Shown one piece after another: positions 1 to 64,000 of a stretch of 64,000 nucleotides of DNA (the first letter of the stretch is position 1; every line of letters starts with the position of its first letter). The notes beneath the pieces were generated by a model. It did no database searches. It was not told the DNA's origin and was given only the letters and a program-made list of their open reading frames with translations. The translations under genes were made by a program, and so were the position numbers. Source of the stretch: Hahella sp. (GTDB taxonomy: Bacteria > Pseudomonadota > Gammaproteobacteria > Pseudomonadales > Oleiphilaceae); contig JANQMN010000002.1 of the NCBI GenBank assembly GCA_028280065.1, forward strand, positions 1 to 64,000, given 5' to 3'.

Positions 1-52
1 CACGACTTCCCACACAGAAAGCCAGCGCTATTGGGGAACTATTGCCACACCA

Positions 53-508
53 ATGGCAACCGATCTCGGAAAGCAAGGCGTGATTACCGGACGCTTACAC
101 TGCAACAGCGTGGATAGACAGATGGGAAACCCGAGCAATTACGAAAACAGATTAATAGACCGCCAACTCTGTAGCGAAGGATTCAGCGATTCTGAGTTGA
201 TCGTCGAGGGCGAAAAGTTTGTCCTCGATTCCATCAACTTCAATCATTTGGGGATTTGTGTTTTTTCCCCGGACCGTTTGCCGGAAATTACCAGCGCAAC
301 GATATCCTTTAGCCTGACTACAAAAGATTCTGCAATCAAGATTGAGGCACTGCCGTGCCGCATCGTCTATTTCAATGAAACGGAAGTCGGCTGTAAATAC
401 GGCCTGGTATTCTTTGGCGAACTTGACAGCCGACTCAGGGAAAAGTTGCTCCAGGTGGAAAACCGGTTAAAAGAGGAATCCCTCGAAGGCCGCTATGGTT
501 TATTCTGA
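53..508 (+). CDS. PilZ-like domain protein (possibly 5'-truncated by the window edge)
   Basis: The C-terminal two thirds (about residues 55-140) looks like a PilZ-type beta-barrel. It has a segment LDSINFNHLGICVFS, which resembles the D/NxSxxG part of PilZ c-di-GMP-binding domains, and a later strand CKYGLVFFGEL typical of the end of the fold. The arginine-rich RxxxR motif that normally binds c-di-GMP is not obvious, so ligand binding is uncertain. The reading frame stays open upstream to base 2, so the true start may lie outside the window; ATG at 53 and ATG at 122 are both possible starts, and neither has a strong ribosome site. It is convergent with the glucosidase gene. A role as a c-di-GMP effector is an inference. 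Confidence 0.6.
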   Translation: MATDLGKQGVITGRLHCNSVDRQMGNPSNYENRLIDRQLCSEGFSDSELIVEGEKFVLDSINFNHLGICVFSPDRLPEITSATISFSLTTKDSAIKIEALPCRIVYFNETEVGCKYGLVFFGELDSRLREKLLQVENRLKEESLEGRYGLF

Positions 509-538
509 CTAGCGGTTTTACCTTCCTGTTGCCAACCA

Positions 539-3007
539 TTACTCCATGGAAACTGCCGTGCTTTCACCAAATACCAACTGCACATCCCGGCACTGAAGAA
601 ATGCCGCTGAGTCCTGCCGCAAATATACGCATTTGGTTTCCGCATCAAACCACCAAGTCCCGTAATTCCGCTGTTCCCGATACAGTACACGGCGCATTTC
701 TTGTCCGTCACAGATAACTTTCAGAGGACTAGCGCCTGCAGTATGAACTGCCCACTCGTATTCCTTCCAGTCTGGTGTGTAGTTCCCGGATCGCTGCTTG
801 GTAAGTGAAAACTTGCCATTTTTAGCTACCCAATCCAGGGTGACGATCAAATGCTCCCCGGTCCGATAACCCATGGTTTCACCGTCATCCTCATACCATC
901 GGGCTGAACCGTCTTTTGCGCCTAGAATCTTGATTTGCAGTAAATCGTTTTCGGGTTGCGCGTGATCATATGCCTGATCCAGAAACACGCCGGATCCGAC
1001 ACGCATAAACAGTGGACTGTATTCCAACTCTAGATTCAGCCGATGGGTTTTATTTCCCTCAAAGAGTTTGCCTGTATACCAGTCTTTCCATGTGCCCTCG
1101 GGAAAGTAGAGAGGGTAGTGGGTGATATCCGGCTCGGTGATAGCCAGGGTCAAGAGCGCATCACCAACCATGAAGGCCTGATCCTCATGCCAGCCATTTG
1201 AATCATCCGGAAACTGGTAAACCAATGGTCTGACCAGTGGGTCACCGTCTCGCGAAGCACCATAAGCAAAGCTATAAAGCGTGGGGAGCAACTGATAACG
1301 AAACCTAATCGCCTGTCTGATATACGGCAAAATTTCCCGATACATCCAAGGCTCCGTGACCGTGTTGTCGGCATTCACGGAGTGGATGCAAAACCGTGGA
1401 TGGAAGATGCCGTTTTGCACCCAGCGGAGCAGCAACGCCGGTTCAGGAGACAGTCCGGAAAAGCCACCGATATCCATACCGTTAAAAGCGATTCCGGAGA
1501 GACTTTGACCCAGCATTGTTGCAACATTAAACCGAAAATGCTGCCAACTGCTGGCGTTATCGCCTGACCAGGTTTGAGCCCACCGCTGAATACCGACAAA
1601 ACCGGCGCGACTTAAAATAAACGGACGGGCGGCACTCTGTTCGGTGATGGCATCCCAAGTCGTTTCCGCCATCAGGTTACTCAGGACGGGACGTAGTTTC
1701 TGCAAACTCTCCGGCGTACCATCGGCGTGACAAATTGCATCGTCGTCGTCCGCTTCGAATTCATTATTATCATTCCAGATGGCGGCAACGCCATGCTGCA
1801 GAAAAGCCTTGGAAAGTTGCGTTTGCCAGAGATTTCTGGCCTCTGGATTGCTGAAGTCCACCAAACTCCCCTCTCCTCCCCAAAAATTCACTTTTAAAGG
1901 GTCCTCATTTGAGTGGGACTTTACAAAGGCTCCTGCCTGCCGGAACGTTTCGTATAGCGGATGCTGCGTTAAAAAAGCCGGTTTTACATTGGGCGATAAT
2001 GCAACCCGGCGTTCATTCATTTGCCGGATAAAATGGGCAGCGTCAGACATCTTGCCGGCATTCCAATGAAAGGTGTAGCGCTTGCCGTCTTTCGCTTTGG
2101 AGTAGCCTGACGATAGGTGAAATCCACTGATGGGAATCTGCTGCCGCTGGCATTCGTCAATAAAATTCAACACCGCCGCGCCGGCATCGGCCTCAAGTTC
2201 TGTATAAAACATCGACGACCCCCAATAACCGAGCGAAGCTTTAGTGGGCAGCGCCGGGTAACCGGTCAATGCTACATAGCGCTTGCAAACCTCTCGCGGG
2301 GTTTCGCCCAGCAGCAGAAAGTAGTCGATTAATCCGTCATCACAGCAGAAACTGCTAAATGAACCATAATAGCCGCTTCTTTCGCTGCCTACATCGAAGC
2401 TGCTTGGGCTGGCATTGTGGTAATAGAGGCCGATGCAGGTTTTCGTTTCCGGTTGTAGACGCAGTAGAAAAGGGATGTGTTTATACAACGGATCGCCATG
2501 TTCCGGATCGTAGCCAATGGCATCGGTATTGGTCATTTTAAAGGATCGGCCAGTGCGTTCGAGCCGACCGGCTTTTTCCCCCAGCCCATAGTGAAGATGA
2601 GAATCTTCTCTCTGATGATAATGCCAGCGCCTCAAATTGCGATCCACTTGATAGGCTCTACCAGGCAGATCCCTATACAGAATGGTTTCAGCGGACTTTA
2701 ATTCGAGATAGAAAGGCTGTTGGTGGACGATCAAAGTCTTGTCTGACAGTGGTAGCGTTATCTCCGCGCCAATTAACACAACCGGCATCTGATCTTGGAG
2801 TGCCGCCTTCCAATCAGCCAGCAGACTAGTGTCAGCTTCCTGGGTTGAGGCTAAGCCATAGTTAAGTGGCTGAGAATTATCGAAGTCTACCTGAACGCGA
2901 ATACAGGAAGCGCTTATCGGTACAATCGATACCGTTGCAGCGTCTAGATTGATCTGCAGGCGTTCATGGAGGACTCTGCAACTGAAAATTTGCTCGGGAC
3001 GCAGCAT
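539..3007 (-). CDS. Glycoside hydrolase family 31 (alpha-glucosidase-type) enzyme
   Basis: This 822-residue protein has the architecture of GH31 retaining alpha-glycosidases: an N-terminal beta domain (about 1-230), a TIM barrel (about 240-590) and C-terminal beta domains. The catalytic nucleophile is Asp413 in the motif IWNDNNE. The acid/base is Asp483 in WSGDN, and the FNGMDIGGFSG segment that follows is also typical of the family. No signal peptide is visible, so it is probably cytoplasmic and cleaves alpha-linked oligosaccharides. The exact substrate (maltose-type, sulfoquinovoside or xyloside) cannot be told from the sequence. It lies 16 nt downstream of an EamA transporter on the same strand, so the two are probably co-transcribed. 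Confidence 0.9.
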   Translation of the reverse strand: MLRPEQIFSCRVLHERLQINLDAATVSIVPISASCIRVQVDFDNSQPLNYGLASTQEADTSLLADWKAALQDQMPVVLIGAEITLPLSDKTLIVHQQPFYLELKSAETILYRDLPGRAYQVDRNLRRWHYHQREDSHLHYGLGEKAGRLERTGRSFKMTNTDAIGYDPEHGDPLYKHIPFLLRLQPETKTCIGLYYHNASPSSFDVGSERSGYYGSFSSFCCDDGLIDYFLLLGETPREVCKRYVALTGYPALPTKASLGYWGSSMFYTELEADAGAAVLNFIDECQRQQIPISGFHLSSGYSKAKDGKRYTFHWNAGKMSDAAHFIRQMNERRVALSPNVKPAFLTQHPLYETFRQAGAFVKSHSNEDPLKVNFWGGEGSLVDFSNPEARNLWQTQLSKAFLQHGVAAIWNDNNEFEADDDDAICHADGTPESLQKLRPVLSNLMAETTWDAITEQSAARPFILSRAGFVGIQRWAQTWSGDNASSWQHFRFNVATMLGQSLSGIAFNGMDIGGFSGLSPEPALLLRWVQNGIFHPRFCIHSVNADNTVTEPWMYREILPYIRQAIRFRYQLLPTLYSFAYGASRDGDPLVRPLVYQFPDDSNGWHEDQAFMVGDALLTLAITEPDITHYPLYFPEGTWKDWYTGKLFEGNKTHRLNLELEYSPLFMRVGSGVFLDQAYDHAQPENDLLQIKILGAKDGSARWYEDDGETMGYRTGEHLIVTLDWVAKNGKFSLTKQRSGNYTPDWKEYEWAVHTAGASPLKVICDGQEMRRVLYREQRNYGTWWFDAETKCVYLRQDSAAFLQCRDVQLVFGESTAVSME

Positions 3008-3023
3008 TTCACTATCACTCCGG

Positions 3024-3872
3024 TTAATGGCTATTGCGGATTCGCAACGCTTCGATTAGCGCCACGGAAAGTATGAGAAAACCGCCCAGAAGCGTATTGA
3101 CAGCTGGGATCTCAGACAATATCAGCCAGGCGAAAAACACCCCGTAAACCGGTTGTATAGTCGCTATCAGGCTGACGGTCTTGGTCATAAGACTTTTAAG
3201 ACTGAAGACAAACAGCGTGTGCGGGACCAGGACAAAAATCCAGGCAAGCGCAAGTAACTGCAACCAGTCGATACGGTCGAGATTGTCAAGTTCGGTTTTC
3301 GGTAACGCGATGGGTATTAGAACCAGTGAAGCGACCAGTACCTGATAAAACATCTGTGTCAGGCTATCTATTTGTCTGGCCTTGTAGCGGCTGAGAATAT
3401 TTCGAAGGGAAAACAGCAATGCTGAAACCACTCCCCAGAATATGCCCTGCACCGCCTGATCAGACCACTCGAAGCTTGGCAGCATGATATAAAGACCTAC
3501 CGTTACCAACAGGCCTAAACCGATATCCAGCAGCTTCACCCGCTCTCCGGAGAACAGAGGTTCCAACAGAATGGTAAATATAGGATACGAGTAGAGCGCA
3601 AGAATCGCCAGGCCTACCGTGGAGACTTGCGCCGAGTGGAAAAAACTCACCCAATGACCGGTCATAAGAAGCCCTAGTGTCAGAGCGATGCCTATCTGTT
3701 TCCCCTTAAGCTTCGGCGGTTTCCCAAACAACCACAAAACCGGCGCAAAACCGAGAATACCGACAACGGATCGAAACCAAATCAGCACATCCGCGGGCAT
3801 GGGGATAAGCTTGGCAAAGAGCGCCGTCATAGCCCATAAGAATAGAGCGACATTAAGTGCAATTAGCGGCAT
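3024..3872 (-). CDS. EamA-family (DMT superfamily) transporter
   Basis: The 282-residue protein is almost entirely hydrophobic, with about ten predicted membrane helices arranged as two tandem EamA repeats (about 1-135 and 145-278). This is the standard layout and length of inner-membrane drug/metabolite transporters of the RhaT/EamA type. Positively charged loops such as residues 165-170 (SRYKARQ) separate the halves. Substrates in this family range from amino acids to nucleosides and sugars and cannot be predicted here. The gene is immediately upstream of the GH31 hydrolase, which makes a saccharide or a metabolite of the same pathway a tempting but unproven substrate. Confidence 0.88.
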   Translation of the reverse strand: MPLIALNVALFLWAMTALFAKLIPMPADVLIWFRSVVGILGFAPVLWLFGKPPKLKGKQIGIALTLGLLMTGHWVSFFHSAQVSTVGLAILALYSYPIFTILLEPLFSGERVKLLDIGLGLLVTVGLYIMLPSFEWSDQAVQGIFWGVVSALLFSLRNILSRYKARQIDSLTQMFYQVLVASLVLIPIALPKTELDNLDRIDWLQLLALAWIFVLVPHTLFVFSLKSLMTKTVSLIATIQPVYGVFFAWLILSEIPAVNTLLGGFLILSVALIEALRIRNSH

Positions 3873-4001
3873 AGGTTATTCCAGCAATGCAAGGACTTCT
3901 AAGGCAAAAATATTGCACCCGTTTCCCTGTTTTAAATTAGTCTATACAGAATGTCACTTGCTTTGGACTAATCAAGCCCCAATGTCGAGTTTTTAGGCTG
4001 C

Positions 4002-4120
4002 CATGGCCCATAAACTGAGACCATCGAAGCAGTGGAGCTGCCGCAGTGGAGCTGCCGCAGTGGAACTGTCGTTGAGCCCCCAAGGAAGAGTTTACGGCGT
4101 GTCTCGGTTTATGGGACATG
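4002..4120. repeat. Inverted-repeat element enclosing a triple 14-bp tandem repeat
   Basis: Arms at 4002-4021 and 4101-4120 are inverted copies matching at 18 of 20 positions, with the shared core CCCATAAA. Between them, at 4029-4070, are three consecutive 14-bp units with consensus GCAGTGGAGCTGCC; the third differs at two positions. The element fills most of the 368-bp gap between the EamA gene and regA, and no convincing gene lies in the gap. The arrangement resembles a miniature non-autonomous repeat or a large RNA hairpin. No transposase and no target-site duplication was recognised. Confidence 0.6.
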
Positions 4121-4240
4121 ACAACCAAAGCACTGAATTTAAAAACCTTTTGGCTTATATAAGTGCCATTCTAGCCTATACATAAGTATAAATAATTCGT
4201 ATTGATTATGAACAACAGATAAAAAACCAACTCAGGTAGG

Positions 4241-4762
4241 TTACTTAAGTGCTGGTCTTTTGAATAACTTTCTTTGCAATGTGCGGCGGTGCAAACCCAG
4301 TTCCCGGGCGGTAGCGGAGACATTTCCTTCGTTTCTATTCAATACTTCCTGAATATGTTCCCATTCCATCCGAGCCAGGGACATGGCTTCGTTCTCCAGC
4401 TCTTCCACTTTTCCTCCGGCTAAAGCCGTCAGCAGAGCCTGGGTGTTCACGGGTTTCGGCAGGTAATCATTGGCGCCCGCCTTGATCGCTTCCACTGCGG
4501 TGGCAATGCTAGCATAACCGGTAAGGAGAATAATGCGCGCATTCGGTAACTTCTGACGAAGCGTGGGAATAGCGGGCAGACTATTGTCCTCGCCCACCTT
4601 CATGTCCAGCAGGACATACTGGGGGTGAAAACTGTCCGCCAGTTCCAGGCCCGTACCAACATCAAGGGCATGCCGACAATCATAGCCTTGCCTTTGCAGG
4701 CGTCGCAGCAGAACATCCGCAAAAGCTTGATCATCTTCTACTAACAGGAGATTTTGACTCAT
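4241..4762 (-). CDS. regA: RegA/PrrA/ActR-family redox response regulator
   Basis: The 173-residue protein has a CheY-like receiver domain (about 1-115; phospho-acceptor Asp53 in LLDMK, Thr81, Lys103). A short linker leads to a C-terminal Fis-type helix-turn-helix (about 130-168; NVSATARELGLHRRTLQRKL). The absence of a sigma-54 AAA domain and the typical recognition helix mark it as RegA/PrrA rather than NtrC-like. It is expected to be phosphorylated by the RegB-like kinase encoded 39 nt upstream and to control respiratory or redox genes. It is the last gene of a same-strand run that begins with mbnP. The ATG start at 4760-4762 follows the kinase closely. Confidence 0.88.
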   Translation of the reverse strand: MSQNLLLVEDDQAFADVLLRRLQRQGYDCRHALDVGTGLELADSFHPQYVLLDMKVGEDNSLPAIPTLRQKLPNARIILLTGYASIATAVEAIKAGANDYLPKPVNTQALLTALAGGKVEELENEAMSLARMEWEHIQEVLNRNEGNVSATARELGLHRRTLQRKLFKRPALK

Positions 4763-4801
4763 TTAAATCTATCTTTAGCGTTTTCGGTGACCGGCAGTTA
4801 G

Positions 4802-6073
4802 CTACGCAACTTTGAACGCCACTTCGGCTACCGCTCCGCCTTCGCTATGGTTATACAGTTTTAGTTCAGCGGCAAAACGTTCGAGCGTGGCATGACTCAA
4901 CAAAACGCCCATGCCCAGTCCCTTATCGCTTTCAACCAGTCTGGAGCCTAACTGCAAAAGATTGTCTTCGGAGATACCGGAACCGTAATCGCGGATGCTC
5001 AGCAAAAGCTGATTATTCTTTATCAATCCGGAAAGGCTAATGCGTTCCTGCAAATGCTTGCGGCTTGCCTGCACGGCATTTTGTACCAGGTTAAGTATGG
5101 CAGGCAACAGAGTCGTATCGGCTTGAATGGAGTATCGGTCCGGGTCAGGTAATTCATATTGGACCTGCATATCCGGAAAATTCAGTTGGATCTCTTCTTT
5201 AAGCTCGTCAAACAAACTAAGCAAAGACATTTGCTGTTGTTGGTTCTGTTTCACTTCTTCCGCCATTGCCCGAAAATCCTGCAACCGTTTGCTGCACAGC
5301 GCCAGTTGTGATCGCAGATGCATCAGTGATCCTGAATCGTCATTGGCCTTATCGCCATGGCTTCCAGGCACGTGCTTTTGGTTTGTTCCTTCCAGTTGTT
5401 CGGCCAGTTCTTCCGCAAGTAAACTGGCGGTCCCCAATGGGGTTGCCAGGTGATGGACGAACTGTGCACTGATCGTGCCCAGCGCAACCAGTTGTTCCTG
5501 GCGCAGTTGCTCCTCGCGTAATCGGCTGACGTAGCGGTCTTGTTTATGCATTGCCTGCACCAGTGACGCCACGATCAACACAACGACCATTGCCGACAGC
5601 GCAAAATTCACCCACATTCCCACGAAATGCTGATGAATATCCACATGATGCATTTCCATGGCCGAAATACTTAACAGCAACAGCGTATAAGCAGCAAAAG
5701 CCAGTAGTGTCACTGCAATCAACAACCCTCTTTTCAATGTCACCGCCGCAATGGCCACCGGTAAAAGCAGGAGCGAGACAAAAGGATTCGTCGCACCGCC
5801 GGAAAAAAACAGCAGCAGGGTCAGAAAACTTACATCCAGTAAAATTTGTACGAAATACTCAAAATCATGAATGTTGCGGTTGCTGCGGTAGTACCAGTAC
5901 AGCCCCATATTCAAGGCAAGTTCCACAGCAACGATGGCCTTTAACACCAAGTAGGGTAGTTTGTATTCAAACAGAAACTCAGCCAGTAAAATTGCCAGGA
6001 ACTGCAGGAGGATAAACAGATAACGAAGCTTGATCAGCTTTAGTAGATTTCGATTGGTTTGTAGTTGCGGCAT
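4802..6073 (-). CDS. regB: RegB/PrrB-family redox-sensing histidine kinase
   Basis: The 423-residue protein has about six N-terminal membrane helices (about 15-180), a dimerisation/H-box and a C-terminal ATPase with N, G1 and G2 motifs (LVQNAVQAS, DYGSGI, GLGMG). Two RegB hallmarks are visible: the GGATNPF motif (residues 92-98), known in RegB as the ubiquinone-binding loop, and a cysteine (Cys260 in LALCSKRL) at the place of the family's redox-active cysteine. The phosphorylation site reads HHLATPLG (His207), so the residue after the phospho-accepting His is a second His instead of the usual Glu or Asp. It is followed by its partner regA and preceded, 58 nt upstream, by the MbnPH-porin genes. 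Confidence 0.88.
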   Translation of the reverse strand: MPQLQTNRNLLKLIKLRYLFILLQFLAILLAEFLFEYKLPYLVLKAIVAVELALNMGLYWYYRSNRNIHDFEYFVQILLDVSFLTLLLFFSGGATNPFVSLLLLPVAIAAVTLKRGLLIAVTLLAFAAYTLLLLSISAMEMHHVDIHQHFVGMWVNFALSAMVVVLIVASLVQAMHKQDRYVSRLREEQLRQEQLVALGTISAQFVHHLATPLGTASLLAEELAEQLEGTNQKHVPGSHGDKANDDSGSLMHLRSQLALCSKRLQDFRAMAEEVKQNQQQQMSLLSLFDELKEEIQLNFPDMQVQYELPDPDRYSIQADTTLLPAILNLVQNAVQASRKHLQERISLSGLIKNNQLLLSIRDYGSGISEDNLLQLGSRLVESDKGLGMGVLLSHATLERFAAELKLYNHSEGGAVAEVAFKVA

Positions 6074-6131
6074 GGTTACTTCTGGATTATTGGTTGTTTT
6101 GCAAATGCCAAAATATTTCGCAGGGCAAGCT

Positions 6132-7370
6132 TTATAACAGTTTTCGTTGCCAGACTAAACCGATTACCCAACGATTATGACTGGTGGTCTCGTTGCTCCC
6201 TGCGGTAGCCGGCAAACTGTCATCGGCTACCCACTCGGCGCGCAAGGCAAAATCTTCATGGAAGCTCCAAAGCCAGGCCAGACTCAGTTTCTCCGGCTCA
6301 AAACCGTCATTATATAAACCGGCCTGTTGTACGAAAGTCAGGGAAGTATCGCGAAAATCGTTGTCGCTACTCAGCCGTTCATATTGCGCCGACAAACGAT
6401 GCTGTTGCCAGGCAACGCCGAATAACAAACGGGTGCCTTCTACCTGACTATCCAGTTGCGCGGAGGAGACCGGGTCCTGCAGTTCGCCCTCGATATCGGC
6501 ACGAATCCACTCAACAGCAGCCGTTAACAGTAAGCCGCTAACATCTATACCGACTTCGGCGAATGCACCCGTCATCAGCGTATCACCGCTAAAAGACAAA
6601 TCCGGCTGCTCGGTTGTGCCGGAATCCAGATGATGGTCACTTTCATAACGCCCATTCCGACGTTGCTCAGCCTTACCCATCATCATCCATCCTCCCGTGC
6701 GAAGTTGCACCTCACCAACTTCCTGATTGAAATGCATATAAGTACTGGCACCGCCAGCGCCGGATGTCGCCGGAAAACTATCGCCATCCCATGCTTCCAA
6801 GCCCCAACGATGGGTATCCCAAATCAATTCTGCCCGGCCGCCGATATCGGTGAAATGCCGGCCAAAGAATACATCTGCCAGCAAGGGTGCCTCGCTGTAC
6901 AACGAAGTTGAGGCATGGTGTGACGCGGTCGCTGTTGCCAGGCTGGTCATTTTGCCGATAGCGAAAGACCAGCGGGGTTGTGACAATAAGGAAGCCAGAT
7001 TATTCGCGGGTAACTGCGCGCTGAAATACAAACTCTCGAGTTCGAACTCCGTTTCACTATCATGTTGGTGGGCACTGATTTTTGCTTCGGCGAAGTAATC
7101 GTCGGACACATGGAATACGCCATTGAGCTGGGAATCGTCCAGACGCGCACCCTGCTCTGCCGGAAATGCCTCTCCTCCTAACATGATGCCGGGGATTTGC
7201 CAGGATTCGCCGTCGTCGATGGCATTATCGCTGCGGTAGGTAAAAGCAGCACTGGCATTTATCCCTTGCGGTGGGGGATCGTAGGATAATCCATGAGCTC
7301 CGGATAACTGACTGACCGACCATAGAACGGGGAGGAGTGACCAAGGCACAGCGAAGAAAGAGGTTTTCAT
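6132..7370 (-). CDS. Outer-membrane beta-barrel protein linked to mbnPH
   Basis: This 412-residue protein starts with a signal peptide (about 1-28, cut after a GAHG-like segment). It continues with alternating amphipathic strands rich in aromatic girdle residues and ends in a hydrophobic WVIGLVWQRKLL strand, as expected for an outer-membrane barrel of about 16 strands. A resemblance to LbtU-type siderophore porins is possible but not certain. Its ATG overlaps the stop codon of the MbnH-like peroxidase (ATGA overlap), so the two are translationally coupled. Context suggests transport or anchoring of a metal, possibly copper, together with MbnP/MbnH; this is inference. The specific family is not recognised. 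Confidence 0.75.
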   Translation of the reverse strand: MKTSFFAVPWSLLPVLWSVSQLSGAHGLSYDPPPQGINASAAFTYRSDNAIDDGESWQIPGIMLGGEAFPAEQGARLDDSQLNGVFHVSDDYFAEAKISAHQHDSETEFELESLYFSAQLPANNLASLLSQPRWSFAIGKMTSLATATASHHASTSLYSEAPLLADVFFGRHFTDIGGRAELIWDTHRWGLEAWDGDSFPATSGAGGASTYMHFNQEVGEVQLRTGGWMMMGKAEQRRNGRYESDHHLDSGTTEQPDLSFSGDTLMTGAFAEVGIDVSGLLLTAAVEWIRADIEGELQDPVSSAQLDSQVEGTRLLFGVAWQQHRLSAQYERLSSDNDFRDTSLTFVQQAGLYNDGFEPEKLSLAWLWSFHEDFALRAEWVADDSLPATAGSNETTSHNRWVIGLVWQRKLL

Positions 7371-8536
7371 TGGGGTTCGATAAATGGGTTTGAAAATTTG
7401 GGATTGGTAACAAATTCGTTATCGGTAAGCGCATGTAGAAAAGCTATAACCGCCTCAATCTCCTCTTCCGTTGCATCGAACTGCCGAATCAAGCCGGATT
7501 TAAGTGGACTAAGGTTACCATCCCCGGCATTCGGCCCGAGTTCCAGCAATCGCCCGCCCCTGGCGTAATGCTCGATTACTTCACGCAGCGTCGCGATACT
7601 GCCGTCGTGCATGTATGGCCCTGTGAGTGCAATGTTGCGCAGGTTCTGGGGTCGGAACAGGCCTTTATCGGCAGGGTCGTGCGTCAGATCATATAACCCC
7701 TGATCTTCAACGGGATACCCGCCGTTACCATCTACGTTATATAAACCATTGTTGAAAAATGGAAATTGAATCGTATCAAACGAAGTATTGGCATCACGGT
7801 AGGAGACGGAAAAATTAATCCCGCCATGGCAATGGAAACACTCGAACTTTTCACCGTTAAACAGCTGAAAACCTTTTATCTGCCGCTCTGTCAGCGCACT
7901 CCGGTCTCCCATTAAGTAGCGATCGTAAGGGCTCCCGGCACTAATCATTGTTCTGACAAAGCTCGCCAACGCAAAGATTATTTTGTTGATACTGGCGCCG
8001 CTGTTACTTTCCGGAAATGCTTCCCGAAACATTTCAACGTACATGGCATCGTCGTCAAAGCGGCTCAGGACTTCATCGACAAAGGCATCGGTGACGCCCA
8101 GTTCGATGGGATTTTCAGCGCGAATCGGAACATTCAGCTGATCTTCCAGCTCCAGAAAACCATCATTACTCCAGGTGAAAGTGGTGTGATAAACCACATT
8201 GGCTAAACCCTGGCTGTTTCTGACCAGCGCGTGTCCGGTGGAACCAAAGGGGGTTTCAACACCATCCGCAAAGGCCAATTCCTGAAGATGACAGGAGGAG
8301 CAAGACTGTGTTTCGTTCGCAGACAGCCGGGTATCGTAGAACAAAAAACGCCCCAGCTTTATTTTTTCAGGCGTCAGCGGATTAAAATCAGGGACATGAG
8401 GCACCGGCATATGGTCCGGCAGAGCCAGCATTTCCCGCAGGCTCTGTTGTTGGCCGGACTCGGCAATCATAGTCGAGGATTGGCCACAAGCGACCAGCGT
8501 CGACGCTATAACGAACAACGTCAGATACTTGAACAT
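7367..8536 (-). CDS. mbnH: MbnH-like diheme cytochrome c peroxidase (metallo-mystery pair)
   Basis: The 389-residue protein belongs to the bacterial diheme cytochrome c peroxidase/MauG superfamily. Two c-type heme motifs are visible: CSSCH at 79-83 and CFHCH at 233-237. A typical C-terminal segment GPYMHDGS (about 306-313) follows. The N-terminus looks like a lipoprotein signal with Cys17 in the lipobox (LVAC). In studied pairs MbnH uses a high-valent diheme state to convert a tryptophan of its partner MbnP into kynurenine, making a copper site. The partner gene lies 65 nt upstream in the same orientation, which supports MbnH over a plain H2O2-scavenging peroxidase. It should act in the periplasm. 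Confidence 0.85.
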   Translation of the reverse strand: MFKYLTLFVIASTLVACGQSSTMIAESGQQQSLREMLALPDHMPVPHVPDFNPLTPEKIKLGRFLFYDTRLSANETQSCSSCHLQELAFADGVETPFGSTGHALVRNSQGLANVVYHTTFTWSNDGFLELEDQLNVPIRAENPIELGVTDAFVDEVLSRFDDDAMYVEMFREAFPESNSGASINKIIFALASFVRTMISAGSPYDRYLMGDRSALTERQIKGFQLFNGEKFECFHCHGGINFSVSYRDANTSFDTIQFPFFNNGLYNVDGNGGYPVEDQGLYDLTHDPADKGLFRPQNLRNIALTGPYMHDGSIATLREVIEHYARGGRLLELGPNAGDGNLSPLKSGLIRQFDATEEEIEAVIAFLHALTDNEFVTNPKFSNPFIEPQ

Positions 8537-8601
8537 AATTGCTAAACCGCGATCATCGGAACAGCTGACATTAAAAACGATCCTGCGACCGCAACCCCCG
8601 T

Positions 8602-9558
8602 TTATTCCATGCCAACGACTTTATTGCTGCTGGAATCGGCCGAACCGTCTTCACCATTGAGACCAAAATTACTGAAAATCGGTCCGCAGTCCGGCTGCGT
8701 ATCGCTGGGAGCAGAATGACAGCTGACCGTCGGAGCACCGCCTTCATTGGCCGTAAAGTCTAGGTTCGCCAGTAACTGCTGAATATTGATAACGACGGCA
8801 TCGACGGCCGGATTAAAATTACTCAGCTCAACGGCTGGGGTATTGACCAAATCACACTGTTCCTTACCTTCCAGTGCCAGAATACCATCGCCGCCGCAGC
8901 CACGACTGCCAATATGGAGGTAACCCTCTCCTGGCGTCCCGTTTACATCTTCTATGGCGAAATTCATCACAAAGTGACGGTAGCCCGACGCCCATGACCA
9001 ATACATCTCGTTAAGGGGAGACGGTGCGTCTTCCGCCGTATTCGTGGCAATTACTTCCTTCATCAGCGCCTGAGGCACGCCGAGATCAAAGGTTATTCTG
9101 CTGATATCGGTGTCGGTGACAGATCCTGTGAGTCGGTTATTCGTGCGCGCCGTACCCTCACTAAAGGCAATGGCGTCAGACTGACAGGAACCGGTGGCGT
9201 TACTGGTCAAATCAATCAGACCGACAAACCCCTGGTCGTTTTGATACTGAAATTCGTTACTGTCCAGAGTCAACTCCACCTCGTCGCCATGAACGTTAAA
9301 TAGCTTGATATTGCTCACATAAAAGCGCAGATCGCTTACGCCCACAGCGGTATCGGCGGAAGGCCCGAATCCATACAACATGGTATCGCAACTTACTTCT
9401 TCCACCCCGCTGAGAGCCTTAAACGTCAGGCTGAAATCGCTGGTTTGAGCATCAGTCGCCGGAGGCGGATTATCACTGTCAGAACTGCCGCCACAACCCA
9501 CCAAAGCGATAGTGGCGATAACCGGTAAGATCAATTTATTTATTGAGGAATGCTTCAT
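8602..9558 (-). CDS. mbnP: MbnP-like copper-binding lipoprotein (metallo-mystery pair, four-Cys motif)
   Basis: The 318-residue protein has a lipoprotein signal (LVGC, Cys22) and the features of the MbnP family. These are paired cysteines (VSCDTM, near residue 57, and GSCQSD), a GSRGCGGDG segment, a C-terminal SCHSAPSDTQPDCG motif, and the signature MYWSWASGYRHF at 185-196. In characterised MbnP a tryptophan of this WSW motif is oxidised to kynurenine by MbnH and contributes to copper binding; here the candidates are Trp187 and Trp189. It is the first gene of the run mbnP-mbnH-porin-regB-regA. The protein should be periplasmic and membrane-anchored. No methanobactin genes are visible in the window. 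Confidence 0.85.
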   Translation of the reverse strand: MKHSSINKLILPVIATIALVGCGGSSDSDNPPPATDAQTSDFSLTFKALSGVEEVSCDTMLYGFGPSADTAVGVSDLRFYVSNIKLFNVHGDEVELTLDSNEFQYQNDQGFVGLIDLTSNATGSCQSDAIAFSEGTARTNNRLTGSVTDTDISRITFDLGVPQALMKEVIATNTAEDAPSPLNEMYWSWASGYRHFVMNFAIEDVNGTPGEGYLHIGSRGCGGDGILALEGKEQCDLVNTPAVELSNFNPAVDAVVINIQQLLANLDFTANEGGAPTVSCHSAPSDTQPDCGPIFSNFGLNGEDGSADSSSNKVVGME

Positions 9559-9705
9559 CGTTAATCACTGTGTTGTTTATAGTTGTATTCAATTTCCCAG
9601 GAAACTGGGGCAGATTTTGGTGAACGGTCGCTTAGCACGCTTTCATTGTTTTTGATTTTCTTTGTTAGACCGGGCTAGTTTAACAACGGGAAATTTAGTG
9701 TGGGA

Positions 9706-9722
9706 TGCGGCAAATTGCCGCA
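9706..9722. promoter_or_regulatory. 17-bp palindrome upstream of the mbnP operon
   Basis: The sequence TGCGGCAAATTGCCGCA has perfect 8-bp arms around one central base. It lies about 150 bp upstream of the mbnP start, in the 362-bp gap after the minus-strand lipoprotein gene. It could be an operator for a dimeric regulator of mbnP or a short RNA hairpin. The regulator is unknown to me. Apart from this, I see no gene in 9559-9920. Confidence 0.45.
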
Positions 9723-9920
9723 CTGTTAGAAGTTCCCGCACATCGCAGGTCGATTCAGTGATTTCAGAGCGCATCACTTTTCGGCAAATAGACAACAACG
9801 ATGGTGGGGTGAAGCCTGATTTTCTCCGGAAGGTCCCCTAACAAAGAGGGCCAATGATCTTTATAAGGGCTGATTCGGCACAGGCGAACGCTTATGGGGG
9901 GGTGTGGATTCAACTGAAAG

Positions 9921-10679
9921 CTATTGAACCACGAGCGTGAGATTCTTCAGCGTCCTTATCCGATAGGATTTCATCGAACCGCCTTCGCCAAATCCATCCG
10001 ACAGCGAACCCGATCTTTGCCTGGTGAATCGAAAATCGACTTCGCAGTTTTCGTCGCGATTAACGCCTTGCATGTTTTCCAACCGGTTATCAAAAAGAAT
10101 TTCGAAGTAGCCGTCGTCGGAAATGGTCGTTTCCTCCGAATCAATGACTTGGCCGCCTCCCAAGCTGACGCAGGTAAGGGTTGTCAAGACCTTGATGGAA
10201 TGGTCAGGATCGTCCGGCGTCCAGGTGATGACGGTAGGCACGCTGGAAAATAGCGTATCGTTCCTTTCCGGTAAGGTGATATCAAACCCCGCCGCCAAAG
10301 TCAGTCGCGAGTTCAAGATGTCGGATTGGTCGTTTCTATACAGGTTAAAAACAAACTCGGCTTCATCGGTGCCTACATCGATGTACAGTTGGTAATCAAT
10401 GTCCAGGAAATCGACATCCCGTTCCAATTCGCGGGTAATGCCGTTGACGCTGACGTCGATGTATTCGCCGTCGACCAACTCCACATTGGTGCCGTTTTTC
10501 CCGCCGACGTTGATTTCAGCGACCAGGCGGGTATTCCCCGTATCTTCCTCTGTCGCGACAAACTTTGCATATAGCCCCTGATTGGTGACATTGGTAGAAT
10601 CCGTGTCTTCGGTACTGCCACAGCCGCCGACAGCCAACAGCATGGCGATTAAAGGCAAACCTATGCTCGTTTTATTCAT
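9921..10679 (-). CDS. Lipoprotein of unknown function
   Basis: The 252-residue protein starts with a lipoprotein signal (lipobox VGGC, Cys20) and continues as a soluble, Asp/Thr-rich, beta-strand-rich domain. There is a pair of cysteines in the second half (LTTLTCVSLGG and ENCEVDF) that could form a disulfide. A good Shine-Dalgarno sequence (AAGGAGG) precedes the ATG. I do not recognise a family. It sits between the Fur-controlled heme operon (divergent) and the mbnP operon (same strand), so a role in surface metal handling is possible. The shared 473-bp divergent region with Fur boxes could regulate it as well. Confidence 0.7.
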   Translation of the reverse strand: MNKTSIGLPLIAMLLAVGGCGSTEDTDSTNVTNQGLYAKFVATEEDTGNTRLVAEINVGGKNGTNVELVDGEYIDVSVNGITRELERDVDFLDIDYQLYIDVGTDEAEFVFNLYRNDQSDILNSRLTLAAGFDITLPERNDTLFSSVPTVITWTPDDPDHSIKVLTTLTCVSLGGGQVIDSEETTISDDGYFEILFDNRLENMQGVNRDENCEVDFRFTRQRSGSLSDGFGEGGSMKSYRIRTLKNLTLVVQ

Positions 10680-10898
10680 GACGTCCTCCTTGGTGTCCTA
10701 ACTTTTTTACTATGATCTTGTTGGGATTTAGCGCTACGGAATCGCAAGTTTTCCTTAGCTCATTGTAACAATTAATTCATTCTCTACATTAGGCCATAAG
10801 AAATATTTAATCCAAAATCTCCAGGCAACATTGATTTTTTTCTCATCAACGCTTTATTCTTTACCTGTCGGTTTGAAGTTAACGGGTCAAATTGACAA

Positions 10899-10924
10899 GC
10901 CGGGGAGCTGGGGAGTTCCCCGGC
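10899..10924. other. GC-rich hairpin in the lipoprotein/hmuR intergenic region
   Basis: Perfect 8-bp arms (GCCGGGGA and TCCCCGGC) with a 10-nt loop lie in the 473-bp divergent gap. No long U-tract follows on the plus strand, so a classical terminator is doubtful. The rest of the gap holds the Fur boxes nearer hmuR. A 70-codon plus-strand frame overlapping the hairpin does not look coding. Confidence 0.4.
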
Positions 10925-11082
10925 GCCCTTTCCTCTCGTTGAAGTTCATTTTCCTGGCTCCTTATTCTCAACAAATACCCTGTATCAAGCAGCTTTTCGC
11001 GACCTACGAATCGGTCAACATTTGTGGCGGAACCGGAGCCTAACTTTTCGATATAAATTATCGTTCGATAATCAATATTAAT

Positions 11083-11135
11083 TGAGAATGATTATTGACA
11101 ATGATTGATAATTACTTAATGATAACGATTCTTAT
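11083..11135 (+). promoter_or_regulatory. Tandem Fur boxes upstream of the heme uptake operon
   Basis: Two good matches to the 19-bp Fur box (GATAATGATAATCATTATC) are visible: 11083-11101 (TGAGAATGATTATTGACAA) and 11117-11135 (TAATGATAACGATTCTTAT). A further overlapping half-match lies between them (AATGATTGATAATTA), and more AT-rich repeats lie just upstream. They sit 18-70 bp before the hmuR ATG, where Fur-Fe(II) would block transcription. This predicts expression of the whole hmu operon under iron starvation. Confidence 0.85.
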
Positions 11136-11152
11136 TTGCATTTTACGGATCA

Positions 11153-13192
11153 ATGACGACGTTGCGCTACACCTCTCTCTTGACCTTACCAATTCTAGTC
11201 GTTTCAGTTTCTATGCCGCTTGGTACAAACGCTGCCGAGGAAGTTGAGGAGCTTGTTGCCGCCAGCGAATTTGAAACCATGGTGGTCACCGGAACCCGCA
11301 CCCAAAAGCCAATCCTTGATACTCCCGTCAGAACCGAAGTAATTAGCAGACAACAGTTAGACGACCAACATGCCAGAGATGTGAAAGATGCGCTGGAGAT
11401 GTTACCTGGCGTGGTATTAAGGGCGATTCATGGGAAAAGCGGCTATGAAGTCTGGATGCAGGGATTTGACAGCAACCGGGTCAAAATTCTTATTGATGGT
11501 GAGCCCGTGGCTACTAGCACCGGATCTACCGTCGATGTTACCCAAATCAACAGCCTCGAAATAGAACATATCGAGATTGTGAAGGGGGCGGTTTCTGCGT
11601 TGTATGGCAGCTCGGCCATGGGTGGTGTCATAAACATCATTACCCGGTCGGTTGCCGAGGATTTTGGCTACGAGGCCAAGCTCGAAGGCGGTAGTTTCGG
11701 AAAGGATAACCTTAGCGAGAAACAGACAGACATTACCAGCCGACTAGGCTCAGGATCAGTTCAGTATGGCGCGGAGCATTACTACGCCCGGCTGGGGCTC
11801 ACCCTGCGTGACAGTGATGGTTTTGACGACACTCCAGACACCTGGGGGTCTCAGGGTCCTGAAGGAACCAGGTCCACCGGGGACCTGAAACTCGGCTGGC
11901 GACCAACTGATGGTCAGCGTTATGAGTTCAATGGTAATTATTACGAGGAAGACTTACGCACGCGCACTGCAACAAACGCTGGCGGCAAATACATACTGCA
12001 GCATAAGGATGAAGTTGCCGAAAGAACTCGCCTGGGATTACGTGCCTTTTGGGATCAAAAGAACTCGCAGATCAAAGCCAGTATTTTCAACGAAACCTTT
12101 GACAATACCACCTATCAGGATGTTTTAGCGACGCCGGAAAAAGAAAACCGCAGAGATTCTGAGCATCAGCGGACCAAAGCATCGATTGATGGAAATTGGA
12201 ATGCTTTCGAAAATCATCTACTCAGCCTGGGCACGGAATACTACCAAGAAGAACTGTCCCAGGTAAAAGACGGTGTTGTTGAGGTTCCGGCAGATACGGA
12301 CCACAACAGCGTTGAACTGTATGTTCAGGACGATATCTTTCTCACCGACAGCCTGGAAATTCTTCCCGGCATACGCGCTCAACGCGATAGCGACTTTGGC
12401 TACCATACTGCGCCGAAAATTAATGGTCGTTATGATTTCCAGGTCTCAACGGAATGGGAAGGATTCTTTCGAGGCGGCCTCGGTATGGGTTATCGGGTTC
12501 CGAATCTGAAGGAACGTTATTATATTTTCGACCATAGCCATCTGGGCTATATGGTGATCGGCAATGCGGATTTATCCCCTGAAGAGTCCACCAGCTATCA
12601 AGCCGGGTTTGGTCTTTTTAGACTTAGCGATGCACAACTTGAAACCAGCCTGGATACAAACTTCTTTTACAACGACACCAAAGATCTGATCGAAACCGTA
12701 TTTAATGAGCCGCTGACTGCAGTGCGCGAAGACAATGTCAGCATCCATAGCTATCTCAATATCGCTTCCGCTCGCACCTATGGTGCAGAGATTTCGCTAA
12801 GTCATCAGTTTAGTGAGGACTTATATATCACAGCAGGATATACCTGGACTCGCGGGGAAGACGAATCCACCGGAAAAGATTTGCCCAACCGTCCAGAGCA
12901 CCAATTAAAGACAACCCTAAGGTATGCCGGCAATCATGCTTGGCTAGGGAAATTCAATGTCATTCTGAATCATTTGTATCAAAGCTCCGAATTTGTCGAT
13001 CTGGAAAACCGTCGAAAGTCCGGCGGCTATCACATGCTCGATCTGAAAATCACAGTCCCGGTCACTTCCGGTCTCCAGTTCTATACCGGTATCGAGAATT
13101 TAACCGACGAGCAGCGCGATTTCGCCGATCCCGACGATCAGGGTCCGATAGAGGGACGTTACATTTATTTGGGTTTGTCCCTGAAAGGCTAG
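11153..13192 (+). CDS. hmuR: TonB-dependent heme/hemoprotein receptor HmuR
   Basis: The 679-residue outer-membrane receptor has a signal peptide (about 1-27), a probable TonB box region (ETMVVTGTR near 43-51), a plug domain (about 55-165) and a 22-stranded barrel. It carries a variant of the heme-receptor FRAP/NPNL signature: YRVPNLKERY followed by GNADLSPEES, with His residues between them (FDHSHLGY), as in HmuR/HemR/PhuR-type receptors. It is the first gene of a seven-kilobase heme operon under Fur boxes. Its function would be binding heme or hemoprotein and moving heme into the periplasm using TonB-ExbBD energy; those genes are not in the window. Confidence 0.9.
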   Translation: MTTLRYTSLLTLPILVVSVSMPLGTNAAEEVEELVAASEFETMVVTGTRTQKPILDTPVRTEVISRQQLDDQHARDVKDALEMLPGVVLRAIHGKSGYEVWMQGFDSNRVKILIDGEPVATSTGSTVDVTQINSLEIEHIEIVKGAVSALYGSSAMGGVINIITRSVAEDFGYEAKLEGGSFGKDNLSEKQTDITSRLGSGSVQYGAEHYYARLGLTLRDSDGFDDTPDTWGSQGPEGTRSTGDLKLGWRPTDGQRYEFNGNYYEEDLRTRTATNAGGKYILQHKDEVAERTRLGLRAFWDQKNSQIKASIFNETFDNTTYQDVLATPEKENRRDSEHQRTKASIDGNWNAFENHLLSLGTEYYQEELSQVKDGVVEVPADTDHNSVELYVQDDIFLTDSLEILPGIRAQRDSDFGYHTAPKINGRYDFQVSTEWEGFFRGGLGMGYRVPNLKERYYIFDHSHLGYMVIGNADLSPEESTSYQAGFGLFRLSDAQLETSLDTNFFYNDTKDLIETVFNEPLTAVREDNVSIHSYLNIASARTYGAEISLSHQFSEDLYITAGYTWTRGEDESTGKDLPNRPEHQLKTTLRYAGNHAWLGKFNVILNHLYQSSEFVDLENRRKSGGYHMLDLKITVPVTSGLQFYTGIENLTDEQRDFADPDDQGPIEGRYIYLGLSLKG

Positions 13193-13244
13193 CACCTGAT
13201 AAAAGGTCGTTAGAAAACACCTTATTCACTCAAAAGGAGCCACT

Positions 13245-14435
13245 ATGAAAACTAACAATTTTACTCACCCGTTGCTTATGAAGTTTAAACTGCTAGCGAT
13301 ACCGGCGAGTTTAACGCTGTTGACGGCATGTTCCGGTGGCGGCAGTTCCAGCAATAATGATGCTGAACCTACTCCCGATAATGGCGACATAGGGAATGCT
13401 TTCACCGCGATGATCGTCGATGCCAGCGACAATGGGGCATATCAATATCTAAATCTGAACAGCGGCGAAATGCTAACTCTGACTGAGGAAGCTGTTGCCA
13501 GCTCAACTGCATGGCATATTGCATTCCGCCGCAATAACCTGAAAGTCAATGGTGGTGCTTCTGGCAGTGGAAATGTCGCGGTTGCATTGGCTGTCAGCCA
13601 AGATGATTTTTATGATGCCGAGGGCAACGTTGACGCCAACGTGTTCCTCAATGCTACGCCAGACTCAGAAGAGGAACACATTTTAGCTGCTTTTGACGTG
13701 ACGACACTGGACTTCCAACAGGACATTCTGCTCCCAGCCATAGCAGGTAGCAGCGAGATGGACGGAACCCTTATGGACTTAGGCTGGTACAACTACGATG
13801 TTGCTACTCACCAAATTTCAGTGAATACAGACAATGGCTGGATCGTCAGTTCGGCTGAAGGGTCAAGCCATGCAAAAATGGTAGCAACAGCAGTCAACTA
13901 TGAGAGTGGTGTCGGCCTGGATGCCAGCTTCCTGTTCAGCGTTGAAACTGATACAGCTACTGGATTTTCCCAGGATGTCACATTCAATGCATCTGTGCCT
14001 GCGTCCGGCGGTGAACAATGTTATGACTTCGATTCTGGAAATTCAGTCGAGTGTGATACTGCCGAGTGGGACGTAAAATTAAAACTGGATGGGCGCGACT
14101 GGAATCTCTGGACTAATGGCGGCGTGACCGGTAGTGGCTCTGCTGGTGCTTTCGGACCATTAGCCACAGACTCCTGGGATAGCTATGTCAGTTCTGTAGA
14201 CGTACCTACCAACCACTTCATCACAGATGCATCAGGCGGCTTGTTTGAAAATCATCCCTGGTATGCCTACAACCTGCAGGGACAGCACAAACTCTGGCCC
14301 AACTACCGTGTGTATGTCATTGATACCGACACGACGAATCCGGACTCAATGAAATACAAATTACAGGTAACCAACTATTACTCAGACGCTGGTGTCAGCG
14401 GGTACCCTAACATTCGTTTTATGGCTGTTGAATAA
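13245..14435 (+). CDS. hmuY: HmuY-family heme-binding lipoprotein with two HmuY-like units
   Basis: The 396-residue protein has a lipoprotein signal (LLTAC, lipobox Cys about residue 28) and a strong Shine-Dalgarno AAGGAG six nt before ATG. The HmuY hallmark WHIAFRRNNLKVNGG appears near 89-103. A second, more divergent copy appears in the C-terminal half (WDVKLKLDGRDWNLWTNGG), and the end has the typical YKLQVTNYY strand. Porphyromonas HmuY is a single domain of about 216 residues, so this is nearly double length. It would capture heme at the cell surface and pass it to HmuR, encoded just upstream. Confidence 0.85.
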   Translation: MKTNNFTHPLLMKFKLLAIPASLTLLTACSGGGSSSNNDAEPTPDNGDIGNAFTAMIVDASDNGAYQYLNLNSGEMLTLTEEAVASSTAWHIAFRRNNLKVNGGASGSGNVAVALAVSQDDFYDAEGNVDANVFLNATPDSEEEHILAAFDVTTLDFQQDILLPAIAGSSEMDGTLMDLGWYNYDVATHQISVNTDNGWIVSSAEGSSHAKMVATAVNYESGVGLDASFLFSVETDTATGFSQDVTFNASVPASGGEQCYDFDSGNSVECDTAEWDVKLKLDGRDWNLWTNGGVTGSGSAGAFGPLATDSWDSYVSSVDVPTNHFITDASGGLFENHPWYAYNLQGQHKLWPNYRVYVIDTDTTNPDSMKYKLQVTNYYSDAGVSGYPNIRFMAVE

Positions 14436-14454
14436 ACTTAACCGGAGATTCGTC

Positions 14455-15522
14455 ATGACTTTGTCTGTCACGCTGGATGCCAGTCCAGAACAGTTAAAAT
14501 TTCTTTGGCAGGACCTTAAGCAAAAGCAACCCAAGCTAAGGATACGGAATGCCGCCCAACAGCTTGGCGTTAGCGAACTGGATCTACTGCTTACCGGCTT
14601 GGGAGAATCGGTAACGCTGTTAAAGGAAGACTTTGCCCAGATATTGATCGACCTGGAACTGGTAGGCAGAGTGATTGCATTGACCCGCAATGAGCAGGTG
14701 GTTCATGAACGCCATGGAACGTATGTCGACTTCACTGTAAATAAAGCCGGAACCATGGGCTTGTGTCTGGGGGAAATCGACCTTAGAGCTTTTTTGGGGT
14801 ATTGGCATACCGCCCTGGCTGTCGAAGAACCTATAGTTAATACGGACAAACAGCGCCGAAGCATCCAGTTTTTCGATATTGAAGGCACAGCCGCGCATAA
14901 GGTCTACCTAACCGATAACACCAACGAAGCGGCGTGGAATGATATCATCGCCAAGTATCTCCGCGAGGATCAGAACCATTCGTTCATTGCCCAAGCCAAA
15001 CCGAAAAAAGCCTATCCGAATAGTGGCAAGGTTACCGCAGAACAGATCCGCGATCCTTGGTCGAAGCTGAAAGACGTGCATCACTTCCAGGCGATGTTGA
15101 AAAAACTGGCGATTGATCGCCTGGAAGCATTGCAACTCGTCGGCAAGGACTATGCTACCCAACTAACCAGGGATGCGGCCGAAAATACGCTCCAGCTGGC
15201 AGCTATGCAGAAGCTCGACATTATGGTTTTCGTTGGCAATGGCAACATCGTGCAAATTCACACCGGGCCGGTCTCGAAACTGGTCCGAACAGGTCCCTGG
15301 TACAATGTACTGGATCCGGATTTTAATCTGCATGTCAATACCGAAGAAATCACTGACTGTTGGCTGGTAAAACGCCCGTCCTCCGATGGCACGATCACCT
15401 CGGTGGAGTGTTTTAATGGCAAACGAGAGATCGTTTTAACCTTCTTTGGCGCAAGAAAGCCTGGACAAGAAGAATTATCGGGCTGGCGATCGCTTACGGA
15501 TAAGCTGGAGCGACTATCATGA
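14455..15522 (+). CDS. hmuS: Hemin-degrading/hemin transport factor HmuS (ChuS/HemS family)
   Basis: The 355-residue protein has the two-fold repeated structure of ChuS/HemS/PhuS cytoplasmic heme proteins (about 20-170 and 195-350). It contains family segments such as NEQVVHERHGTYVD in the first repeat and GNGNIVQIHTGPV with GPWYNVLDPDFNLHV in the second. The ATG at 14455 is preferred because GGAG lies shortly before it and an earlier frame start would overlap hmuY. Family members bind heme after import and either degrade it or deliver it to heme oxygenase. It is located between hmuY and hmuT, and its stop overlaps the hmuT start (ATGA). Confidence 0.9.
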   Translation: MTLSVTLDASPEQLKFLWQDLKQKQPKLRIRNAAQQLGVSELDLLLTGLGESVTLLKEDFAQILIDLELVGRVIALTRNEQVVHERHGTYVDFTVNKAGTMGLCLGEIDLRAFLGYWHTALAVEEPIVNTDKQRRSIQFFDIEGTAAHKVYLTDNTNEAAWNDIIAKYLREDQNHSFIAQAKPKKAYPNSGKVTAEQIRDPWSKLKDVHHFQAMLKKLAIDRLEALQLVGKDYATQLTRDAAENTLQLAAMQKLDIMVFVGNGNIVQIHTGPVSKLVRTGPWYNVLDPDFNLHVNTEEITDCWLVKRPSSDGTITSVECFNGKREIVLTFFGARKPGQEELSGWRSLTDKLERLS

Positions 15523-16439
15523 ACGGCCTTCCGATCCGCAGCTTAATATCATCTATGAAGCAAATCTTTTCCAACCTACAGATTGTTGCATTGCAAGTTT
15601 TGGCATTGCTTTCAATCAATGTCAACGCAGACGGACATACTACGAGTAGCGCCGGTCAACATGCAAACTACCAACGAATCGTCTCCATCGGCGGTGCAAT
15701 CACCGAAACCATTTTCGCCTTGAAACAAGGACACCGGATTGTCGGCACCGACACCACCAGCTACTATCCTCCAGCAGCGGAGCAAACCCCAAAAGTGGGT
15801 TATCAACGCACCTTATCCGCGGAAGGCATCCTATCGTTACAACCCGATGTGATCATTGCCAGCGACCATGCGGGACCGCCGAAGGTGATCGAACAACTCA
15901 AGGCCACCGGCACTCCATTTCTCAAACTGGAAACCCCCGACGACATCGACAACATTGTCGGCAACATTCGGCAACTGGCAACCTGGCTAAACACCACAGC
16001 CGAAGGCAAAGCACTGGAAGCCGATATTCGACGCCAGGAAAGAGAACTTCAAGCACTTCGGGCCGATGCGGATAACGCGCCCGCCGTGGTCTTTGTATTA
16101 CAGCACGGAGGCGGAGCGCCCATGGTGGCGGGCAGCGACACAAGCGCGGCACAAATCATTCAATTGGCCGGCGGGAAAAATGCCGTTAGCGCATTCGAAG
16201 GGTATAAACCCCTCACTCCCGAGGCGTTACTAGCGGCAGCGCCGAAATTTATTTTAACCACCAACATGGGGTTGGAGAAAGTCGGCGGCGCCGACAGTAT
16301 GCTGGAAGTTCCCGGCGTCAAGCTGACGCCCGCAGGCAAGCAGAAAAACATTATCGCCATGGACGGATTGCTGTTATTGGGCTTCGGCCCCCGGACTCCG
16401 GAAGCGGCGTTACAACTGCATCGAATGCTCACCAATTAA
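15519..16439 (+). CDS. hmuT: Periplasmic heme-binding protein HmuT
   Basis: The 306-residue protein is a class III (FhuD/BtuF-type) ABC substrate-binding protein. After a signal sequence it contains QRIVSIGGAITETIFALKQGHRIVGTDTTSYYP, the usual N-lobe beginning of HmuT, followed by a long backbone helix and a C-lobe ending LHRMLTN. The candidate heme ligand is the Tyr in DTTSYYPP. The ATG overlaps the hmuS stop; an internal ATG at 15555 would give a more standard signal peptide. It delivers periplasmic heme to HmuUV. Confidence 0.9.
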   Translation: MNGLPIRSLISSMKQIFSNLQIVALQVLALLSINVNADGHTTSSAGQHANYQRIVSIGGAITETIFALKQGHRIVGTDTTSYYPPAAEQTPKVGYQRTLSAEGILSLQPDVIIASDHAGPPKVIEQLKATGTPFLKLETPDDIDNIVGNIRQLATWLNTTAEGKALEADIRRQERELQALRADADNAPAVVFVLQHGGGAPMVAGSDTSAAQIIQLAGGKNAVSAFEGYKPLTPEALLAAAPKFILTTNMGLEKVGGADSMLEVPGVKLTPAGKQKNIIAMDGLLLLGFGPRTPEAALQLHRMLTN

Positions 16440-17468
16440 GTGTTGAAGGGAATGACCCAATCCCCCATATTGAAGGCTAACGCACTACCCTGGCTACTCC
16501 TGGGCGGTTGTCTGGTTTTGGCATTCGTATTGGGCATGGCGACAGGTTCGTATGCAATTCAATGGGTAGATTTCCATGACTTTTCGCCAACTCGGCAGGA
16601 CTGGATAGTACTCTGGGAAATTCGCTTACCGAGGATTCTGTTGTCTGGCATCGTCGGTTGCATTTTGGCTATTGCAGGAGCGTCTTTACAAGGTTTGTTT
16701 CGCAACCCGTTAGCTGATCCAGGTCTAATCGGAATATCCAGCGGCGCTGCCCTGGCAGTCGCCATTCTGATTGTCGTGCTGCCAACCAGCGGTGGCTGGA
16801 TGGGACTCTACGGGATCAGTGTTGCGGCCTTTATCGGCGGCTTGCTAACCAGCTATTTTATTTTTCGTATTGGCCGTCGGACATCAGGCAATGTGCTTCA
16901 TTTGATCCTTGCCGGCGTTGCCATCAACGCTATTGCCGCTGCCGGTGTGGGATTTCTGACCTACTTGAGTAATGACCAACAACTCAGGACATTAACCTTC
17001 TGGACCATGGGGAGTTTTGGTGGTGCGCTGTGGCCAGTTGTCATTGTTACTCTGTCACTCGGTATTCCGGCGATTCTATTGTTGCAGCGTCAGGCTTCCG
17101 CTCTTAACAGGTTATTGCTAGGCGAACAGGAAGCTGCCTATCTTGGCACTGACGTACAGATCCTCAAACGCAATATCATTTTGCTGACCTCACTGGCTGT
17201 TGGCGTAGCAGTTGCCATGTCAGGGATCATCGGCTTCGTAGGTTTGGTTGTACCACACTTAGTGAGATTGGTCTGGAAAGCAGATCATCGCGTTCTATTG
17301 CCAGCATCGGCAATTCTCGGCGCTGTGCTCACTATAGTCGCGGATACAGTGGCACGAACCATTGTAAGCCCTGCTGAAATGCCGGTTGGCATTATTACGA
17401 GTCTGGTAGGCGGGCCATTTTTCCTATGGCTTTTGTATCGCTCATTACATATCGAACGTGGGATGTAA
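16440..17468 (+). CDS. hmuU: Heme ABC transporter permease HmuU (FecCD family)
   Basis: The 342-residue protein has ten predicted membrane helices and the conserved FecCD segments WEIRLPRILLSGIVG, GASLQGLFRNPLADPGLIG and GFVGLVVPHLVRL. These identify an iron-siderophore/heme permease of the BtuC fold. GTG at 16440, immediately after the hmuT stop, and ATG at 16452 are both possible starts; GAAGGGA at 16444 is too close to the ATG to decide. It forms the inner-membrane channel that works with HmuT and HmuV. Confidence 0.92.
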   Translation: MLKGMTQSPILKANALPWLLLGGCLVLAFVLGMATGSYAIQWVDFHDFSPTRQDWIVLWEIRLPRILLSGIVGCILAIAGASLQGLFRNPLADPGLIGISSGAALAVAILIVVLPTSGGWMGLYGISVAAFIGGLLTSYFIFRIGRRTSGNVLHLILAGVAINAIAAAGVGFLTYLSNDQQLRTLTFWTMGSFGGALWPVVIVTLSLGIPAILLLQRQASALNRLLLGEQEAAYLGTDVQILKRNIILLTSLAVGVAVAMSGIIGFVGLVVPHLVRLVWKADHRVLLPASAILGAVLTIVADTVARTIVSPAEMPVGIITSLVGGPFFLWLLYRSLHIERGM

Positions 17469-17506
17469 GGGGCAGATGAACAACTATTCGTACAGAGGTT
17501 AACCGC

Positions 17507-18283
17507 ATGTTAGCGGCAAAAGATATTTCGCTAAGGCTCAATGACCAGGCCATTCTTACAGGCATAACCTGTCAGTTAAACCCAGGAGAATTTAACGTAC
17601 TGATAGGACCTAACGGCGCTGGCAAATCCTCACTATTAAAAGTAATGGCTGGGGCAATCTCGCCGACCCACGGACAGGTCCGACTCAATGGTAGGGAACT
17701 GAACAGACTCTCTATCACCAAATTGAGTCAGTATCGCGCGGTCCTATCCCAATCCGTCTACCTGGGCTTTCCATTAACGGTGTCAGAGGTGGTCGCACTC
17801 GGATTGCAGCAGAAAAATACTTACCCAAAAGAACGTATGCTTATTGAGGGTGCATTGGAAAAAACCCAGATGATAAAACTAGCAGATCGCAGCTTTCTAC
17901 AATGCTCGGGTGGTGAACAGGCGCGTGCTCAAATGGCGCGTGTGCTGGTGCAACTCTGGTCCAGTGCCCCCTTTCCCAGACAATTCTTATTCCTAGATGA
18001 ACCAACAGCAGCCCTGGATATCAAGTACCAGCTAGGCCTACTAAATATCTGCCGGGATCTTGCCAAGCAGGGATTGGCTATCCTTTGCATCATGCATGAT
18101 CTTCAGTTGTCTGCACACTATGCTGACCAGCTTATCGTGATGGCAGATGGAAAAATCGTACAATCCGGTTGTCCGGAAAACGTTCTTAAAACCAAGCTGA
18201 TTAGTGATGTGTATGATATAAGTACATGTCTTGCCCCTCACCCAATCAACCGTAAACCCATGGTCATGGTGAGCCCCGGCTAG
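17507..18283 (+). CDS. hmuV: Heme ABC transporter ATPase HmuV
   Basis: The 258-residue ATPase has Walker A (GPNGAGKS, 34-41), a signature motif with a Cys in place of the usual Leu (CSGGEQARAQMARV), Walker B (FLFLDEP) followed by the D-loop TAALD, and an H-loop (CIMHDLQLSAHYADQ). Length and sequence fit HmuV/BtuD-type subunits. It is the last transporter gene of the operon, 38 nt after hmuU, and powers heme import into the cytoplasm. Confidence 0.93.
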   Translation: MLAAKDISLRLNDQAILTGITCQLNPGEFNVLIGPNGAGKSSLLKVMAGAISPTHGQVRLNGRELNRLSITKLSQYRAVLSQSVYLGFPLTVSEVVALGLQQKNTYPKERMLIEGALEKTQMIKLADRSFLQCSGGEQARAQMARVLVQLWSSAPFPRQFLFLDEPTAALDIKYQLGLLNICRDLAKQGLAILCIMHDLQLSAHYADQLIVMADGKIVQSGCPENVLKTKLISDVYDISTCLAPHPINRKPMVMVSPG

Positions 18284-18314
18284 TCACTGCATTAATATCA
18301 ACTTCCCATACCAA

Positions 18315-18629
18315 TCAATGGCCATGCGGGTCTCCTACCAGCGTTCCACAGGTCGGGCAGTGATGGCTTCCTAAACTCAGGGTGGCATGACAGTTTTGAC
18401 AAACAAACAATGCCGCCTCGGCGGCAGTTATGATTCTACCACGCTGGCCTACCCAATTTCTAAGCAAGTCTCTGGCGTCATTGGAGTTTTCCGGTGACAC
18501 CTTTAGAAGACCCGCAGACTTTTTCGGACTGGTATGCTTCGCATCAATTCCATGGTCTCGAAGGAAAAGTTTTGCCTGTTTCAGACATTGGAGCCGTGCT
18601 TCCAACACCGGTTCAGTTTGCTTATTCAA
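18315..18629 (-). CDS. Small zinc-ribbon protein, function unknown
   Basis: This 104-residue protein ends in a four-cysteine zinc ribbon (CQNCHATLSLGSHHCPTCG, about 77-95), preceded by a basic helical region with spaced leucines. The final residues GDPHGH are His-rich. I do not recognise a named family; similar short proteins with C-terminal ribbons may bind nucleic acid or metal. It is convergent with hmuV (31 nt apart) and downstream of the FHA-AraC regulator on the same strand. Confidence 0.6.
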   Translation of the reverse strand: MNKQTEPVLEARLQCLKQAKLFLRDHGIDAKHTSPKKSAGLLKVSPENSNDARDLLRNWVGQRGRIITAAEAALFVCQNCHATLSLGSHHCPTCGTLVGDPHGH

Positions 18630-18711
18630 GGCTTATACCCTTTAAGAACTGTTAGGCTACCGCTAGTTTTTTAGGCTAGACAAAACGATAAACTGAGTAC
18701 ATTTACAGGCT

Positions 18712-20001
18712 TCACCGGCAGCCAGTTCTATACGCCTTCGGAGACAAGCCTTTCACCTTGCGAAAAGCTTTACTGAAGGCGGCCGCATCCGAATAGCCGA
18801 CGCTTTGAGCGATGGTAATCACTGGAAGGCCGGTATTCTCCAGGTAATAGCATGCACGTTCCATCCGTAATTTTTGGATGTAGTCCTTGGGCGAGTATCC
18901 CGTTGCCTTCTTAAAGCGTTTATTAAGATTTCGTTCTCCGAAATAGAACTGTTTCGCCAAAGCGGCGATATGCAACGCCATATGATAGTTTTCGTCCAAC
19001 CATTTTTGCACTTGATAAATCTTTAAATCGTTATGTTCGGTAGCCACTAGCAGTTGACTCGTAAAATGCGGCTGCTGTTGGGCTTTTTCCATTCTACCGG
19101 GCGAGGGAATTTCCCCAAAAAATTTGTCGTTGGATAAAAAGTAACGAAAGACTTGTCCACCCGTCGATTGCGCTAAACCAAGGGCTTTGTCGGCTTCACT
19201 TAGCAAGGTAGTAACGTCGGTGGAACGGATATCCTGGGCATCTTCCCGCCGGGCAATGCCGACGGTAAACTCGATTTCAGAGACCGGGTTAGTGCCCGGA
19301 CTACATAAACGTAATATTCGATTATGTATCGTCTCATTGTCGACACCTAAAAAAGTGGCCAAAAACCTCGTATGATCTGCTTTATATAAGGTTTCCGGGG
19401 CGAGAATCTTTTTCAGGATTCCGCTGGCTTTAACGGCCAGTGCTTCTGAATTCAACCTCTTCTTTGGATTTTCGGACTCGCCTTGGCCGACCTCAACCGC
19501 CAGCAGGTGTACGGATAGCGAATGAGCCTTTGCCTTATTCAGTAAATAGGGAAAATACCGATCAAAGGCAGCGCCATTGTTATCACCTGTGACCCGGTCT
19601 TGATATGCCAATAGGGTATTTTCTTGAAAAGCCTCCAGTTCAACGCTGGTTTTTCGGATAAATTTAAAGGCGATACTGCCTAGCAGAATGACGTCGTTAT
19701 GGGTGACTTTCTGCAGGCCGTTAATTCGTGTTCCATTCACCAGAGTGCCGTTCGTGGATTCCAAATCTTCTATAAGATACTGGTCCCCTTCAACAGTAAT
19801 TCGAGCATGATTTCGCGATATGGACACATCGTCCAAAACCAGGTGACAATCTTCGCCCCGGCCTAAAACGAAGGGAGATGTGTAGACAGTCGTCACACTG
19901 CCGGAAAAAGGCCCTTTTATGCAAAATAATTGCGGGAGCTCCAATACACGTTCTTCACTGTCCTCGAAGTAGGATTCCCTTTCGACCGGTTGCGTTCTCA
20001 T
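18712..20001 (-). CDS. FHA - degenerate GGDEF - AraC-type transcriptional regulator fusion
   Basis: The 429-residue protein combines three domains. An FHA domain (about 40-110) has LGRGEDCHL, SISRNHARI and ESTNGTLVNG, so the phosphothreonine-binding Arg, Ser, His and Asn residues are present. A central region (about 130-285) has the fold pattern of a GGDEF domain, including a beginning like DRVTGDNNGAAFDRYF and an end like EADKALGLAQSTGG, but the active GG(D/E)EF loop is replaced by YKADHTRFLATFLG. It should therefore be catalytically dead. The C-terminus (about 325-429) is a double helix-turn-helix AraC domain. It likely integrates Ser/Thr phosphorylation and perhaps a nucleotide signal into transcription. 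Target genes are unknown. Confidence 0.85.
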   Translation of the reverse strand: MRTQPVERESYFEDSEERVLELPQLFCIKGPFSGSVTTVYTSPFVLGRGEDCHLVLDDVSISRNHARITVEGDQYLIEDLESTNGTLVNGTRINGLQKVTHNDVILLGSIAFKFIRKTSVELEAFQENTLLAYQDRVTGDNNGAAFDRYFPYLLNKAKAHSLSVHLLAVEVGQGESENPKKRLNSEALAVKASGILKKILAPETLYKADHTRFLATFLGVDNETIHNRILRLCSPGTNPVSEIEFTVGIARREDAQDIRSTDVTTLLSEADKALGLAQSTGGQVFRYFLSNDKFFGEIPSPGRMEKAQQQPHFTSQLLVATEHNDLKIYQVQKWLDENYHMALHIAALAKQFYFGERNLNKRFKKATGYSPKDYIQKLRMERACYYLENTGLPVITIAQSVGYSDAAAFSKAFRKVKGLSPKAYRTGCR

Positions 20002-20289
20002 ACCAATTGTTTACCGGAAACCAATCCGAGATTTTTCCAAAAAAGTAGTAAACAACTATAGTATCAGAGATTCATACTGCCGGGAGGCGCGAATACGAAG
20101 CTAAACCTTTATCGCGTCACAGTTTGGGATTAGCACCGAGATGCTTCGCTTACGCTTGGGCAAGAAGCTTTCAGGAAGCTTCAACGAACTGAAAAATAGA
20201 CCTGTACAATGCCCTGTTCGATCCAAAACCAGGACGTTTTTTCAAGCAAGCCAATTGGGAATATTCGAGAGGCCGTATCTACTCCACAA

Positions 20290-20460
20290 CTAAAGCAGGC
20301 TGTAGACAACTCTGCTAATTTCCGGGATGGCGGCAATGATCACTATTGCAGTTGTCATGAGGATTAAACGCCGTCGCTCATGTCTATAACGTTCCAAATT
20401 GCTGTCACGCCAGTCTTGGTCTTCGGCCTCGATCATCTTCGCCGTATATACTTTGTCCAT
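20290..20460 (-). CDS. Small single-span membrane protein (56 residues)
   Basis: A 56-codon frame starts at ATG 20458-20460 and ends at TAG 20290-20292. The protein begins with a charged N-terminal half (MDKVYTAKMIEAEDQDWR, then many Arg residues) and ends with one hydrophobic helix (about 33-46, LILMTTAIVIIAAIP) and a short tail. The positive charges just before the helix favour N-in orientation. A weak AGAG lies upstream of the ATG. It stands alone in the roughly 900-bp gap between the FHA-AraC gene and the chemoreceptor, both on the same strand. No family is recognised. The composition makes it a plausible real gene, but coding is not proven. Confidence 0.5.
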   Translation of the reverse strand: MDKVYTAKMIEAEDQDWRDSNLERYRHERRRLILMTTAIVIIAAIPEISRVVYSLL

Positions 20461-20916
20461 GATATTGTCTCTGACACAATTAATGGTTTATGTAATGGTT
20501 AACGCCGGGTAACGAAAAGCGTTTGCTTATTCTCAGGCAATACGAGACCGTCTTTTAACAGACTGGAAGCAATTCTTCGGGTAGTAGACAATTTCTCGGG
20601 TTTTCATGGTATCCGTTTCCCTGTAGAAGTGAGGTATGACTGATTAGTACGGGTTTCTTATTGTGGTTACGATCATAGAAAGGCTTGCAAAGGATAGGAA
20701 TTGTTAAAACGGAACTATTCTTGTCAGAATCAGTATTTTTTCACTGGCATCAGGATCGGTACATCTTGTTTGCACTAAGCTTATCCACCCTCGCCCGATT
20801 GCTTTTTGTTTCACCAGGGTGGAATTTTGCTAACTATCGTAGGACTGATACAAGAGCAGACCACCCGGCCAACTCTCAGGGCGATTCCGCTCTTTTATCA
20901 GAAGGCTTGGGGGGAG
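20461..20916. other. Intergenic region without recognised genes
   Basis: No convincing coding frame is visible on either strand. An inverted repeat (TCCACCCT at 20784-20791 and AGGGTGGA at 20815-20822) lies about 95 bp past the chemoreceptor stop and may help end its transcript, but it lacks a U-run. The neighbouring gap 20002-20289 also shows nothing I can name. Confidence 0.4.
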
Positions 20917-22959
20917 TTAGGTTGCTCCGGAAAAAGCGAGATTCCGGTTATCTGCCGTTTCTCTATTCATCTGCTCCGAACGCTCTCTATTCGACGCTCT
21001 GTTCTCTTCAGATAGCGTGAACAGTCCGACCAGTGAAGAGAGCTCTTTCGCCTGAGCGTCTACTTGATTGTTGATGTGGCTAATACTATTCGCCGTAACC
21101 AACGCCATGTCGGAGCTTTGTTTAACCTGAAGAATAGACTTGTTGACTTCGGCGGTTACCTGAGAATGCTCCTCGGCTGCCGTCGCCACCTGTATATTAA
21201 TATTACTGAGCTCATCGATTGAATTTGAAATCGAGTCGAGTGCCCGCTTCGCCTCGCTGGCTTTAGAAACACAGTTGTCTGCTTGTTCACAGCTATCTTG
21301 CATTTCCGCAACGGCTTCCTTGGTGACCTTCATAAGCGACTCAATAAATAGGTAGATCTCTTCCGTCGACGACTGCGTCTTTTCGGCCAGCGCTCTGACT
21401 TCATCGGCAACCACGGCGAAACCACGCCCTTGCTCTCCCGCTCGTGCCGCTTCAATGGTTGCGTTCAGCGCCAATAGATTCGTCTGCTCCGAAATCCCCG
21501 AAATGACTTCGACGATTTTCGTTATGGAAGATGCCGTTTCTTCCACCCGGTTTAACTTCAACGCAGCCTCGGTTATCTTCCGGTCCAGTTGCTCGATTCC
21601 ATCGATGTTATTGGACATTGCGGATTCGCCGGATCGAGTCTTTTCGAAGGCGTCTTGAGCAGCCTCCGCAGCCGTACCGGTAGATCTTGCGATCTCCATC
21701 ATTGTCGAACTCATTTCCTCAATGGCCGCGGCGACTAAATTGGTTTCCTTCTCTTGATCCTCCGAAGTTTTCTTGGATGATTCGGTTTGCTGATTGAGTC
21801 TTTCGAAACTCTCGTTGAGAGTTGTAGAAACGTTGCTGATTTCCGATATCATGAGGTTAAGTTTGTTTACTGTGTTCTGGATGGATTTCGAAAGCATTCC
21901 TATTTCATCTTCAGATTTAACTTCAACATTAATCGCCAGATTCCCTTCGGCAATTTTTTCTGCAATGTGCGACGTTTCAACAATAGGAGTCACAACTTGA
22001 CGCGCTAGAAGCCAGGCCACAATAATCGAAACGCCTAGTGCAATGAGTGCAATGATCACTGCAGTCGCCATAGCGCTATCGATTTCAGCCACGAGACCTT
22101 CACCGAGATTATTTCGGTCAACGTTAACGCTGCCGGAAATGTCTACCGCAAGCTCGGCAATTTGCGGACCAACGGTGTCCAGGGTGTTGAGGACAAAATC
22201 GTCCCGCTGCTTAATCAGCGTTGCAATGGAATCCACGGTCTCCAGCAGAAGGTTTTGATTGCTTTTAATGACTTCTAATTTTTGCCTCCTTTCCGGATCT
22301 TCAATAGCAGCACTCAATGCTGACAGACCCGATTGAAAGTTCTCGGACAGCTCTTTGTTAAACCTCTGTAAATCTTCCTGGCTATGACTCCTGAGAAATC
22401 GCGTAAAGTACAGTCTACCCAACAATAGTTCCTGCAAGGCAACGCCGCCCAAGTAGGCGGCTTCCGCATCGCCGTCCGCATAAGCGGAATCGGTAATCTC
22501 CGTCAGAAGCTCCCGCATTTCCCTGCTTACCGGATCGTAAGTCGAGGCTATCCTCTCATTGCGTTCGAGAATCGTCGATTGTACTTGTTGAAAAGTCTGT
22601 ACGTACCTGTCACGAAGCAGAGCAATTTCTGCAACTTTGTCCGCCCTTTCCGGCTTATTGATTTGCGTTTGCGCCACCTTCAGCAAATCGTCGAACTTTG
22701 CCAGGTGATAGTTGAACTGTTCCAAATCTTCTCCTGAATTAGAGATTAGGAAGTCTTTCACTTTCAATCTGAACATCAACAATTCTTTGCTTAGGTTACT
22801 GGCAATTGCTTGATCAGTGGCAAGTTCAGAGTAGGCGGAGTTGCCTTCTCTGAACTCTTGCAAGGAAAGATGCTTTGAAAAAACTAACAGGGCGATGAGC
22901 AGAAAAAAAGTTCCGATATAAACGGTCATCTTTGTCCGCAAACTTAAAGACTTTGCCAT
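20917..22959 (-). CDS. Methyl-accepting chemotaxis protein with a large helical sensor domain
   Basis: The 680-residue chemoreceptor has an N-terminal membrane helix (about 10-28), a long all-helical periplasmic sensor (about 35-290) and a second membrane helix (about 296-318). A HAMP domain follows (about 320-370), then a cytoplasmic signalling domain with the hairpin tip [41 protein letters not shown] (about 485-525). The sensor's length and helical make-up fit the HBM (helical bimodular) type, which in studied receptors binds small organic acids. There is no CheB/CheR pentapeptide at the C-terminus. It is divergent from a second chemoreceptor. Confidence 0.9.
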
Positions 22960-23110
22960 ACTACTTACCCTTAGTTTGCTTTACGGAAGGCCTATTCTTA
23001 CGCTGGTTAGATTTGGACGGATTAGTTGAAAGGGATAGCACAGCTTCTTCGCCATGTCAAAAAGGAAGTCCTTGTTCGATTAATCGCGATAAGAATATCT
23101 CACGTAGCAA

Positions 23111-23237
23111 CCAGGTTTGGCTCGGGGATTTCGGTGGAATTTTTCGCAATATCGTTGGCTGTTCGGGTGGAATCTATCAGGAATTGAGTCCGTCAATCCC
23201 GGTTTTCTGTTTCACCGGGATACTCCCCGAAACCTGG
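23111..23237. other. Large potential RNA secondary structure in the chemoreceptor intergenic region
   Basis: The 438-bp gap between the two divergent chemoreceptor genes contains a long-range inverted repeat. Bases 23111-23118 (CCAGGTTT) pair with 23230-23237, and 23123-23128 (CGGGGA) pair with 23224-23229, giving 14 base pairs around a 4-nt bulge. Inside lies a perfect 8-bp hairpin (ATCCCGGT 23196-23203 with ACCGGGAT 23214-23221). A further CCGGGATTG at 23262-23270 could pair with CAATCCCGG at 23195-23203 instead, giving alternative folds. It does not match the c-di-GMP-I riboswitch pattern that I know. It could be a structured leader of the downstream gene. Confidence 0.45.
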
Positions 23238-23397
23238 CTTGTTAAGCCCGACTGAACCTTCCGGGATTGGCAACTCCGCCGTTCTGAAAACTCACGTTTG
23301 CAACAAAAACTTAATAAAGTTGGAAAGGTCCGAATCTATACACTTCCCCGTAGTGACATCAGAGAAAATGGTTTCCAACCAACTTTGGCGAGGACTT

Positions 23398-25428
23398 ATG
23401 AGCTTCTTTAATAACTTGAGCCTTAAAGTTAAGTTGCTGGGTGGTTTTACTCTGGTTTCAGGATTGATTGTGGTGGTATCGGCAGTGGTGTACGGCAATG
23501 TACACCGAATGATTGATTCGTCGAAATGGGTGAACCACACCTATGAGGTAATACGAACGGCTGAATCCGTCGCAATGGCGATGGTCAATATGGAAACAGG
23601 CCAACGTGGCTTCATGATTACTGGGGTTGACGAATACTTAGAACCCTATGAGGCGGGAAAGGCTGTTTTTGGGCAGCTCATTGAGCAAGGAGCAACCCTT
23701 ACGAGTGATAACCCCGCCCAAGTAGAACGCTGGGGTAGAGTTCAGGACTTAAAAAACAAATGGCTTAGGGAAGCCGCACAACCGGAAATAGCGGCCAGGC
23801 ACGAGTTCAATTTAGGTGAAAAGGCGATAGCAAACTTTCAGGAAATCTCCTCACGAACAGTTGGCAAAGAAATTTTTGATAGCATACGGGCGGCATTGGC
23901 AAACCTCGAAAATGAATTTCGCGGTAATCAAGCAGGCATCCAACTGGTAACTCTGACAACCCTTGACTTGGTAAATATGGAAACCGGACAACGTGGATTT
24001 CTTTTGACCGGTAAAGAAGAATCTCTGGAACCCTACAATCTCGGGAAGCCTTCTCTTGAAGGCCATATAAAAGAATTAAACCAGCTAGCAGCGGAGACAA
24101 ATATTCCGCAACGCTCTATCGATTTAGTTTTGGAACGGGTGAACCGATGGGTAGACGAGGCGGCAGAGCCGGAAATCAATGCCCGGCGGGATATGAATAA
24201 GCATACGATGACCATGGAAGGCCTAAAGCTACTGGTTCAAAACGGCCCTGGTAAATCCATCATGGATACTTTACGAGCACAAATCGACGAGATTGTAGAC
24301 GCTGAGGAATTATTGATTGGTATACGCGGGGCAGAACAACAGTCCGCCTCGGACTTTACGGTCACGGTCAGCATTGTCGGTTCGGCGATCGCGGTAATCT
24401 TCGGTATGGCCGTGGCTTGGTTCATCACCCGAGGCGTTCTGGTCCCAGTGCGCGCCACTAACGATATTCTGCAAGATATTGCCACCGGCGACGGTGACCT
24501 GACAATCCGTGTCCCGGTTTCCAACTCGGATGAAATAGGTCAAATGGGGACAAATTTCAATGCATTCGTGGAAAAATTGCAAGGCATCATCGGCAATATT
24601 GCCGAGGCCACAGGACAGCTTGCTTCCGCTTCCGAAGAAATGGCTGCGGTAATGGAACAGACCAGTGCGGGTGTGGTGAATCAAACACAGGAAACCAGTC
24701 AGGTGGCCACGGCAATTAGCGAGATGAGCGCTACCGCACAAGAAGTTGCGCAGAGTGCAGAGGGCGCCACGGAATCGGCAGGAACAGCAAACCAGGAAGC
24801 CAAGAAGGGCAATCAAGTTGTTGCCGAGACTGCCAGCGCCATCACCGACCTCGCCAACGACATAGAATCTTCTTCGTCCCTGGTGGAAAAATTGAAAGAC
24901 GATACGAAAAATATCGGCACCGTTCTGGACGTGATTCGAGGAATCGCCGAGCAAACCAATCTTCTGGCACTCAATGCCGCAATAGAAGCGGCAAGGGCAG
25001 GTGAGCAAGGAAGAGGGTTCGCCGTGGTTGCGGACGAAGTGCGCTCCCTGGCCCAGCGGACTCAGGAATCTACTACAGAAATTGAAGCACTGATCGTAAA
25101 AATCCAGGACGGTGTAGGACAGGCATCGGAAGTAATGATGCAAAGTCGCGATAGCGCGGGCAGTTGTGTGGAGCAAGCGCAAACTGCAGGCAGTTCTTTG
25201 TCCGCCATCGCCAACGCGGTGGAGCAAATCCTCCAGTTGAATACCCAAATTGCCGCCGCCGCAGAGGAACAGAGTCTCGCTTCGGAGGAGGTCCAACGCA
25301 GCGTCGTTAACATTCAGTCCATATCCGAAGAGACCTCGGCCGGCACCTCGCAAACATCCAAAGCCAGTGCCGAACTCGCCCAGCTTAGCGAAAAATTAAA
25401 CGGGCTGGTAGGGCAGTTTAGGATCTAG
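23398..25428 (+). CDS. Methyl-accepting chemotaxis protein with twin CHASE3-type sensor repeats
   Basis: The ATG at 23398 is chosen because GAGGA lies just before it and the protein then begins with a normal signal anchor ([17 protein letters not shown]). The 676-residue protein carries two copies of the CHASE3 signature, [14 protein letters not shown] (near 63) and [14 protein letters not shown] (near 195). A second membrane helix (about 318-345), a HAMP domain and an MCP signalling domain with the [26 protein letters not shown] tip follow. CHASE3 domains are extracytoplasmic sensors of largely unknown ligands. It is followed by a porin and a PstS-like protein on the same strand. Confidence 0.9.
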
Positions 25429-25473
25429 TTTTCACCTTCATCCTTGCCCGCTAAAGACAAAGTTATTTTGAAA

Positions 25474-25515
25474 ATACGAAACGCGCAAAATGTATACAAA
25501 TTGCGCGTTTTGTAT
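25474..25515. terminator. 42-bp near-perfect palindrome after the chemoreceptor gene
   Basis: Arms of 15 bp (ATACGAAACGCGCAA at 25474-25488 and its inverted copy with one G-T mismatch at 25501-25515) enclose a 12-nt spacer containing TGTATACA. It begins 45 nt after the stop of the CHASE3 chemoreceptor. It may be an intrinsic terminator with a weak downstream T-run, or an operator for the porin gene that starts at 25622. Confidence 0.5.
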
Positions 25516-25621
25516 GATTTCATCGTTTTTCCAGACATAGACTACTCGATGAAGATGTTGGATTGGGACGTATCCGGCTGGAGTGTCCTCCACCTTCTAT
25601 TACAAACTTCGAGACAGTGCT

Positions 25622-26767
25622 ATGAAAACGACCAGCAAGATCTTTCTGATAATCTGCATATTTTGGGCGCCGCCACTTTGGGCCGAAATTCGTTTCGACG
25701 GATTTGCCTCTATCTACGCAGGACTAACTAGCGACAAGGACGAAACCTATCTGGGATATGATGACGACCTAAGTTTTAAACCGGATTCCAAGTTTGCGCT
25801 TCAGGCTACAGCCGAATTGGGTGACGGACTTGGAGCAGTCGGCCAGATAATGAGCCGGGGATCTGACGAGTTTGATGTCGAACTGGAGTGGGCCTATGTC
25901 AGCTACGATTTAACAGACAGCTGGCGGGTAATCATGGGCAGGCAACGCATTCCGCTATTCAGTTATTCTGACTTTTTGGATATCGGTTATGCCTATCATT
26001 GGGTCAGGCCGCCAGACAATATCTATGGCGTTCCTTTCACTGCTTTTGATGGGCTTCTCAATAACATTAACTGGTACATAGGAGAGCTGGAAAACAACCT
26101 GCAGTTCTACCTTGGTCGCAATACCGATGACCTGGTACCAAGAGGCAGCACCGAGTCCAGTCCTGCAAATGTAAAATTGTTGGGTGCTAGCTATAAAATA
26201 TCTCAAGACTGGTGGGAAGTCCGCCTGAATGCATTACATTTGGATGCTACCTTGGAAGTTGCACAGATAGGAATGCTGGCCGACACGGTTTCCCAAGCAG
26301 GATTCACTTCCGTAGCGGACGATGTCCTTGTCAATGAGGACACGATTATTTTTACCGGCGTTGGCTTCAGCCTCAATTTCGACTCGGTATTCGTCATCGG
26401 CGAATACACGGACGTTTCAAATGATTCCCCGAGTTGGATTAATGATCAAACTAACTTTTACTTCTCAGGTGGCGTTCCACTTAACAGCGTGACTTTGCAC
26501 TTAACTTATGGAGAACAAGAAAATACTCCTCAACTGGATGCGTTGAACTCTCTTCCCGCCGGGGTAAATCCCCAACTAGACGGCTTGCGTGCTGCTACTG
26601 AAAACGTCCTCCGCTTACAAAGTTCGGAATACTCATACATCACCGCCGGTCTCAAATGGGGATTCCATCCCAGGGCAGTATTTAAAGCTGAAGTAACAGC
26701 GCTGGAAGACGACTTGCGAGGCAACGACGCAACCCTTGTAAATGCCGGCGTAGATGTCGTGTTTTAA
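25622..26767 (+). CDS. Gram-negative porin-like outer-membrane protein
   Basis: The 381-residue protein starts with a signal peptide (about 1-20, ending WAE). It continues with the pattern of a general porin: an IRFDGFASIYAGL first strand, repeated amphipathic strands, GLGAVGQIMSRGSDEFDVELEWAYVSYDL near the beginning and a terminal VNAGVDVVF strand ending in Phe. ATG 25622 is preferred over an upstream frame extension because it gives a clean signal peptide. The gene lies 11 nt before a PstS-like gene, suggesting that the two serve one uptake process. The substrate is not known; phosphate is a guess from the neighbour. Confidence 0.8.
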   Translation: MKTTSKIFLIICIFWAPPLWAEIRFDGFASIYAGLTSDKDETYLGYDDDLSFKPDSKFALQATAELGDGLGAVGQIMSRGSDEFDVELEWAYVSYDLTDSWRVIMGRQRIPLFSYSDFLDIGYAYHWVRPPDNIYGVPFTAFDGLLNNINWYIGELENNLQFYLGRNTDDLVPRGSTESSPANVKLLGASYKISQDWWEVRLNALHLDATLEVAQIGMLADTVSQAGFTSVADDVLVNEDTIIFTGVGFSLNFDSVFVIGEYTDVSNDSPSWINDQTNFYFSGGVPLNSVTLHLTYGEQENTPQLDALNSLPAGVNPQLDGLRAATENVLRLQSSEYSYITAGLKWGFHPRAVFKAEVTALEDDLRGNDATLVNAGVDVVF

Positions 26768-26778
26768 GGAGAGAGAAT

Positions 26779-27204
26779 ATGAAAAGAGTATTAACATTTC
26801 TATTTACAGCCATAGTCGTTCTAGTAGTTTCCGGCAGACTCCACGCAGAAACCTCTATAATCGTGCATCCGAAAAATGCTTCGGATTTGGACAAGAGGGC
26901 CATCGCGAAGCTATTTTTGGGCAAATATAAGTCCTTTCCAGGCGGATCAAAAGCCTTGCCAATCAACATCAAGGAAGGAGCCGATGCTCGAGAGTCGTTC
27001 GACTCTTCAATTCTGGGTAAAAACGCCAGTCAGTTGAAAGCTTATTGGTCAAAGCAACTCTTTACAGGCAAAGGAACACCTCCGAAGGAGGTCGAAGACC
27101 AGGAAGAAATCAAGAAACTAGTGGCAGAGAATCCAAGTGTCATCGGTTATATCGACAGTGACTTAGTCGACGACTCAGTGAAGGTCGTGTTGAGTTTTCA
27201 GTAG
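26779..27204 (+). CDS. Small PstS-like periplasmic substrate-binding protein
   Basis: The 141-residue protein has a signal peptide (about 1-23) followed by a short form of the phosphate-binding-protein fold. The segment NASDLDKRAIAKLFLGKYKSFPGG is typical of PstS-like domains, and the end KLVAENPSVIGYIDSDLVDDSVKVV also matches. It is only about half the length of a transport PstS and carries a single lobe. No permease or ATPase genes are nearby, so it is more likely a sensor accessory than a transporter part. It follows the porin with 11 nt spacing and a GGAGAG ribosome site. Confidence 0.8.
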   Translation: MKRVLTFLFTAIVVLVVSGRLHAETSIIVHPKNASDLDKRAIAKLFLGKYKSFPGGSKALPINIKEGADARESFDSSILGKNASQLKAYWSKQLFTGKGTPPKEVEDQEEIKKLVAENPSVIGYIDSDLVDDSVKVVLSFQ

Positions 27205-27350
27205 TAAAGGTTAGAGTAATGGGAACCTAGATATGGTTAGAGTAATCAGCCTCCTTAGCTGGTTATTCTGACAATCCTTCATTGTAGATGCCCAGCCCTT
27301 CGCTCGATTAAACGCAACATCAGCAGCAAGATAAGCATGCCAATGCTCAG

Positions 27351-29897
27351 CTAAAACAACTCGATCTGATCCCCGGCAATCTGCTCATATGAGGTATCCA
27401 AAAACTGCAGAATCCCATCTGCAATCGGGGCAATCTGGCGCTCTATATAGAGGTCATAATCGATGGGACCTGTTTGCAACTCAACAGATTCTGGGCCATG
27501 GACAGTCATTACATAGGCGATCCATGACCCTTTCTTGAATCGCTTCGTTGACTTTCGCATCTTATAGGTGTCATTGGCTTTTCTGGCAGCCTGTATGTGA
27601 GGAGGAATGCTTTTGATATATTCCTCCAAGTGCCGACGTACTCGTTTTCTATAGTGAAGTTCGGTGTCCATTTGACCACTTCGAATAGCATGAACTGTGT
27701 CACGGATGTATTCCTGATAAGCTTCTCCCCGAAAAATCCGGCTATATAGTTCTTGCTGAAAATGGCGGGCCAGAGGTGTCCAATCAGTGCGAACCGATTC
27801 AAGCCCCTTGAAAACGATGGATTCTCCTCCTGTGTTATCAATCGCCAATCCGGCGTAGCGTTTTTTGCTCCCCTTTTCTGAACCGCGAATAGTTGGCATA
27901 ACAAAGCGCAGAAAATAGGTTTCAAATTCAATTTCCAAAAAGCTATCTAAGCCATATTCGGATTGAATTCTCTCATGCCACCATTGATTTAAATCAGCAG
28001 CCAGTTGTTCACCGATAGAAAATGCCTTTTGCTTCGTCCATTCATAATCCCCTTGAATGTGCACAAAAACTGAATCGGTATCCCCGTAGATGACCTGGTA
28101 ACCCTTGGCAAGAATAAAGTCACGGCTCTGTTGCAGAATCTGATGGCCACGCAAGGTGATGGAACTCGGCAATCGACAATCAAAGAAACGGCAGCCCGGA
28201 GTACCCAATACGCCGTAGAATGAATTCATCATAATTTTTATAGCTTGGGACAGGGCTTTGTTCGACTGCTTTTTCGCCTCATCCCTCGCTTGCCAAAGCT
28301 CAGCGATCAACTCCGGTAGAATACCACCTTGCTTAGCAAAGGCAGCACCATTAAATCCCGGCACATTCAGTTCCCGATCGACCTCAGGGGTTTCCTCCTG
28401 ATTGGGTTGAGCCCCTCCCTGGTTAGCGTCGCCAGCAAGTATCCGCGCCAATGGATCGATTTTGAACGTTCTGATTAGACTTGGATATAGGCTCTTAAAG
28501 TCCAAAACAATAACGTTCTCATAGAGTCCCGGCAAGGAATCCATGACATATCCGCCAGGGCTGCCTACCCCTTGTGGATTTAGCGGCAATCTGGGTGCCA
28601 CATAACCAGCCCTATGCAAACGAGGCAAATAGCGATGATCAAATGCCGCGACAGAACCGCCGAAGCGGTCCATCGATAAGCCGGTTAACTGAGCTCTCTC
28701 CACGGCAAAAGGTAGCAGTTGAGCGCGGACAAAAATATCCCAGACCAACTGGCAATCTTCCAGGTTATACGCAGCCAGCGCCGGTTTATCGGCATGGAAC
28801 AGGTCGGTGATTTCCTCTCCTCGATTGTCGACATTCTGAATCAGCTTGCCACGCCCTAACAGTTCCCGGGATACGTTCTGCAGCGAAAAGCTCTGGAAAT
28901 TGAACGTTGCGGACTTCAGCGTTTCAACGCCATCGAGTACTACTCTTCCTGGAATAACCAGAGTGTAATGCTCTTCATCCTGGCGTGAAGACCGCCACTC
29001 CAACAAGCTATCGGCACGTCCCAGGGTAAAGGGAATCCTCAGACGATCCGCGACTCGCTGTAAAAATCGCAAATCGAAATTTACCACATGCCAGCCAAGA
29101 ATCAGGTCCGGATCGTATTCCCGTATCCAAGCCATAAAGGCCAGCATCAAAGACTTTTCCGTGGCATAGAACTCCAGATAATCCAAACTTGAGACAGCGC
29201 CGGAATCACCGACCATCATGACTTTGCGAATGGTTCCGGTATCGGCGACGCTCTCCAAACTGGCATCCTTAGGGGTGGATTCCATGGTTCCGGCGACGAT
29301 CCCGATCGAATAGAGCCTATGGCCCTGCATGGCGGTTTCGATATCTAGGGAAACGGTTTTGAAGGCCGGCCACAAACCTGACTCGGCGGAGACAGAAGTT
29401 GCCTGTTGCTGACCCCGGCAACCGGGATTTGTCGCCTCGAAATAACCGGCACGGGGCTGCCATTCCCCCTTAACCTCCATAACGCCACCGATAAAACGCT
29501 CCATCAAGTAGCGGTCAGGGGGATGGATATCCGCTTCCAAGAGCATGATCCCGCCTTTCTCAAGTGCTTCCCTGGCCCGATACAACCATCGCTGTTGGTT
29601 GAAATAGAGCGCAATGACTGGCTCGCCTTTAAAGCTCAGTAAATTTAACTGGCGATGAAAATATGCCGGCTCCGAGACAGTGCTTTGTCCGGAAAACGGC
29701 AATTTTGCCAAACCGTTTAGTGCCGCTTTTTCCTGGGACTTCGGGAAGAAACAGGTGGCTTTTTGATCGAGAATATTCAGGCATAGCGGCCCGATTTCCG
29801 ACCAAGCCCATAACTTGAGTGCCAGCCGTCCCGGCTGACCTGGTACACCGGTATCCAGCCATTGGCGAGTAAGCAAAAAAGCTCTTATGGTTTGCAA
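27351..29897 (-). CDS. polB: DNA polymerase II (family B)
   Basis: The 848-residue enzyme has all family B landmarks: exonuclease motifs (Exo I LDIETAM, Exo II HVVNFDLRFL), polymerase motif A (LDFKSLYPSLI), motif B (KIMMNSFYGVLG) and motif C (YGDTDSVFV). E. coli Pol II is 783 residues, so this is slightly longer. It is a proofreading polymerase used for translesion synthesis and replication restart. In E. coli it is SOS-induced, but I see no LexA box (CTGTN8ACAG) in the 240 bp upstream. It stands alone, convergent with the porin/PstS-like pair. Confidence 0.95.
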   Translation of the reverse strand: MQTIRAFLLTRQWLDTGVPGQPGRLALKLWAWSEIGPLCLNILDQKATCFFPKSQEKAALNGLAKLPFSGQSTVSEPAYFHRQLNLLSFKGEPVIALYFNQQRWLYRAREALEKGGIMLLEADIHPPDRYLMERFIGGVMEVKGEWQPRAGYFEATNPGCRGQQQATSVSAESGLWPAFKTVSLDIETAMQGHRLYSIGIVAGTMESTPKDASLESVADTGTIRKVMMVGDSGAVSSLDYLEFYATEKSLMLAFMAWIREYDPDLILGWHVVNFDLRFLQRVADRLRIPFTLGRADSLLEWRSSRQDEEHYTLVIPGRVVLDGVETLKSATFNFQSFSLQNVSRELLGRGKLIQNVDNRGEEITDLFHADKPALAAYNLEDCQLVWDIFVRAQLLPFAVERAQLTGLSMDRFGGSVAAFDHRYLPRLHRAGYVAPRLPLNPQGVGSPGGYVMDSLPGLYENVIVLDFKSLYPSLIRTFKIDPLARILAGDANQGGAQPNQEETPEVDRELNVPGFNGAAFAKQGGILPELIAELWQARDEAKKQSNKALSQAIKIMMNSFYGVLGTPGCRFFDCRLPSSITLRGHQILQQSRDFILAKGYQVIYGDTDSVFVHIQGDYEWTKQKAFSIGEQLAADLNQWWHERIQSEYGLDSFLEIEFETYFLRFVMPTIRGSEKGSKKRYAGLAIDNTGGESIVFKGLESVRTDWTPLARHFQQELYSRIFRGEAYQEYIRDTVHAIRSGQMDTELHYRKRVRRHLEEYIKSIPPHIQAARKANDTYKMRKSTKRFKKGSWIAYVMTVHGPESVELQTGPIDYDLYIERQIAPIADGILQFLDTSYEQIAGDQIELF

Positions 29898-29923
29898 TGA
29901 AGTCTCTAACTAGTTTTCATCCT

Positions 29924-29945
29924 GAAACGCCGTCCTTGGCGTTTC
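29924..29945. other. Perfect hairpin upstream of polB
   Basis: GAAACGCC (29924-29931) and GGCGTTTC (29938-29945) form a perfect 8-bp stem with a 6-nt loop, 27 bp upstream of the polB start. It lies in the 242-bp divergent gap between polB and the histidine kinase. It could affect the polB leader transcript. No U-run follows it. Confidence 0.35.
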
Positions 29946-30139
29946 GCAGCGGTCAGCGAACCGGAGTCGGCCTGGCGATTCAGCACATACATGTGCCAAG
30001 CTAGCTGGTTGGCCTTCGAATTCTGTGCTGCTGCCGATTACAAGGTTAATCCCAAGGCATAACATTTTTCAACAGAGCCTCGCTAAATCCAAGGGAACAA
30101 TAAGCCACTGCTATACTAATTCCAAAACTATTTTCATGG

Positions 30140-31468
30140 TTGCGCATAAAATTGGTTCGATCTCTTCATGAAGCTGTTCGATTTTTAATCGACAAGCAGA
30201 ACATCGCACTAGACAAATTGTTGCCGATGAAAGCCTTAGATTCTGAAGAATCCTTATTCAGGGCAAGGGTGACGGCAGGGTTTCTATGCTACGCTTATTT
30301 GGCCGGTTCCTTCATGGGATGCTTTCGCCTTCTGCAGGACGGCATACAGCCGGCCTCAATTGCCACTTTCTTAACAATACAGCTTTTCTTAGTTGGAATT
30401 TACTTTTTAAAGTATCGCCGTGATGTGGAGCAAGCCGGCGAACTCATAATTCTCGCCGGCATCTTGGTCATTACCATTGTGTTACTGACAGACCGGGGAC
30501 TGCATTCCAGGGTGTTGGTCTGGATTCCACTAATGCCGGTCATGGCCAATTTCTTCCAATCTCGAATTAGCGGTCTTATTACCCTATTCGCTTTCATTTG
30601 CATCTTGTGTTTTGTTTATTACTTACATTTATCCGATTGGATATCTGCACCGATTGCAGACGAGGTGCTGTTGCATAGATTGGTGGCAACGACTATTTCT
30701 TCCATGTTCGCCACCGCCGTCAGCCATTTTTACGAAGAATCCCGGCGCCGGGCAAACGCCGAATTCGCACGCCTGGAAAGAACCCGCCGGGAATGGATTT
30801 CCATTGTCAGCCATGAGCTTCGCACCCCTCTTACCGCAATGCGCGGTGCGATTTCCATGTTGAACCATGGGCTCTTTGACGATCAACCCGATCAGGCTTC
30901 CAAAATCATTAATGTCGCTTACTCGAATACCGAACGTCTGGTTAGATTGGTCAATGACGTACTCGATATAGAAAAAATGGAGACCGGTAAGTTCATTCTC
31001 TCGGTTGACAAAGAAGATCTTAGAAAGATCGTCGAGCAGGCGATCGCGACCCAGGCCACCAGTGCAGAAAAAAAGTCAATAACAATCAGGCTTCAAGCGC
31101 CTAAAACCCTGCGGTGTTACATAGATGAAGACCGAATCCTGCAGGTTCTGCAGAACCTTTTGTCGAACGCTATCAAATTCGCCCCAAGCGCTTCAACCAT
31201 TGAGCTGGATCTACGCCGGGAGTCTCAATACCGGATTTATCTTTCCGTGACCGATCAAGGTCCAGGCATTCCTGAGGATTTTGCGGCAAAATTGTTTCAA
31301 CGCTTCGAACAGGCGGAATCAGGGGACAATAGGAAACAGGAGGGCTCCGGTTTGGGCTTGTATATTTGCAAAACCATTGTGGAAAAACATGGTGGAGAAA
31401 TTGGCTTTGAAAACCTTAGCCGGGGAGGCTGCCGCTTTCATATCAGGCTGCCGCAGAAACCCGCATAA
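30140..31468 (+). CDS. Orphan sensor histidine kinase
   Basis: The 442-residue kinase has five or six N-terminal membrane helices (about 42-195) with short loops, so sensing is probably within the membrane. A HisKA domain follows (phospho-acceptor His225 in SHELRTPL), then a HATPase domain with N-box (LQNLLSNAIKFA), G1 (DQGPGIP) and G2 (GSGLGLYICK) motifs. The first in-frame codon is TTG at 30140; the next ATG is at 30227, and neither has a clear ribosome site. No response regulator gene is adjacent, and the downstream neighbour is a convergent diguanylate cyclase. Confidence 0.85.
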   Translation: MRIKLVRSLHEAVRFLIDKQNIALDKLLPMKALDSEESLFRARVTAGFLCYAYLAGSFMGCFRLLQDGIQPASIATFLTIQLFLVGIYFLKYRRDVEQAGELIILAGILVITIVLLTDRGLHSRVLVWIPLMPVMANFFQSRISGLITLFAFICILCFVYYLHLSDWISAPIADEVLLHRLVATTISSMFATAVSHFYEESRRRANAEFARLERTRREWISIVSHELRTPLTAMRGAISMLNHGLFDDQPDQASKIINVAYSNTERLVRLVNDVLDIEKMETGKFILSVDKEDLRKIVEQAIATQATSAEKKSITIRLQAPKTLRCYIDEDRILQVLQNLLSNAIKFAPSASTIELDLRRESQYRIYLSVTDQGPGIPEDFAAKLFQRFEQAESGDNRKQEGSGLGLYICKTIVEKHGGEIGFENLSRGGCRFHIRLPQKPA

Positions 31469-31487
31469 TCTTAGCGCCCCTGGAAGA

Positions 31488-32402
31488 CTAGAGCTTACTT
31501 ACTCGATTTCTGCCGGCTTCTTTAGAGAAGTACACTCCCTGATCAGCAAGTTTGAACAAATCCGTACCTGTTTTCACGCCCCTGCGCAAATCTGCAACGC
31601 CAACTGATACGGTTACCGCTATATCCTTTTCTTCATAGGTAAAAGTATGTTTCTCCACCAATGCGCGAATTCGCTCGGCGATGCGGAAGGCATATTCAAG
31701 GTCCGTTCTGGGCAACATTACGACAAACTCTTCACCACCATACCGGGCGAGAATATCGCCATCTCTTACGCCATGCTCCTGAATAACTGCCGCCATCTCC
31801 TTAATAATATAATCCCCACCATCATGGCCATACGTGTCATTCACTCTCTTAAAATGATCGATATCGAACACAATAATGGAAAGTGGCTCCTTGGTTAGCT
31901 TATGACGGCTGACGGCCCGATCAGCCTCGCGATTAAAATAGGCTTTGTTATAACATTGCGTGAGACCGTCACAATTAGCTTCGCGATGCAGTTTTTCATA
32001 AGTAAGGCGTTCGGGGTCGCCCTTGGGTAGATACTGCAACGCTAACACACCGATTTTTATGACGTCGCCTTTCTTCAACGGAAGTTCGTTTTTAACCTCC
32101 TGATTATTGAGAAAGGTTCCGTTGGTGGAACCGAGATCCTTCAGGAAAGCTTCACCTGTCTCATCTACCATGCGAATTTGCGAGTGATGCCTGGAAACAC
32201 CCTCGAAGTCCATGGCATAGGTATTGTTGGGACTACGTCCAATCGTAGTAACACCCGGACCAAGGTCAAAGAGTGAACCGTTAAGTTCGCCGCCGATCGC
32301 CAGTAGACAGGCATGGACCTCGCGGGCTTCCATCTCGGTTTTCTCCAGGACAGTATCGATATGGTCAAATACTATCGTCTGGTCTTTGTCTGATTCTCGC
32401 AT
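31488..32402 (-). CDS. FHA-domain diguanylate cyclase
   Basis: The 304-residue protein joins an FHA domain (about 45-118; TIGRSPNN, VSRHHSQI, GSTNGTFLNN) to a GGDEF domain (about 135-304). The active loop is intact as GGEEF (222-226), and an inhibitory I-site RDGD (213-216) lies exactly five residues before it. It should therefore make c-di-GMP from two GTP and be subject to product inhibition. The FHA domain suggests control by a phosphothreonine protein. It has no membrane segment. A second FHA protein, with a dead GGDEF and an AraC domain, lies 12 kb away in this window. Confidence 0.93.
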   Translation of the reverse strand: MRESDKDQTIVFDHIDTVLEKTEMEAREVHACLLAIGGELNGSLFDLGPGVTTIGRSPNNTYAMDFEGVSRHHSQIRMVDETGEAFLKDLGSTNGTFLNNQEVKNELPLKKGDVIKIGVLALQYLPKGDPERLTYEKLHREANCDGLTQCYNKAYFNREADRAVSRHKLTKEPLSIIVFDIDHFKRVNDTYGHDGGDYIIKEMAAVIQEHGVRDGDILARYGGEEFVVMLPRTDLEYAFRIAERIRALVEKHTFTYEEKDIAVTVSVGVADLRRGVKTGTDLFKLADQGVYFSKEAGRNRVSKL

Positions 32403-32594
32403 GTAAACTTCCCGACGTTTTTCAAGTGGCGACCAAAATGGTGCGCTTTTCCCTATCTGTCCTTATTAAATTAGCACATTAATGAGAAAGTGGATCGACC
32501 TTTCGAAATCGCAATGAGCCGATTACCGCCACCCAAGCGTACATCCTGTGCTACATTGAATCACTCAAACCAATAAGGCACAGGAGAAAGTAAG

Positions 32595-33092
32595 ATGGCA
32601 ACCATTACACTGCAAGGCAATCCGGTAGAAACTTCCGGAGATCTTCCAAGCACCGGATCATCAGCGCCGGCTTTCACTTTAACAAAAAATGATCTTTCAG
32701 AAACCAGCCTTTCCGACTATTCCGGATCGAAAGTTGTGTTAAATATTTTCCCAAGTATTGATACGCCCGTCTGCGCGACATCGGTTAAAAAGTTTAACGA
32801 AAAGGCAGCGGCCATGGACAATACTCAAGTGCTTTGTGTCTCCGCGGATTTGCCTTTTGCTTTTGGACGGTTCTGCGGCGCTGAAGGAATCGAAAACGTA
32901 GTCACCGCCTCCGTGTTCCGTTCGGCAAACTTCGGAACCGATTACGGGGTCCAGATAACCACCGGTCCTCTGGCCGGCGTTTTGGCCAGAGCGATAGTCG
33001 TCATTGATGAGTCGGGGAATGTGGCCCATACCGAGTTAGTCAGCGAAATTGCCAATGAGCCGGATTACGAGGCGGCCTTGGCGGTACTTTGA
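32595..33092 (+). CDS. tpx: Thiol peroxidase Tpx
   Basis: The 165-residue protein is an atypical 2-Cys peroxiredoxin. The peroxidatic Cys60 lies in SIDTPVCATSVKKFN and the resolving Cys94 in GRFCGAEG, matching the Cys61/Cys95 layout of E. coli Tpx. It reduces lipid and other hydroperoxides with electrons from thioredoxin. A good AGGAGA ribosome site precedes the ATG. The gene is divergent from the FHA-diguanylate cyclase across a 192-bp promoter region. Confidence 0.95.
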   Translation: MATITLQGNPVETSGDLPSTGSSAPAFTLTKNDLSETSLSDYSGSKVVLNIFPSIDTPVCATSVKKFNEKAAAMDNTQVLCVSADLPFAFGRFCGAEGIENVVTASVFRSANFGTDYGVQITTGPLAGVLARAIVVIDESGNVAHTELVSEIANEPDYEAALAVL

Positions 33093-33145
33093 GACTTGCC
33101 AGGCACTGAAATAAATCGAAAGTTTCTGACGTCGGGACAAAAAAA

Positions 33146-33192
33146 TGCCCATTCAAAGGCCCGGAGGAGGGGAGTTGGCCTGAGAATGGGCA
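33146..33192. other. Hairpin with GGA-rich loop downstream of tpx
   Basis: TGCCCATTC (33146-33154) pairs with GAATGGGCA (33184-33192). After a small internal loop, GGCC (33158-33161) pairs with GGCC (33177-33180), leaving a 15-nt loop CGGAGGAGGGGAGTT. An A-run precedes the stem on the plus strand, so it could be a terminator read on the minus strand. The GGA-rich loop also resembles a CsrA-binding site. The remainder of 33093-33363 shows nothing else. Confidence 0.45.
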
Positions 33193-33363
33193 CGATACAC
33201 CATTGCGTTTTGGAGTTATAACACTAAATGAATAACCTAGTGGTAAATCCTAACGAGAGTAACTGTACCTTAGGGGTGTCGCCCCTCAATTGACTCCGGT
33301 CAAGTCGTTGGAAGCTAATTGAAATCTCGGCGCTAACCCTCTCTAAACCTTAAAGTTCTATCG

Positions 33364-33726
33364 CTAAACCTTCAACTTATCGGTATAAGGCGGCCATCCC
33401 AGCGGCTTTCCTGCCAACACGTGCAAATGGATGTGGAATACGGTCTGCCCTGCACTTTCATTGCAATTCATCACTGTCCGATAACCTTCGTCGGCGAATC
33501 CTTTTTCCTCCGCAATTTTCTTCGCTGCTAAAAAAAGATGTCCCACCAATTCACGGTCCACTTCTGAAATATCGTTTAGCGTGGCGATCGGCCGCTTGGG
33601 AATCACCAGGAAGTGGATTGGTGCCTGGGGATTGATGTCACTGAACGCCAGACACAAATCATCTTCGTAGATAATGTCGGCAGGAATCTCTCGATTAATA
33701 ATCTTGGTAAAAATAGTCTCTGACAT
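33364..33726 (-). CDS. hinT: HIT-family (HinT-like) nucleotide hydrolase
   Basis: The 120-residue protein has the histidine triad HIHLH (His98, His100, His102) and the family start TIFTKIINREIPADIIYEDD. HinT proteins hydrolyse purine nucleoside phosphoramidates and act as dimers in the cytoplasm. Length and motifs match E. coli HinT (119 residues). It lies 73 nt downstream of the UbiF-like gene on the same strand. Confidence 0.93.
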   Translation of the reverse strand: MSETIFTKIINREIPADIIYEDDLCLAFSDINPQAPIHFLVIPKRPIATLNDISEVDRELVGHLFLAAKKIAEEKGFADEGYRTVMNCNESAGQTVFHIHLHVLAGKPLGWPPYTDKLKV

Positions 33727-33799
33727 GGAATTGTCCTTGCTGTTTGCCGTTTAATAACTTGCGAATGTGGCTGAATCCTTTGGCTCTGTTGACATTTGC

Positions 33800-35053
33800 C
33801 TATTTAAGGCCTAAAGCATAGGCCAAAACCTGCTTTTTGGCAGGTAGCAGCCGATTCGCCAGCCCCAAGCCAACGTTTCGAAACAGTTTTACCGGAGCGA
33901 TATTATTGCTGAAAGCATAGTAGAACCCATCCATGGCTGTCATCATCATCTGATTGGCCGGCCGCCGTCGTTGCTCGTATTTTTTTAGCGGATGCACTGC
34001 GCCGATATCCTCTCCCTGCTGCAAACAATCTCCCAGGATTTCAGCCAATACTTTCGCATCCTGAAATCCCAAGTTAACGCCTTGGCCAGCCAGGGGATTA
34101 ATCGTATGCGCAGCATCTCCCACCAATACCACCCGCTCACCGGCATATTGCTGAGCATGACGTTTTACCAAGGGAAAAGACGCCTTGGCCACCAGTTGCC
34201 GAAGCTTTGGCAGACGGTCAGGAAATTCACGCCTGATCTCCTCCAGAAGTCCGGTGTCTGAAAGTTTCTTAAGCTGTTGATGTTTTTCCGGTCGGTCATA
34301 CCAGACCAGCGACGCATAGGTCCGATTCTTGACCTTGGGCAAGGGCAGATAGGCTAGCGGACCATGCGTTGTGAAAGCCTGCCAGGTAATGTCTGCGGGC
34401 TCACCGTCGGTGGCCACGGTAACCACCATAGCATGCTGCAGATACGCATCGCTGTTTAGCCCCAAATTCGCAAGGGTACGCACCTGTGATTCCGCACCGT
34501 CCGCGCCGACGACTAACTTGGCGCAATGGCTTTCGCCACTGGCAAAGGTTAACTTCGCATGATCGGCAAACAGATCCAGACCTTTCAGGTCAATCCCTTC
34601 AATGCAGCTTACATTAGGCAAACTGGTCCAAAGTTCCTGGAGCGCGAGCTGCACGACCTGGTTTTCAACAATATGGCCCAAGTGCGATTGTTGGATGGAA
34701 TTCGCGGTAAACTCGGTTCGATTGGCGTCTCTGGGAACTATTCCGGCTAGCAAACCATCGAGTTTTTCCCAAACTGCCACGCGACGATAGGATTGAGCAC
34801 GCATGGCAAGAATGGACTGCCAGGCGCCCATGTCATTCAGGTAGTTTTCACTGGCTATATTTAGTGAGGAAACCCGGATATCTGGCGGATTTTCCGAATT
34901 GAATCCGCCTGCCAATTTACGTTCTACAACCGCCACGGACATACCCAACCGGCCAAGGCAACAGGCCAGCGCGCCTCCCACCATTCCGCCGCCGACAATA
35001 ATCACATCCCACATCCGCGAAGTCGTGGCATTGGGGTTTTTATTTAATGGCAA
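33800..35053 (-). CDS. ubiF: UbiF-like FAD-dependent ubiquinone biosynthesis hydroxylase
   Basis: The 417-residue flavoprotein has the Rossmann motif VIIVGGGMVGGALA near its start and the second FAD motif GDAAHTINPLAGQGVNLGFQDA near 310-330, as in UbiF/UbiH/UbiI monooxygenases. As ubiH and ubiI are present further along, this third copy is best assigned to the C6 hydroxylation of UbiF, but sequence alone does not exclude another regiospecificity. The start is probably TTG at 35051-35053 with GAGG eight to ten nt before it; an ATG 13 codons later is the alternative. Confidence 0.8.
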   Translation of the reverse strand: MPLNKNPNATTSRMWDVIIVGGGMVGGALACCLGRLGMSVAVVERKLAGGFNSENPPDIRVSSLNIASENYLNDMGAWQSILAMRAQSYRRVAVWEKLDGLLAGIVPRDANRTEFTANSIQQSHLGHIVENQVVQLALQELWTSLPNVSCIEGIDLKGLDLFADHAKLTFASGESHCAKLVVGADGAESQVRTLANLGLNSDAYLQHAMVVTVATDGEPADITWQAFTTHGPLAYLPLPKVKNRTYASLVWYDRPEKHQQLKKLSDTGLLEEIRREFPDRLPKLRQLVAKASFPLVKRHAQQYAGERVVLVGDAAHTINPLAGQGVNLGFQDAKVLAEILGDCLQQGEDIGAVHPLKKYEQRRRPANQMMMTAMDGFYYAFSNNIAPVKLFRNVGLGLANRLLPAKKQVLAYALGLK

Positions 35054-35172
35054 GGATGACCTCGTCGACTCTGAATAGAATGAGAGGAGTATAAAAAGAA
35101 TGAGCGGCCTGAACCAGGGCTAAAATCCGGATTTAACCCTGGAGCCTCGCATAACGCTTAGAGCAGGCTGAA

Positions 35173-35700
35173 CTAGGCGTGACGATGAATACTCATTCGT
35201 CCCAGTCGGTTACGCTGCAGCGGTGGCGTATTGGATTTCACAAAGCCTTCGCTAATGACAATCGGCTTCACCAGATCCAAAAAATCCTGGGTTGCCATGC
35301 GAATCACTTCGGAATGACTACCGGCGCAAAATGCAATTTCAGGATTCTCGGTAAGCTCTTCGTCAAGATAAACGGACATGCCGAAAAGATTGCCAAAGGG
35401 TGGCATTGCACCTAACTCGCAGTCCGGGAAAGCATCACTAAACTCGTCCTCATCGGCCAACTCAATAAAGTCAGTGCCCATGGAACGCATGAGTCGATCC
35501 CAGCGGATTCGTGAGTTTGACGGCATTATGGTCATGGCCATTTTGCCATCCATTAAAATGATCACGGTTTTCGCCAGCATCTTGCCACATATGTGAGCCG
35601 ATTGAGCGATCTCCTGCGCGGTAAACGCCGGCGAATGCTGACTCACTATGTACTTCACTTCCTTCGCGTCTAGAAAGTTTTTTAACGATTGCACAGGCAT
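35173..35700 (-). CDS. YbaK/ProX-type aminoacyl-tRNA deacylase-like protein
   Basis: The 175-residue protein carries the YbaK/EbsC domain (about 25-150), with the conserved pattern AKTVIILMDGKMAMTIMPSNSRI and GAMPPFGNLFGMSVYLDEEL. Family members hydrolyse mischarged aminoacyl-tRNAs in trans, or act as related editing domains. ATG 35698-35700 is chosen because GGAGGTG lies five nt before it; an upstream frame extension of 13 codons lacks such a site. The protein is soluble. Specific tRNA or amino acid is unknown. Confidence 0.85.
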   Translation of the reverse strand: MPVQSLKNFLDAKEVKYIVSQHSPAFTAQEIAQSAHICGKMLAKTVIILMDGKMAMTIMPSNSRIRWDRLMRSMGTDFIELADEDEFSDAFPDCELGAMPPFGNLFGMSVYLDEELTENPEIAFCAGSHSEVIRMATQDFLDLVKPIVISEGFVKSNTPPLQRNRLGRMSIHRHA

Positions 35701-36033
35701 ACACACCTCCAGCCTGGAATAGAGCCACTTTTTAAGCATTCAGACTTTACGTCTGCTACCCTTAAACTAACGAAGAAAAGAGCCTAAACCCTTGTTCAAC
35801 GTCAAATTTTTAATCCTGTCTCAATATTTCCCGAACTACCGGCAGATTAGAATAGGCGGACCTTTCGTCACCGGCCCAAGTTTCACTCCGAACTTTATTT
35901 CTAACCTTAAAACTGTGTGTTATTTCAAAGATAGACCAAAATCTAACCAGATCAAAACCAATACCGCGTAAATATTTGTATCAAGTTAGTGCAACAATGA
36001 ATAGTGAAACTCTACCGCACCAATCAGGCACAA

Positions 36034-36062
36034 AAAAGCCCAAGCAGCAACGCTTGGGCTTT
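36034..36062 (-). terminator. Intrinsic terminator of the OprF-like gene
   Basis: AAAGCCCAAGC and GCTTGGGCTTT pair around a 6-nt loop, and a T-run follows on the minus strand (GGGCTTTTTTG). It lies about 60 bp after the minus-strand OmpA-family gene. The rest of the 418-bp gap 35701-36118 shows no gene. Confidence 0.85.
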
Positions 36063-36118
36063 CTGTGATCATATTCGTTGTCCTGGCGACAGTTACTCCG
36101 GCAATAAATCCGGCGGGA

Positions 36119-37315
36119 CTACTGCCCTACCATGGTGGTGGCTTCGATCACGGCAACGACCCGGCGGTTTTGCCGGCGGCCAGAGTCCGTGGCGTTATCT
36201 TCTAACGGTTTGGCTTCACCGTAGCCGACAGCACTGATACGCTCGGGGTTAACTCCAAAACGATTTACCACGACATCGCGTACCGCATTGGCCCGTCGCT
36301 CGGATAGCTTTTGATTGTACTCGGCAGCACCGCGATCGTCGGTATGACCTTCTACGACAATATTGCTGTCTGGGTATTGACGCATAAACTTAACCACTCG
36401 CTCAATTTCCGGCAAATAAGCATCAGTGACCTTGTCAGAATTGGTCGCAAAGTTCACCTGCAGTTTAATGGAGACGGATTCCTCCAACATGATGCGGCAG
36501 CCTTTCTCATCGACTCTGGCTCCTGCCGGCGTATTCGGGCAGGCATCTTTATTATCCTTAACGCCATCTTTGTCGGCGTCGCCGTATGGACAACCTGATT
36601 CATCAACTTCGGTATTCGGTGCGGTATTCGGACACTTATCCACATTATCCAGAACACCGTCATTGTCTGAATCACCGATAATCTCACAACCTACCGAATC
36701 CACCTTAACCCCATAAGCGGTGCCCGGACACTGATCGTCTTCGTCAATCACGCCATCGCCATCGGTATCCGCCGGTGGTGCGGAAACGCCGCCAAATAGA
36801 TAAGTAAGACCGAGATTCAGCATCGTATCCTTACTTTCAATATCGTGACTGTATAAGCCCCGAACATCGAATCGCAGATCCCACTCGTCGCTGATTTCGT
36901 GTTTTAGACCGGCGCCCAGGTTAAACATGGTTTCATCGTGGGTATTGCCGGCCGGATCCTCAAGTTCGTTATGGCCGACACCGGCTACCAGGAATGGCCG
37001 CCAGGTATCTTCCGGCGTAAAGTGATGTAAGATATCCAGGCGGGTGAAGATGTTATCGATTTCAACATCGTCATCGGACTCCAGGTCAGCGGTTCCGATG
37101 AGGATTTCCGCTGCCCAGGTCTTGCTGAAATCGTAGCCGAAACCACCGGTGAAAGCCGGATCGTCTTCTAAGTTGCGTTCTTGATCGAAGAAGGTGTAAC
37201 CGAACAACGCCGTAAAGTTGTAGCCTGACTCCCGTTCTCTTGCGTTGCCCTGAATAGCAACAGCACACAAAAGCAGAATCAGTAGTGCCCGTAACTGTGG
37301 AAATTTCATAGCCAC
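36119..37315 (-). CDS. oprF: OprF-like OmpA-family porin with thrombospondin type 3 repeats
   Basis: The 398-residue protein has a signal peptide (about 1-25) and an eight-stranded N-terminal barrel (about 30-175). A linker follows, with three Asp-rich calcium-binding thrombospondin type 3 repeats (DTDGDGVIDEDDQCP, DSDNDGVLDNVDKCP, DADKDGVKDNKDACP). The C-terminus is an OmpA peptidoglycan-binding domain (about 280-395; VEGHTDDRGAAEYNQKLSERRA). Cysteines within the repeats can form disulfides. It links outer membrane to cell wall and may allow slow solute diffusion. Confidence 0.9.
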   Translation of the reverse strand: MAMKFPQLRALLILLLCAVAIQGNARERESGYNFTALFGYTFFDQERNLEDDPAFTGGFGYDFSKTWAAEILIGTADLESDDDVEIDNIFTRLDILHHFTPEDTWRPFLVAGVGHNELEDPAGNTHDETMFNLGAGLKHEISDEWDLRFDVRGLYSHDIESKDTMLNLGLTYLFGGVSAPPADTDGDGVIDEDDQCPGTAYGVKVDSVGCEIIGDSDNDGVLDNVDKCPNTAPNTEVDESGCPYGDADKDGVKDNKDACPNTPAGARVDEKGCRIMLEESVSIKLQVNFATNSDKVTDAYLPEIERVVKFMRQYPDSNIVVEGHTDDRGAAEYNQKLSERRANAVRDVVVNRFGVNPERISAVGYGEAKPLEDNATDSGRRQNRRVVAVIEATTMVGQ

Positions 37316-37420
37316 CTCAATTTTTCATTAGTGCATTTGTTATTACTGCCAAAATTGCTTTGCTTAGCCAAAAGAATGCCGAACACCCCGGCTTTCTAAA
37401 GTCGAATACGTTTACGCCGG

Positions 37421-38242
37421 TTAGCTGGACTGTTCTTGATACATGTGCACATCCTGCTGCGGATAAGGAATGGTAATTCCATCCTGATCGAAGCGTTTCT
37501 TGACATTTTCCTGCATATCAAAGAATACCCCCCAGTAGTCTTCCGTCTTCGACCAGGCTCTTACCGTGAAATTTACCGAGCTGTCGGCTAACTCGGATAC
37601 CACGACCACCGGTGCCGGGTCATTTAGAATTCTCTTGTCAGCGTCGATAAGTGACCTAATCGCCGCTTTAGCCTTATCGATATCGTCGTCGTATCCGATG
37701 CCGAATAACATATCGACGCGGCGCGTCTCCTCGACACCTATGTTAATAATGGGATTATTGCCAAGTTGCGCATTAGGGATAATCACCCGGCGGTTGTCAA
37801 AGGTCATGAGTATAGTCGTAAAAATCTGAATTTCCTTTACGATGCCGACAAAACCTGCGCCTTCTATGGCGTCTCCAACCTTGAACGGTTTAAAGATTAA
37901 AATCAAAACCCCGCTGGCAAAATTAGCCAGGTTACCCTGCAAGGCCAAGCCTATAGCCAACCCTGCGGCACCCAACACGGCGATAAATGAAGTGGTCTCG
38001 ATGCCGATCATCGACGCCACACTGATCAGAAGAATGGCTTTAAGCCCGACAGACGCCAAACTATGTATAAACTTGGTAAGCGTCGGATCAAACTTTTTCT
38101 GCAGTGACTTATCGGTTATCTTGAGCAGTTTGTTTATTAACCAAAGTCCGACGACTAGCGTTACAATCGCCAGAATCAACTGCGGTGCATAGGCTATTAA
38201 AAGCTCCATTGCCTTATCGTAGTAACCGGAAATTTCATTCAT
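37421..38242 (-). CDS. mscS: Small-conductance mechanosensitive channel MscS
   Basis: The 273-residue protein matches MscS: three membrane helices (about 15-115) with the Gly/Ala-rich pore helix AVLGAAGLAIGLALQGNLANFASG, then the beta domain (IFKPFKVGDAIE) and the cytoplasmic vestibule ending IPYPQQDVHMY. It opens on hypo-osmotic shock to release solutes. Length is close to that of E. coli MscS (286). It lies about 105 bp upstream of the OprF-like gene on the same strand but is likely a separate unit. Confidence 0.93.
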   Translation of the reverse strand: MNEISGYYDKAMELLIAYAPQLILAIVTLVVGLWLINKLLKITDKSLQKKFDPTLTKFIHSLASVGLKAILLISVASMIGIETTSFIAVLGAAGLAIGLALQGNLANFASGVLILIFKPFKVGDAIEGAGFVGIVKEIQIFTTILMTFDNRRVIIPNAQLGNNPIINIGVEETRRVDMLFGIGYDDDIDKAKAAIRSLIDADKRILNDPAPVVVVSELADSSVNFTVRAWSKTEDYWGVFFDMQENVKKRFDQDGITIPYPQQDVHMYQEQSS

Positions 38243-38384
38243 GATTCGTTTCCTTCGTAGCTGTAAAGGTTGTAGATTTTTAGTACCGTGAGATATTCGA
38301 GCAGAATTCTGTTAAAAAACGAGGGTTGTGTTCAACTGTTTGATAAATAAATTTACAACTGTTGATCAGTTTGCATGGATTCGA

Positions 38385-39488
38385 CTATGTAGAAAACCCG
38401 GTGCCGGCCAGCCAGCTCTGTAACTCATTGAAAGAACCTTGGTAGGCGACAGTTCGCTCCTGCCGCCGTAGCTGATAGTCATACATGGGATCATAGTATT
38501 CCACTAGTAGCTGCTCAATCCAGGGATAAAACAACTCCACTTGCTCTAATCTGAGAAAGTCGCCGCAAGCAGCCTGGAAGTCAGCCACCATCTTTTGGTA
38601 CCGTGCGCCACCAAGTCTGCGCTGAATACGTTGCAGATTGTCAATCACATCACGGCGAAATTTATCGATCGCCAGATCCAAATCCAAGGTTGTGCGCAAG
38701 CTTGTGATCCTCGCCAGAACGTACTCTTCAGCCAGTTCTCTGACCCGCAACTCCATGGGTTTATCGAGCAGGAGAATCGGTGCTCTTTGCAAACTTTCTC
38801 GCAATACCAGGGGGACGGCACAACGGCCGATCAAATGGCTTTCGTCCTCGATCAGTACGTTTGAAAAGCCGTGTTCGGACTGTTTTAGCATCCGGATTGC
38901 CAATGCGTTTTCGAAATCGATTTGAGAAGGTTGCGGAGAAAGGGCTTTGCCGAAAGTGGAGCCTTTGTGATTGGCCAAGTCCTCAAGATCGATACTATTG
39001 GCAAATGCGCGCAGTAATCTGGTTTTACCGGCGCCGGTACGTCCGGCAATTACCAACCAAGGCAGACTCTTCGCAAGCCCTTCAAGTTGCCTTATCAAGA
39101 AACCGCGAAGTGCTTTATAGCCGCCGTTCACTCTAGGGTACGGGAAGCCTTCGCCGGCCATGGCCTGTTGCACGAGCTGCGAGCGTAAACCGCCGCGAAA
39201 ACAATACAGATAGCCATCGGGATGCTTGTCGGCAAAGTCCAGCCATCCTTGCATCCGGCTTTCCAGCGTCTCGCCCGCGACCAGCCGATAACCCAGATCA
39301 ATCGCCGCCTGCTGTCCCTGCTGTTTATAACAGGTGCCGACTTTGGCGCGTTCGGCATCCGTCATCAGAGGCAGGTTACTTGCCATGGGGAAAGCGCCCT
39401 TGCCATATTCAACTGGCGCGCGCGTATCCATCAACGGGATATCCCGTAGAAACAAGGCGGAGTATTCGCTGGTATCGGAGCGGCTCAT
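38385..39488 (-). CDS. selU: tRNA 2-selenouridine synthase SelU (MnmH)
   Basis: The 367-residue protein has an N-terminal rhodanese domain (about 1-125) with the catalytic cysteine in YLYCFRGGLRSQ, and a C-terminal P-loop domain with Walker A AGRTGAGKTRLL (about 148-159). This fusion is diagnostic of SelU/YbbB, which replaces sulfur by selenium in 2-thiouridine at tRNA position 34 through a geranylated intermediate. It needs selenophosphate from SelD, whose gene is not in the window. It is divergent from a methyltransferase gene. Confidence 0.93.
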   Translation of the reverse strand: MSRSDTSEYSALFLRDIPLMDTRAPVEYGKGAFPMASNLPLMTDAERAKVGTCYKQQGQQAAIDLGYRLVAGETLESRMQGWLDFADKHPDGYLYCFRGGLRSQLVQQAMAGEGFPYPRVNGGYKALRGFLIRQLEGLAKSLPWLVIAGRTGAGKTRLLRAFANSIDLEDLANHKGSTFGKALSPQPSQIDFENALAIRMLKQSEHGFSNVLIEDESHLIGRCAVPLVLRESLQRAPILLLDKPMELRVRELAEEYVLARITSLRTTLDLDLAIDKFRRDVIDNLQRIQRRLGGARYQKMVADFQAACGDFLRLEQVELFYPWIEQLLVEYYDPMYDYQLRRQERTVAYQGSFNELQSWLAGTGFST

Positions 39489-39581
39489 AGCGAAGCTGAA
39501 ACTGTTGCAGGAAAATAGGAAAAAGGTAATCTACTGCCCGAATCCTAATAGAAGCCAGCATACTATTTAAACCGGAATCCA

Positions 39582-40268
39582 ATGTCACTAGCTGATTTAG
39601 TTGCGCAATTGCAGCAGACCCTGCCCCGCGTCGATTTAAAAGACACCTTATTGCCTAACCTGGACCGCCTGCGGCTTCACTTGTTAGACCCGGCTACATT
39701 GGAAGGTCCGCTTTCCCACGAAGAAGCGCAGGCAGTCGTAGCAGAACCGGCCTACTGGTGTTTTTGCTGGGCCAGCGGTCGGGTCCTGGCGGAATATCTC
39801 CTGAGGAATCCTGTCTTTGTGCGCAATAAGACGGTCATAGATGTCGGCTCGGGATCGGGTATAGTCGCGATTGCTGCTGCCCTGGCGGGAGCTTCTCAAG
39901 TAACGGCAATCGATACCGATCCGATTGCACGTATGGCAATTGCCACCAATGCCAAACTCAACCATGTCACTATCGGCATAGAGCATTCTCTAGAGGGGTT
40001 GAGAAGCGATGTCGTAACGGCGGCGGATATCTTCTATGACCGGGACAATCTGTCTCTGTTACCTATTTTTACCGGCATGTCAGAAGAAGTTTTATTGGCT
40101 GATTCCAGAATAAAAGACTTGAAAGCACCCGGATTTTCAATGTGTCATCAACAGGAATCCAGAACCTGGCCCGATTTGCAGGAATATGAAGAGTTTAATC
40201 AAGTAAAACTATACCGGGCAGGAAAGCACTCTTTTGCGGGGATGTTCAAAAGTGGATTTAGCCAATAA
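39582..40268 (+). CDS. Class I SAM-dependent methyltransferase (ETFB lysine methyltransferase-like)
   Basis: The 228-residue protein has the SAM-binding motif VIDVGSGSGIVAIAAALAGA (about 84-103), an acidic residue at the end of strand 2 (AIDTDP), and the N-terminal segment EPAYWCFCWASGRVLAEYL. That segment is typical of the METTL20/ETFB lysine methyltransferase and Nnt1-like group. The post-I motif region DIFYDRD is also present. If the assignment holds, it methylates the electron-transfer flavoprotein beta subunit and tunes fatty-acid oxidation, but this is inferred from family. Its 3' end runs into the terminator of the CsrB RNA from the other strand. Confidence 0.8.
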   Translation: MSLADLVAQLQQTLPRVDLKDTLLPNLDRLRLHLLDPATLEGPLSHEEAQAVVAEPAYWCFCWASGRVLAEYLLRNPVFVRNKTVIDVGSGSGIVAIAAALAGASQVTAIDTDPIARMAIATNAKLNHVTIGIEHSLEGLRSDVVTAADIFYDRDNLSLLPIFTGMSEEVLLADSRIKDLKAPGFSMCHQQESRTWPDLQEYEEFNQVKLYRAGKHSFAGMFKSGFSQ

Positions 40269-40606
40269 AAAAAGGCAGCTTACGCTGCCTTTTTAGAATA
40301 GGTCGTTGACATCCTGTCGCCAATCCGTTGGACAGCGCTTTCCTCTACGCTACATTCATCCTCGTCATCAAATCCCTGATTGATCTGCATCCCTGGGGTC
40401 CTTACTCATCCTTAAGCAACCTTCCTGGTGTCGATCCGTCTCTTTCCCTGTCGCTAATATCCTGTAAAGAACCGGTCTGCGGTAAGTCTTAAGCATCCTG
40501 CAGCAGATAAACTATGTTTCCCTTAAGCTTAATTCCTTTCTCCTTGCTTCCCTTTGCCTCCTGCAAAGAAACCACCTTGGGAGATCCGTCCAACTCGTCC
40601 TGATAT
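40262..40606 (-). ncRNA. csrB: CsrB-family regulatory RNA (CsrA-sequestering)
   Basis: Read on the minus strand, this 345-nt segment contains about 21 GGA motifs. Many are in the CsrA-preferred forms CAGGATG, CAGGGAT, AAGGATG and ACGGAT, spaced 8-25 nt apart. It ends in a strong intrinsic terminator (GGCAGC-GTAA-GCTGCC then seven Ts). No coding frame fits. Size, motif number and terminator match CsrB/CsrC of enteric bacteria and vibrios (E. coli CsrB 369 nt, 22 GGA sites). A TATATT -10 element precedes the likely start near 40606, and a GacA/UvrY box lies further upstream. It should titrate CsrA/RsmA, which controls carbon storage, motility and biofilm. Confidence 0.88.
40267..40294 (-). terminator. 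Intrinsic terminator of csrB, also usable by the convergent methyltransferase gene
   Basis: AAAAAGGCAGC and GCTGCCTTTTT pair perfectly around a 4-nt loop, with T-runs on both strands. It therefore ends csrB on the minus strand and the methyltransferase transcript on the plus strand. Confidence 0.9.
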
Positions 40607-40612
40607 GGGAAT

Positions 40613-40618
40613 AATATA
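40613..40618 (-). promoter_or_regulatory. Likely -10 element of csrB
   Basis: TATATT on the minus strand lies seven to eight bases before the proposed csrB 5' end. No good -35 hexamer is visible, as expected for an activator-dependent promoter. Confidence 0.55.
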
Positions 40619-40777
40619 CATCTGAATCGATGAAGTTTTTGTGACACAAAAGCTCAACGATCATTTTTCCCCACTTCAAAAAAACACATAAAACCATTAT
40701 TAACAAAGAGTTAGAATTTTTCTGCAAACTTTTAGGAAGAAAATGCCACAGCAATTTACTAGAATATCTCACAACTT

Positions 40778-40795
40778 TGTAAGAGATATCTCACA
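40778..40795 (-). promoter_or_regulatory. GacA/UvrY box upstream of csrB
   Basis: TGTGAGATATCTCTTACA on the minus strand is an 18-bp match to the TGTAAGN6CTTACA consensus bound by GacA/UvrY. A second partial copy (TTGTGAGATATTC) lies next to it near 40763-40774. The position about 170-190 bp upstream of the RNA start agrees with upstream activating sites of csr/rsm small RNA genes. Confidence 0.85.
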
Positions 40796-40915
40796 AACAG
40801 CATGGGCGATTTCGCACATGCCTCCAATATGCTTTTAATTCATAGAAAATAGTGGCATTCCATTGATGTCCCGGATCAATTGAATGCCGTGTCCAAATAT
40901 CACAACAAATAGCCT

Positions 40916-41749
40916 ATGAAGCTCTACTTGTTCAGCAACCGGATGACCATGAACATTCTTCGGGAAGGGCGCATCCCCTTTTGTACAGCTTCCGACTTGG
41001 CCGACCCCTTCCTGATCGCAGAAATCCCCTCGCTTCGCAGCAAACCGGGTAAATTAAGCGAATCTGCATTTAAAGCCGAATGCCAACGGCAATACCGGGC
41101 TTTACCTGCCCATCTGAAGAACCTGGTAAGCGAGGAATTTTTTATCGAAGAAGCAAAAGGAAAACGCGTAGAAATTGAAAAGAGAGTGATTCAGCGAACT
41201 CACCCAATAGCCCAAACCATTTCTCCGCCCTTGCTCAAGAGTATCAGGATTGCGAGATTTTTCGAAGACGTCACGGATGTGTCCCTATGGAACTCACAAG
41301 GCAACCAGGGCCACGGAGCCGCTCTACAAATCGATATTGCCAAAACCGACTTTAAAGAGCGGCAGCATGGGGGTGCGCCGCAAAAATTCGACAAACTTCG
41401 ATATAGTCAGGAACGTCCGACAGCGCCCAGCCAACAGGGTACCGAACCGTTTCGTCCGCTGTTTCATCAGGGAAAGAGTTTTGCCAGTGAAGAAGAATGG
41501 CGCTTGGTGCGCCCGGAGACGACCATGGAGCCCAGAGTATGGGAAACCGAAAACCTGGTCTGTGGCAATATTCCAAGAGCAGCCGTTGTCGGTGTCGTTT
41601 TTGGCTATCAGACAAAACCTCCCACAATTCAAGCGATTCACGATTTGATCGCCTTGGATATGCACTTCCACCATGTCAAACTGTACGAATTGAAAAAAGA
41701 CCCTTTGGCTTTTCGACTGCACCTTTGTGAAATCCAAAACCTCAAATAA
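40916..41749 (+). CDS. Possible DUF2971-family protein
   Basis: The 277-residue soluble protein begins with a MKLYLFSNRMTMNILREGRIPF segment and has VTDVSLWNSQGNQGHGAALQID in the middle. This resembles the C(F)S...LLWsHYadgHkG(V/A) core of DUF2971 proteins. The C-terminal half includes EEEWRLVRPET and IPRAAVVGVVFGYQT, also found in that family (entry gate EWR and VVFG). The biochemical role of DUF2971 is not established to my knowledge. It lies 21 nt upstream of cysZ on the same strand, and its promoter region holds the csrB activator sites. Confidence 0.6.
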   Translation: MKLYLFSNRMTMNILREGRIPFCTASDLADPFLIAEIPSLRSKPGKLSESAFKAECQRQYRALPAHLKNLVSEEFFIEEAKGKRVEIEKRVIQRTHPIAQTISPPLLKSIRIARFFEDVTDVSLWNSQGNQGHGAALQIDIAKTDFKERQHGGAPQKFDKLRYSQERPTAPSQQGTEPFRPLFHQGKSFASEEEWRLVRPETTMEPRVWETENLVCGNIPRAAVVGVVFGYQTKPPTIQAIHDLIALDMHFHHVKLYELKKDPLAFRLHLCEIQNLK

Positions 41750-41775
41750 ACCAAAAGGAAGATAAGGAACCGTTG

Positions 41776-42543
41776 ATGCAAAACTTTAGCCGCGGAGCGC
41801 AGGATGTTCTGGATGGATTTAAGCTAATCCAATCGCCTCAGTTAAGGCTGTATGTATTGATCCCGCTGTTGATCAATATTTTGGTATTTGTCGCCGTTAT
41901 AACCGGCCTCGGCAGCTATTTTGCCGATTTGATCGACTATCTCATGAGTTGGCTTCCTGAATGGGAATGGCTGGCATTCTTAAGAGGGTTGATGTGGATA
42001 ATCTTCGGCTTTCTGGCATTGTTGCTAGTCGCCTATACCTTTGTTTTTTTCGCGACCTTGATCGGCTCTCCATTTTACGGATTACTGGCCGAACAGGTAG
42101 ACAAACAACTCAGTGGACGCAGCGACGATGAGCCCACCAGTTGGGGTAAGGTGTTTGCTTCTGTCCCTCATGCGCTTGGCCGTGAACTTGCGAAACTCTG
42201 GTATTACCTCCCGCGGGCGCTAGGCCTTTTTTTACTCTGTCTGATTCCGTTAATCAGTGCATTTGCACCCATTCTTTGGGGCCTGTTTTCCAGTTGGACG
42301 ATGGCACTGGAGTTCCTCGATTATCCGGCGGACAACAACAAACAGTCCATCGCCCAGCTAAAAGTCTTCATGCGCCGCAATCGGCACCGCACGCTGGGAT
42401 TTGGCCTGGTTTCCTGGGGCTGCACCCTGGTGCCCATCCTTAACTTGTTTGCAATACCGGCCGCGGTTGCAGGTGGCGTGAAGTTTTGGCTGGAAGCCGA
42501 AGGTCGGCTGACTTCCCAGCAGTCGCAACTGCCGCAAACATAA
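41776..42543 (+). CDS. cysZ: CysZ-type sulfate permease
   Basis: The 255-residue membrane protein begins FSRGAQDVLDGFKLIQSPQLRLYVLIPLLINI, the typical CysZ/EI24 start. It has about four membrane helices (near 22-45, 68-100, 145-175, 205-235) and the segment LIGSPFYGLLAEQVDKQLSG. CysZ carries sulfate into the cytoplasm for cysteine synthesis. ATG 41776 is preferred over a TTG three bases earlier because AAGGAA is well placed. It follows the DUF2971-like gene closely. Confidence 0.9.
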   Translation: MQNFSRGAQDVLDGFKLIQSPQLRLYVLIPLLINILVFVAVITGLGSYFADLIDYLMSWLPEWEWLAFLRGLMWIIFGFLALLLVAYTFVFFATLIGSPFYGLLAEQVDKQLSGRSDDEPTSWGKVFASVPHALGRELAKLWYYLPRALGLFLLCLIPLISAFAPILWGLFSSWTMALEFLDYPADNNKQSIAQLKVFMRRNRHRTLGFGLVSWGCTLVPILNLFAIPAAVAGGVKFWLEAEGRLTSQQSQLPQT

Positions 42544-42666
42544 AGCCTGATGCCGGATGTATCCGAAAAACAGGAGTCCGTGGCTAGTTGTCAGCTTGTT
42601 GTTGAATGTTCCGATAGGGTCTAGGCTTAGGTTTACGATTACAACAACAATTGGTGATCCGATCCG

Positions 42667-43551
42667 ATGGCTCTGAAGGTTTTAGTAGTTGATGACGCAA
42701 GCTTTGTCAGGGATCTGGTAAAGCGCACCATGCGCAATCATTTTCCGGAGGTCAAACTGGAGGAAGCGGTCAACGGACGCAAGGCGCAAATTCAGATGTC
42801 AAAAACCCATTTTGATTTGCTGCTTTGCGACTGGGAAATGCCGGAAATGTCGGGTATCGAACTGCTGGAATGGGCGCGCAAGCAAGAACACTACGCTAAA
42901 GTTCCCTTTGTCATGGTCACCAGCCGGGGTGATAGAGGCCATGTGGTCGAAGCTATTCAGCGTGGCGCTTCCGACTATCTCACCAAACCCTTCAGCCCGG
43001 AAATGCTGGTTCACAAGGTGGTGAAACATATCGGCAAAAAGGTTAAGAGGGCAGCGCCCTCGAAAGCTCCCGGTGTCGGCACAGACTCTGTAAGCGTTCT
43101 GACGGGCGCAAGCGTGAAGGCAAAACAAGCCGGGCCGGCAAAGGTCTCTGAAGTGCCCGGCCCCTTTGCTGAAAGCGCTTCGTTACTAACCGGCGGTGTC
43201 AAATCGGCTACTTCCGATAAGCCTCAAACACCGGTCCAACCAAAAGGTAAAGCGCTGGCCCAGATACGTTTTGCCGAGTTTAACCTGCCATGCATCATTA
43301 AGGCGATAACGCTGAATGAGGTAAAGGTTGTAGCCAAACGCGATCAGCGCTTCCCTATGATTCTTGATCCGGCAGTGGTTGATATCGAGGTAGACGAAGG
43401 AGGCAAAATTGAGCGTATCAATGGCTATGTGCATATGCTGCAAGCCGTAGATAAGCGCATGGATACAGATTTTGTCAGTGTCGTCGTGAGATTCGTGGAT
43501 GAGGACCCGGAAAAAATGGCTACTCTGTCCAAATTTATCGCCAGTATATAG
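42667..43551 (+). CDS. CheY-like receiver fused to a PilZ-like domain
   Basis: The 294-residue protein has a receiver domain (about 1-125; Asp55 in LLLCDWEMPE, Thr/Ser at VTSRG, Lys in LTKPFSPE). A Pro/Ala/Ser-rich linker follows (about 130-192), then a C-terminal beta domain (about 195-290) with the strand pattern of PilZ domains but no clear RxxxR c-di-GMP motif. Such receiver-PilZ proteins connect phospho-relay input to flagellar or pilus output. No sensor kinase is next to it apart from phoR on the opposite strand. Output function is inferred. Confidence 0.78.
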   Translation: MALKVLVVDDASFVRDLVKRTMRNHFPEVKLEEAVNGRKAQIQMSKTHFDLLLCDWEMPEMSGIELLEWARKQEHYAKVPFVMVTSRGDRGHVVEAIQRGASDYLTKPFSPEMLVHKVVKHIGKKVKRAAPSKAPGVGTDSVSVLTGASVKAKQAGPAKVSEVPGPFAESASLLTGGVKSATSDKPQTPVQPKGKALAQIRFAEFNLPCIIKAITLNEVKVVAKRDQRFPMILDPAVVDIEVDEGGKIERINGYVHMLQAVDKRMDTDFVSVVVRFVDEDPEKMATLSKFIASI

Positions 43552-43557
43552 GGCCGT

Positions 43558-44880
43558 CTAAAGGCCCCCTGTCTTAAGCCATTCGCTATGGGATAAAACT
43601 CTTTTCTTGACGAAATGGCAAGTGAAGGTACTTCCTTCACCCGGCATACTGCTTATCTCCAAAGTCGCATCGTGATTGATCAGCACGTGTTTGACTATGG
43701 CCAGGCCAAGACCGGTCCCCCCGGTTTCCGCAGCACGGGATGGGTCAGCCCGATAAAATCTTTCCGTGAGCCGGGGAATATGAATCGGATCGATCCCAAC
43801 TCCCGAATCTCTCACGGAAAAATGGCCGCCGAACTCGTCAACATACCAACGCACATGGATTTCCCCTTTCGCCGGGGTATATTTCACGGCATTTAACAGA
43901 ATGTTGGAAAACGCGCTCTGCAGTTGCGTCTTGCTTCCCTGCAAGGCGCTTTCGCTAGCGATGTCCAGAACGATTGCATGTTGCTTTTCCGTATTCAACG
44001 ATTTGGCGTCATCACAGATGGTTTTGAGAAGCCGCGACACGTCGATGGTTTCCTGCTCCACGCCCTGCCCTTCATTTTCTATTTTCGACAAAAGTAATAA
44101 ATCAGTGATTAGTGCTTCCATCCGCCTTGATTGCACTTGCATCTGCTGTAACGGCCGCAACCAGCGGGATGGCAGTCCGTCTGAGTGATCGATCAGGGTT
44201 TCCAAATAGCCGGTGATAACAGTTAAGGGGGTACGTAACTCATGGGAGACATTGGAGACAAAATCCCGCCGCATTTCTTCTAAACGCACGAGGCGGGTGA
44301 TATTCTGCGCGATAATCAACCGGTCATCTTCACCAAACAGGGTAATATGCAACTGCAGCTTCATGTCCAGATGCACGGGAGAGGCGATGATCAGAGGTTC
44401 TTTATAGTCTTTGGATAAAAAATAGGGTTTAAAGGAAGGTGTTCGCACCAGGCTGTAAATCAACTGGCCGCGATCAATGGGAAATTTGAATCCCAGCTTC
44501 TCTTCCGCCGAATTATTCCACCATTCCATCGCTCCGCGGCTGTTGGTCATAACAACGGCATCCTTCAAGGCGTTAGTGGATTCCTGAATCCGATTCAGCA
44601 TGGCTTGCTGACGATCACGAGCCTTTTGATGGTCCCGTTGCAGGCGGTGTATAGCGTCTAAGACATCGCCCCACAATCCTTTACTCTCCGGAGGCGTACC
44701 GACATTGTCATAATAAAGCCAACTATAAAGCCGCCATAACTGGCTGATTGTCCAGACCAGGTATCCAGAAAGGAAAACCACTAGCGTCCAGGCGACTTGT
44801 TCTATCGCAAATCCGATAAACAACGTTACCGACAGGGCAATAAAGAGGTGTCTGATGTGATAGCCAGGTTTTTTACGCAT
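43558..44880 (-). CDS. phoR: Phosphate regulon sensor kinase PhoR
   Basis: The 440-residue kinase has two N-terminal membrane helices (about 12-45), a PAS domain (about 95-190), HisKA with His213 in SNVSHELRTPLTVI, and a HATPase domain (NILLNAVKYTP, DSGVGIDP, GGTGLGLAIVKH). This architecture and the adjacent phoB identify PhoR. ATG 44878-44880 is chosen over a TTG start seven codons earlier because GGAG precedes the ATG at a good distance. It senses phosphate status through PstSCAB-PhoU, whose genes are not in the window. Confidence 0.93.
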   Translation of the reverse strand: MRKKPGYHIRHLFIALSVTLFIGFAIEQVAWTLVVFLSGYLVWTISQLWRLYSWLYYDNVGTPPESKGLWGDVLDAIHRLQRDHQKARDRQQAMLNRIQESTNALKDAVVMTNSRGAMEWWNNSAEEKLGFKFPIDRGQLIYSLVRTPSFKPYFLSKDYKEPLIIASPVHLDMKLQLHITLFGEDDRLIIAQNITRLVRLEEMRRDFVSNVSHELRTPLTVITGYLETLIDHSDGLPSRWLRPLQQMQVQSRRMEALITDLLLLSKIENEGQGVEQETIDVSRLLKTICDDAKSLNTEKQHAIVLDIASESALQGSKTQLQSAFSNILLNAVKYTPAKGEIHVRWYVDEFGGHFSVRDSGVGIDPIHIPRLTERFYRADPSRAAETGGTGLGLAIVKHVLINHDATLEISSMPGEGSTFTCHFVKKRVLSHSEWLKTGGL

Positions 44881-45065
44881 ATCCTTAAGCTCCGGCGGCA
44901 ATCGCAGCGAGCAAAGGTCAGTGAACTGCTGCCGATAAGTTTGGCTAATGAAGTGGGCGGTTGACTTTCGGACAGTACTTAACCAATAGCCGGCTCCACC
45001 CTGAAATTAGAACCGCATAGTACATCAATACGCGGCTGTTTTGTGTTGTAGAATGCGCGCAGGAA

Positions 45066-45758
45066 TCAGGCTGCCTTGGTTGAAAAACGATAGCCGGTGC
45101 CTCTAACCGTCTGCACCAGCACGTCGAACTTAGGCTCCAAGGCTTTGCGGAGACGCCTGATATGGACATCCACGGTGCGCTCTTCCACGTACACGTTGCC
45201 GCCCCAAACCTGATCAAGCAGCTGGCCACGAGTATAGACCCGCTCTTGATGAGTCATAAAAAATTGCAGCAGTTTGTACTCTGTCGGCCCCATATTCAGC
45301 GGCTCGCCGTCGGCGGTCACCCGGTGACAGATCGGATCAAGGCGCAGGCCTTCCACTTCAATCGGCGTTTCCATACCCTGGACAGCCGTTCGGCGTAACA
45401 CGGCTTTCAAACGTGCGACCAGTTCGCGTGGTGAAAACGGCTTGGTAATGTAATCGTCTGCGCCGACTTCCAGACCCTGTACTTTATTGTCTTCCTCGGT
45501 TTTTGCGGTGAGCATGATCAAGGGAATTTCAGAGGTGTTTTGGTCACGCTTCAGACGGCGGGCGAACTCGATCCCACTGACTCCAGGGAGCATCCAATCC
45601 AGCAATATCAAATCGGGCTTTTTATCGACAATCATGGAATGCGCTTCTCTCGCATCTCCTGCCTCCAGATAGTCGTAGTCCGCCATTTCCAATGCGACTG
45701 CAATCATTTCCCTAATTGCGGGCTCGTCATCCACGATCAGAACTTGTTTGTTCGACAT
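45066..45758 (-). CDS. phoB: Phosphate regulon response regulator PhoB
   Basis: The 230-residue protein has a receiver domain (Asp at [10 protein letters not shown], Lys in [10 protein letters not shown]) and a winged-helix DNA-binding domain (about 130-228; [20 protein letters not shown] and VRGTGYRF). It is followed by phoR 185 bp downstream on the same strand. Two Pho-box-like repeats lie just upstream, predicting autoregulation in phosphate starvation. Confidence 0.95.
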
Positions 45759-45800
45759 TGCATTCCACCTTTTGCTGCTAGCCTGCCAAATGACGGGAAT

Positions 45801-45834
45801 ATTACAGCCTGACTTTGTTACAAGTATATTACAG
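45801..45834 (-). promoter_or_regulatory. Two Pho-box-like sites upstream of phoB
   Basis: On the minus strand CTGTAAT-ATAC-TTGTAAC (45834 to 45817) and, 27 bp downstream, CTGTAAT-ATTC-CCGTCAT (45807 to about 45790) both follow the Pho box pattern of two CTGTNAT-like 7-mers separated by four AT-rich bases. They end about 35-60 bp before the phoB ATG. Confidence 0.75.
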
Positions 45835-45963
45835 CTCTAAAGATGCTTTGAAATATTCGAGAAAAGGAAAAATGCAGGGAAACCAAGTTGCTATCGAACC
45901 AGAGGGTTAGGCTTCATGCGTTCGGCGTCGGTGAATTTTTCGTTTGCGAAACTGCTTACCCAC

Positions 45964-46857
45964 TTAAGTAAAACTGTAGTCCAAAACCAATCCGGCAAAA
46001 ACACTCAGCCCCACCCACTGATTATTGAGAAATGCTTTAAAGCAACTATCCCGGTCTCGATAACGAATCAAATGCTGTTGATATACAAACAGAACAGCTG
46101 CCGCGATCACGCTCAGACTGTAAAACATACTCAACTCTTTATGCAGCCCCACTAAAATCAGCAGCAATACGACCAGGGACTGTAGCAAGGCAATGATCAT
46201 CTTATCGGCTTCCCCAAATAGAATCGCCGTGGACTTCACGCCTATTTTCAAATCGTCATCCCGGTCCACCATGGCATAAATCGTATCGTAAGCCACCGTC
46301 CAGACCAGCGTGGCAAGATAGAGTAGCCATATTTCTGTTGACAATGTCGCCTTTTCGGCGGCGTAGGCCATGGGAATGGCCCAGGCAAAAGCGGCGCCGA
46401 GCACGACTTGCGGCAGATAAGTGTAGCGTTTCATAAAAGGATAAACGCTGGCGAGCAGGACACCGCCAAATGCCAAGCCGATGGTGAACGGATTGGTAAA
46501 CAGAACCAGGCAAAAAGCCAACAGCACAAGACCGGCAAACAGAATCAAGGCTTCGCTGGCGGCAACGTCGCCGGTGGCCAGTGGCCGCTGACGGGTGCGC
46601 TCCACATGGCTGTCGATATTACGGTCGGCATAGTCGTTGATTACGCACCCTGCCGACCGCATTAGAAATACCCCGACGGAAAAAATAAAAAGATTCTTGA
46701 CGGAAGGTGTACCCTCCGCTGCCAACCATAGAGCCCATAATGTCGGCCAAAGCAGCAGCAACGTCCCTATTGGACGGTCAAAACGAATTAGCTTCAGGTA
46801 TTTGGGAAACTGTGTCCGCAAGAACATACTGGCGGTGGATTGGGATGCGGCCGACAT
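45964..46857 (-). CDS. ubiA: 4-hydroxybenzoate polyprenyltransferase UbiA
   Basis: The 297-residue membrane enzyme has about eight helices and the prenyl-diphosphate/Mg-binding motif [23 protein letters not shown] (near 73-95), plus the second Asp motif [13 protein letters not shown]. It attaches the octaprenyl chain to 4-hydroxybenzoate, the second step of ubiquinone synthesis. It is encoded downstream of ubiC on the same strand (161 bp apart). Confidence 0.95.
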
Positions 46858-47018
46858 GGTGCTAGCGATTATCCAATGATGTATTTGGTAAAAATCCGCG
46901 ATCGAGAATGTGGATTAGCGAAATAGGAATGCCTGAATTTGCGGCTGAATTTTACGCCAATCGCGACAAAGTGTGAAGCTGTTCTGTTCGCAAACGTTGA
47001 GAGCACGGGCTCGTGGAC

Positions 47019-47555
47019 TCAGGCAGTCTTTGACAGCAGATCCGGCAGAAAAAACTCACACACCAGTAGGGGCCGTTGGTTCAAATAAAAGACCGAGCGG
47101 CGGCCCCACCCGTCGATTCTTCGATCTCCGGCAAGTCCGAAAAATGGCGCGATTTGCAGTTCTCCCCTTTGCATATTCGGATGCTGAAAGAGCAATGCGC
47201 CCAGTGGCTTTTCATTCAGCCTGGCCAACTGCCTTTCCGGGCCCACGAGACTGGTCAGCGGGATCACACTGCGAGCAAAGACCATTGGCTGCCCGTCGCA
47301 CAGCAAAGCGACTTCCCTGATTAAACAGAACTGCCGCGACTTTAAACCGAGCGGAAGCCGTTCGTGATGTAGCGGCAAGGCCTTCTTATGCAGCAGAACC
47401 TGAACCCGAAAACTATCCCGGCTGACTTGAATCAATCGCTGGGTCAGTGAACCACGATCCAGTAGCCAGGTACGCCACTCAGACGCTAATAAGAAGGCTG
47501 GCACTCGAAGGTAACTATGCCAGTGCAAGGCATCTAGATGTTGAATTGGAAACAA
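47019..47555 (-). CDS. ubiC: Chorismate lyase UbiC
   Basis: The 178-residue protein matches UbiC: RGSLTQRLIQ near the start, the REVALLCDGQPMVFARSVIP segment in the middle, and GRRSVFYLNQRPLLVCEFFLP at the end containing the active-site Glu. It converts chorismate to 4-hydroxybenzoate and pyruvate. The first codon of the frame is TTG at 47555 with no strong ribosome site, so the start is uncertain by a few codons. Confidence 0.92.
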   Translation of the reverse strand: MFPIQHLDALHWHSYLRVPAFLLASEWRTWLLDRGSLTQRLIQVSRDSFRVQVLLHKKALPLHHERLPLGLKSRQFCLIREVALLCDGQPMVFARSVIPLTSLVGPERQLARLNEKPLGALLFQHPNMQRGELQIAPFFGLAGDRRIDGWGRRSVFYLNQRPLLVCEFFLPDLLSKTA

Positions 47556-47623
47556 AGAAATAGTCCGATATCGCCGCTAAATGAAAGCCGAAGTTTTTCA
47601 GGAATCGAGTTTTCTCAACAGAA

Positions 47624-48172
47624 TTAAAGACCCTTTACCGCATAAATTCCGGGGGCATTTCGCCAATAGCCCTTGTAATCCATGCCATAACCAAATAAAT
47701 AACGATCGACAACCTGAAGGCCCACAAAATCGCATTGCATATTCGGATCGCACTTGCGGTCATGCTTTTTGTCAACCAAAACCGCGGAATAAACCCTGGC
47801 CGCACCTTCAGCTTTACAGTATTCGACAATCACCTTCAATGTTGCGCCCTCATCCAAAATGTCATCCAACAAAACCACATGCCGATCTGTCATATCCTCT
47901 GATGGCGGCACTTTCCAATCGAGTTCTTTTCCTGTTGTGGCGTCACGGTAACGGGTGGCATGAATGTAGCCCAACTGCATAGGAAAGTTCAGCAAAGGCA
48001 GTATCTTACCGGCAAAAATCAAACCTCCTTTCATAACGCAGTAAACCAACGGATTGAGCTGTCCGAAAGCTGCGTTGATTTCTGCGGCCATTCTGGATAT
48101 CTCCCGCTCAACTGCATCGGCGGGGTGCAAGCAGTCTGCATCGGCGAAAATCTGCTGCATATCTTCTGACAT
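47624..48172 (-). CDS. hpt: Hypoxanthine-guanine phosphoribosyltransferase
   Basis: The 182-residue enzyme has the PRPP-binding loop VVLLDDILDEGATL, the base-binding region near VDKKHDRK and a C-terminal FGYGMDYKGYWRN motif, typical of type I purine phosphoribosyltransferases. ATG 48170-48172 is chosen because AGGAG lies ten nt before it; an upstream frame extension of 14 codons is unlikely. It salvages hypoxanthine and guanine to IMP and GMP. It is divergent from rubA. Confidence 0.9.
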   Translation of the reverse strand: MSEDMQQIFADADCLHPADAVEREISRMAAEINAAFGQLNPLVYCVMKGGLIFAGKILPLLNFPMQLGYIHATRYRDATTGKELDWKVPPSEDMTDRHVVLLDDILDEGATLKVIVEYCKAEGAARVYSAVLVDKKHDRKCDPNMQCDFVGLQVVDRYLFGYGMDYKGYWRNAPGIYAVKGL

Positions 48173-48341
48173 AAAAAAGGAACTCCTGGAAATCTCCGCG
48201 CAATGTACCATCAATCAGAATGGACTTGAACTCTGATTCCTCCCAGCTTATAAAGCTTCTACGATTTCAAACCGGAGTTATCGGTTATTGCGTATCAATC
48301 GATGACTCCTATTTATTTAAAGCGATTTCAAAGGCATTTAA

Positions 48342-48506
48342 ATGCGAACCTGGCAATGTGTAGTATGCGGATTTATCTATGACGAAGAACAAGGCTGGCC
48401 GGAAGACGGTATCGACCCGGGAACCGCTTGGGAGGATATTCCCGACGATTGGGTATGTCCGGATTGTGGCGTAGGGAAAGAGGACTTTGAAATGATTGAG
48501 ATTTAG
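48342..48506 (+). CDS. rubA: Rubredoxin
   Basis: The 54-residue protein has the two iron-binding CxxC pairs (CVVCG at 6-10 and CPDCG at 39-43) and the rubredoxin core [32 protein letters not shown]. It carries one electron at a single Fe-S4 site. It is immediately followed (10 nt) by its reductase. In related genera the pair supplies electrons to AlkB-type alkane hydroxylases and to oxygen/ROS defence. Confidence 0.95.
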
Positions 48507-48516
48507 TGGCCGCGCC

Positions 48517-49674
48517 ATGACTAAAAAACCAATCGTAATTGTCGGAACCGGCCTTTCCGGTTATTCCCTGGCGAAAGAGTACCGCAAGCTGGATAAAGAG
48601 TCGCCGGTGCTGATAATCACTGCCGATGACGGCATTTCCTACTCTAAACCAATGCTTTCCAATGGCATTGCCAAAGGCAAGGATGCAGATGGCTTGGCAA
48701 TGGCCGATCCGGGAAAAATGGCCGATCAGCTACAGATCGATATCCGTACTTTCACTCCTGTAACTGAAATAGATATCGACAAGAATCTGGTATTTGCCGG
48801 CCAGGAACCAATCGAATACAGTCAGTTGGTATTGGCTTTAGGGGCTGACGTAATCCGCCTCAAACTACAAGGCAACGGCCTCGACCAGGTCTATTCCGTC
48901 AATGATCTAATCGACTACCGCAATTTTCGCAATGCAATTAAAGGTAAACAGCGCCTGGCGATTCTTGGTGCGGGCTTAATAGGCTGCGAGTTCGCCAACG
49001 ATTTCCGCCTGGAAGGACTCGACATCGATATAATCGCTCCTTCAGATACCGTTTTACCCGGACTGCTTCCCACGTCCGCTGCCGATGCGTTGCGGCGGGG
49101 ACTCGAAAAGGAAGGTGTCCGGTTCCACCTTGGCCGCTTTGCGACCAAGGTTGATAAGACCGAAGGTGCGATGAAGATTGAACTGGATAACGGTGAACAA
49201 TTAGATGCCGATTTAGTGCTTTCGGCGGTAGGACTACAGCCCCGTACCGAACTCGCCAAAAACGCCGGTATTACCTGCGGAAAAGGCATAAGCGTTGATC
49301 GCAGCCTGGTCACCAGTATTGAAAACGTTTATGCGTTAGGCGATTGCGCAGAGGTCGACGGCCACTCGCTGCTGTACGTTTTGCCGTTGATGGCCTGCGC
49401 AAGAGCTTTGGCAAAAACGCTCAGCGGTGACCCGACTGACGTCAGCTATGGCGTAATGCCGGTAATTGTCAAAACGCCGGCTTGCCCGGTTGCGGTCTGC
49501 CCTCCGCCAACGAAAGCCGCAGGCGACTGGCAGATTCACGAGGAAAGCGCGCTGGACGTTAGGGCGAAATTCATCGCCGACAGTGGCGAATTACTAGGAT
49601 TTGCCCTGACCGGCAAAGCGGTGTTGGAGAAGCAGGCGTTAGCCAAACAGATGCCTCCCATTCATCCTGACTAG
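48517..49674 (+). CDS. rubB: Rubredoxin-NAD(+) reductase
   Basis: The 385-residue FAD/NAD-dependent reductase has an N-terminal FAD motif (IVIVGTGLSGYSLAKEYRK), an NAD motif (LAILGAGLIGCEFANDF near 145-161) and the GDCAEVDG second FAD motif. These fit rubredoxin/ferredoxin-NAD reductases of the RubB/AlkT group. ATG 48517 avoids overlap with rubA and gives the usual MTKKPIVIVG start. It passes electrons from NADH to rubredoxin. Confidence 0.93.
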   Translation: MTKKPIVIVGTGLSGYSLAKEYRKLDKESPVLIITADDGISYSKPMLSNGIAKGKDADGLAMADPGKMADQLQIDIRTFTPVTEIDIDKNLVFAGQEPIEYSQLVLALGADVIRLKLQGNGLDQVYSVNDLIDYRNFRNAIKGKQRLAILGAGLIGCEFANDFRLEGLDIDIIAPSDTVLPGLLPTSAADALRRGLEKEGVRFHLGRFATKVDKTEGAMKIELDNGEQLDADLVLSAVGLQPRTELAKNAGITCGKGISVDRSLVTSIENVYALGDCAEVDGHSLLYVLPLMACARALAKTLSGDPTDVSYGVMPVIVKTPACPVAVCPPPTKAAGDWQIHEESALDVRAKFIADSGELLGFALTGKAVLEKQALAKQMPPIHPD

Positions 49675-49700
49675 GATTTATTAATCCGAATGCGTTCTTG

Positions 49701-51182
49701 TTAAAGGTCGCTCTCCGGATTAATTATCAATATTTCCACTCGGCGGTTGGCCGCCCGGCCTTCTGTTGTATCATTGGTCGCGACAGGGCGAGATGAGCCA
49801 TAACCGCGAGAATTCACCCGCTCCTTGGCGACCTGCCCGGCGATAACCAGGAACTCAGCAACATTCTTGGCACGTTCATCCGACAGGCGTTGGTTGGTTC
49901 TTCTATTGCCGCTGGTATCGGTGTGACCGGAAACCTCCACCTGAGAATCCTGGAATACTTCTACAGCATCGATTAGCTTATTCAATAATGTCAGATTCTC
50001 TTCCGTAACCTCACTGGAACCCGGCTTAAAGGTGAATCCATAAGCTCGAATCAGCACATTCTGGCCCTGCTGATATACTTCCGCTTCGGTAATGGAAAAC
50101 AGGTTTTGGACAAATTCAAAGCGTTTCTTGACTTCAGCGACCCGCCGTTTCTCCGCATCCGTAGCCAGTTGCACGGCGATCATCTGTTGTTCCATATCCT
50201 GTTTCAGATTACTCAAACGCGCAGCACTATCTTTTTTCAACGCGGTTTCGCGTTCCAATCCGGCGGCGACATCAGCTTCCAGGCTATCTATCCGGGAGTA
50301 AAGCGTTGCGATTTTTGCCAACACAGCCGCTACCACAGGTTCAGTGCCCTGGGAAAAGTCAAGGTCAAGTCCTAGTGAGGCGGTTGCTTCGGCCATTTGC
50401 GCTTCATGCCACAACAATACATCTTCCAGGGACGACTTGTTTGCCTGTAAGGACTTGATATGTTCAGAGAGGCTTCTAGCGTGATTGATGTGGCGCATGA
50501 CGTTGGCAGCATGCCGCGCCGCTTTTTCGGTTTGGCTGCGATCCGCATTTAATACCGATGTGCCGAGAAGATACTCTTCTTCGGCTAAACGCATGGTCTG
50601 TGGAGCAAAGTCCGCCAATTCCTCCTGCGCTGCTGCGGTTAACGCCCTATCGGCATCTCCCAGGATATTGAGCTTCAATGAACTCAGCTCCAGTTTGCGA
50701 TAAATTGTGACAAGTTCCTGGGCATCTTCCTGAACACTAGCTTGCGGATCTTTTTCCAAACGGGCGGCAATATCGGCCAGTTCCTCGTCGGTCTCTTGCA
50801 TGTCCCGTGCGTGGACACCGGTTGCACCCGCCATTGCAGCACTGGTTCTTGCAATATCGACCTCGGCCAGTAGCTGTTTGTTGGCCTGTGCCTTGGCTTC
50901 AAACTCGGCGGCCAGTGTCTTCCCGAGTGTCAATTGTTCCCGAGCTTTAGCTGGCCGTTCAGTTGCATTCTTGAGCGCAGAGTTATACAAGTCCTCCAGC
51001 TTTCTAAATGCAGTGGGCGCATAAAGGAACAATTGCTGTGCGCGCGCATCTTCAAGCACTGTCTGCAAGGCACTAAATTCCTCCTGGGACACAGGCGGCA
51101 CGGAATCTTTTTGTGGAGCTGTACCACAAGCGACAAGTAGAATCAGCAGCAGGATAAACCCGGCAATCTTAGAAAGGTGCAT
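49701..51182 (-). CDS. OmpA-family lipoprotein with long coiled coil
   Basis: The 493-residue protein has a lipoprotein signal (LLVAC, Cys19), a long Ala/Glu/Leu-rich helical region (about 30-350, probable coiled coil with a DUF4398-like start) and a C-terminal OmpA domain (about 370-490; VSGHTDTSGNRRTNQRLSDERAKNV). It is probably anchored in the outer membrane and reaches through the periplasm to peptidoglycan. The specific role is unknown. It is convergent with rubB. Confidence 0.88.
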   Translation of the reverse strand: MHLSKIAGFILLLILLVACGTAPQKDSVPPVSQEEFSALQTVLEDARAQQLFLYAPTAFRKLEDLYNSALKNATERPAKAREQLTLGKTLAAEFEAKAQANKQLLAEVDIARTSAAMAGATGVHARDMQETDEELADIAARLEKDPQASVQEDAQELVTIYRKLELSSLKLNILGDADRALTAAAQEELADFAPQTMRLAEEEYLLGTSVLNADRSQTEKAARHAANVMRHINHARSLSEHIKSLQANKSSLEDVLLWHEAQMAEATASLGLDLDFSQGTEPVVAAVLAKIATLYSRIDSLEADVAAGLERETALKKDSAARLSNLKQDMEQQMIAVQLATDAEKRRVAEVKKRFEFVQNLFSITEAEVYQQGQNVLIRAYGFTFKPGSSEVTEENLTLLNKLIDAVEVFQDSQVEVSGHTDTSGNRRTNQRLSDERAKNVAEFLVIAGQVAKERVNSRGYGSSRPVATNDTTEGRAANRRVEILIINPESDL

Positions 51183-51404
51183 TCTTTACCTGTTATATCG
51201 ACCAATGACAAAACGGAGCAGGCTAAAGTAAGGGTTTGTTGTTAATCTGGCAAGTCGGATATCCACCGAATTGATGGATATCAGCCAAGCCAAATTTCCT
51301 GCCTGATAAGGCATCCCTAGCGCGACGATCCGAAACTATTCCGGACTCGAATCTAAAAACTGCGAGTTTTCGTGTGTAGCGCGCCTAGTTTCTCGCAAAT
51401 TTCG

Positions 51405-51635
51405 TTAAGTATCTTTAAGCTTAGCATGCTTTTTAGCTAAACAGTTTCGGCATAAGCATTGAAGTGGCGGCGTTTCGGAAGATGCTACCTCAGTTGGCGG
51501 TATAACTGTCGCAGGTTCGGAAAAACACCAGCACGTAGACTTACCCAACTCCAGGTCACAACGCGTCGCCTTGCCACATGCAGGGCAAGAATGTGTATGA
51601 TTCTTTCCGGCGCGATTTATGCGAGCATTTATATC
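51405..51635 (-). CDS. Small cysteine-rich CWC-type protein
   Basis: The 76-residue protein has nine cysteines arranged as CPACGKATRC, CWCF and CLCRNCL, as in the bacterial cysteine-rich CWC family (probable zinc binding, function unknown). ATG 51633-51635 is chosen because GGGAGG lies about eight nt upstream; the frame is open further upstream. The 222-bp gap between this gene and the OmpA-family lipoprotein shows nothing else. Confidence 0.75.
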   Translation of the reverse strand, partial: DINARINRAGKNHTHSCPACGKATRCDLELGKSTCWCFSEPATVIPPTEVASSETPPLQCLCRNCLAKKHAKLKDT

Positions 51636-51799
51636 CATTCTACCAGCCTCCCCCAAATACAACATATAGGTCAAATAAATAATATAGAGCACAATATATT
51701 GAATTCAAAGCATAATGAACGCTAATTTTAGACATTACTATTTAACAGCGTATCTCCAAACCTTCGTTGTTTTCCAAGTATTAATTGGTGATTAAATTT

Positions 51800-52678
51800 A
51801 TGACAGATCCCGTCGCAAAATTATTAGACCTCCTGACACTCGTCCCTCTCGACGACGGACTATACCAAGGATCAAGTGAAGATCTGGGCTTTCGCAACGT
51901 GTTTGGCGGCCAGGTCATCGGCCAGGCGTTAATGGCCGCTTTTCTGACGGTCAGCCCGGATAAAAAAGCAAACAGCCTGCATGCGTACTTTCTCAAACCC
52001 GGCGACCCGGACCATGACATCATTTACGAGGTGACCTGTGTCAATGACGGAAGAACCTTCTGCCAGCGCCGGGTCAACGCCAGGCAACACGGTAAAGAGA
52101 TATTGACCATGACCGCATCCTTTCAGGGTGAGGAAGAAGGTTTTGATCATCAAATCGATGGTCCGGATGTGAAAGGTCCTGACGGGTTGTATTCAGAGCT
52201 GGAAACCCGGCGCAAGTTCTCTCACCTGATTCCGGAACGGGTAAGGGACCAGTTGACGCGCGACCGGCCTATCGAAATTCGACCGGTTAATCCGATCAAT
52301 CCACTGGCTCCTGACATAAAGCCGCCAGCGAAATACAATTGGTTTCGCGCTATCCACACCTTACCTGCGGATGTTCGCATCCAGCAATCCGTTCTTGCAT
52401 ACAGCTCCGATTTCGGATTATTGGGCACCAGTCTGTATCCCCATGGCGTGTCTTTCTACCAACGTGGGATCCAGGCGGCCAGCCTCGACCACGCCATCTG
52501 GTTTCACCGTGATTTCGACCTGAGCGACTGGTTGCTATACGCCATGGACAGTCCTAGCGCCAGCCACTCGAGGGGGATAAACCGTGGTTTGATATATGAC
52601 CGGCGTGGCCGCTTAGTCGCTTCCACAGCTCAAGAAGGGCTTATTCGCCAACGCCCGGATAAAGTCAAGAAACGTTAG
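51800..52678 (+). CDS. tesB: Acyl-CoA thioesterase II TesB
   Basis: The 292-residue protein is a double hot-dog thioesterase. It has VFGGQVIGQALMAAFLTV in the first half, and ASLDHAIWFHRDFDLSDWLLYAMDSPSASHSRG followed by STAQEGLIR in the second. These supply the catalytic Asp, Ser/Thr and Gln of TesB. It hydrolyses medium- and long-chain acyl-CoA. ATG 51800 is chosen over in-frame TTG/GTG codons four or five codons earlier. Confidence 0.93.
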   Translation: MTDPVAKLLDLLTLVPLDDGLYQGSSEDLGFRNVFGGQVIGQALMAAFLTVSPDKKANSLHAYFLKPGDPDHDIIYEVTCVNDGRTFCQRRVNARQHGKEILTMTASFQGEEEGFDHQIDGPDVKGPDGLYSELETRRKFSHLIPERVRDQLTRDRPIEIRPVNPINPLAPDIKPPAKYNWFRAIHTLPADVRIQQSVLAYSSDFGLLGTSLYPHGVSFYQRGIQAASLDHAIWFHRDFDLSDWLLYAMDSPSASHSRGINRGLIYDRRGRLVASTAQEGLIRQRPDKVKKR

Positions 52679-52690
52679 TGGGAATTTGGG

Positions 52691-53293
52691 TTATGCGCAG
52701 TTTGCGCCGGTTGGCGCAAATAGCCAGGCGCGTCGTTCCGTGACAACTGCATCCAGTTTCACATCCCAGGGTTCGGAGGGTAGTTGATCTACTTTTTGAA
52801 ACTCGTGGGCAGTGCCGATCAGCAATGGTCTGCGAATCGCTACTCTCAGCTTGGAAAAAGACCGGTCATAGTAACCTCCGCCCATTCCCAGCCGGTTACC
52901 CAGACAGTCAAACGCCACCAAGGGGAGGCAAACCAGATCCAATGTCCAAGTGGGGACCCGGCGTGCCCGGCGCATGCAGGGTTCCCGAATACCATATTTA
53001 TTTTTTATCAAATGCGTATTTTCATCGAAGTATACGAACCAAAGCCGGTTATGATAGACGGGATGCAAGACCGGTAAAAACATCTCGCGCTTCATTCCAA
53101 CTAACTTGCGTTGTAGTTCCCTAAGATCAATTTCGCCGTCATTACTTAAATAAAGCGCCCAACGCCGGGATAGTTTCCAGGACAAATTCCGCAGCAAAAG
53201 CTGAGAAACCTGCACAGAGGCTGTTTTCTGTTGCAGAGTGGAAAGTGCGCGCCTGCGACGACGCATCTGACGGCGTAATGCGGGTTTGTTCAA
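52691..53293 (-). CDS. ygfA: 5-formyltetrahydrofolate cyclo-ligase
   Basis: The 200-residue enzyme starts with a very basic helix (LRRQMRRRRRAL) and has the folate/ATP motif LVCLPLVAFDCLGNRLGMGGGYYDRSF typical of MTHFS. It converts 5-formyl-THF to 5,10-methenyl-THF with ATP. It lies downstream of zapA and 6S RNA on the same strand, the conserved gammaproteobacterial order zapA-ssrS-ygfA. Confidence 0.93.
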   Translation of the reverse strand: MNKPALRRQMRRRRRALSTLQQKTASVQVSQLLLRNLSWKLSRRWALYLSNDGEIDLRELQRKLVGMKREMFLPVLHPVYHNRLWFVYFDENTHLIKNKYGIREPCMRRARRVPTWTLDLVCLPLVAFDCLGNRLGMGGGYYDRSFSKLRVAIRRPLLIGTAHEFQKVDQLPSEPWDVKLDAVVTERRAWLFAPTGANCA

Positions 53294-53402
53294 TGAGCAG
53301 GATTAAGATTCAATTTTTAGATCATGATTCAATATTGGAACGGAATCTGATGAACCGACCGAAGAAAACACTTGTGGTGTTTTCATAGCGCGAAGCGGGT
53401 AA

Positions 53403-53587
53403 AGCTCCCCAAAACTGCCGCTGTAGGATATGGCCTTGAACCCTTTGGTTCAAGGAGGAGGCCACTCAAGCAAATTAGGCTTTCCCATACTTGTGGGACT
53501 TGCACACATCACCTGGAGTTAGCCACCAGGATATCAATTCATCGGCTCGAGGACGTAACCTACTGGCTAACGTTCCAGGGAGCTTGG
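53403..53587 (-). ncRNA. ssrS: 6S RNA
   Basis: The segment sits between zapA and the cyclo-ligase gene, the standard ssrS position. Its 5' and 3' ends pair (AAGCTCCC with GGGGAGCTT), giving an RNA of about 185 nt, close to the 183-184 nt of E. coli. The internal hairpin CCTTGAACCAAAGGGTTCAAGG differs from that of E. coli 6S RNA by one extra A. The middle would form the large open bubble that mimics promoter DNA. It binds sigma-70 RNA polymerase in stationary phase. Exact ends are estimated. Confidence 0.93.
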
Positions 53588-53591
53588 AATT

Positions 53592-53597
53592 ATTATA
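53592..53597 (-). promoter_or_regulatory. -10 element of 6S RNA
   Basis: TATAAT on the minus strand lies about six bases before the proposed 5' end of 6S RNA, in the 100-bp gap after zapA. Confidence 0.65.
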
Positions 53598-53687
53598 AAC
53601 ATATCCCGAGGCAGTTTTTAATGCTCAAAAATCAAAATCCACAAAATTTTTCAATGTGAGGATTGTTTCTGTCGAGACTAAATGGGT

Positions 53688-53975
53688 TTAACTTCCGCGA
53701 AGAGCTGCATCGATCTTTGCATGCATCGCTTCCAAGGTGGAATCAAAATGGTGGGACTTTTCACCTTCCTGCTGCAGATCGTATGTGAGGTTCAGGGCGG
53801 CCATTACTGCTATGCGCTCCAAACCGTATACTTTCCCGCTTGCGCGTATCTCCTTCATTTTCCGGTCAAGTGTCCGCGCCGCTTTTTCCAGTTGTTCACG
53901 GGCATCCGGCGGACAAGCAACCAGGTAATCCTTATCGAGAATATTGACATTGACCGTATTCGGCGAGTTACTCAT
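53688..53975 (-). CDS. zapA: Cell division protein ZapA
   Basis: The 95-residue protein has the ZapA start VNVNILDKDYLVACPPDAREQLEKAARTLDRKMKEIR and a C-terminal helix (ERIAVMAALNLTYDLQ). ZapA binds FtsZ and cross-links protofilaments at the division ring. Its start overlaps by one base with the stop of the ZapB-like gene upstream, so the pair is co-transcribed and 6S RNA lies just downstream. Confidence 0.93.
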   Translation of the reverse strand: MSNSPNTVNVNILDKDYLVACPPDAREQLEKAARTLDRKMKEIRASGKVYGLERIAVMAALNLTYDLQQEGEKSHHFDSTLEAMHAKIDAALRGS

Positions 53976-54181
53976 TAACTTTGCTCCAAGGACTTGAGGC
54001 GGCTAATCATTGCTTCAATTTTTGATCGGGCCAGATCGTTTTTTTGTAATAATTTCATGCGTTCCTGCTGCCAATCTTCCTGCATTTCACGCAATGCGGA
54101 GTTGTCGGCTTCCAGATGCTTGCATCTATTGATGAGACGGTCAATTTTATCACTGAGTTGTTGCAGCTGGGATACTTCCAT
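53975..54181 (-). CDS. ZapB-like coiled-coil protein (TIGR02449 type)
   Basis: The 68-residue protein is a single coiled coil (heptads of Leu over about 5-65, ending LKSLEQS) and occupies the conserved place upstream of zapA in pseudomonads and relatives. The family is considered a ZapB analogue that works with ZapA at the division site. It is divergent from ygfB across a 172-bp promoter region. Confidence 0.85.
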   Translation of the reverse strand: MEVSQLQQLSDKIDRLINRCKHLEADNSALREMQEDWQQERMKLLQKNDLARSKIEAMISRLKSLEQS

Positions 54182-54353
54182 TCATTTTACCTGCGTGCTG
54201 AAGCTAAGCTACTTAAATATAAGACGGGCTTTTCAAACGGTCAATTTTTTGCTGGCAAGGGTGGCTGGTTATCGCAAGGATAGCTCCGAAGCCTGGGCCA
54301 TGATAGCATTGCCCCTGAGTTTGGCAGCAGTGTTGGTTAATTCAGGTCGTTTC

Positions 54354-54926
54354 ATGTCTATTCAGCCCCACAGTACCCTTCAGCAACTTCTCGACAAATT
54401 AGAGACCGAGGTTTCCGCCGCCTCCGTGCATGGTCTCTGGTGCGGACGTCTCGCTGCCGGTGACGATTATGGCTCTAACGACTGGTGGCGTTACACCCTC
54501 CGGGTTGTCGGCCAGGAGGGGGATGTGCAGGAAAACTTATTATCCGCACTCAAGGCGGTGGCCAATTTCACCGACCAGCATTTACAGCAGGATAGTTTCG
54601 AATTCGAACCCTGGCTACCGGCTGAAAATGTCGCCTGCAGCTTACGGGTATCTGCCCTGTCCGAATGGTGCCAGGGCTTTATCGAAGGGCTCAGTGCAGT
54701 GTTGGGAAAGCGCTTGATGGCCGCGCCCGATGACATCAAGGAATTACTTCGCGATTTGTTGGATATAGGCGAGGTTGATCCCGATGTCGCCGGCGACGAA
54801 GAGGATGAAAAACAGCTTCTGGAACTAACCGAGTTTGTTAAGATAGCGGCTTTGAATATTTGGCATGAGTTCGCAAATCAACATTCTGTTGCGGCAGAGG
54901 AAAAAACCAAGCCTACCCTACACTAG
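54354..54926 (+). CDS. ygfB: YgfB/UPF0149 family protein
   Basis: The 190-residue protein is acidic and helical with HGLWCGRLAAGD near residue 24, CQGFIEGL near 105 and LRDLLDIGEVDPD near 135, all matching UPF0149/YgfB (E. coli 192 residues). ATG 54354 is preferred, with CAGGT upstream; the frame stays open far upstream but without coding character. In Pseudomonas aeruginosa YgfB modulates AlpA-dependent lysis and ampDh3 expression; its general role is unclear. It starts the ygfB-pepP-ubiH-ubiI set. Confidence 0.92.
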   Translation: MSIQPHSTLQQLLDKLETEVSAASVHGLWCGRLAAGDDYGSNDWWRYTLRVVGQEGDVQENLLSALKAVANFTDQHLQQDSFEFEPWLPAENVACSLRVSALSEWCQGFIEGLSAVLGKRLMAAPDDIKELLRDLLDIGEVDPDVAGDEEDEKQLLELTEFVKIAALNIWHEFANQHSVAAEEKTKPTLH

Positions 54927-54970
54927 TTTTCCCATAACGACGCTAACGCACTTAGTTGCATTAATTTGAA

Positions 54971-56305
54971 ATGGTAAATCCAGAGGTGAATGTGCAAATC
55001 GCCCAAAAAGAATTCCAGAAACGCCGCAGGCAGTTGCTTGATTCAATGATACCTAACAGTATCGCCATCATTCCTGCGGCACCAACCAGACAGCGGAATC
55101 GAGATTCGGAATATGCCTACCGCCAAAGCAGTGATTTTTACTACCTGAGTGGGTTTGCGGAGGCTGACGCTGTTATCGTTTTGATCCCAGGCCGTGAACA
55201 CGGTGAATCCATTCTGTTCTGCAAGGAAAAAGATCCGGAGTTCGAACGTTGGAACGGTATCCTCGCCGGTCAGGAAGGAGCAACCGGACATTATCTGTTT
55301 GACGATGCCTTTCCGGTTGCCGATATCGATGAAATTTTGCCGGGCTTACTCGAAGGGAAGCAAAGAGTCTATTACTCCATGGGCTTGGACGAGAAATTCG
55401 ACCGGCACGTCATGGAGTGGATCAATATTATTCGCAGCAAAATTCGCACTGGAGCCTACCCTCCCGGTGAGTTTGTCGCCTTGGAACATACCCTGCACGA
55501 CATGCGGTTGTATAAGTCCGCCGCCGAGTTAAAAGTCATGCGGCAAGCAGCCAAGATAAGTGCCGATGCGCACTGCAAGGCCATGCAGGCATGCCAACCC
55601 GGCATGTATGAGTATCAACTGGAAGCCACGCTACTGCACCATTTTATGCAAGAAGGTTCTCGGGCGCCCGCCTATACCACCATCGTCGGCGGCGGAGCCA
55701 ATGCCTGCATCCTTCACTATATAGACAACAACGCCAAGCTGCGTGACGGCGATTTGGTGCTGATCGACGCAGGATGTGAGTTGGACTGCTATGCGTCGGA
55801 CATTACCCGCACTTTTCCGGTTAGCGGCAAGTTTACAGCGGAACAGCGAACCTTGTATGAGATTGTGCTGGCGGCGCAAGAGTCGGCTATCGCAGAAGCC
55901 AAAGTCGGAGGCCATTGGAATCATCCGCACGAAGCGGCAGTCAGAACCATTACCGAAGGGCTTCGGGAGATTGGCTTGCTGGATGGCGAGGTGAAAGAAC
56001 TGATCGAAAACGAAGCTTACAAGAAGTTCTATATGCACAGAACCGGCCACTGGATCGGTCTTGATGTTCATGATGTAGGCGACTACAAAATCGGCGGTGA
56101 ATGGCGGGTTTTGGAACATGGCATGGTGATGACGGTTGAACCCGGAATCTATGTTGCGCCGGAACTGGAAGACGTCGATCCCCGTTGGAAGGGCATCGGC
56201 ATTCGCATAGAAGACGATGTTGTCGTAACTAAAAAAGGCCCGGAAGTGATGACTGCCGGTGTACCGAAAGCAGCCGACGAAATCGAAGCCTTGATGCGCA
56301 ACTAA
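54971..56305 (+). CDS. pepP: Xaa-Pro aminopeptidase PepP
   Basis: The 444-residue enzyme has an N-terminal AMP_N domain (about 8-135) and a pita-bread metallopeptidase domain. Its manganese ligands are visible as Asp residues in IDAGCELDCYASDITRTFP, His in HRTGHWIGLDVHD, and Glu in VEPGIYV and IGIRIEDDVVV. It removes N-terminal residues before proline. It is 44 nt downstream of ygfB and 21 nt upstream of ubiH. Confidence 0.95.
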   Translation: MVNPEVNVQIAQKEFQKRRRQLLDSMIPNSIAIIPAAPTRQRNRDSEYAYRQSSDFYYLSGFAEADAVIVLIPGREHGESILFCKEKDPEFERWNGILAGQEGATGHYLFDDAFPVADIDEILPGLLEGKQRVYYSMGLDEKFDRHVMEWINIIRSKIRTGAYPPGEFVALEHTLHDMRLYKSAAELKVMRQAAKISADAHCKAMQACQPGMYEYQLEATLLHHFMQEGSRAPAYTTIVGGGANACILHYIDNNAKLRDGDLVLIDAGCELDCYASDITRTFPVSGKFTAEQRTLYEIVLAAQESAIAEAKVGGHWNHPHEAAVRTITEGLREIGLLDGEVKELIENEAYKKFYMHRTGHWIGLDVHDVGDYKIGGEWRVLEHGMVMTVEPGIYVAPELEDVDPRWKGIGIRIEDDVVVTKKGPEVMTAGVPKAADEIEALMRN

Positions 56306-56326
56306 CGGCCATCTTGGGTACTCCAA

Positions 56327-57565
56327 TTGGAAACAGATATCCTGATTGCCGGCGGTGGTATGGTCGGGGCGAGTTTTGCTCTGGCGATAAGTCAGATTCC
56401 GGGCTTTCAACTGAAAACCCGGTTGGTTGACGCATTTCATCCAACCGCCGCAGCTAATAGGTTAAACTCCGAGCTTCGAACTACCGCGCTTTCCCATAGT
56501 TCAAGGGTCATTTTCGAACGGCTCGGAATTTGGCAGGACATCGAAAAAGAAGCGGCGCCAATCCGCCAAATCCATGTTTCTGAAAAAGGTCGCTGGGGTG
56601 CAACACGGCTCAAAGCGACCAACAGCCAAGTTGAAGCTTTTGGTTATGTTGTGCATAACCTCAATGTTCAAAAAGTGTTATTTCAACATCTGGAAAAGCG
56701 CCAAAACATCGACTTGCTGATTCCTGCCAAGATTGAAGATATATCTTCCGAACCTCCCAAATTCGTCACCAGAGTGGCAACTGAAAAGACCGAACCTAAC
56801 AAACTTCAGCTGCCGGCCAGATTGACCGTGTTGGCGGACGGTGGGAGATCCGGATTACCTGAACGCCTTGGTATAACCATGCAATCCAAGCCCTACCGGC
56901 AAGCCGCGATTGTCACGAATCTCATCGTCGACCAGGATCACCAAGGCGTTGCTTACGAACGCTTTACCGGATCAGGCGCGATGGCGTTATTGCCTTTGCC
57001 GAATGGGCGGGGTTTATATCGCTATGCATTAGTCTGGACTGTTCCGGACATAAAGTTGGAAAGCCTACTTGCGCTCAGCGATGCGGAATTCTGTGACAGG
57101 GTACAGGAATCCATTGGACTTCGATCAGGTCGTATTGTGTCCACGGAATCGAGAACCTCCTTCCCCCTGACTTTGCAAATAGCACAACCTCAAGCCCAGC
57201 CCGGATTGATCTTGCTGGGAAATGCCGCGCACACACTTCATCCGGTGGCGGGACAGGGATTTAACTTGGCACTCCGTGATGCAGCGGCATTGGCAGACAT
57301 CGTCAGCCATATGATTACAACGGCTGAACTGGGTGAGGAAGGTCTGATAAAGGACTACCTTCAGCGTCAGAATACTGACCAACAGCGAGTGGTTAAAGCC
57401 AGCGATGGACTAATAAAGCTATTTAGCAATAAACATCCCGCGCTTCGCCAAGGGCGCATGGCAGGTTTGATCACACTTAATTTGCTGCCTTTCGCTAAAC
57501 AGCAATTTGCAGAGTTCGCCATGGGTATTGGACAGCCCGCAGCAAAATGGAGGGAGCTTTCTTGA
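56327..57565 (+). CDS. ubiH: 2-octaprenyl-6-methoxyphenol hydroxylase UbiH
   Basis: The 412-residue FAD monooxygenase starts at TTG (56327) with ILIAGGGMVGASFALAI as the first FAD motif and has LLGNAAHTLHPVAGQGFNLALRDAAAL near 290-316. The Asn-for-Asp change in the second FAD motif (GNAAHTLHP) is typical of UbiH. It hydroxylates the ubiquinone ring at C4. Its stop overlaps the start of ubiI. Confidence 0.92.
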   Translation: METDILIAGGGMVGASFALAISQIPGFQLKTRLVDAFHPTAAANRLNSELRTTALSHSSRVIFERLGIWQDIEKEAAPIRQIHVSEKGRWGATRLKATNSQVEAFGYVVHNLNVQKVLFQHLEKRQNIDLLIPAKIEDISSEPPKFVTRVATEKTEPNKLQLPARLTVLADGGRSGLPERLGITMQSKPYRQAAIVTNLIVDQDHQGVAYERFTGSGAMALLPLPNGRGLYRYALVWTVPDIKLESLLALSDAEFCDRVQESIGLRSGRIVSTESRTSFPLTLQIAQPQAQPGLILLGNAAHTLHPVAGQGFNLALRDAAALADIVSHMITTAELGEEGLIKDYLQRQNTDQQRVVKASDGLIKLFSNKHPALRQGRMAGLITLNLLPFAKQQFAEFAMGIGQPAAKWRELS

Positions 57566-58758
57566 CCAACGAAATCATTGTCGTCGGCGCAGGAATGGTT
57601 GGCAGCGCAATGGCTTTAGCCGCCGCCAAACTGGATTACAAAGTGATTCTTTTGGATCCGCAAACATTAATGGACAAAGCTTTTCCAAGTGCCACTAATG
57701 TCGAGCAGTTTGATACTCGTGTAAGCGCTCTTACTGCCAGCTCCCAGCAATTACTTCGCTCCCTTAGTGGATCGATGGATGTTTTACAGGCAGCACAGCC
57801 CTACCGAAAAATGGATGTTTGGGATAGTCGCGGGTCCGGTCGGATTTTGTTTGATGCCGATGAAATTTACGCAGAACAGCTAGGGCTCATCACAGAAAAT
57901 CGACAATTGCTGCAACAGTTACACAAAAGCATATTGTCCCATTCTCAAATCGACTTTCTGCAGACTAAGGTTAAACAGATCAGGTCACTTCCCAATTGCA
58001 TCGAAGTTACCACCACAGAAGGCGGCTCAATAAAGGCAGACTGTCTGTTTGGTACCGATGGCGCCAACTCAATAACTCGCAAATGCCTAAACCTGCCGAC
58101 CCGGGAGTGGGATTATGGGCAACAGGCCATTGTGGCAACAGTTAATACCAGCCGACCTCACAAAGGGGTTGCCTATCAACGCTTTCTCGCTTCCGGTCCA
58201 CTAGCTTTTTTACCACTGAAAGATAGTAATAACACCGGGCACTTCAGCTCGATTGTCTGGTCTTTGGATGTCGCGAAACATCAGGAAATTTCAGCACTGC
58301 AAAAAATCGATTTCTTAAAAATCCTTGGTAGCACGTCCGAGTTCAAGCTGGGCGAAATCCTTGATTGCAGTCAAAGATATAGCTTTCCATTGCGGCAACG
58401 CCATGCCAAACAGTATGTTGCCGAGCGCAGCGCTTTACTGGGGGATGCGGCGCACACTATACATCCATTAGCGGGTCAGGGAGTCAATTTGGGATTTGCC
58501 GACGTTAAAGTTATGCAGGATGAACTACATCGGGCAAAACAACGCGGATTGAATCCCGGAAACCGGGAGGTTCTAAACCGTTACCAACGAAGACGCCTGC
58601 CAGCCAACTTGGCCATGATGGCTGCAATGGAGGGCTTCAAACAGGGATTTGGCAGCGATGCCAAATTACTAACCTGGATACGCAACCAAGGTCTTAATCT
58701 CACCGACAAGCTATTGCCTGTGAAAAAGCAGGTAATTAGGCAGACTATGGGGTTTTGA
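57562..58758 (+). CDS. ubiI: Ubiquinone C5-hydroxylase UbiI (VisC)
   Basis: The 398-residue FAD monooxygenase has IIVVGAGMVGSAMALAAAK near its start and LLGDAAHTIHPLAGQGVNLGFADV near 290-313. TTG at 57562 is the likely start: GGAGGGAG lies six nt before it and the codon overlaps the ubiH stop (TTGA). An ATG 15 nt earlier would place the ribosome site inside the gene. Position after ubiH supports UbiI. Confidence 0.9.
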   Translation: MTNEIIVVGAGMVGSAMALAAAKLDYKVILLDPQTLMDKAFPSATNVEQFDTRVSALTASSQQLLRSLSGSMDVLQAAQPYRKMDVWDSRGSGRILFDADEIYAEQLGLITENRQLLQQLHKSILSHSQIDFLQTKVKQIRSLPNCIEVTTTEGGSIKADCLFGTDGANSITRKCLNLPTREWDYGQQAIVATVNTSRPHKGVAYQRFLASGPLAFLPLKDSNNTGHFSSIVWSLDVAKHQEISALQKIDFLKILGSTSEFKLGEILDCSQRYSFPLRQRHAKQYVAERSALLGDAAHTIHPLAGQGVNLGFADVKVMQDELHRAKQRGLNPGNREVLNRYQRRRLPANLAMMAAMEGFKQGFGSDAKLLTWIRNQGLNLTDKLLPVKKQVIRQTMGF

Positions 58759-58800
58759 CAGAGCTTTTCGCATCGATAAACCGTAACAATTTCCGAGACC

Positions 58801-59325
58801 TCAATTCCCTCTTGATTGCGCTCTAATCTGTTCAATCTCCGGTTCCGGTATTTGCAGACTTCTCAGAAATTCTTCATGGGCCTGCGGCATTGACGCTTCA
58901 AAAGCGATATGCCATTGCCGCATTGCGGTTTCATCTAATCCGGCACGCCGTAAAATCTCGACCCATGATGCCTTATCCAGTTTGGGACTGGGCTCTCTTA
59001 ACTCATGTTCACCTAGCAGTTTAATTACTACCTGTTGCTGAGTTTTTAGCGCTGAAATTTCGCAATCGATTTGACCTAGGCGTTTTCGCAAGATTTCTCT
59101 GGTTCGAGTTGATTCGCCTTCAAGAAGACTCTTTATCTGCGCCAGTTCCACCCCTCCTTGGCGAAGCGACAGAATAAGCTGGAGCTGTTTTTCATCCTGC
59201 TTGCTGTAAAGCCGGTAGTTCGCATCGCTTCGACCTGTCGGACATAAGAGTCCTTTTCTGTCGTAATATAATAAAGTGCTGCGGGACAAACGATATTTTC
59301 TGGCAAGCTTTCCAACGGTATACAT
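58801..59325 (-). CDS. MerR-family transcriptional regulator
   Basis: The 174-residue protein has a MerR winged helix (about 1-70; YTVGKLARKYRLSRSTLLYYDRKGLLCP) and a coiled-coil dimer helix (about 75-115). The C-terminal domain (about 120-170) is rich in Glu and aromatic residues and resembles the TipAS/antibiotic-binding type only loosely. There is no cysteine metal site at the end. Effector and targets are unknown. It is convergent with ubiI and divergent from no near gene. Confidence 0.85.
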   Translation of the reverse strand: MYTVGKLARKYRLSRSTLLYYDRKGLLCPTGRSDANYRLYSKQDEKQLQLILSLRQGGVELAQIKSLLEGESTRTREILRKRLGQIDCEISALKTQQQVVIKLLGEHELREPSPKLDKASWVEILRRAGLDETAMRQWHIAFEASMPQAHEEFLRSLQIPEPEIEQIRAQSRGN

Positions 59326-59417
59326 AACGTCTCATTAAATGGCTGGACAACGCCCGCAGTGTAAACCCTGAAGTTATAGACAGGTCAAGGAAACGCTGTG
59401 GGATCTAAAAACCAAAA

Positions 59418-59441
59418 AAAACCGGCCAAAGCCGGTTTTTT
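59418..59441 (-). terminator. Intrinsic terminator of the acyl-CoA dehydrogenase gene
   Basis: AAACCGGC and GCCGGTTT pair around a short loop, with a T-run on the minus strand and another on the plus strand. It lies about 25 bp after the minus-strand dehydrogenase stop codon. Confidence 0.85.
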
Positions 59442-59466
59442 AAAAGATGAAAGATAAATGGTCTTG

Positions 59467-61257
59467 TTAGAATTGCTCTTCCGCGAGCGCCATCATCTCA
59501 TCAGGGCCGCTCTTAATTGCTTCAAGCAATGAGGTTGTGCGAGGCAGAATTCGGCTGAAGTAGTATTTGGCGGTTTTCAGCTTGGCATCATAGAAACCGC
59601 TACTGTCTCCATCAACCTTTTGTAAGGCAACCTGCGCCTGCATTGCCCACATATAAGCGAATGCGACGTATCCAAACAGATCCAAATAATCAACACAGGC
59701 AGCACCGATCGCATTTGGATTGTTTGCCGCGTCCTTGATAACCTGCTCAGTCGCATCTGAGAGGCGAGACAATGAAGCGGACAACGGTTCCAGGAACTGT
59801 TGTAGTTCCGGGTTATCCCGGTTAGACTCAACGAAATCAGCAACTTCGTTAGCAAACAACTCGTAGAGCTTGCCACGATTGGCAGCGATCTTACGGCCCA
59901 TCAAATCCATCGCCTGGATGCCGTTGGTACCTTCATAGATTTGGGCAATTCGAACATCACGTACCAGCTGTTCCTGGCCCCATTCACGAACATAGCCATG
60001 GCCACCATAAACCTGTTGACCCATAACAGTGCTTTCCAGGCCACGGTCTGTAAGGAATGCTTTCGCTACCGGAGTGAGCAACGCCACCATAGCTTCCGCA
60101 TACTCACGCTGGCTGGCGTCTTCGGTATACTTCGAGATATCCAGATATTTTGCGACATAGTTGGAAAATGCCCGGCTACCTTCGGTCATTGCCCGCATAT
60201 TAAGCAGCATACGGCGAATGTCCGGATGTACGATGATCGGATCAGCGATTTTATCGGGTGCGGCAGGTCCGGTCAGCGCCCGGCCTTGGAGACGGTCTTT
60301 GGCATACTCAACGGCATTTTGATAGGAACGCTCTGCAGCCGCCAGCCCCTGAATCCCCACGCCAAGACGCTCATAGTTCATCATAGTAAACATACAGGCC
60401 AGGCCTTTATTGACTTCGCCGACTAACCAGCCCTTGGAGTCATCAAAATTGACGACGCATGTCGCTGAAGCCTTAATTCCCATTTTGTGCTCGATTGAGC
60501 CACAAGTTACGGCATTTGCATCGCCTAGGCTGCCATCTTCATTGACAAGAACCTTGGGCACCAGGAACAGAGAAATCCCGCGAGGACCAGCGGGTGCGTC
60601 CGGGAGCTTAGCCAGCACCAAATGGATAATGTTTTCCGTTAGGTCATGGTCCCCGGCAGTAATGAATATCTTGGAACCGGTGACAGAATAACTGCCGTCA
60701 TCTTGAGGTACCGCTTTGGTACGAATGATTCCCAAATCACTTCCTGAATGGGCTTCTGTCAAATCCATGGAGCCAGCCCAAACACCTTCATACATCTTAG
60801 GCAGGTATTTTTCCTTCAGTTCATCCGACGCATGCTTATCCATAGCCAAACAGGCTCCCGCAGTCAGCATGGGATAAAGCCCGAAGGAAATGTTGGCAGA
60901 CTGGATCATTTCTTCAACCTGAGCGCCGATCATCTTCGGCATTCCCATGCCGCCATATTCCGGATTTCCGGAAAGGCCGCACCAGCCACCTTCGATAAAG
61001 GTTGCATAAGCTTCTTTGAATCCGGATGGCGTTGTTACGACACCCTCGTTCCATTGACAAGCTTGTTCGTCACCACTGCGGTTAATAGGATCCAGTAGAT
61101 TTGTCGAAATTTTTCCGGCTTCTTCCAGAATTGCGTCCGCAGTATCGATATCAACAGCTTCCGCCGCTTTGGGAAGGCTTTCCCAAAGTTTTTCAACATC
61201 AAAAACTTCTTTCAGTAGAAACTGCATATCTCGCAATGGAGCAGAATATTCGGCCAT
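59467..61257 (-). CDS. Acyl-CoA dehydrogenase (600-residue class)
   Basis: The 596-residue flavoenzyme has the acyl-CoA dehydrogenase N-domain (about 40-160), the middle domain (MDLTEAHSGSDLGIIRTKA near 170) and the C-domain with the catalytic Glu in QIYEGTNGIQAMDLMGRKIA (about 440-460). A further C-terminal domain of about 120 residues is found in the long FadE-like class of pseudomonads. It oxidises long- or medium-chain acyl-CoA to enoyl-CoA, giving electrons to ETF. It follows a homologous gene on the same strand. Confidence 0.93.
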   Translation of the reverse strand: MAEYSAPLRDMQFLLKEVFDVEKLWESLPKAAEAVDIDTADAILEEAGKISTNLLDPINRSGDEQACQWNEGVVTTPSGFKEAYATFIEGGWCGLSGNPEYGGMGMPKMIGAQVEEMIQSANISFGLYPMLTAGACLAMDKHASDELKEKYLPKMYEGVWAGSMDLTEAHSGSDLGIIRTKAVPQDDGSYSVTGSKIFITAGDHDLTENIIHLVLAKLPDAPAGPRGISLFLVPKVLVNEDGSLGDANAVTCGSIEHKMGIKASATCVVNFDDSKGWLVGEVNKGLACMFTMMNYERLGVGIQGLAAAERSYQNAVEYAKDRLQGRALTGPAAPDKIADPIIVHPDIRRMLLNMRAMTEGSRAFSNYVAKYLDISKYTEDASQREYAEAMVALLTPVAKAFLTDRGLESTVMGQQVYGGHGYVREWGQEQLVRDVRIAQIYEGTNGIQAMDLMGRKIAANRGKLYELFANEVADFVESNRDNPELQQFLEPLSASLSRLSDATEQVIKDAANNPNAIGAACVDYLDLFGYVAFAYMWAMQAQVALQKVDGDSSGFYDAKLKTAKYYFSRILPRTTSLLEAIKSGPDEMMALAEEQF

Positions 61258-61611
61258 AGGATTTCCTCACCTTATGTTTCAAGATAATGGGCTGTAACCG
61301 GGCCAATGAACCTCAAGCGACCAATATTTTAATTTGCACCTCGACCCTGGGAGAGGCTGCAAGCCTTTCTCAAGAATGCTTTGTTGGTTCTTCAAGCCGT
61401 TAATTCATCAGCCCGGCCAGAGCAAACAGTTTAATTAACGCTGCATAGAGTATAGCGCCACCCCATGGGAATCGGCGAATACATATCAACACTTTCGTTA
61501 CGATAATCCCGGATTGCAGCAACCAGGATTAAAGGTTTGTTATTTTAACCAGTCTCTTTACTCATGACCTAAAAAAGCCCGCAAAGGCGGGCTCAATTGT
61601 CATGAATTTGA
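61258..61611 (-). other. Intergenic region with terminator 61576-61593 between the two dehydrogenase genes
   Basis: AGCCCGC (61576-61582) pairs with GCGGGCT (61587-61593), followed on the minus strand by six Ts. This intrinsic terminator ends the upstream dehydrogenase transcript, so the second gene should have its own promoter in 61258-61570. No gene or clear operator is seen there; CAAACAGTTT near 61427 is only a weak PsrA-like match. Confidence 0.75.
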
Positions 61612-63414
61612 CTATACGGTGAAGTACTCTTCCGGCATATCCATCAGACTTCCCGCACCGCTCAGTGCTGTCTGCGCATGAGAAACGGTTCGTGGCAGAA
61701 TCCGCTGGAAGTAGAAACGTGCCGTCTGAACCTTGGCTTCATAGAAAGCGGTTTCAGTTGTACCCGCTGCCAGTTTCTGCTTGGCGACCAGGGCCATCTT
61801 CGCCCAGAAATAGGCCAAAGTCGCATAACCGGAATACATGAGATAGTCGTAAGAAGCGGCACCGACCTCATCGCGGTTCTTCATCGCCGCCATACCGATC
61901 TTCATCGTCATCTCGCCCCACTCTTTGTTCAACTTCGCCAGAGGCTCGATAAATTCCTTGATCTCTTCGTTTTCGGCCTGTTCTTTACAGAACACATGCA
62001 CCAGCTTGGTGAATCGCTTCAACGACGCTCCCTGAGTCATGAGTACTTTACGGCCCAACAGATCCAATGCCTGGATGCCGGTGGTGCCTTCATACATGAG
62101 AGCGATGCGGCAATCCCGGACAATCTGTTCCATACCCCATTCGGTGATGTAGCCATGGCCGCCTAATACTTGCATACCCTCATTGGAAGCTTCGTAGCCG
62201 ACTTCGGTCAGGAAGGCTTTGGCGATTGGAGTCAGGAAGCCCATCATCTCGTCGGCTTCTTTCCGAATTTCTTCGGTCGCGCCATGGTGTACAAAGTCAC
62301 CCTGTACCGCGATAAAGTAGATCATCGCTCTGGCACCTTCGGCGAAGGCCTTTTGGGTAAGCAGCATACGACGCACATCAGGATGCACAATGATCGGATC
62401 AGCCGGGCCATCGGGATTCTTCACACCGCTTAGCGAACGCATTGACAAGCGCTCTTTGGCATAGACAACAGAACCCTGATAAGACAATTCTGCGGCTCCC
62501 AAGCCTTGCAGAGCGGTACCCAGACGAGCAAAGTTCATGAAGGTAAACATGCAGGCCAGACCCTTATTCTCAGGCCCAATCAGATATCCCTTGGCACCAT
62601 CAAAATTAAGCACGCAGGTTGAATTCCCGTGAATACCCATTTTGTGCTCAATAGAACCACAGGTAACACCGTTAGCATCGCCAGAGGTTCCGTCGTCATT
62701 CACCCACAGTTTGGGAACGATAAACAGGGAAATGCCCTTGGTTCCCGCAGGTGCGTCCGGCGTTCTTGCCAAAACGATATGGATGATGTTTTCAGCCATG
62801 TCGTGGTCGCCAGCAGAGATAAAGATTTTGGTGCCGGTAATGTTGTAGCTGCCGTCAGCATTGGGCTCTGCCTTACAGCGCAATATTCCCAAGTCAGATC
62901 CGCATTGCGCTTCGGTAAGACACATGGTACCGGTCCATTCACCACTCACCAGCTTAGGCAGATAGCGTTCTTTTTGCTCGTCACTGCCATGCAATTGAAT
63001 TGTAGCGACCGCACCGTGGCTCAATCCTGGATACATGCCCCATGACCAATTGGAAGTTCCGACCATTTCGCTCATCACCAGGCCCAAGGACTCTGGGAGG
63101 CCCTGACCGCCCTGTTCTTCCGGGGCAGAGATTGATGGCCAGCCGCCTTCAACATACTGCTGATAGGCTTCTTTAAATCCCGAGGGAGTTAGTACTTCAC
63201 CTTTATCCGTCAGCTTACAGCCTTCCTGATCGCCAGATAAATTTAGCGGGGACAGGACTTGCTCACAGAATTTGGCGCCCTCTTGGATAATGGCATCCAC
63301 CATATCCGGGGTTGTCATTTCCGCGCTAGGCAATTCGCTATAGTGAGCCTGTACGTTCAGCAACTCATCCATAACAAATTTAAAATCACGCAAGGGAGCT
63401 TTATATTCCGGCAT
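61612..63414 (-). CDS. Acyl-CoA dehydrogenase (600-residue class), paralogue of the downstream gene
   Basis: The 600-residue flavoenzyme has the same domains as its neighbour: MCLTEAQCGSDLGILRCKA in the middle domain, ALMYEGTTGIQALDLLGRKVL with the catalytic Glu, and the extra C-terminal domain ending YFQRILPRTVSHAQTALSGAGSLMDMPEEYFTV. The two proteins are clearly related by duplication. Adjacent dehydrogenase pairs of this size also occur in Pseudomonas. Two PsrA-like boxes lie upstream, so it is probably induced by long-chain fatty acids. Confidence 0.93.
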   Translation of the reverse strand: MPEYKAPLRDFKFVMDELLNVQAHYSELPSAEMTTPDMVDAIIQEGAKFCEQVLSPLNLSGDQEGCKLTDKGEVLTPSGFKEAYQQYVEGGWPSISAPEEQGGQGLPESLGLVMSEMVGTSNWSWGMYPGLSHGAVATIQLHGSDEQKERYLPKLVSGEWTGTMCLTEAQCGSDLGILRCKAEPNADGSYNITGTKIFISAGDHDMAENIIHIVLARTPDAPAGTKGISLFIVPKLWVNDDGTSGDANGVTCGSIEHKMGIHGNSTCVLNFDGAKGYLIGPENKGLACMFTFMNFARLGTALQGLGAAELSYQGSVVYAKERLSMRSLSGVKNPDGPADPIIVHPDVRRMLLTQKAFAEGARAMIYFIAVQGDFVHHGATEEIRKEADEMMGFLTPIAKAFLTEVGYEASNEGMQVLGGHGYITEWGMEQIVRDCRIALMYEGTTGIQALDLLGRKVLMTQGASLKRFTKLVHVFCKEQAENEEIKEFIEPLAKLNKEWGEMTMKIGMAAMKNRDEVGAASYDYLMYSGYATLAYFWAKMALVAKQKLAAGTTETAFYEAKVQTARFYFQRILPRTVSHAQTALSGAGSLMDMPEEYFTV

Positions 63415-63514
63415 AACGATTACCTCATCTCTCCAGCACTGCAGTTGCAGCTTTAGTTCCGATTTTCGGATTATACGAATGTCTTTGTGCCTGAAATTGC
63501 GCTAAGACAAATAT

Positions 63515-63541
63515 CAAACAAGTGTTTGAAACATACGTTTG
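63515..63541. promoter_or_regulatory. Two overlapping PsrA-type boxes upstream of the acyl-CoA dehydrogenase
   Basis: CAAAC-AAGT-GTTTG (63515-63528) and GAAAC-ATAC-GTTTG (63528-63541) both match the (G/C)AAACN2-4GTTT(G/C) site of PsrA, the fatty-acid-responsive TetR repressor. They lie 100-127 bp before the gene. The rest of 63415-63810 shows no gene. Confidence 0.7.
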
Positions 63542-63810
63542 CTTAAGCCGAATGTCAAGTTGGATTAGAGTTAAAACTTCAATTTTTGCGAACCGTTTGG
63601 TTATAAGCCTTTTACAGTCCATCCACTTTCGTGATAAGTCTATAAGATTCAAATAAGTAGACACTGACCAACGGCGCTTGGACATACCAAATCCAACCAC
63701 TAAAACATGTCAAAAAGTGTAAGATAGATAGCCGAAAACGACTTAAGACAGATCAATTATTGATCATCAATGGGCTGTTTAACGGTACTTTCCGTTACCT
63801 GGTAGGCAAG

Positions 63811-64000
63811 CTATACAACTTCGCTTAAATCGATAAAGGATTCGTCAGCGCGATCAATACCAACTCCCACCTGGATCAGATCAAGGTAGGTTCTGATCGC
63901 CTCTCTTTCCCGCTCGCCTGGCGAAGCCTGGTTTTCTTCCGCAGCTTGTTCTTCCCGCCGCTGCTCAGCTTCTTCGGCTTCCCGGTTCCGCTCATCCTGC
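63811..64000 (-). CDS. C-terminal end of a charged coiled-coil protein (partial)
   Basis: An open frame enters from the window edge and ends at TAG 63811-63813, covering 62 codons. The first part is Glu/Arg/Gln/Ala-rich (EAEEAEQRREEQAAEEN), indicating a coiled coil or flexible charged stretch. The tail reads REAIRTYLDLIQVGVGIDRADESFIDLSEVV. No family is recognised from this fragment. Codon choice and the absence of stops support a real gene. Confidence 0.55.
   Translation of the reverse strand, partial: QDERNREAEEAEQRREEQAAEENQASPGEREREAIRTYLDLIQVGVGIDRADESFIDLSEVV

Follow-up and report, generated by a model that had tools for sequence, protein, structure and literature searches.

The 64,000-nucleotide stretch of Hahella sp. 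DNA analysed here (hereafter the window) carries five genes, mbnP, mbnH, an outer-membrane barrel gene, regB and regA, which appear to form one unit and which we consider probably to be a horizontally gained copper-acquisition operon under the respiratory control of RegBA. The regulatory link between RegBA and mbnPH is well supported at the level of sequence; that the module imports copper, and the direction in which RegBA would control it, we infer. Features of the run are collected in Table 1.

Table 1. Positions and distinguishing characters of the features discussed, numbered from the first nucleotide of the window.
Feature	Position	Strand	Remarks
RegA-type operator palindrome GCGGCAATTTGCCGC	9707-9721	minus	predicted site, 149-163 bp 5' of the mbnP ATG
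mbnP-like gene	8602-9558	minus	predicted lipoprotein (LVGC lipobox); WSW at W187/W189; CHS and LMK replacing CMS and LNH
mbnH-like diheme enzyme gene	7367-8536	minus	two CxxCH; predicted lipoprotein
Outer-membrane barrel gene	6132-7370	minus	16-stranded porin-fold model; start overlaps mbnH stop
RegB-like sensor kinase gene	4802-6073	minus	GGATNPF quinone motif; Cys260; HH replacing HE at phospho-histidine
RegA-like response regulator gene	4241-4762	minus	receiver and Fis-type HTH; no Cys156 equivalent

The five same-strand open reading frames (ORFs) proposed by an earlier, sequence-only reading of this DNA are all present at the positions it gave, and the barrel gene, which it described as translationally coupled, overlaps mbnH by 4 bp (ATGA). 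The other gaps in the run measure 65 bp (mbnP/mbnH), 58 bp (barrel/regB) and 39 bp (regB/regA). A consensus scan found no minus-strand promoter-like site from mbnP to regB, and the sole minus-strand terminator-like site in the run, at 8592-8577, lies directly 3' of mbnP and has 3 G-C pairs. Both types of match were rarer in this sigma-70/terminator scan of the region than the shuffle mean.

The first two products belong clearly to their families, MbnP scoring 225 bits against TIGR04052 (cut-off 140) and MbnH 478.5 bits against TIGR04039 (cut-off 362.85), with the haem sites of the latter at C79-H83 and C233-H237. The WSW motif previously read in the MbnP-like protein is indeed present. In the Methylosinus pair, MbnH reportedly oxidises the first Trp of the WxW motif of MbnP to kynurenine. 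The residue changes listed for MbnP in Table 1 characterise its clade and amount to a His/Met exchange relative to other MbnP proteins; the exchanged residues, M166 and H281, are taken here as copper ligands, in which case nature would have provided an experiment on how MbnP binds copper. Conservation of MbnPH pairs extends far outside methanobactin producers (PMC3621798). A methanobactin operon seems unlikely here, since the ten gene products covered by the scan (window positions 539-14435) include neither MbnB nor MbnC. A plasmid search yielded 260 records with MbnH relatives, all below 60% identity and the best among the matches listed at 46-48%, so that a close copy of the window cassette was not found on plasmids. 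Within the genus, the flanking EamA gene gave only distant matches (about 26% identity) and an empty site was therefore not identified.

The third product, the barrel, has no family match in Pfam or NCBIfam. One of ten relatives gave a weak match in Pfam (Porin_O_P, E 0.0046), and none of 42 members matched in NCBIfam. Its predicted structure is a 16-strand porin (mean pLDDT 90.2), for which Foldseek returned OmpT of Vibrio cholerae (6ehe) with an E value of 1e-11, TM-scores of 0.51 (query) and 0.66 (target) and 13% identity; when the barrel profile was searched against PDB sequences, no match was better than E 0.26. While the 16-strand barrel is common to general porins (6ehe, OmpF) and the window protein, the latter is set apart by that low identity to 6ehe and by its invariant histidines. 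Of these, His101 and His246 are constant across 42 aligned members, and His26 is the predicted mature N-terminus, directly following the predicted signal-peptide cut. Cleavage at the histidine was assessed by one rule applied alike to barrels and other ORFs; an earlier first-AxA rule, which placed the cut at His in only 7 of 28 barrels and 15 of 349 other ORFs, was dropped. The histidine porin is a candidate outer-membrane copper entry route.

The last two genes had been read as a RegB redox kinase and RegA. Their best-matching models are indeed those of ActS/PrrB/RegB (NF033792, 176.3 bits) and ActR/PrrA/RegA (NF033791, 158 bits) and key motifs are in place, but both scores fall below the NCBI curated cut-offs of 350 and 250, respectively, and the proteins are therefore named RegB-like and RegA-like. 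Window RegB contains both the GGxxNPF quinone motif and the redox Cys; G93, N96, P97 and C260 are invariant in 14 of 14 aligned RegBs from linked loci (of 15, that of locus L118 being left out). Its phospho-histidine box reads HH, where HE is usual. It is the single kinase of RegB type in the genome to match over its full length (176.5 bits), the next scoring 85.1 bits over the kinase part only. With its quinone motif it may sense ubiquinone. Window RegA comprises the Pfam domains Response_reg and HTH_8. Among 13 aligned RegAs, D53 and most HTH columns are invariant and the recognition helix HRR(T/S)LQRKL is found in all 13; the RegA of L118, which lies outside the alignment, has Tyr in place of the last Arg of this helix. 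Group 1 RegA proteins carry Cys156 ahead of the HTH (PMC9147068), where window RegA has EVLNRNEGN. The same source describes copper binding by R. capsulatus RegA and co-transcription of group 1 regA and/or regB with senC.

The sequence-only reading had made its association of mbnPH with RegBA depend on recurrence of the neighbourhood in other genomes, and it does recur: RegBA lies within about 10 kb of mbnP at 15 of 126 distinct loci, the window included. Chance would give about 0.0045 per locus, as estimated from 48 RegA genes of at least 180 bits in 49 genomes (about 215 Mb). In named genomes 11 of 76 loci are linked against 0.34 expected, and outside the window's own MbnH clade the figure is 8 of 66 named-genome loci. 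Linked loci show varied gene arrangements, come from gamma- and betaproteobacteria and Myxococcota, and imply at least 12 changes on the MbnH tree by a fewest-changes count. The regB ORF begins on the base directly after the barrel stop in L236, overlaps mbnH by 4 bp in L069 and lies 13 bp from the barrel in L041. At the other 111 loci there is no RegB-RegA pair in the stretch covered, some of these stretches being short; L079 has RegA alone. The porin proved to be a recurrent neighbour too, following mbnH in 68 of 120 adjacent MbnP-MbnH pairs, some through weak matches. These recurrences, with the RegA-type operator 5' of mbnP, support the earlier suggestion of a tie between MbnPH chemistry and the control of respiration. 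Among the papers listed in our literature search, none contains both MbnP or MbnH and RegB, although gene-neighbourhood figures in the MbnH/MbnP papers of 2019 and 2021 might show RegBA; in PMC3621798 the terms RegB, two-component, sensor or histidine kinase, response regulator and porin are all absent.

The operator is a 15-bp palindrome of pattern GCGRC-N5-GYCGC. With up to one mismatch it occurs within 250 bp 5' of mbnP at 55 of 126 loci, compared with 223 of 2333 control windows. Exact half-sites stand 5 bp apart in 19 of 89 loci, with each of the other spacings between 0 and 15 seen in 0-4 loci, a contrast that is smaller once a mismatch is allowed (38 of 89 at 5, 14-25 elsewhere). Of 54 sites, 45 have A at position 6 and 36 have T at position 10, both of which the search left free. 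The R. capsulatus ccoN site GCGACCGTTCGTCGC, known from RegA ChIP-seq (PMC5359404), matches the pattern. Among sampled MbnP genomes the operator is present in 25 of 38 that bear RegA and in none of 11 that do not, these 11 having been scored in full; when phylogeny is considered, 4 starred independent pairs (on average 2.3 agreeing, 0 disagreeing) make the association not significant. Its association with linkage is loose, 10 of 15 linked and 45 of 111 unlinked loci carrying the site; the linked loci that do not (at most one mismatch, 250 bp before the MbnP match) are L041, L061, L069, L118 and L236. The 6.68-Mb genome has 3 exact GCGRCANNNTGYCGC sites, and the reversed control of the pattern occurs just as often, likewise at 3 sites. 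Since the two exact sites other than that 5' of mbnP lie within ORFs, a wider regulon is not claimed, and a role for RegBA as general regulator of this genome was rejected on the single exact intergenic site, the genome-wide search being one for exact sites only. The predicted RegA-type operator, on which the sequence-only reading was silent, supports direct RegA control of the module.

Copper genes accompany several of the related runs. In L041, the nearest relative, the run that holds the module begins with a PCuAC gene and an exact operator lies ahead of it, L038 has SCO1/SenC between regB and mbnP, and L096 has DUF1775 between the barrel and regB. PCuAC is the commonest neighbour family, accounting for 4 of 94 upstream and 6 of 85 downstream neighbours.

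In the mechanism that we propose, copper shortage would cause heme-copper oxidases to fail and the ubiquinone pool to become reduced. RegB, through the quinone motif and redox cysteine that it contains, would sense the reduced pool and phosphorylate RegA, which would bind the palindrome 5' of mbnP and raise expression of the whole run, regBA included. MbnH would then convert the first WxW Trp of MbnP to kynurenine, after which MbnP, at the outer membrane, would hold a copper ion; the barrel with its histidines would either admit copper or pass it on. Delivery to the oxidases would fall to chaperones of the periplasm, for example PCuAC and SCO1, whose genes adjoin the module in several relatives. 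The MbnH tree suggests that the cassette was acquired horizontally from an alteromonad-like donor. The operator and the RegBA linkage yield a concrete hypothesis for the purpose of mbnPH, namely copper supply to oxidases with shortage sensed as respiratory failure. Only tentatively would we go further and regard the run as an outer-membrane copper intake line in one mobile cassette, combining a copper-site porin (N-terminal His, loop histidines), a kynurenine copper protein with the His/Met ligands exchanged in this clade, its maturation enzyme and a quinone-sensing switch; if so, the porin would be copper-specific and of a kind without description in the literature searched.

Alternatively, the module might serve in copper defence, RegBA prompting production, at low oxygen where Cu(I) is most toxic, of MbnP to sequester copper at the outer membrane and of the barrel to release it. 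We think this unlikely: MbnH-type chemistry requires an oxidant, and the commonest neighbour, PCuAC, is an oxidase chaperone. CopD among the upstream neighbours (3 of 94) would fit defence, as would the statement that RegB phosphorylates RegA only anaerobically in R. capsulatus (PMC9147068), but MopE and CorA, systems with a loose similarity to this one, are produced under copper scarcity (PMC3423442, PMC3912023, PMC3621798).

The palindrome might also be the site of another regulator, and the linkage a reflection of a general tendency of respiratory and copper genes to cluster. This would suit the unlinked loci that carry the site, and four linked loci at which neither it nor another at the head of the run was seen. 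It is nonetheless distinctly improbable, given the fit to the published RegA site (PMC5359404), the absence of the palindrome from the 11 sampled genomes without RegA, a recognition helix constant in all 13 aligned RegAs (if not in L118), and, in several lineages, regB ORFs that adjoin the module or overlap it. The 58 bp between barrel and regB, and the majority of mbnPH loci with no RegBA in the stretch covered, might even suggest five genes merely adjacent in one genome; chance adjacency is rejected as highly improbable because RegBA linkage recurs, far above background and in varied arrangements.

The closest known MbnP-MbnH system is that of the solved structures 7l6g and 6e1c, which we take to be the Methylosinus trichosporium OB3b pair. 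Both window proteins score above the NCBI cut-offs of these families and keep the WxW motif and two CxxCH sites, whereas the window differs in its attached porin and RegBA, in the His/Met swap in MbnP and in that MbnB and MbnC were not found in the ten products scanned. MopE/SACCP of Methylococcus capsulatus and CorA/CorB of Methylomicrobium album likewise pair a copper protein, in which a Trp is oxidised, with a diheme peroxidase (PMC3423442, PMC3621798). The oxidised Trp of MopE is kynurenine and its copper site consists of two His and Kyn (PMC3423442), although according to PMC3621798 MbnP has no marked sequence similarity to MopE or CorA. RegB-SenC-RegA of Rhodobacter capsulatus and RoxSR of Pseudomonas (PMC9147068, PMC5359404) share with the window the quinone motif, redox Cys, receiver with Fis-type HTH and RegA-type operator, and the copper chaperone gene beside RegBA is a further likeness. 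The window RegBA, in contrast, falls below the curated cut-offs, has HH rather than HE, lacks RegA Cys156 and is tied to mbnPH.

Open reading frames bore out the arrangement proposed by the sequence-only reading, with mbnP (8602-9558), mbnH (7367-8536), the outer-membrane barrel gene (6132-7370), regB (4802-6073) and regA (4241-4762) all on the minus strand. Going from mbnP to regA, the first two genes are 65 bp apart, the next junction is an overlap of 4 bp (ATGA), and the last two gaps measure 58 and 39 bp. Taking the whole account together, the best reading, which we consider moderately probable, is an operon of mbnPH and a porin under RegBA control. The window's MbnP and MbnH both score above the curated NCBI cut-offs, and their profiles match solved structures 7l6g (E 1.6e-59) and 6e1c (E 2.8e-103), respectively. 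Its RegB and RegA have the right architecture and are best matched by RegB/RegA-type models, with scores below the curated cut-offs. MbnP and MbnH each resemble lipoproteins, with lipobox cysteines (C22 in MbnP, C17 in MbnH) that are invariant in 10/10 aligned members. Elsewhere, the MbnP of one locus (L042, 8949-9960) is divided between two frames, apparently through a frameshift or an error in sequencing, two loci (L114 and L241) have tandem MbnH genes and two others (L104 and L065) contain a second MbnP/MbnH pair.

MbnP loci were drawn from 9 relatives, 80 named genome contigs and 43 stretches sampled by phylum and order, the final set of 126, including the window, being reached after removal of L090 (which lacks an MbnP) and six duplicates. 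Linkage was scored when RegB and RegA each reached at least 100 bits within the stretch, although short stretches can hide a pair. Recurrence in related genomes, named in the sequence-only reading as a check on its proposal that MbnPH chemistry is tied to respiratory control, was indeed found: RegBA is linked at 15/126 loci (the window, 2/9 relatives, 11/76 named and 1/40 new stretches), and a barrel-profile match, weak in some cases, follows MbnH in 68/120 adjacent pairs. One locus, L079, has RegA alone with no RegB partner in the stretch. The named scan favours kin, since the best 80 of 380 were kept and confirmed with the window's MbnH; leaving out the window's MbnH clade, 8/66 named loci are linked. 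For a background rate we counted 48 RegA genes of at least 180 bits in 49 MbnP-bearing genomes, about 215 Mb by rounded sizes, or 0.0045 per 20 kb. Against this, the 11/76 linked named loci compare with 0.34 expected (Poisson 1e-13), and sampled genomes other than the window's give 3/48 (0.0014). The linkage label requires at least 12 changes on the MbnH tree, and several gene arrangements are seen. Counting ORFs from their earliest possible start, regB opens at the very next base after the barrel stop in L236, overlaps mbnH by 4 bp in L069 and lies 13 bp from the barrel gene in L041.

Arrangement of RegBA at the linked loci (L-numbers are MbnP loci in other genomes)
Arrangement	Loci
Same strand, downstream	window, L041, L042, L050, L236, L069, L096
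Divergent	L034, L038, L118
Convergent	L059, L086, L088
Same strand, upstream	L061, L114

In a quick tree, the window's MbnH pairs with that of the Paraglaciecola locus L041 (74% identity, SH-aLRT 87). The 14-row group that contains this pair has a support of 100, and the same-genus L032 and L033 fall outside it. Neither same-genus genome carrying these two loci has a RegA above 100 bits; in four further species of the genus a RegA scores 235-240 bits, and no MbnH above cut-off was seen in those four. Because the window's MbnH groups away from its genus, we infer that the cassette was acquired by the window's 6.68 Mb genome. The flanking EamA gene has no close counterpart across the genus, so that no empty site is demonstrable. 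Over the 150 residues compared, L033 and L087 share one and the same MbnP sequence. Beside the cassette, in the region 9921-14435, a TonB-dependent receptor and an HmuY-family protein are encoded on the plus strand, the best NCBIfam model for the former being a haem/haemoglobin receptor, below cut-off; a lipoprotein-like gene (9921-10679, minus strand) stands between these genes and the cassette.

The barrel is modelled confidently as a 16-strand porin fold. Its profile is matched after MbnH in 9/9 relatives and gave no match in the sampled Myxococcota and Chloroflexota loci. More widely, 103/369 gammaproteobacterial genomes match it, mostly at far lower scores than the window's protein does, and the barrel is therefore presumably part of a broader porin family that is not curated. 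Three histidines (His26, His101 and His246) do not vary among 42 aligned members; 39 of these also have His152 and 41 have His248, where the window has Leu, with His at 247. A signal-peptidase-like site immediately precedes His26, and 40/42 members conform to a simple -3,-1 rule; by a like rule, His follows the site in 55/62 barrels having any signal site, versus 181/1587 other ORFs. Our reading of the strand order in the model would direct His101, His152 and His246 towards the outside and place the N-terminus in the periplasm, so that these histidines need not form one site.

At the copper site of MbnP, His, Met and Kyn are reportedly the residues described in a 2021 study. The combination N-H ... 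C-M-S is found in 94/126 MbnPs. In 14 MbnPs Met replaces the Asn of N-H, in every case without the next His, and all 13 of these that are readable at the other place have C-H-S. This covariation within one clade suggests that the window's clade has exchanged copper-site His and Met, provided that these are the residues of the 2021 study. A further 13 MbnPs, many low-scoring, show other mixes, and five combine the His of N-H with C-H-S (L076, L082, L089, L099 and L120, from Nannocystis and a Polyangiaceae MAG); in these five the copper site may contain two His, like that of MopE. Raw neighbour counts, with no control neighbourhoods compared, include PCuAC (4/94 upstream, 6/85 downstream), CopD and DUF2946 (3/94 each, upstream) and SCO1/SenC (2/85 downstream, plus L038 upstream); the 94 and 85 neighbours were hand-picked from 100 and 109, the omissions being mostly low-scoring MbnP loci or long, and the window's own being excluded. 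Copper acquisition for respiration is, slightly more probably than not, the role of the operon.

A regulatory link from RegBA to the mbnPH-porin operon is very probable. Upstream of mbnP lies the palindrome GCGGCAATTTGCCGC (9707-9721), of the form GCGRC-N5-GYCGC; the Bradyrhizobium RegR box is likewise a 15-bp GNGRC...GNCGC repeat. With k=5, exact GCGRC-Nk-GYCGC occurs in 19/89 upstream regions, versus 0-4 for each of the remaining spacings between 0 and 15; when one mismatch is tolerated the figures are 38/89 versus 14-25. The exact pattern is some 14-fold denser upstream of mbnP than elsewhere in the same loci. When up to one mismatch is allowed, 55/126 loci carry the operator no more than 250 bp from the MbnP match, versus 223/2333 random windows; the 55 comprise 10/15 linked and 45/111 other loci, and the linked L061, L069, L118 and L236 have none in that range. 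In 54 sites (MbnPs of at least 180 bits), positions left free by the search are also biased, with A at 6 in 45 and T at 10 in 36. In L041 an exact operator heads the run, ahead of PCuAC. In L096 a second exact operator (12370-12384) lies close behind the end of the barrel gene and precedes a DUF1775 gene and regBA. In the window's genome exact GCGRCANNNTGYCGC occurs three times, no more than the reversed control, and the two other sites lie inside ORFs. Of the 52 sampled genomes with fetched MbnP loci, 49 were used (G811, G725 and G714, with low-scoring MbnPs, being excluded), and in these the operator is found in 25/38 with RegA and 0/11 without (Fisher 9e-5; all 11 scored in full); a kinship-aware test with 4 starred independent pairs (mean 2.3 agreeing, 0 disagreeing) was not significant.

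The window's RegB is the sole kinase in its genome to match the RegB model over its full length (176.5 bits, against 85.1 for the runner-up). An alignment of 14 linked RegBs, all but that of L118, shows no variation at quinone-motif residues G93, N96 and P97, at the phospho-histidine or at Cys260. The residue immediately after the phospho-histidine is Glu in 7/14; the window, L041, L042 and L050 have His, Gln or Arg instead, and the set of replacements widens to include Lys when L059, L114 and L236 are counted. The recognition helix of RegA, HRR(T/S)LQRKL, is common to 13/13 aligned members, and the L118 RegA, outside the alignment, has HRRTLQYKL.

By motif and position, these RegB motif residues and Cys260 may be equated with the ubiquinone site and Cys265 described for R. 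capsulatus in PMC8191878 and PMC9147068. The window's RegA lacks the copper-linked Cys156 described in PMC9147068, and control through that residue is therefore not expected here; the RegAs of L061, L069, L079, L086, L088 and L118 do carry a Cys close to this position. For R. sphaeroides PrrA, the account in PMC4263372 gives no strong consensus and proposes a degenerate inverted repeat of GCG whose spacer varies. In the R. capsulatus RegA ChIP-seq table of PMC5359404, the site GCGACCGTTCGTCGC at ccoN (cbb3 oxidase), listed there alongside other sites that are less perfect, has the same pattern as the window's operator.
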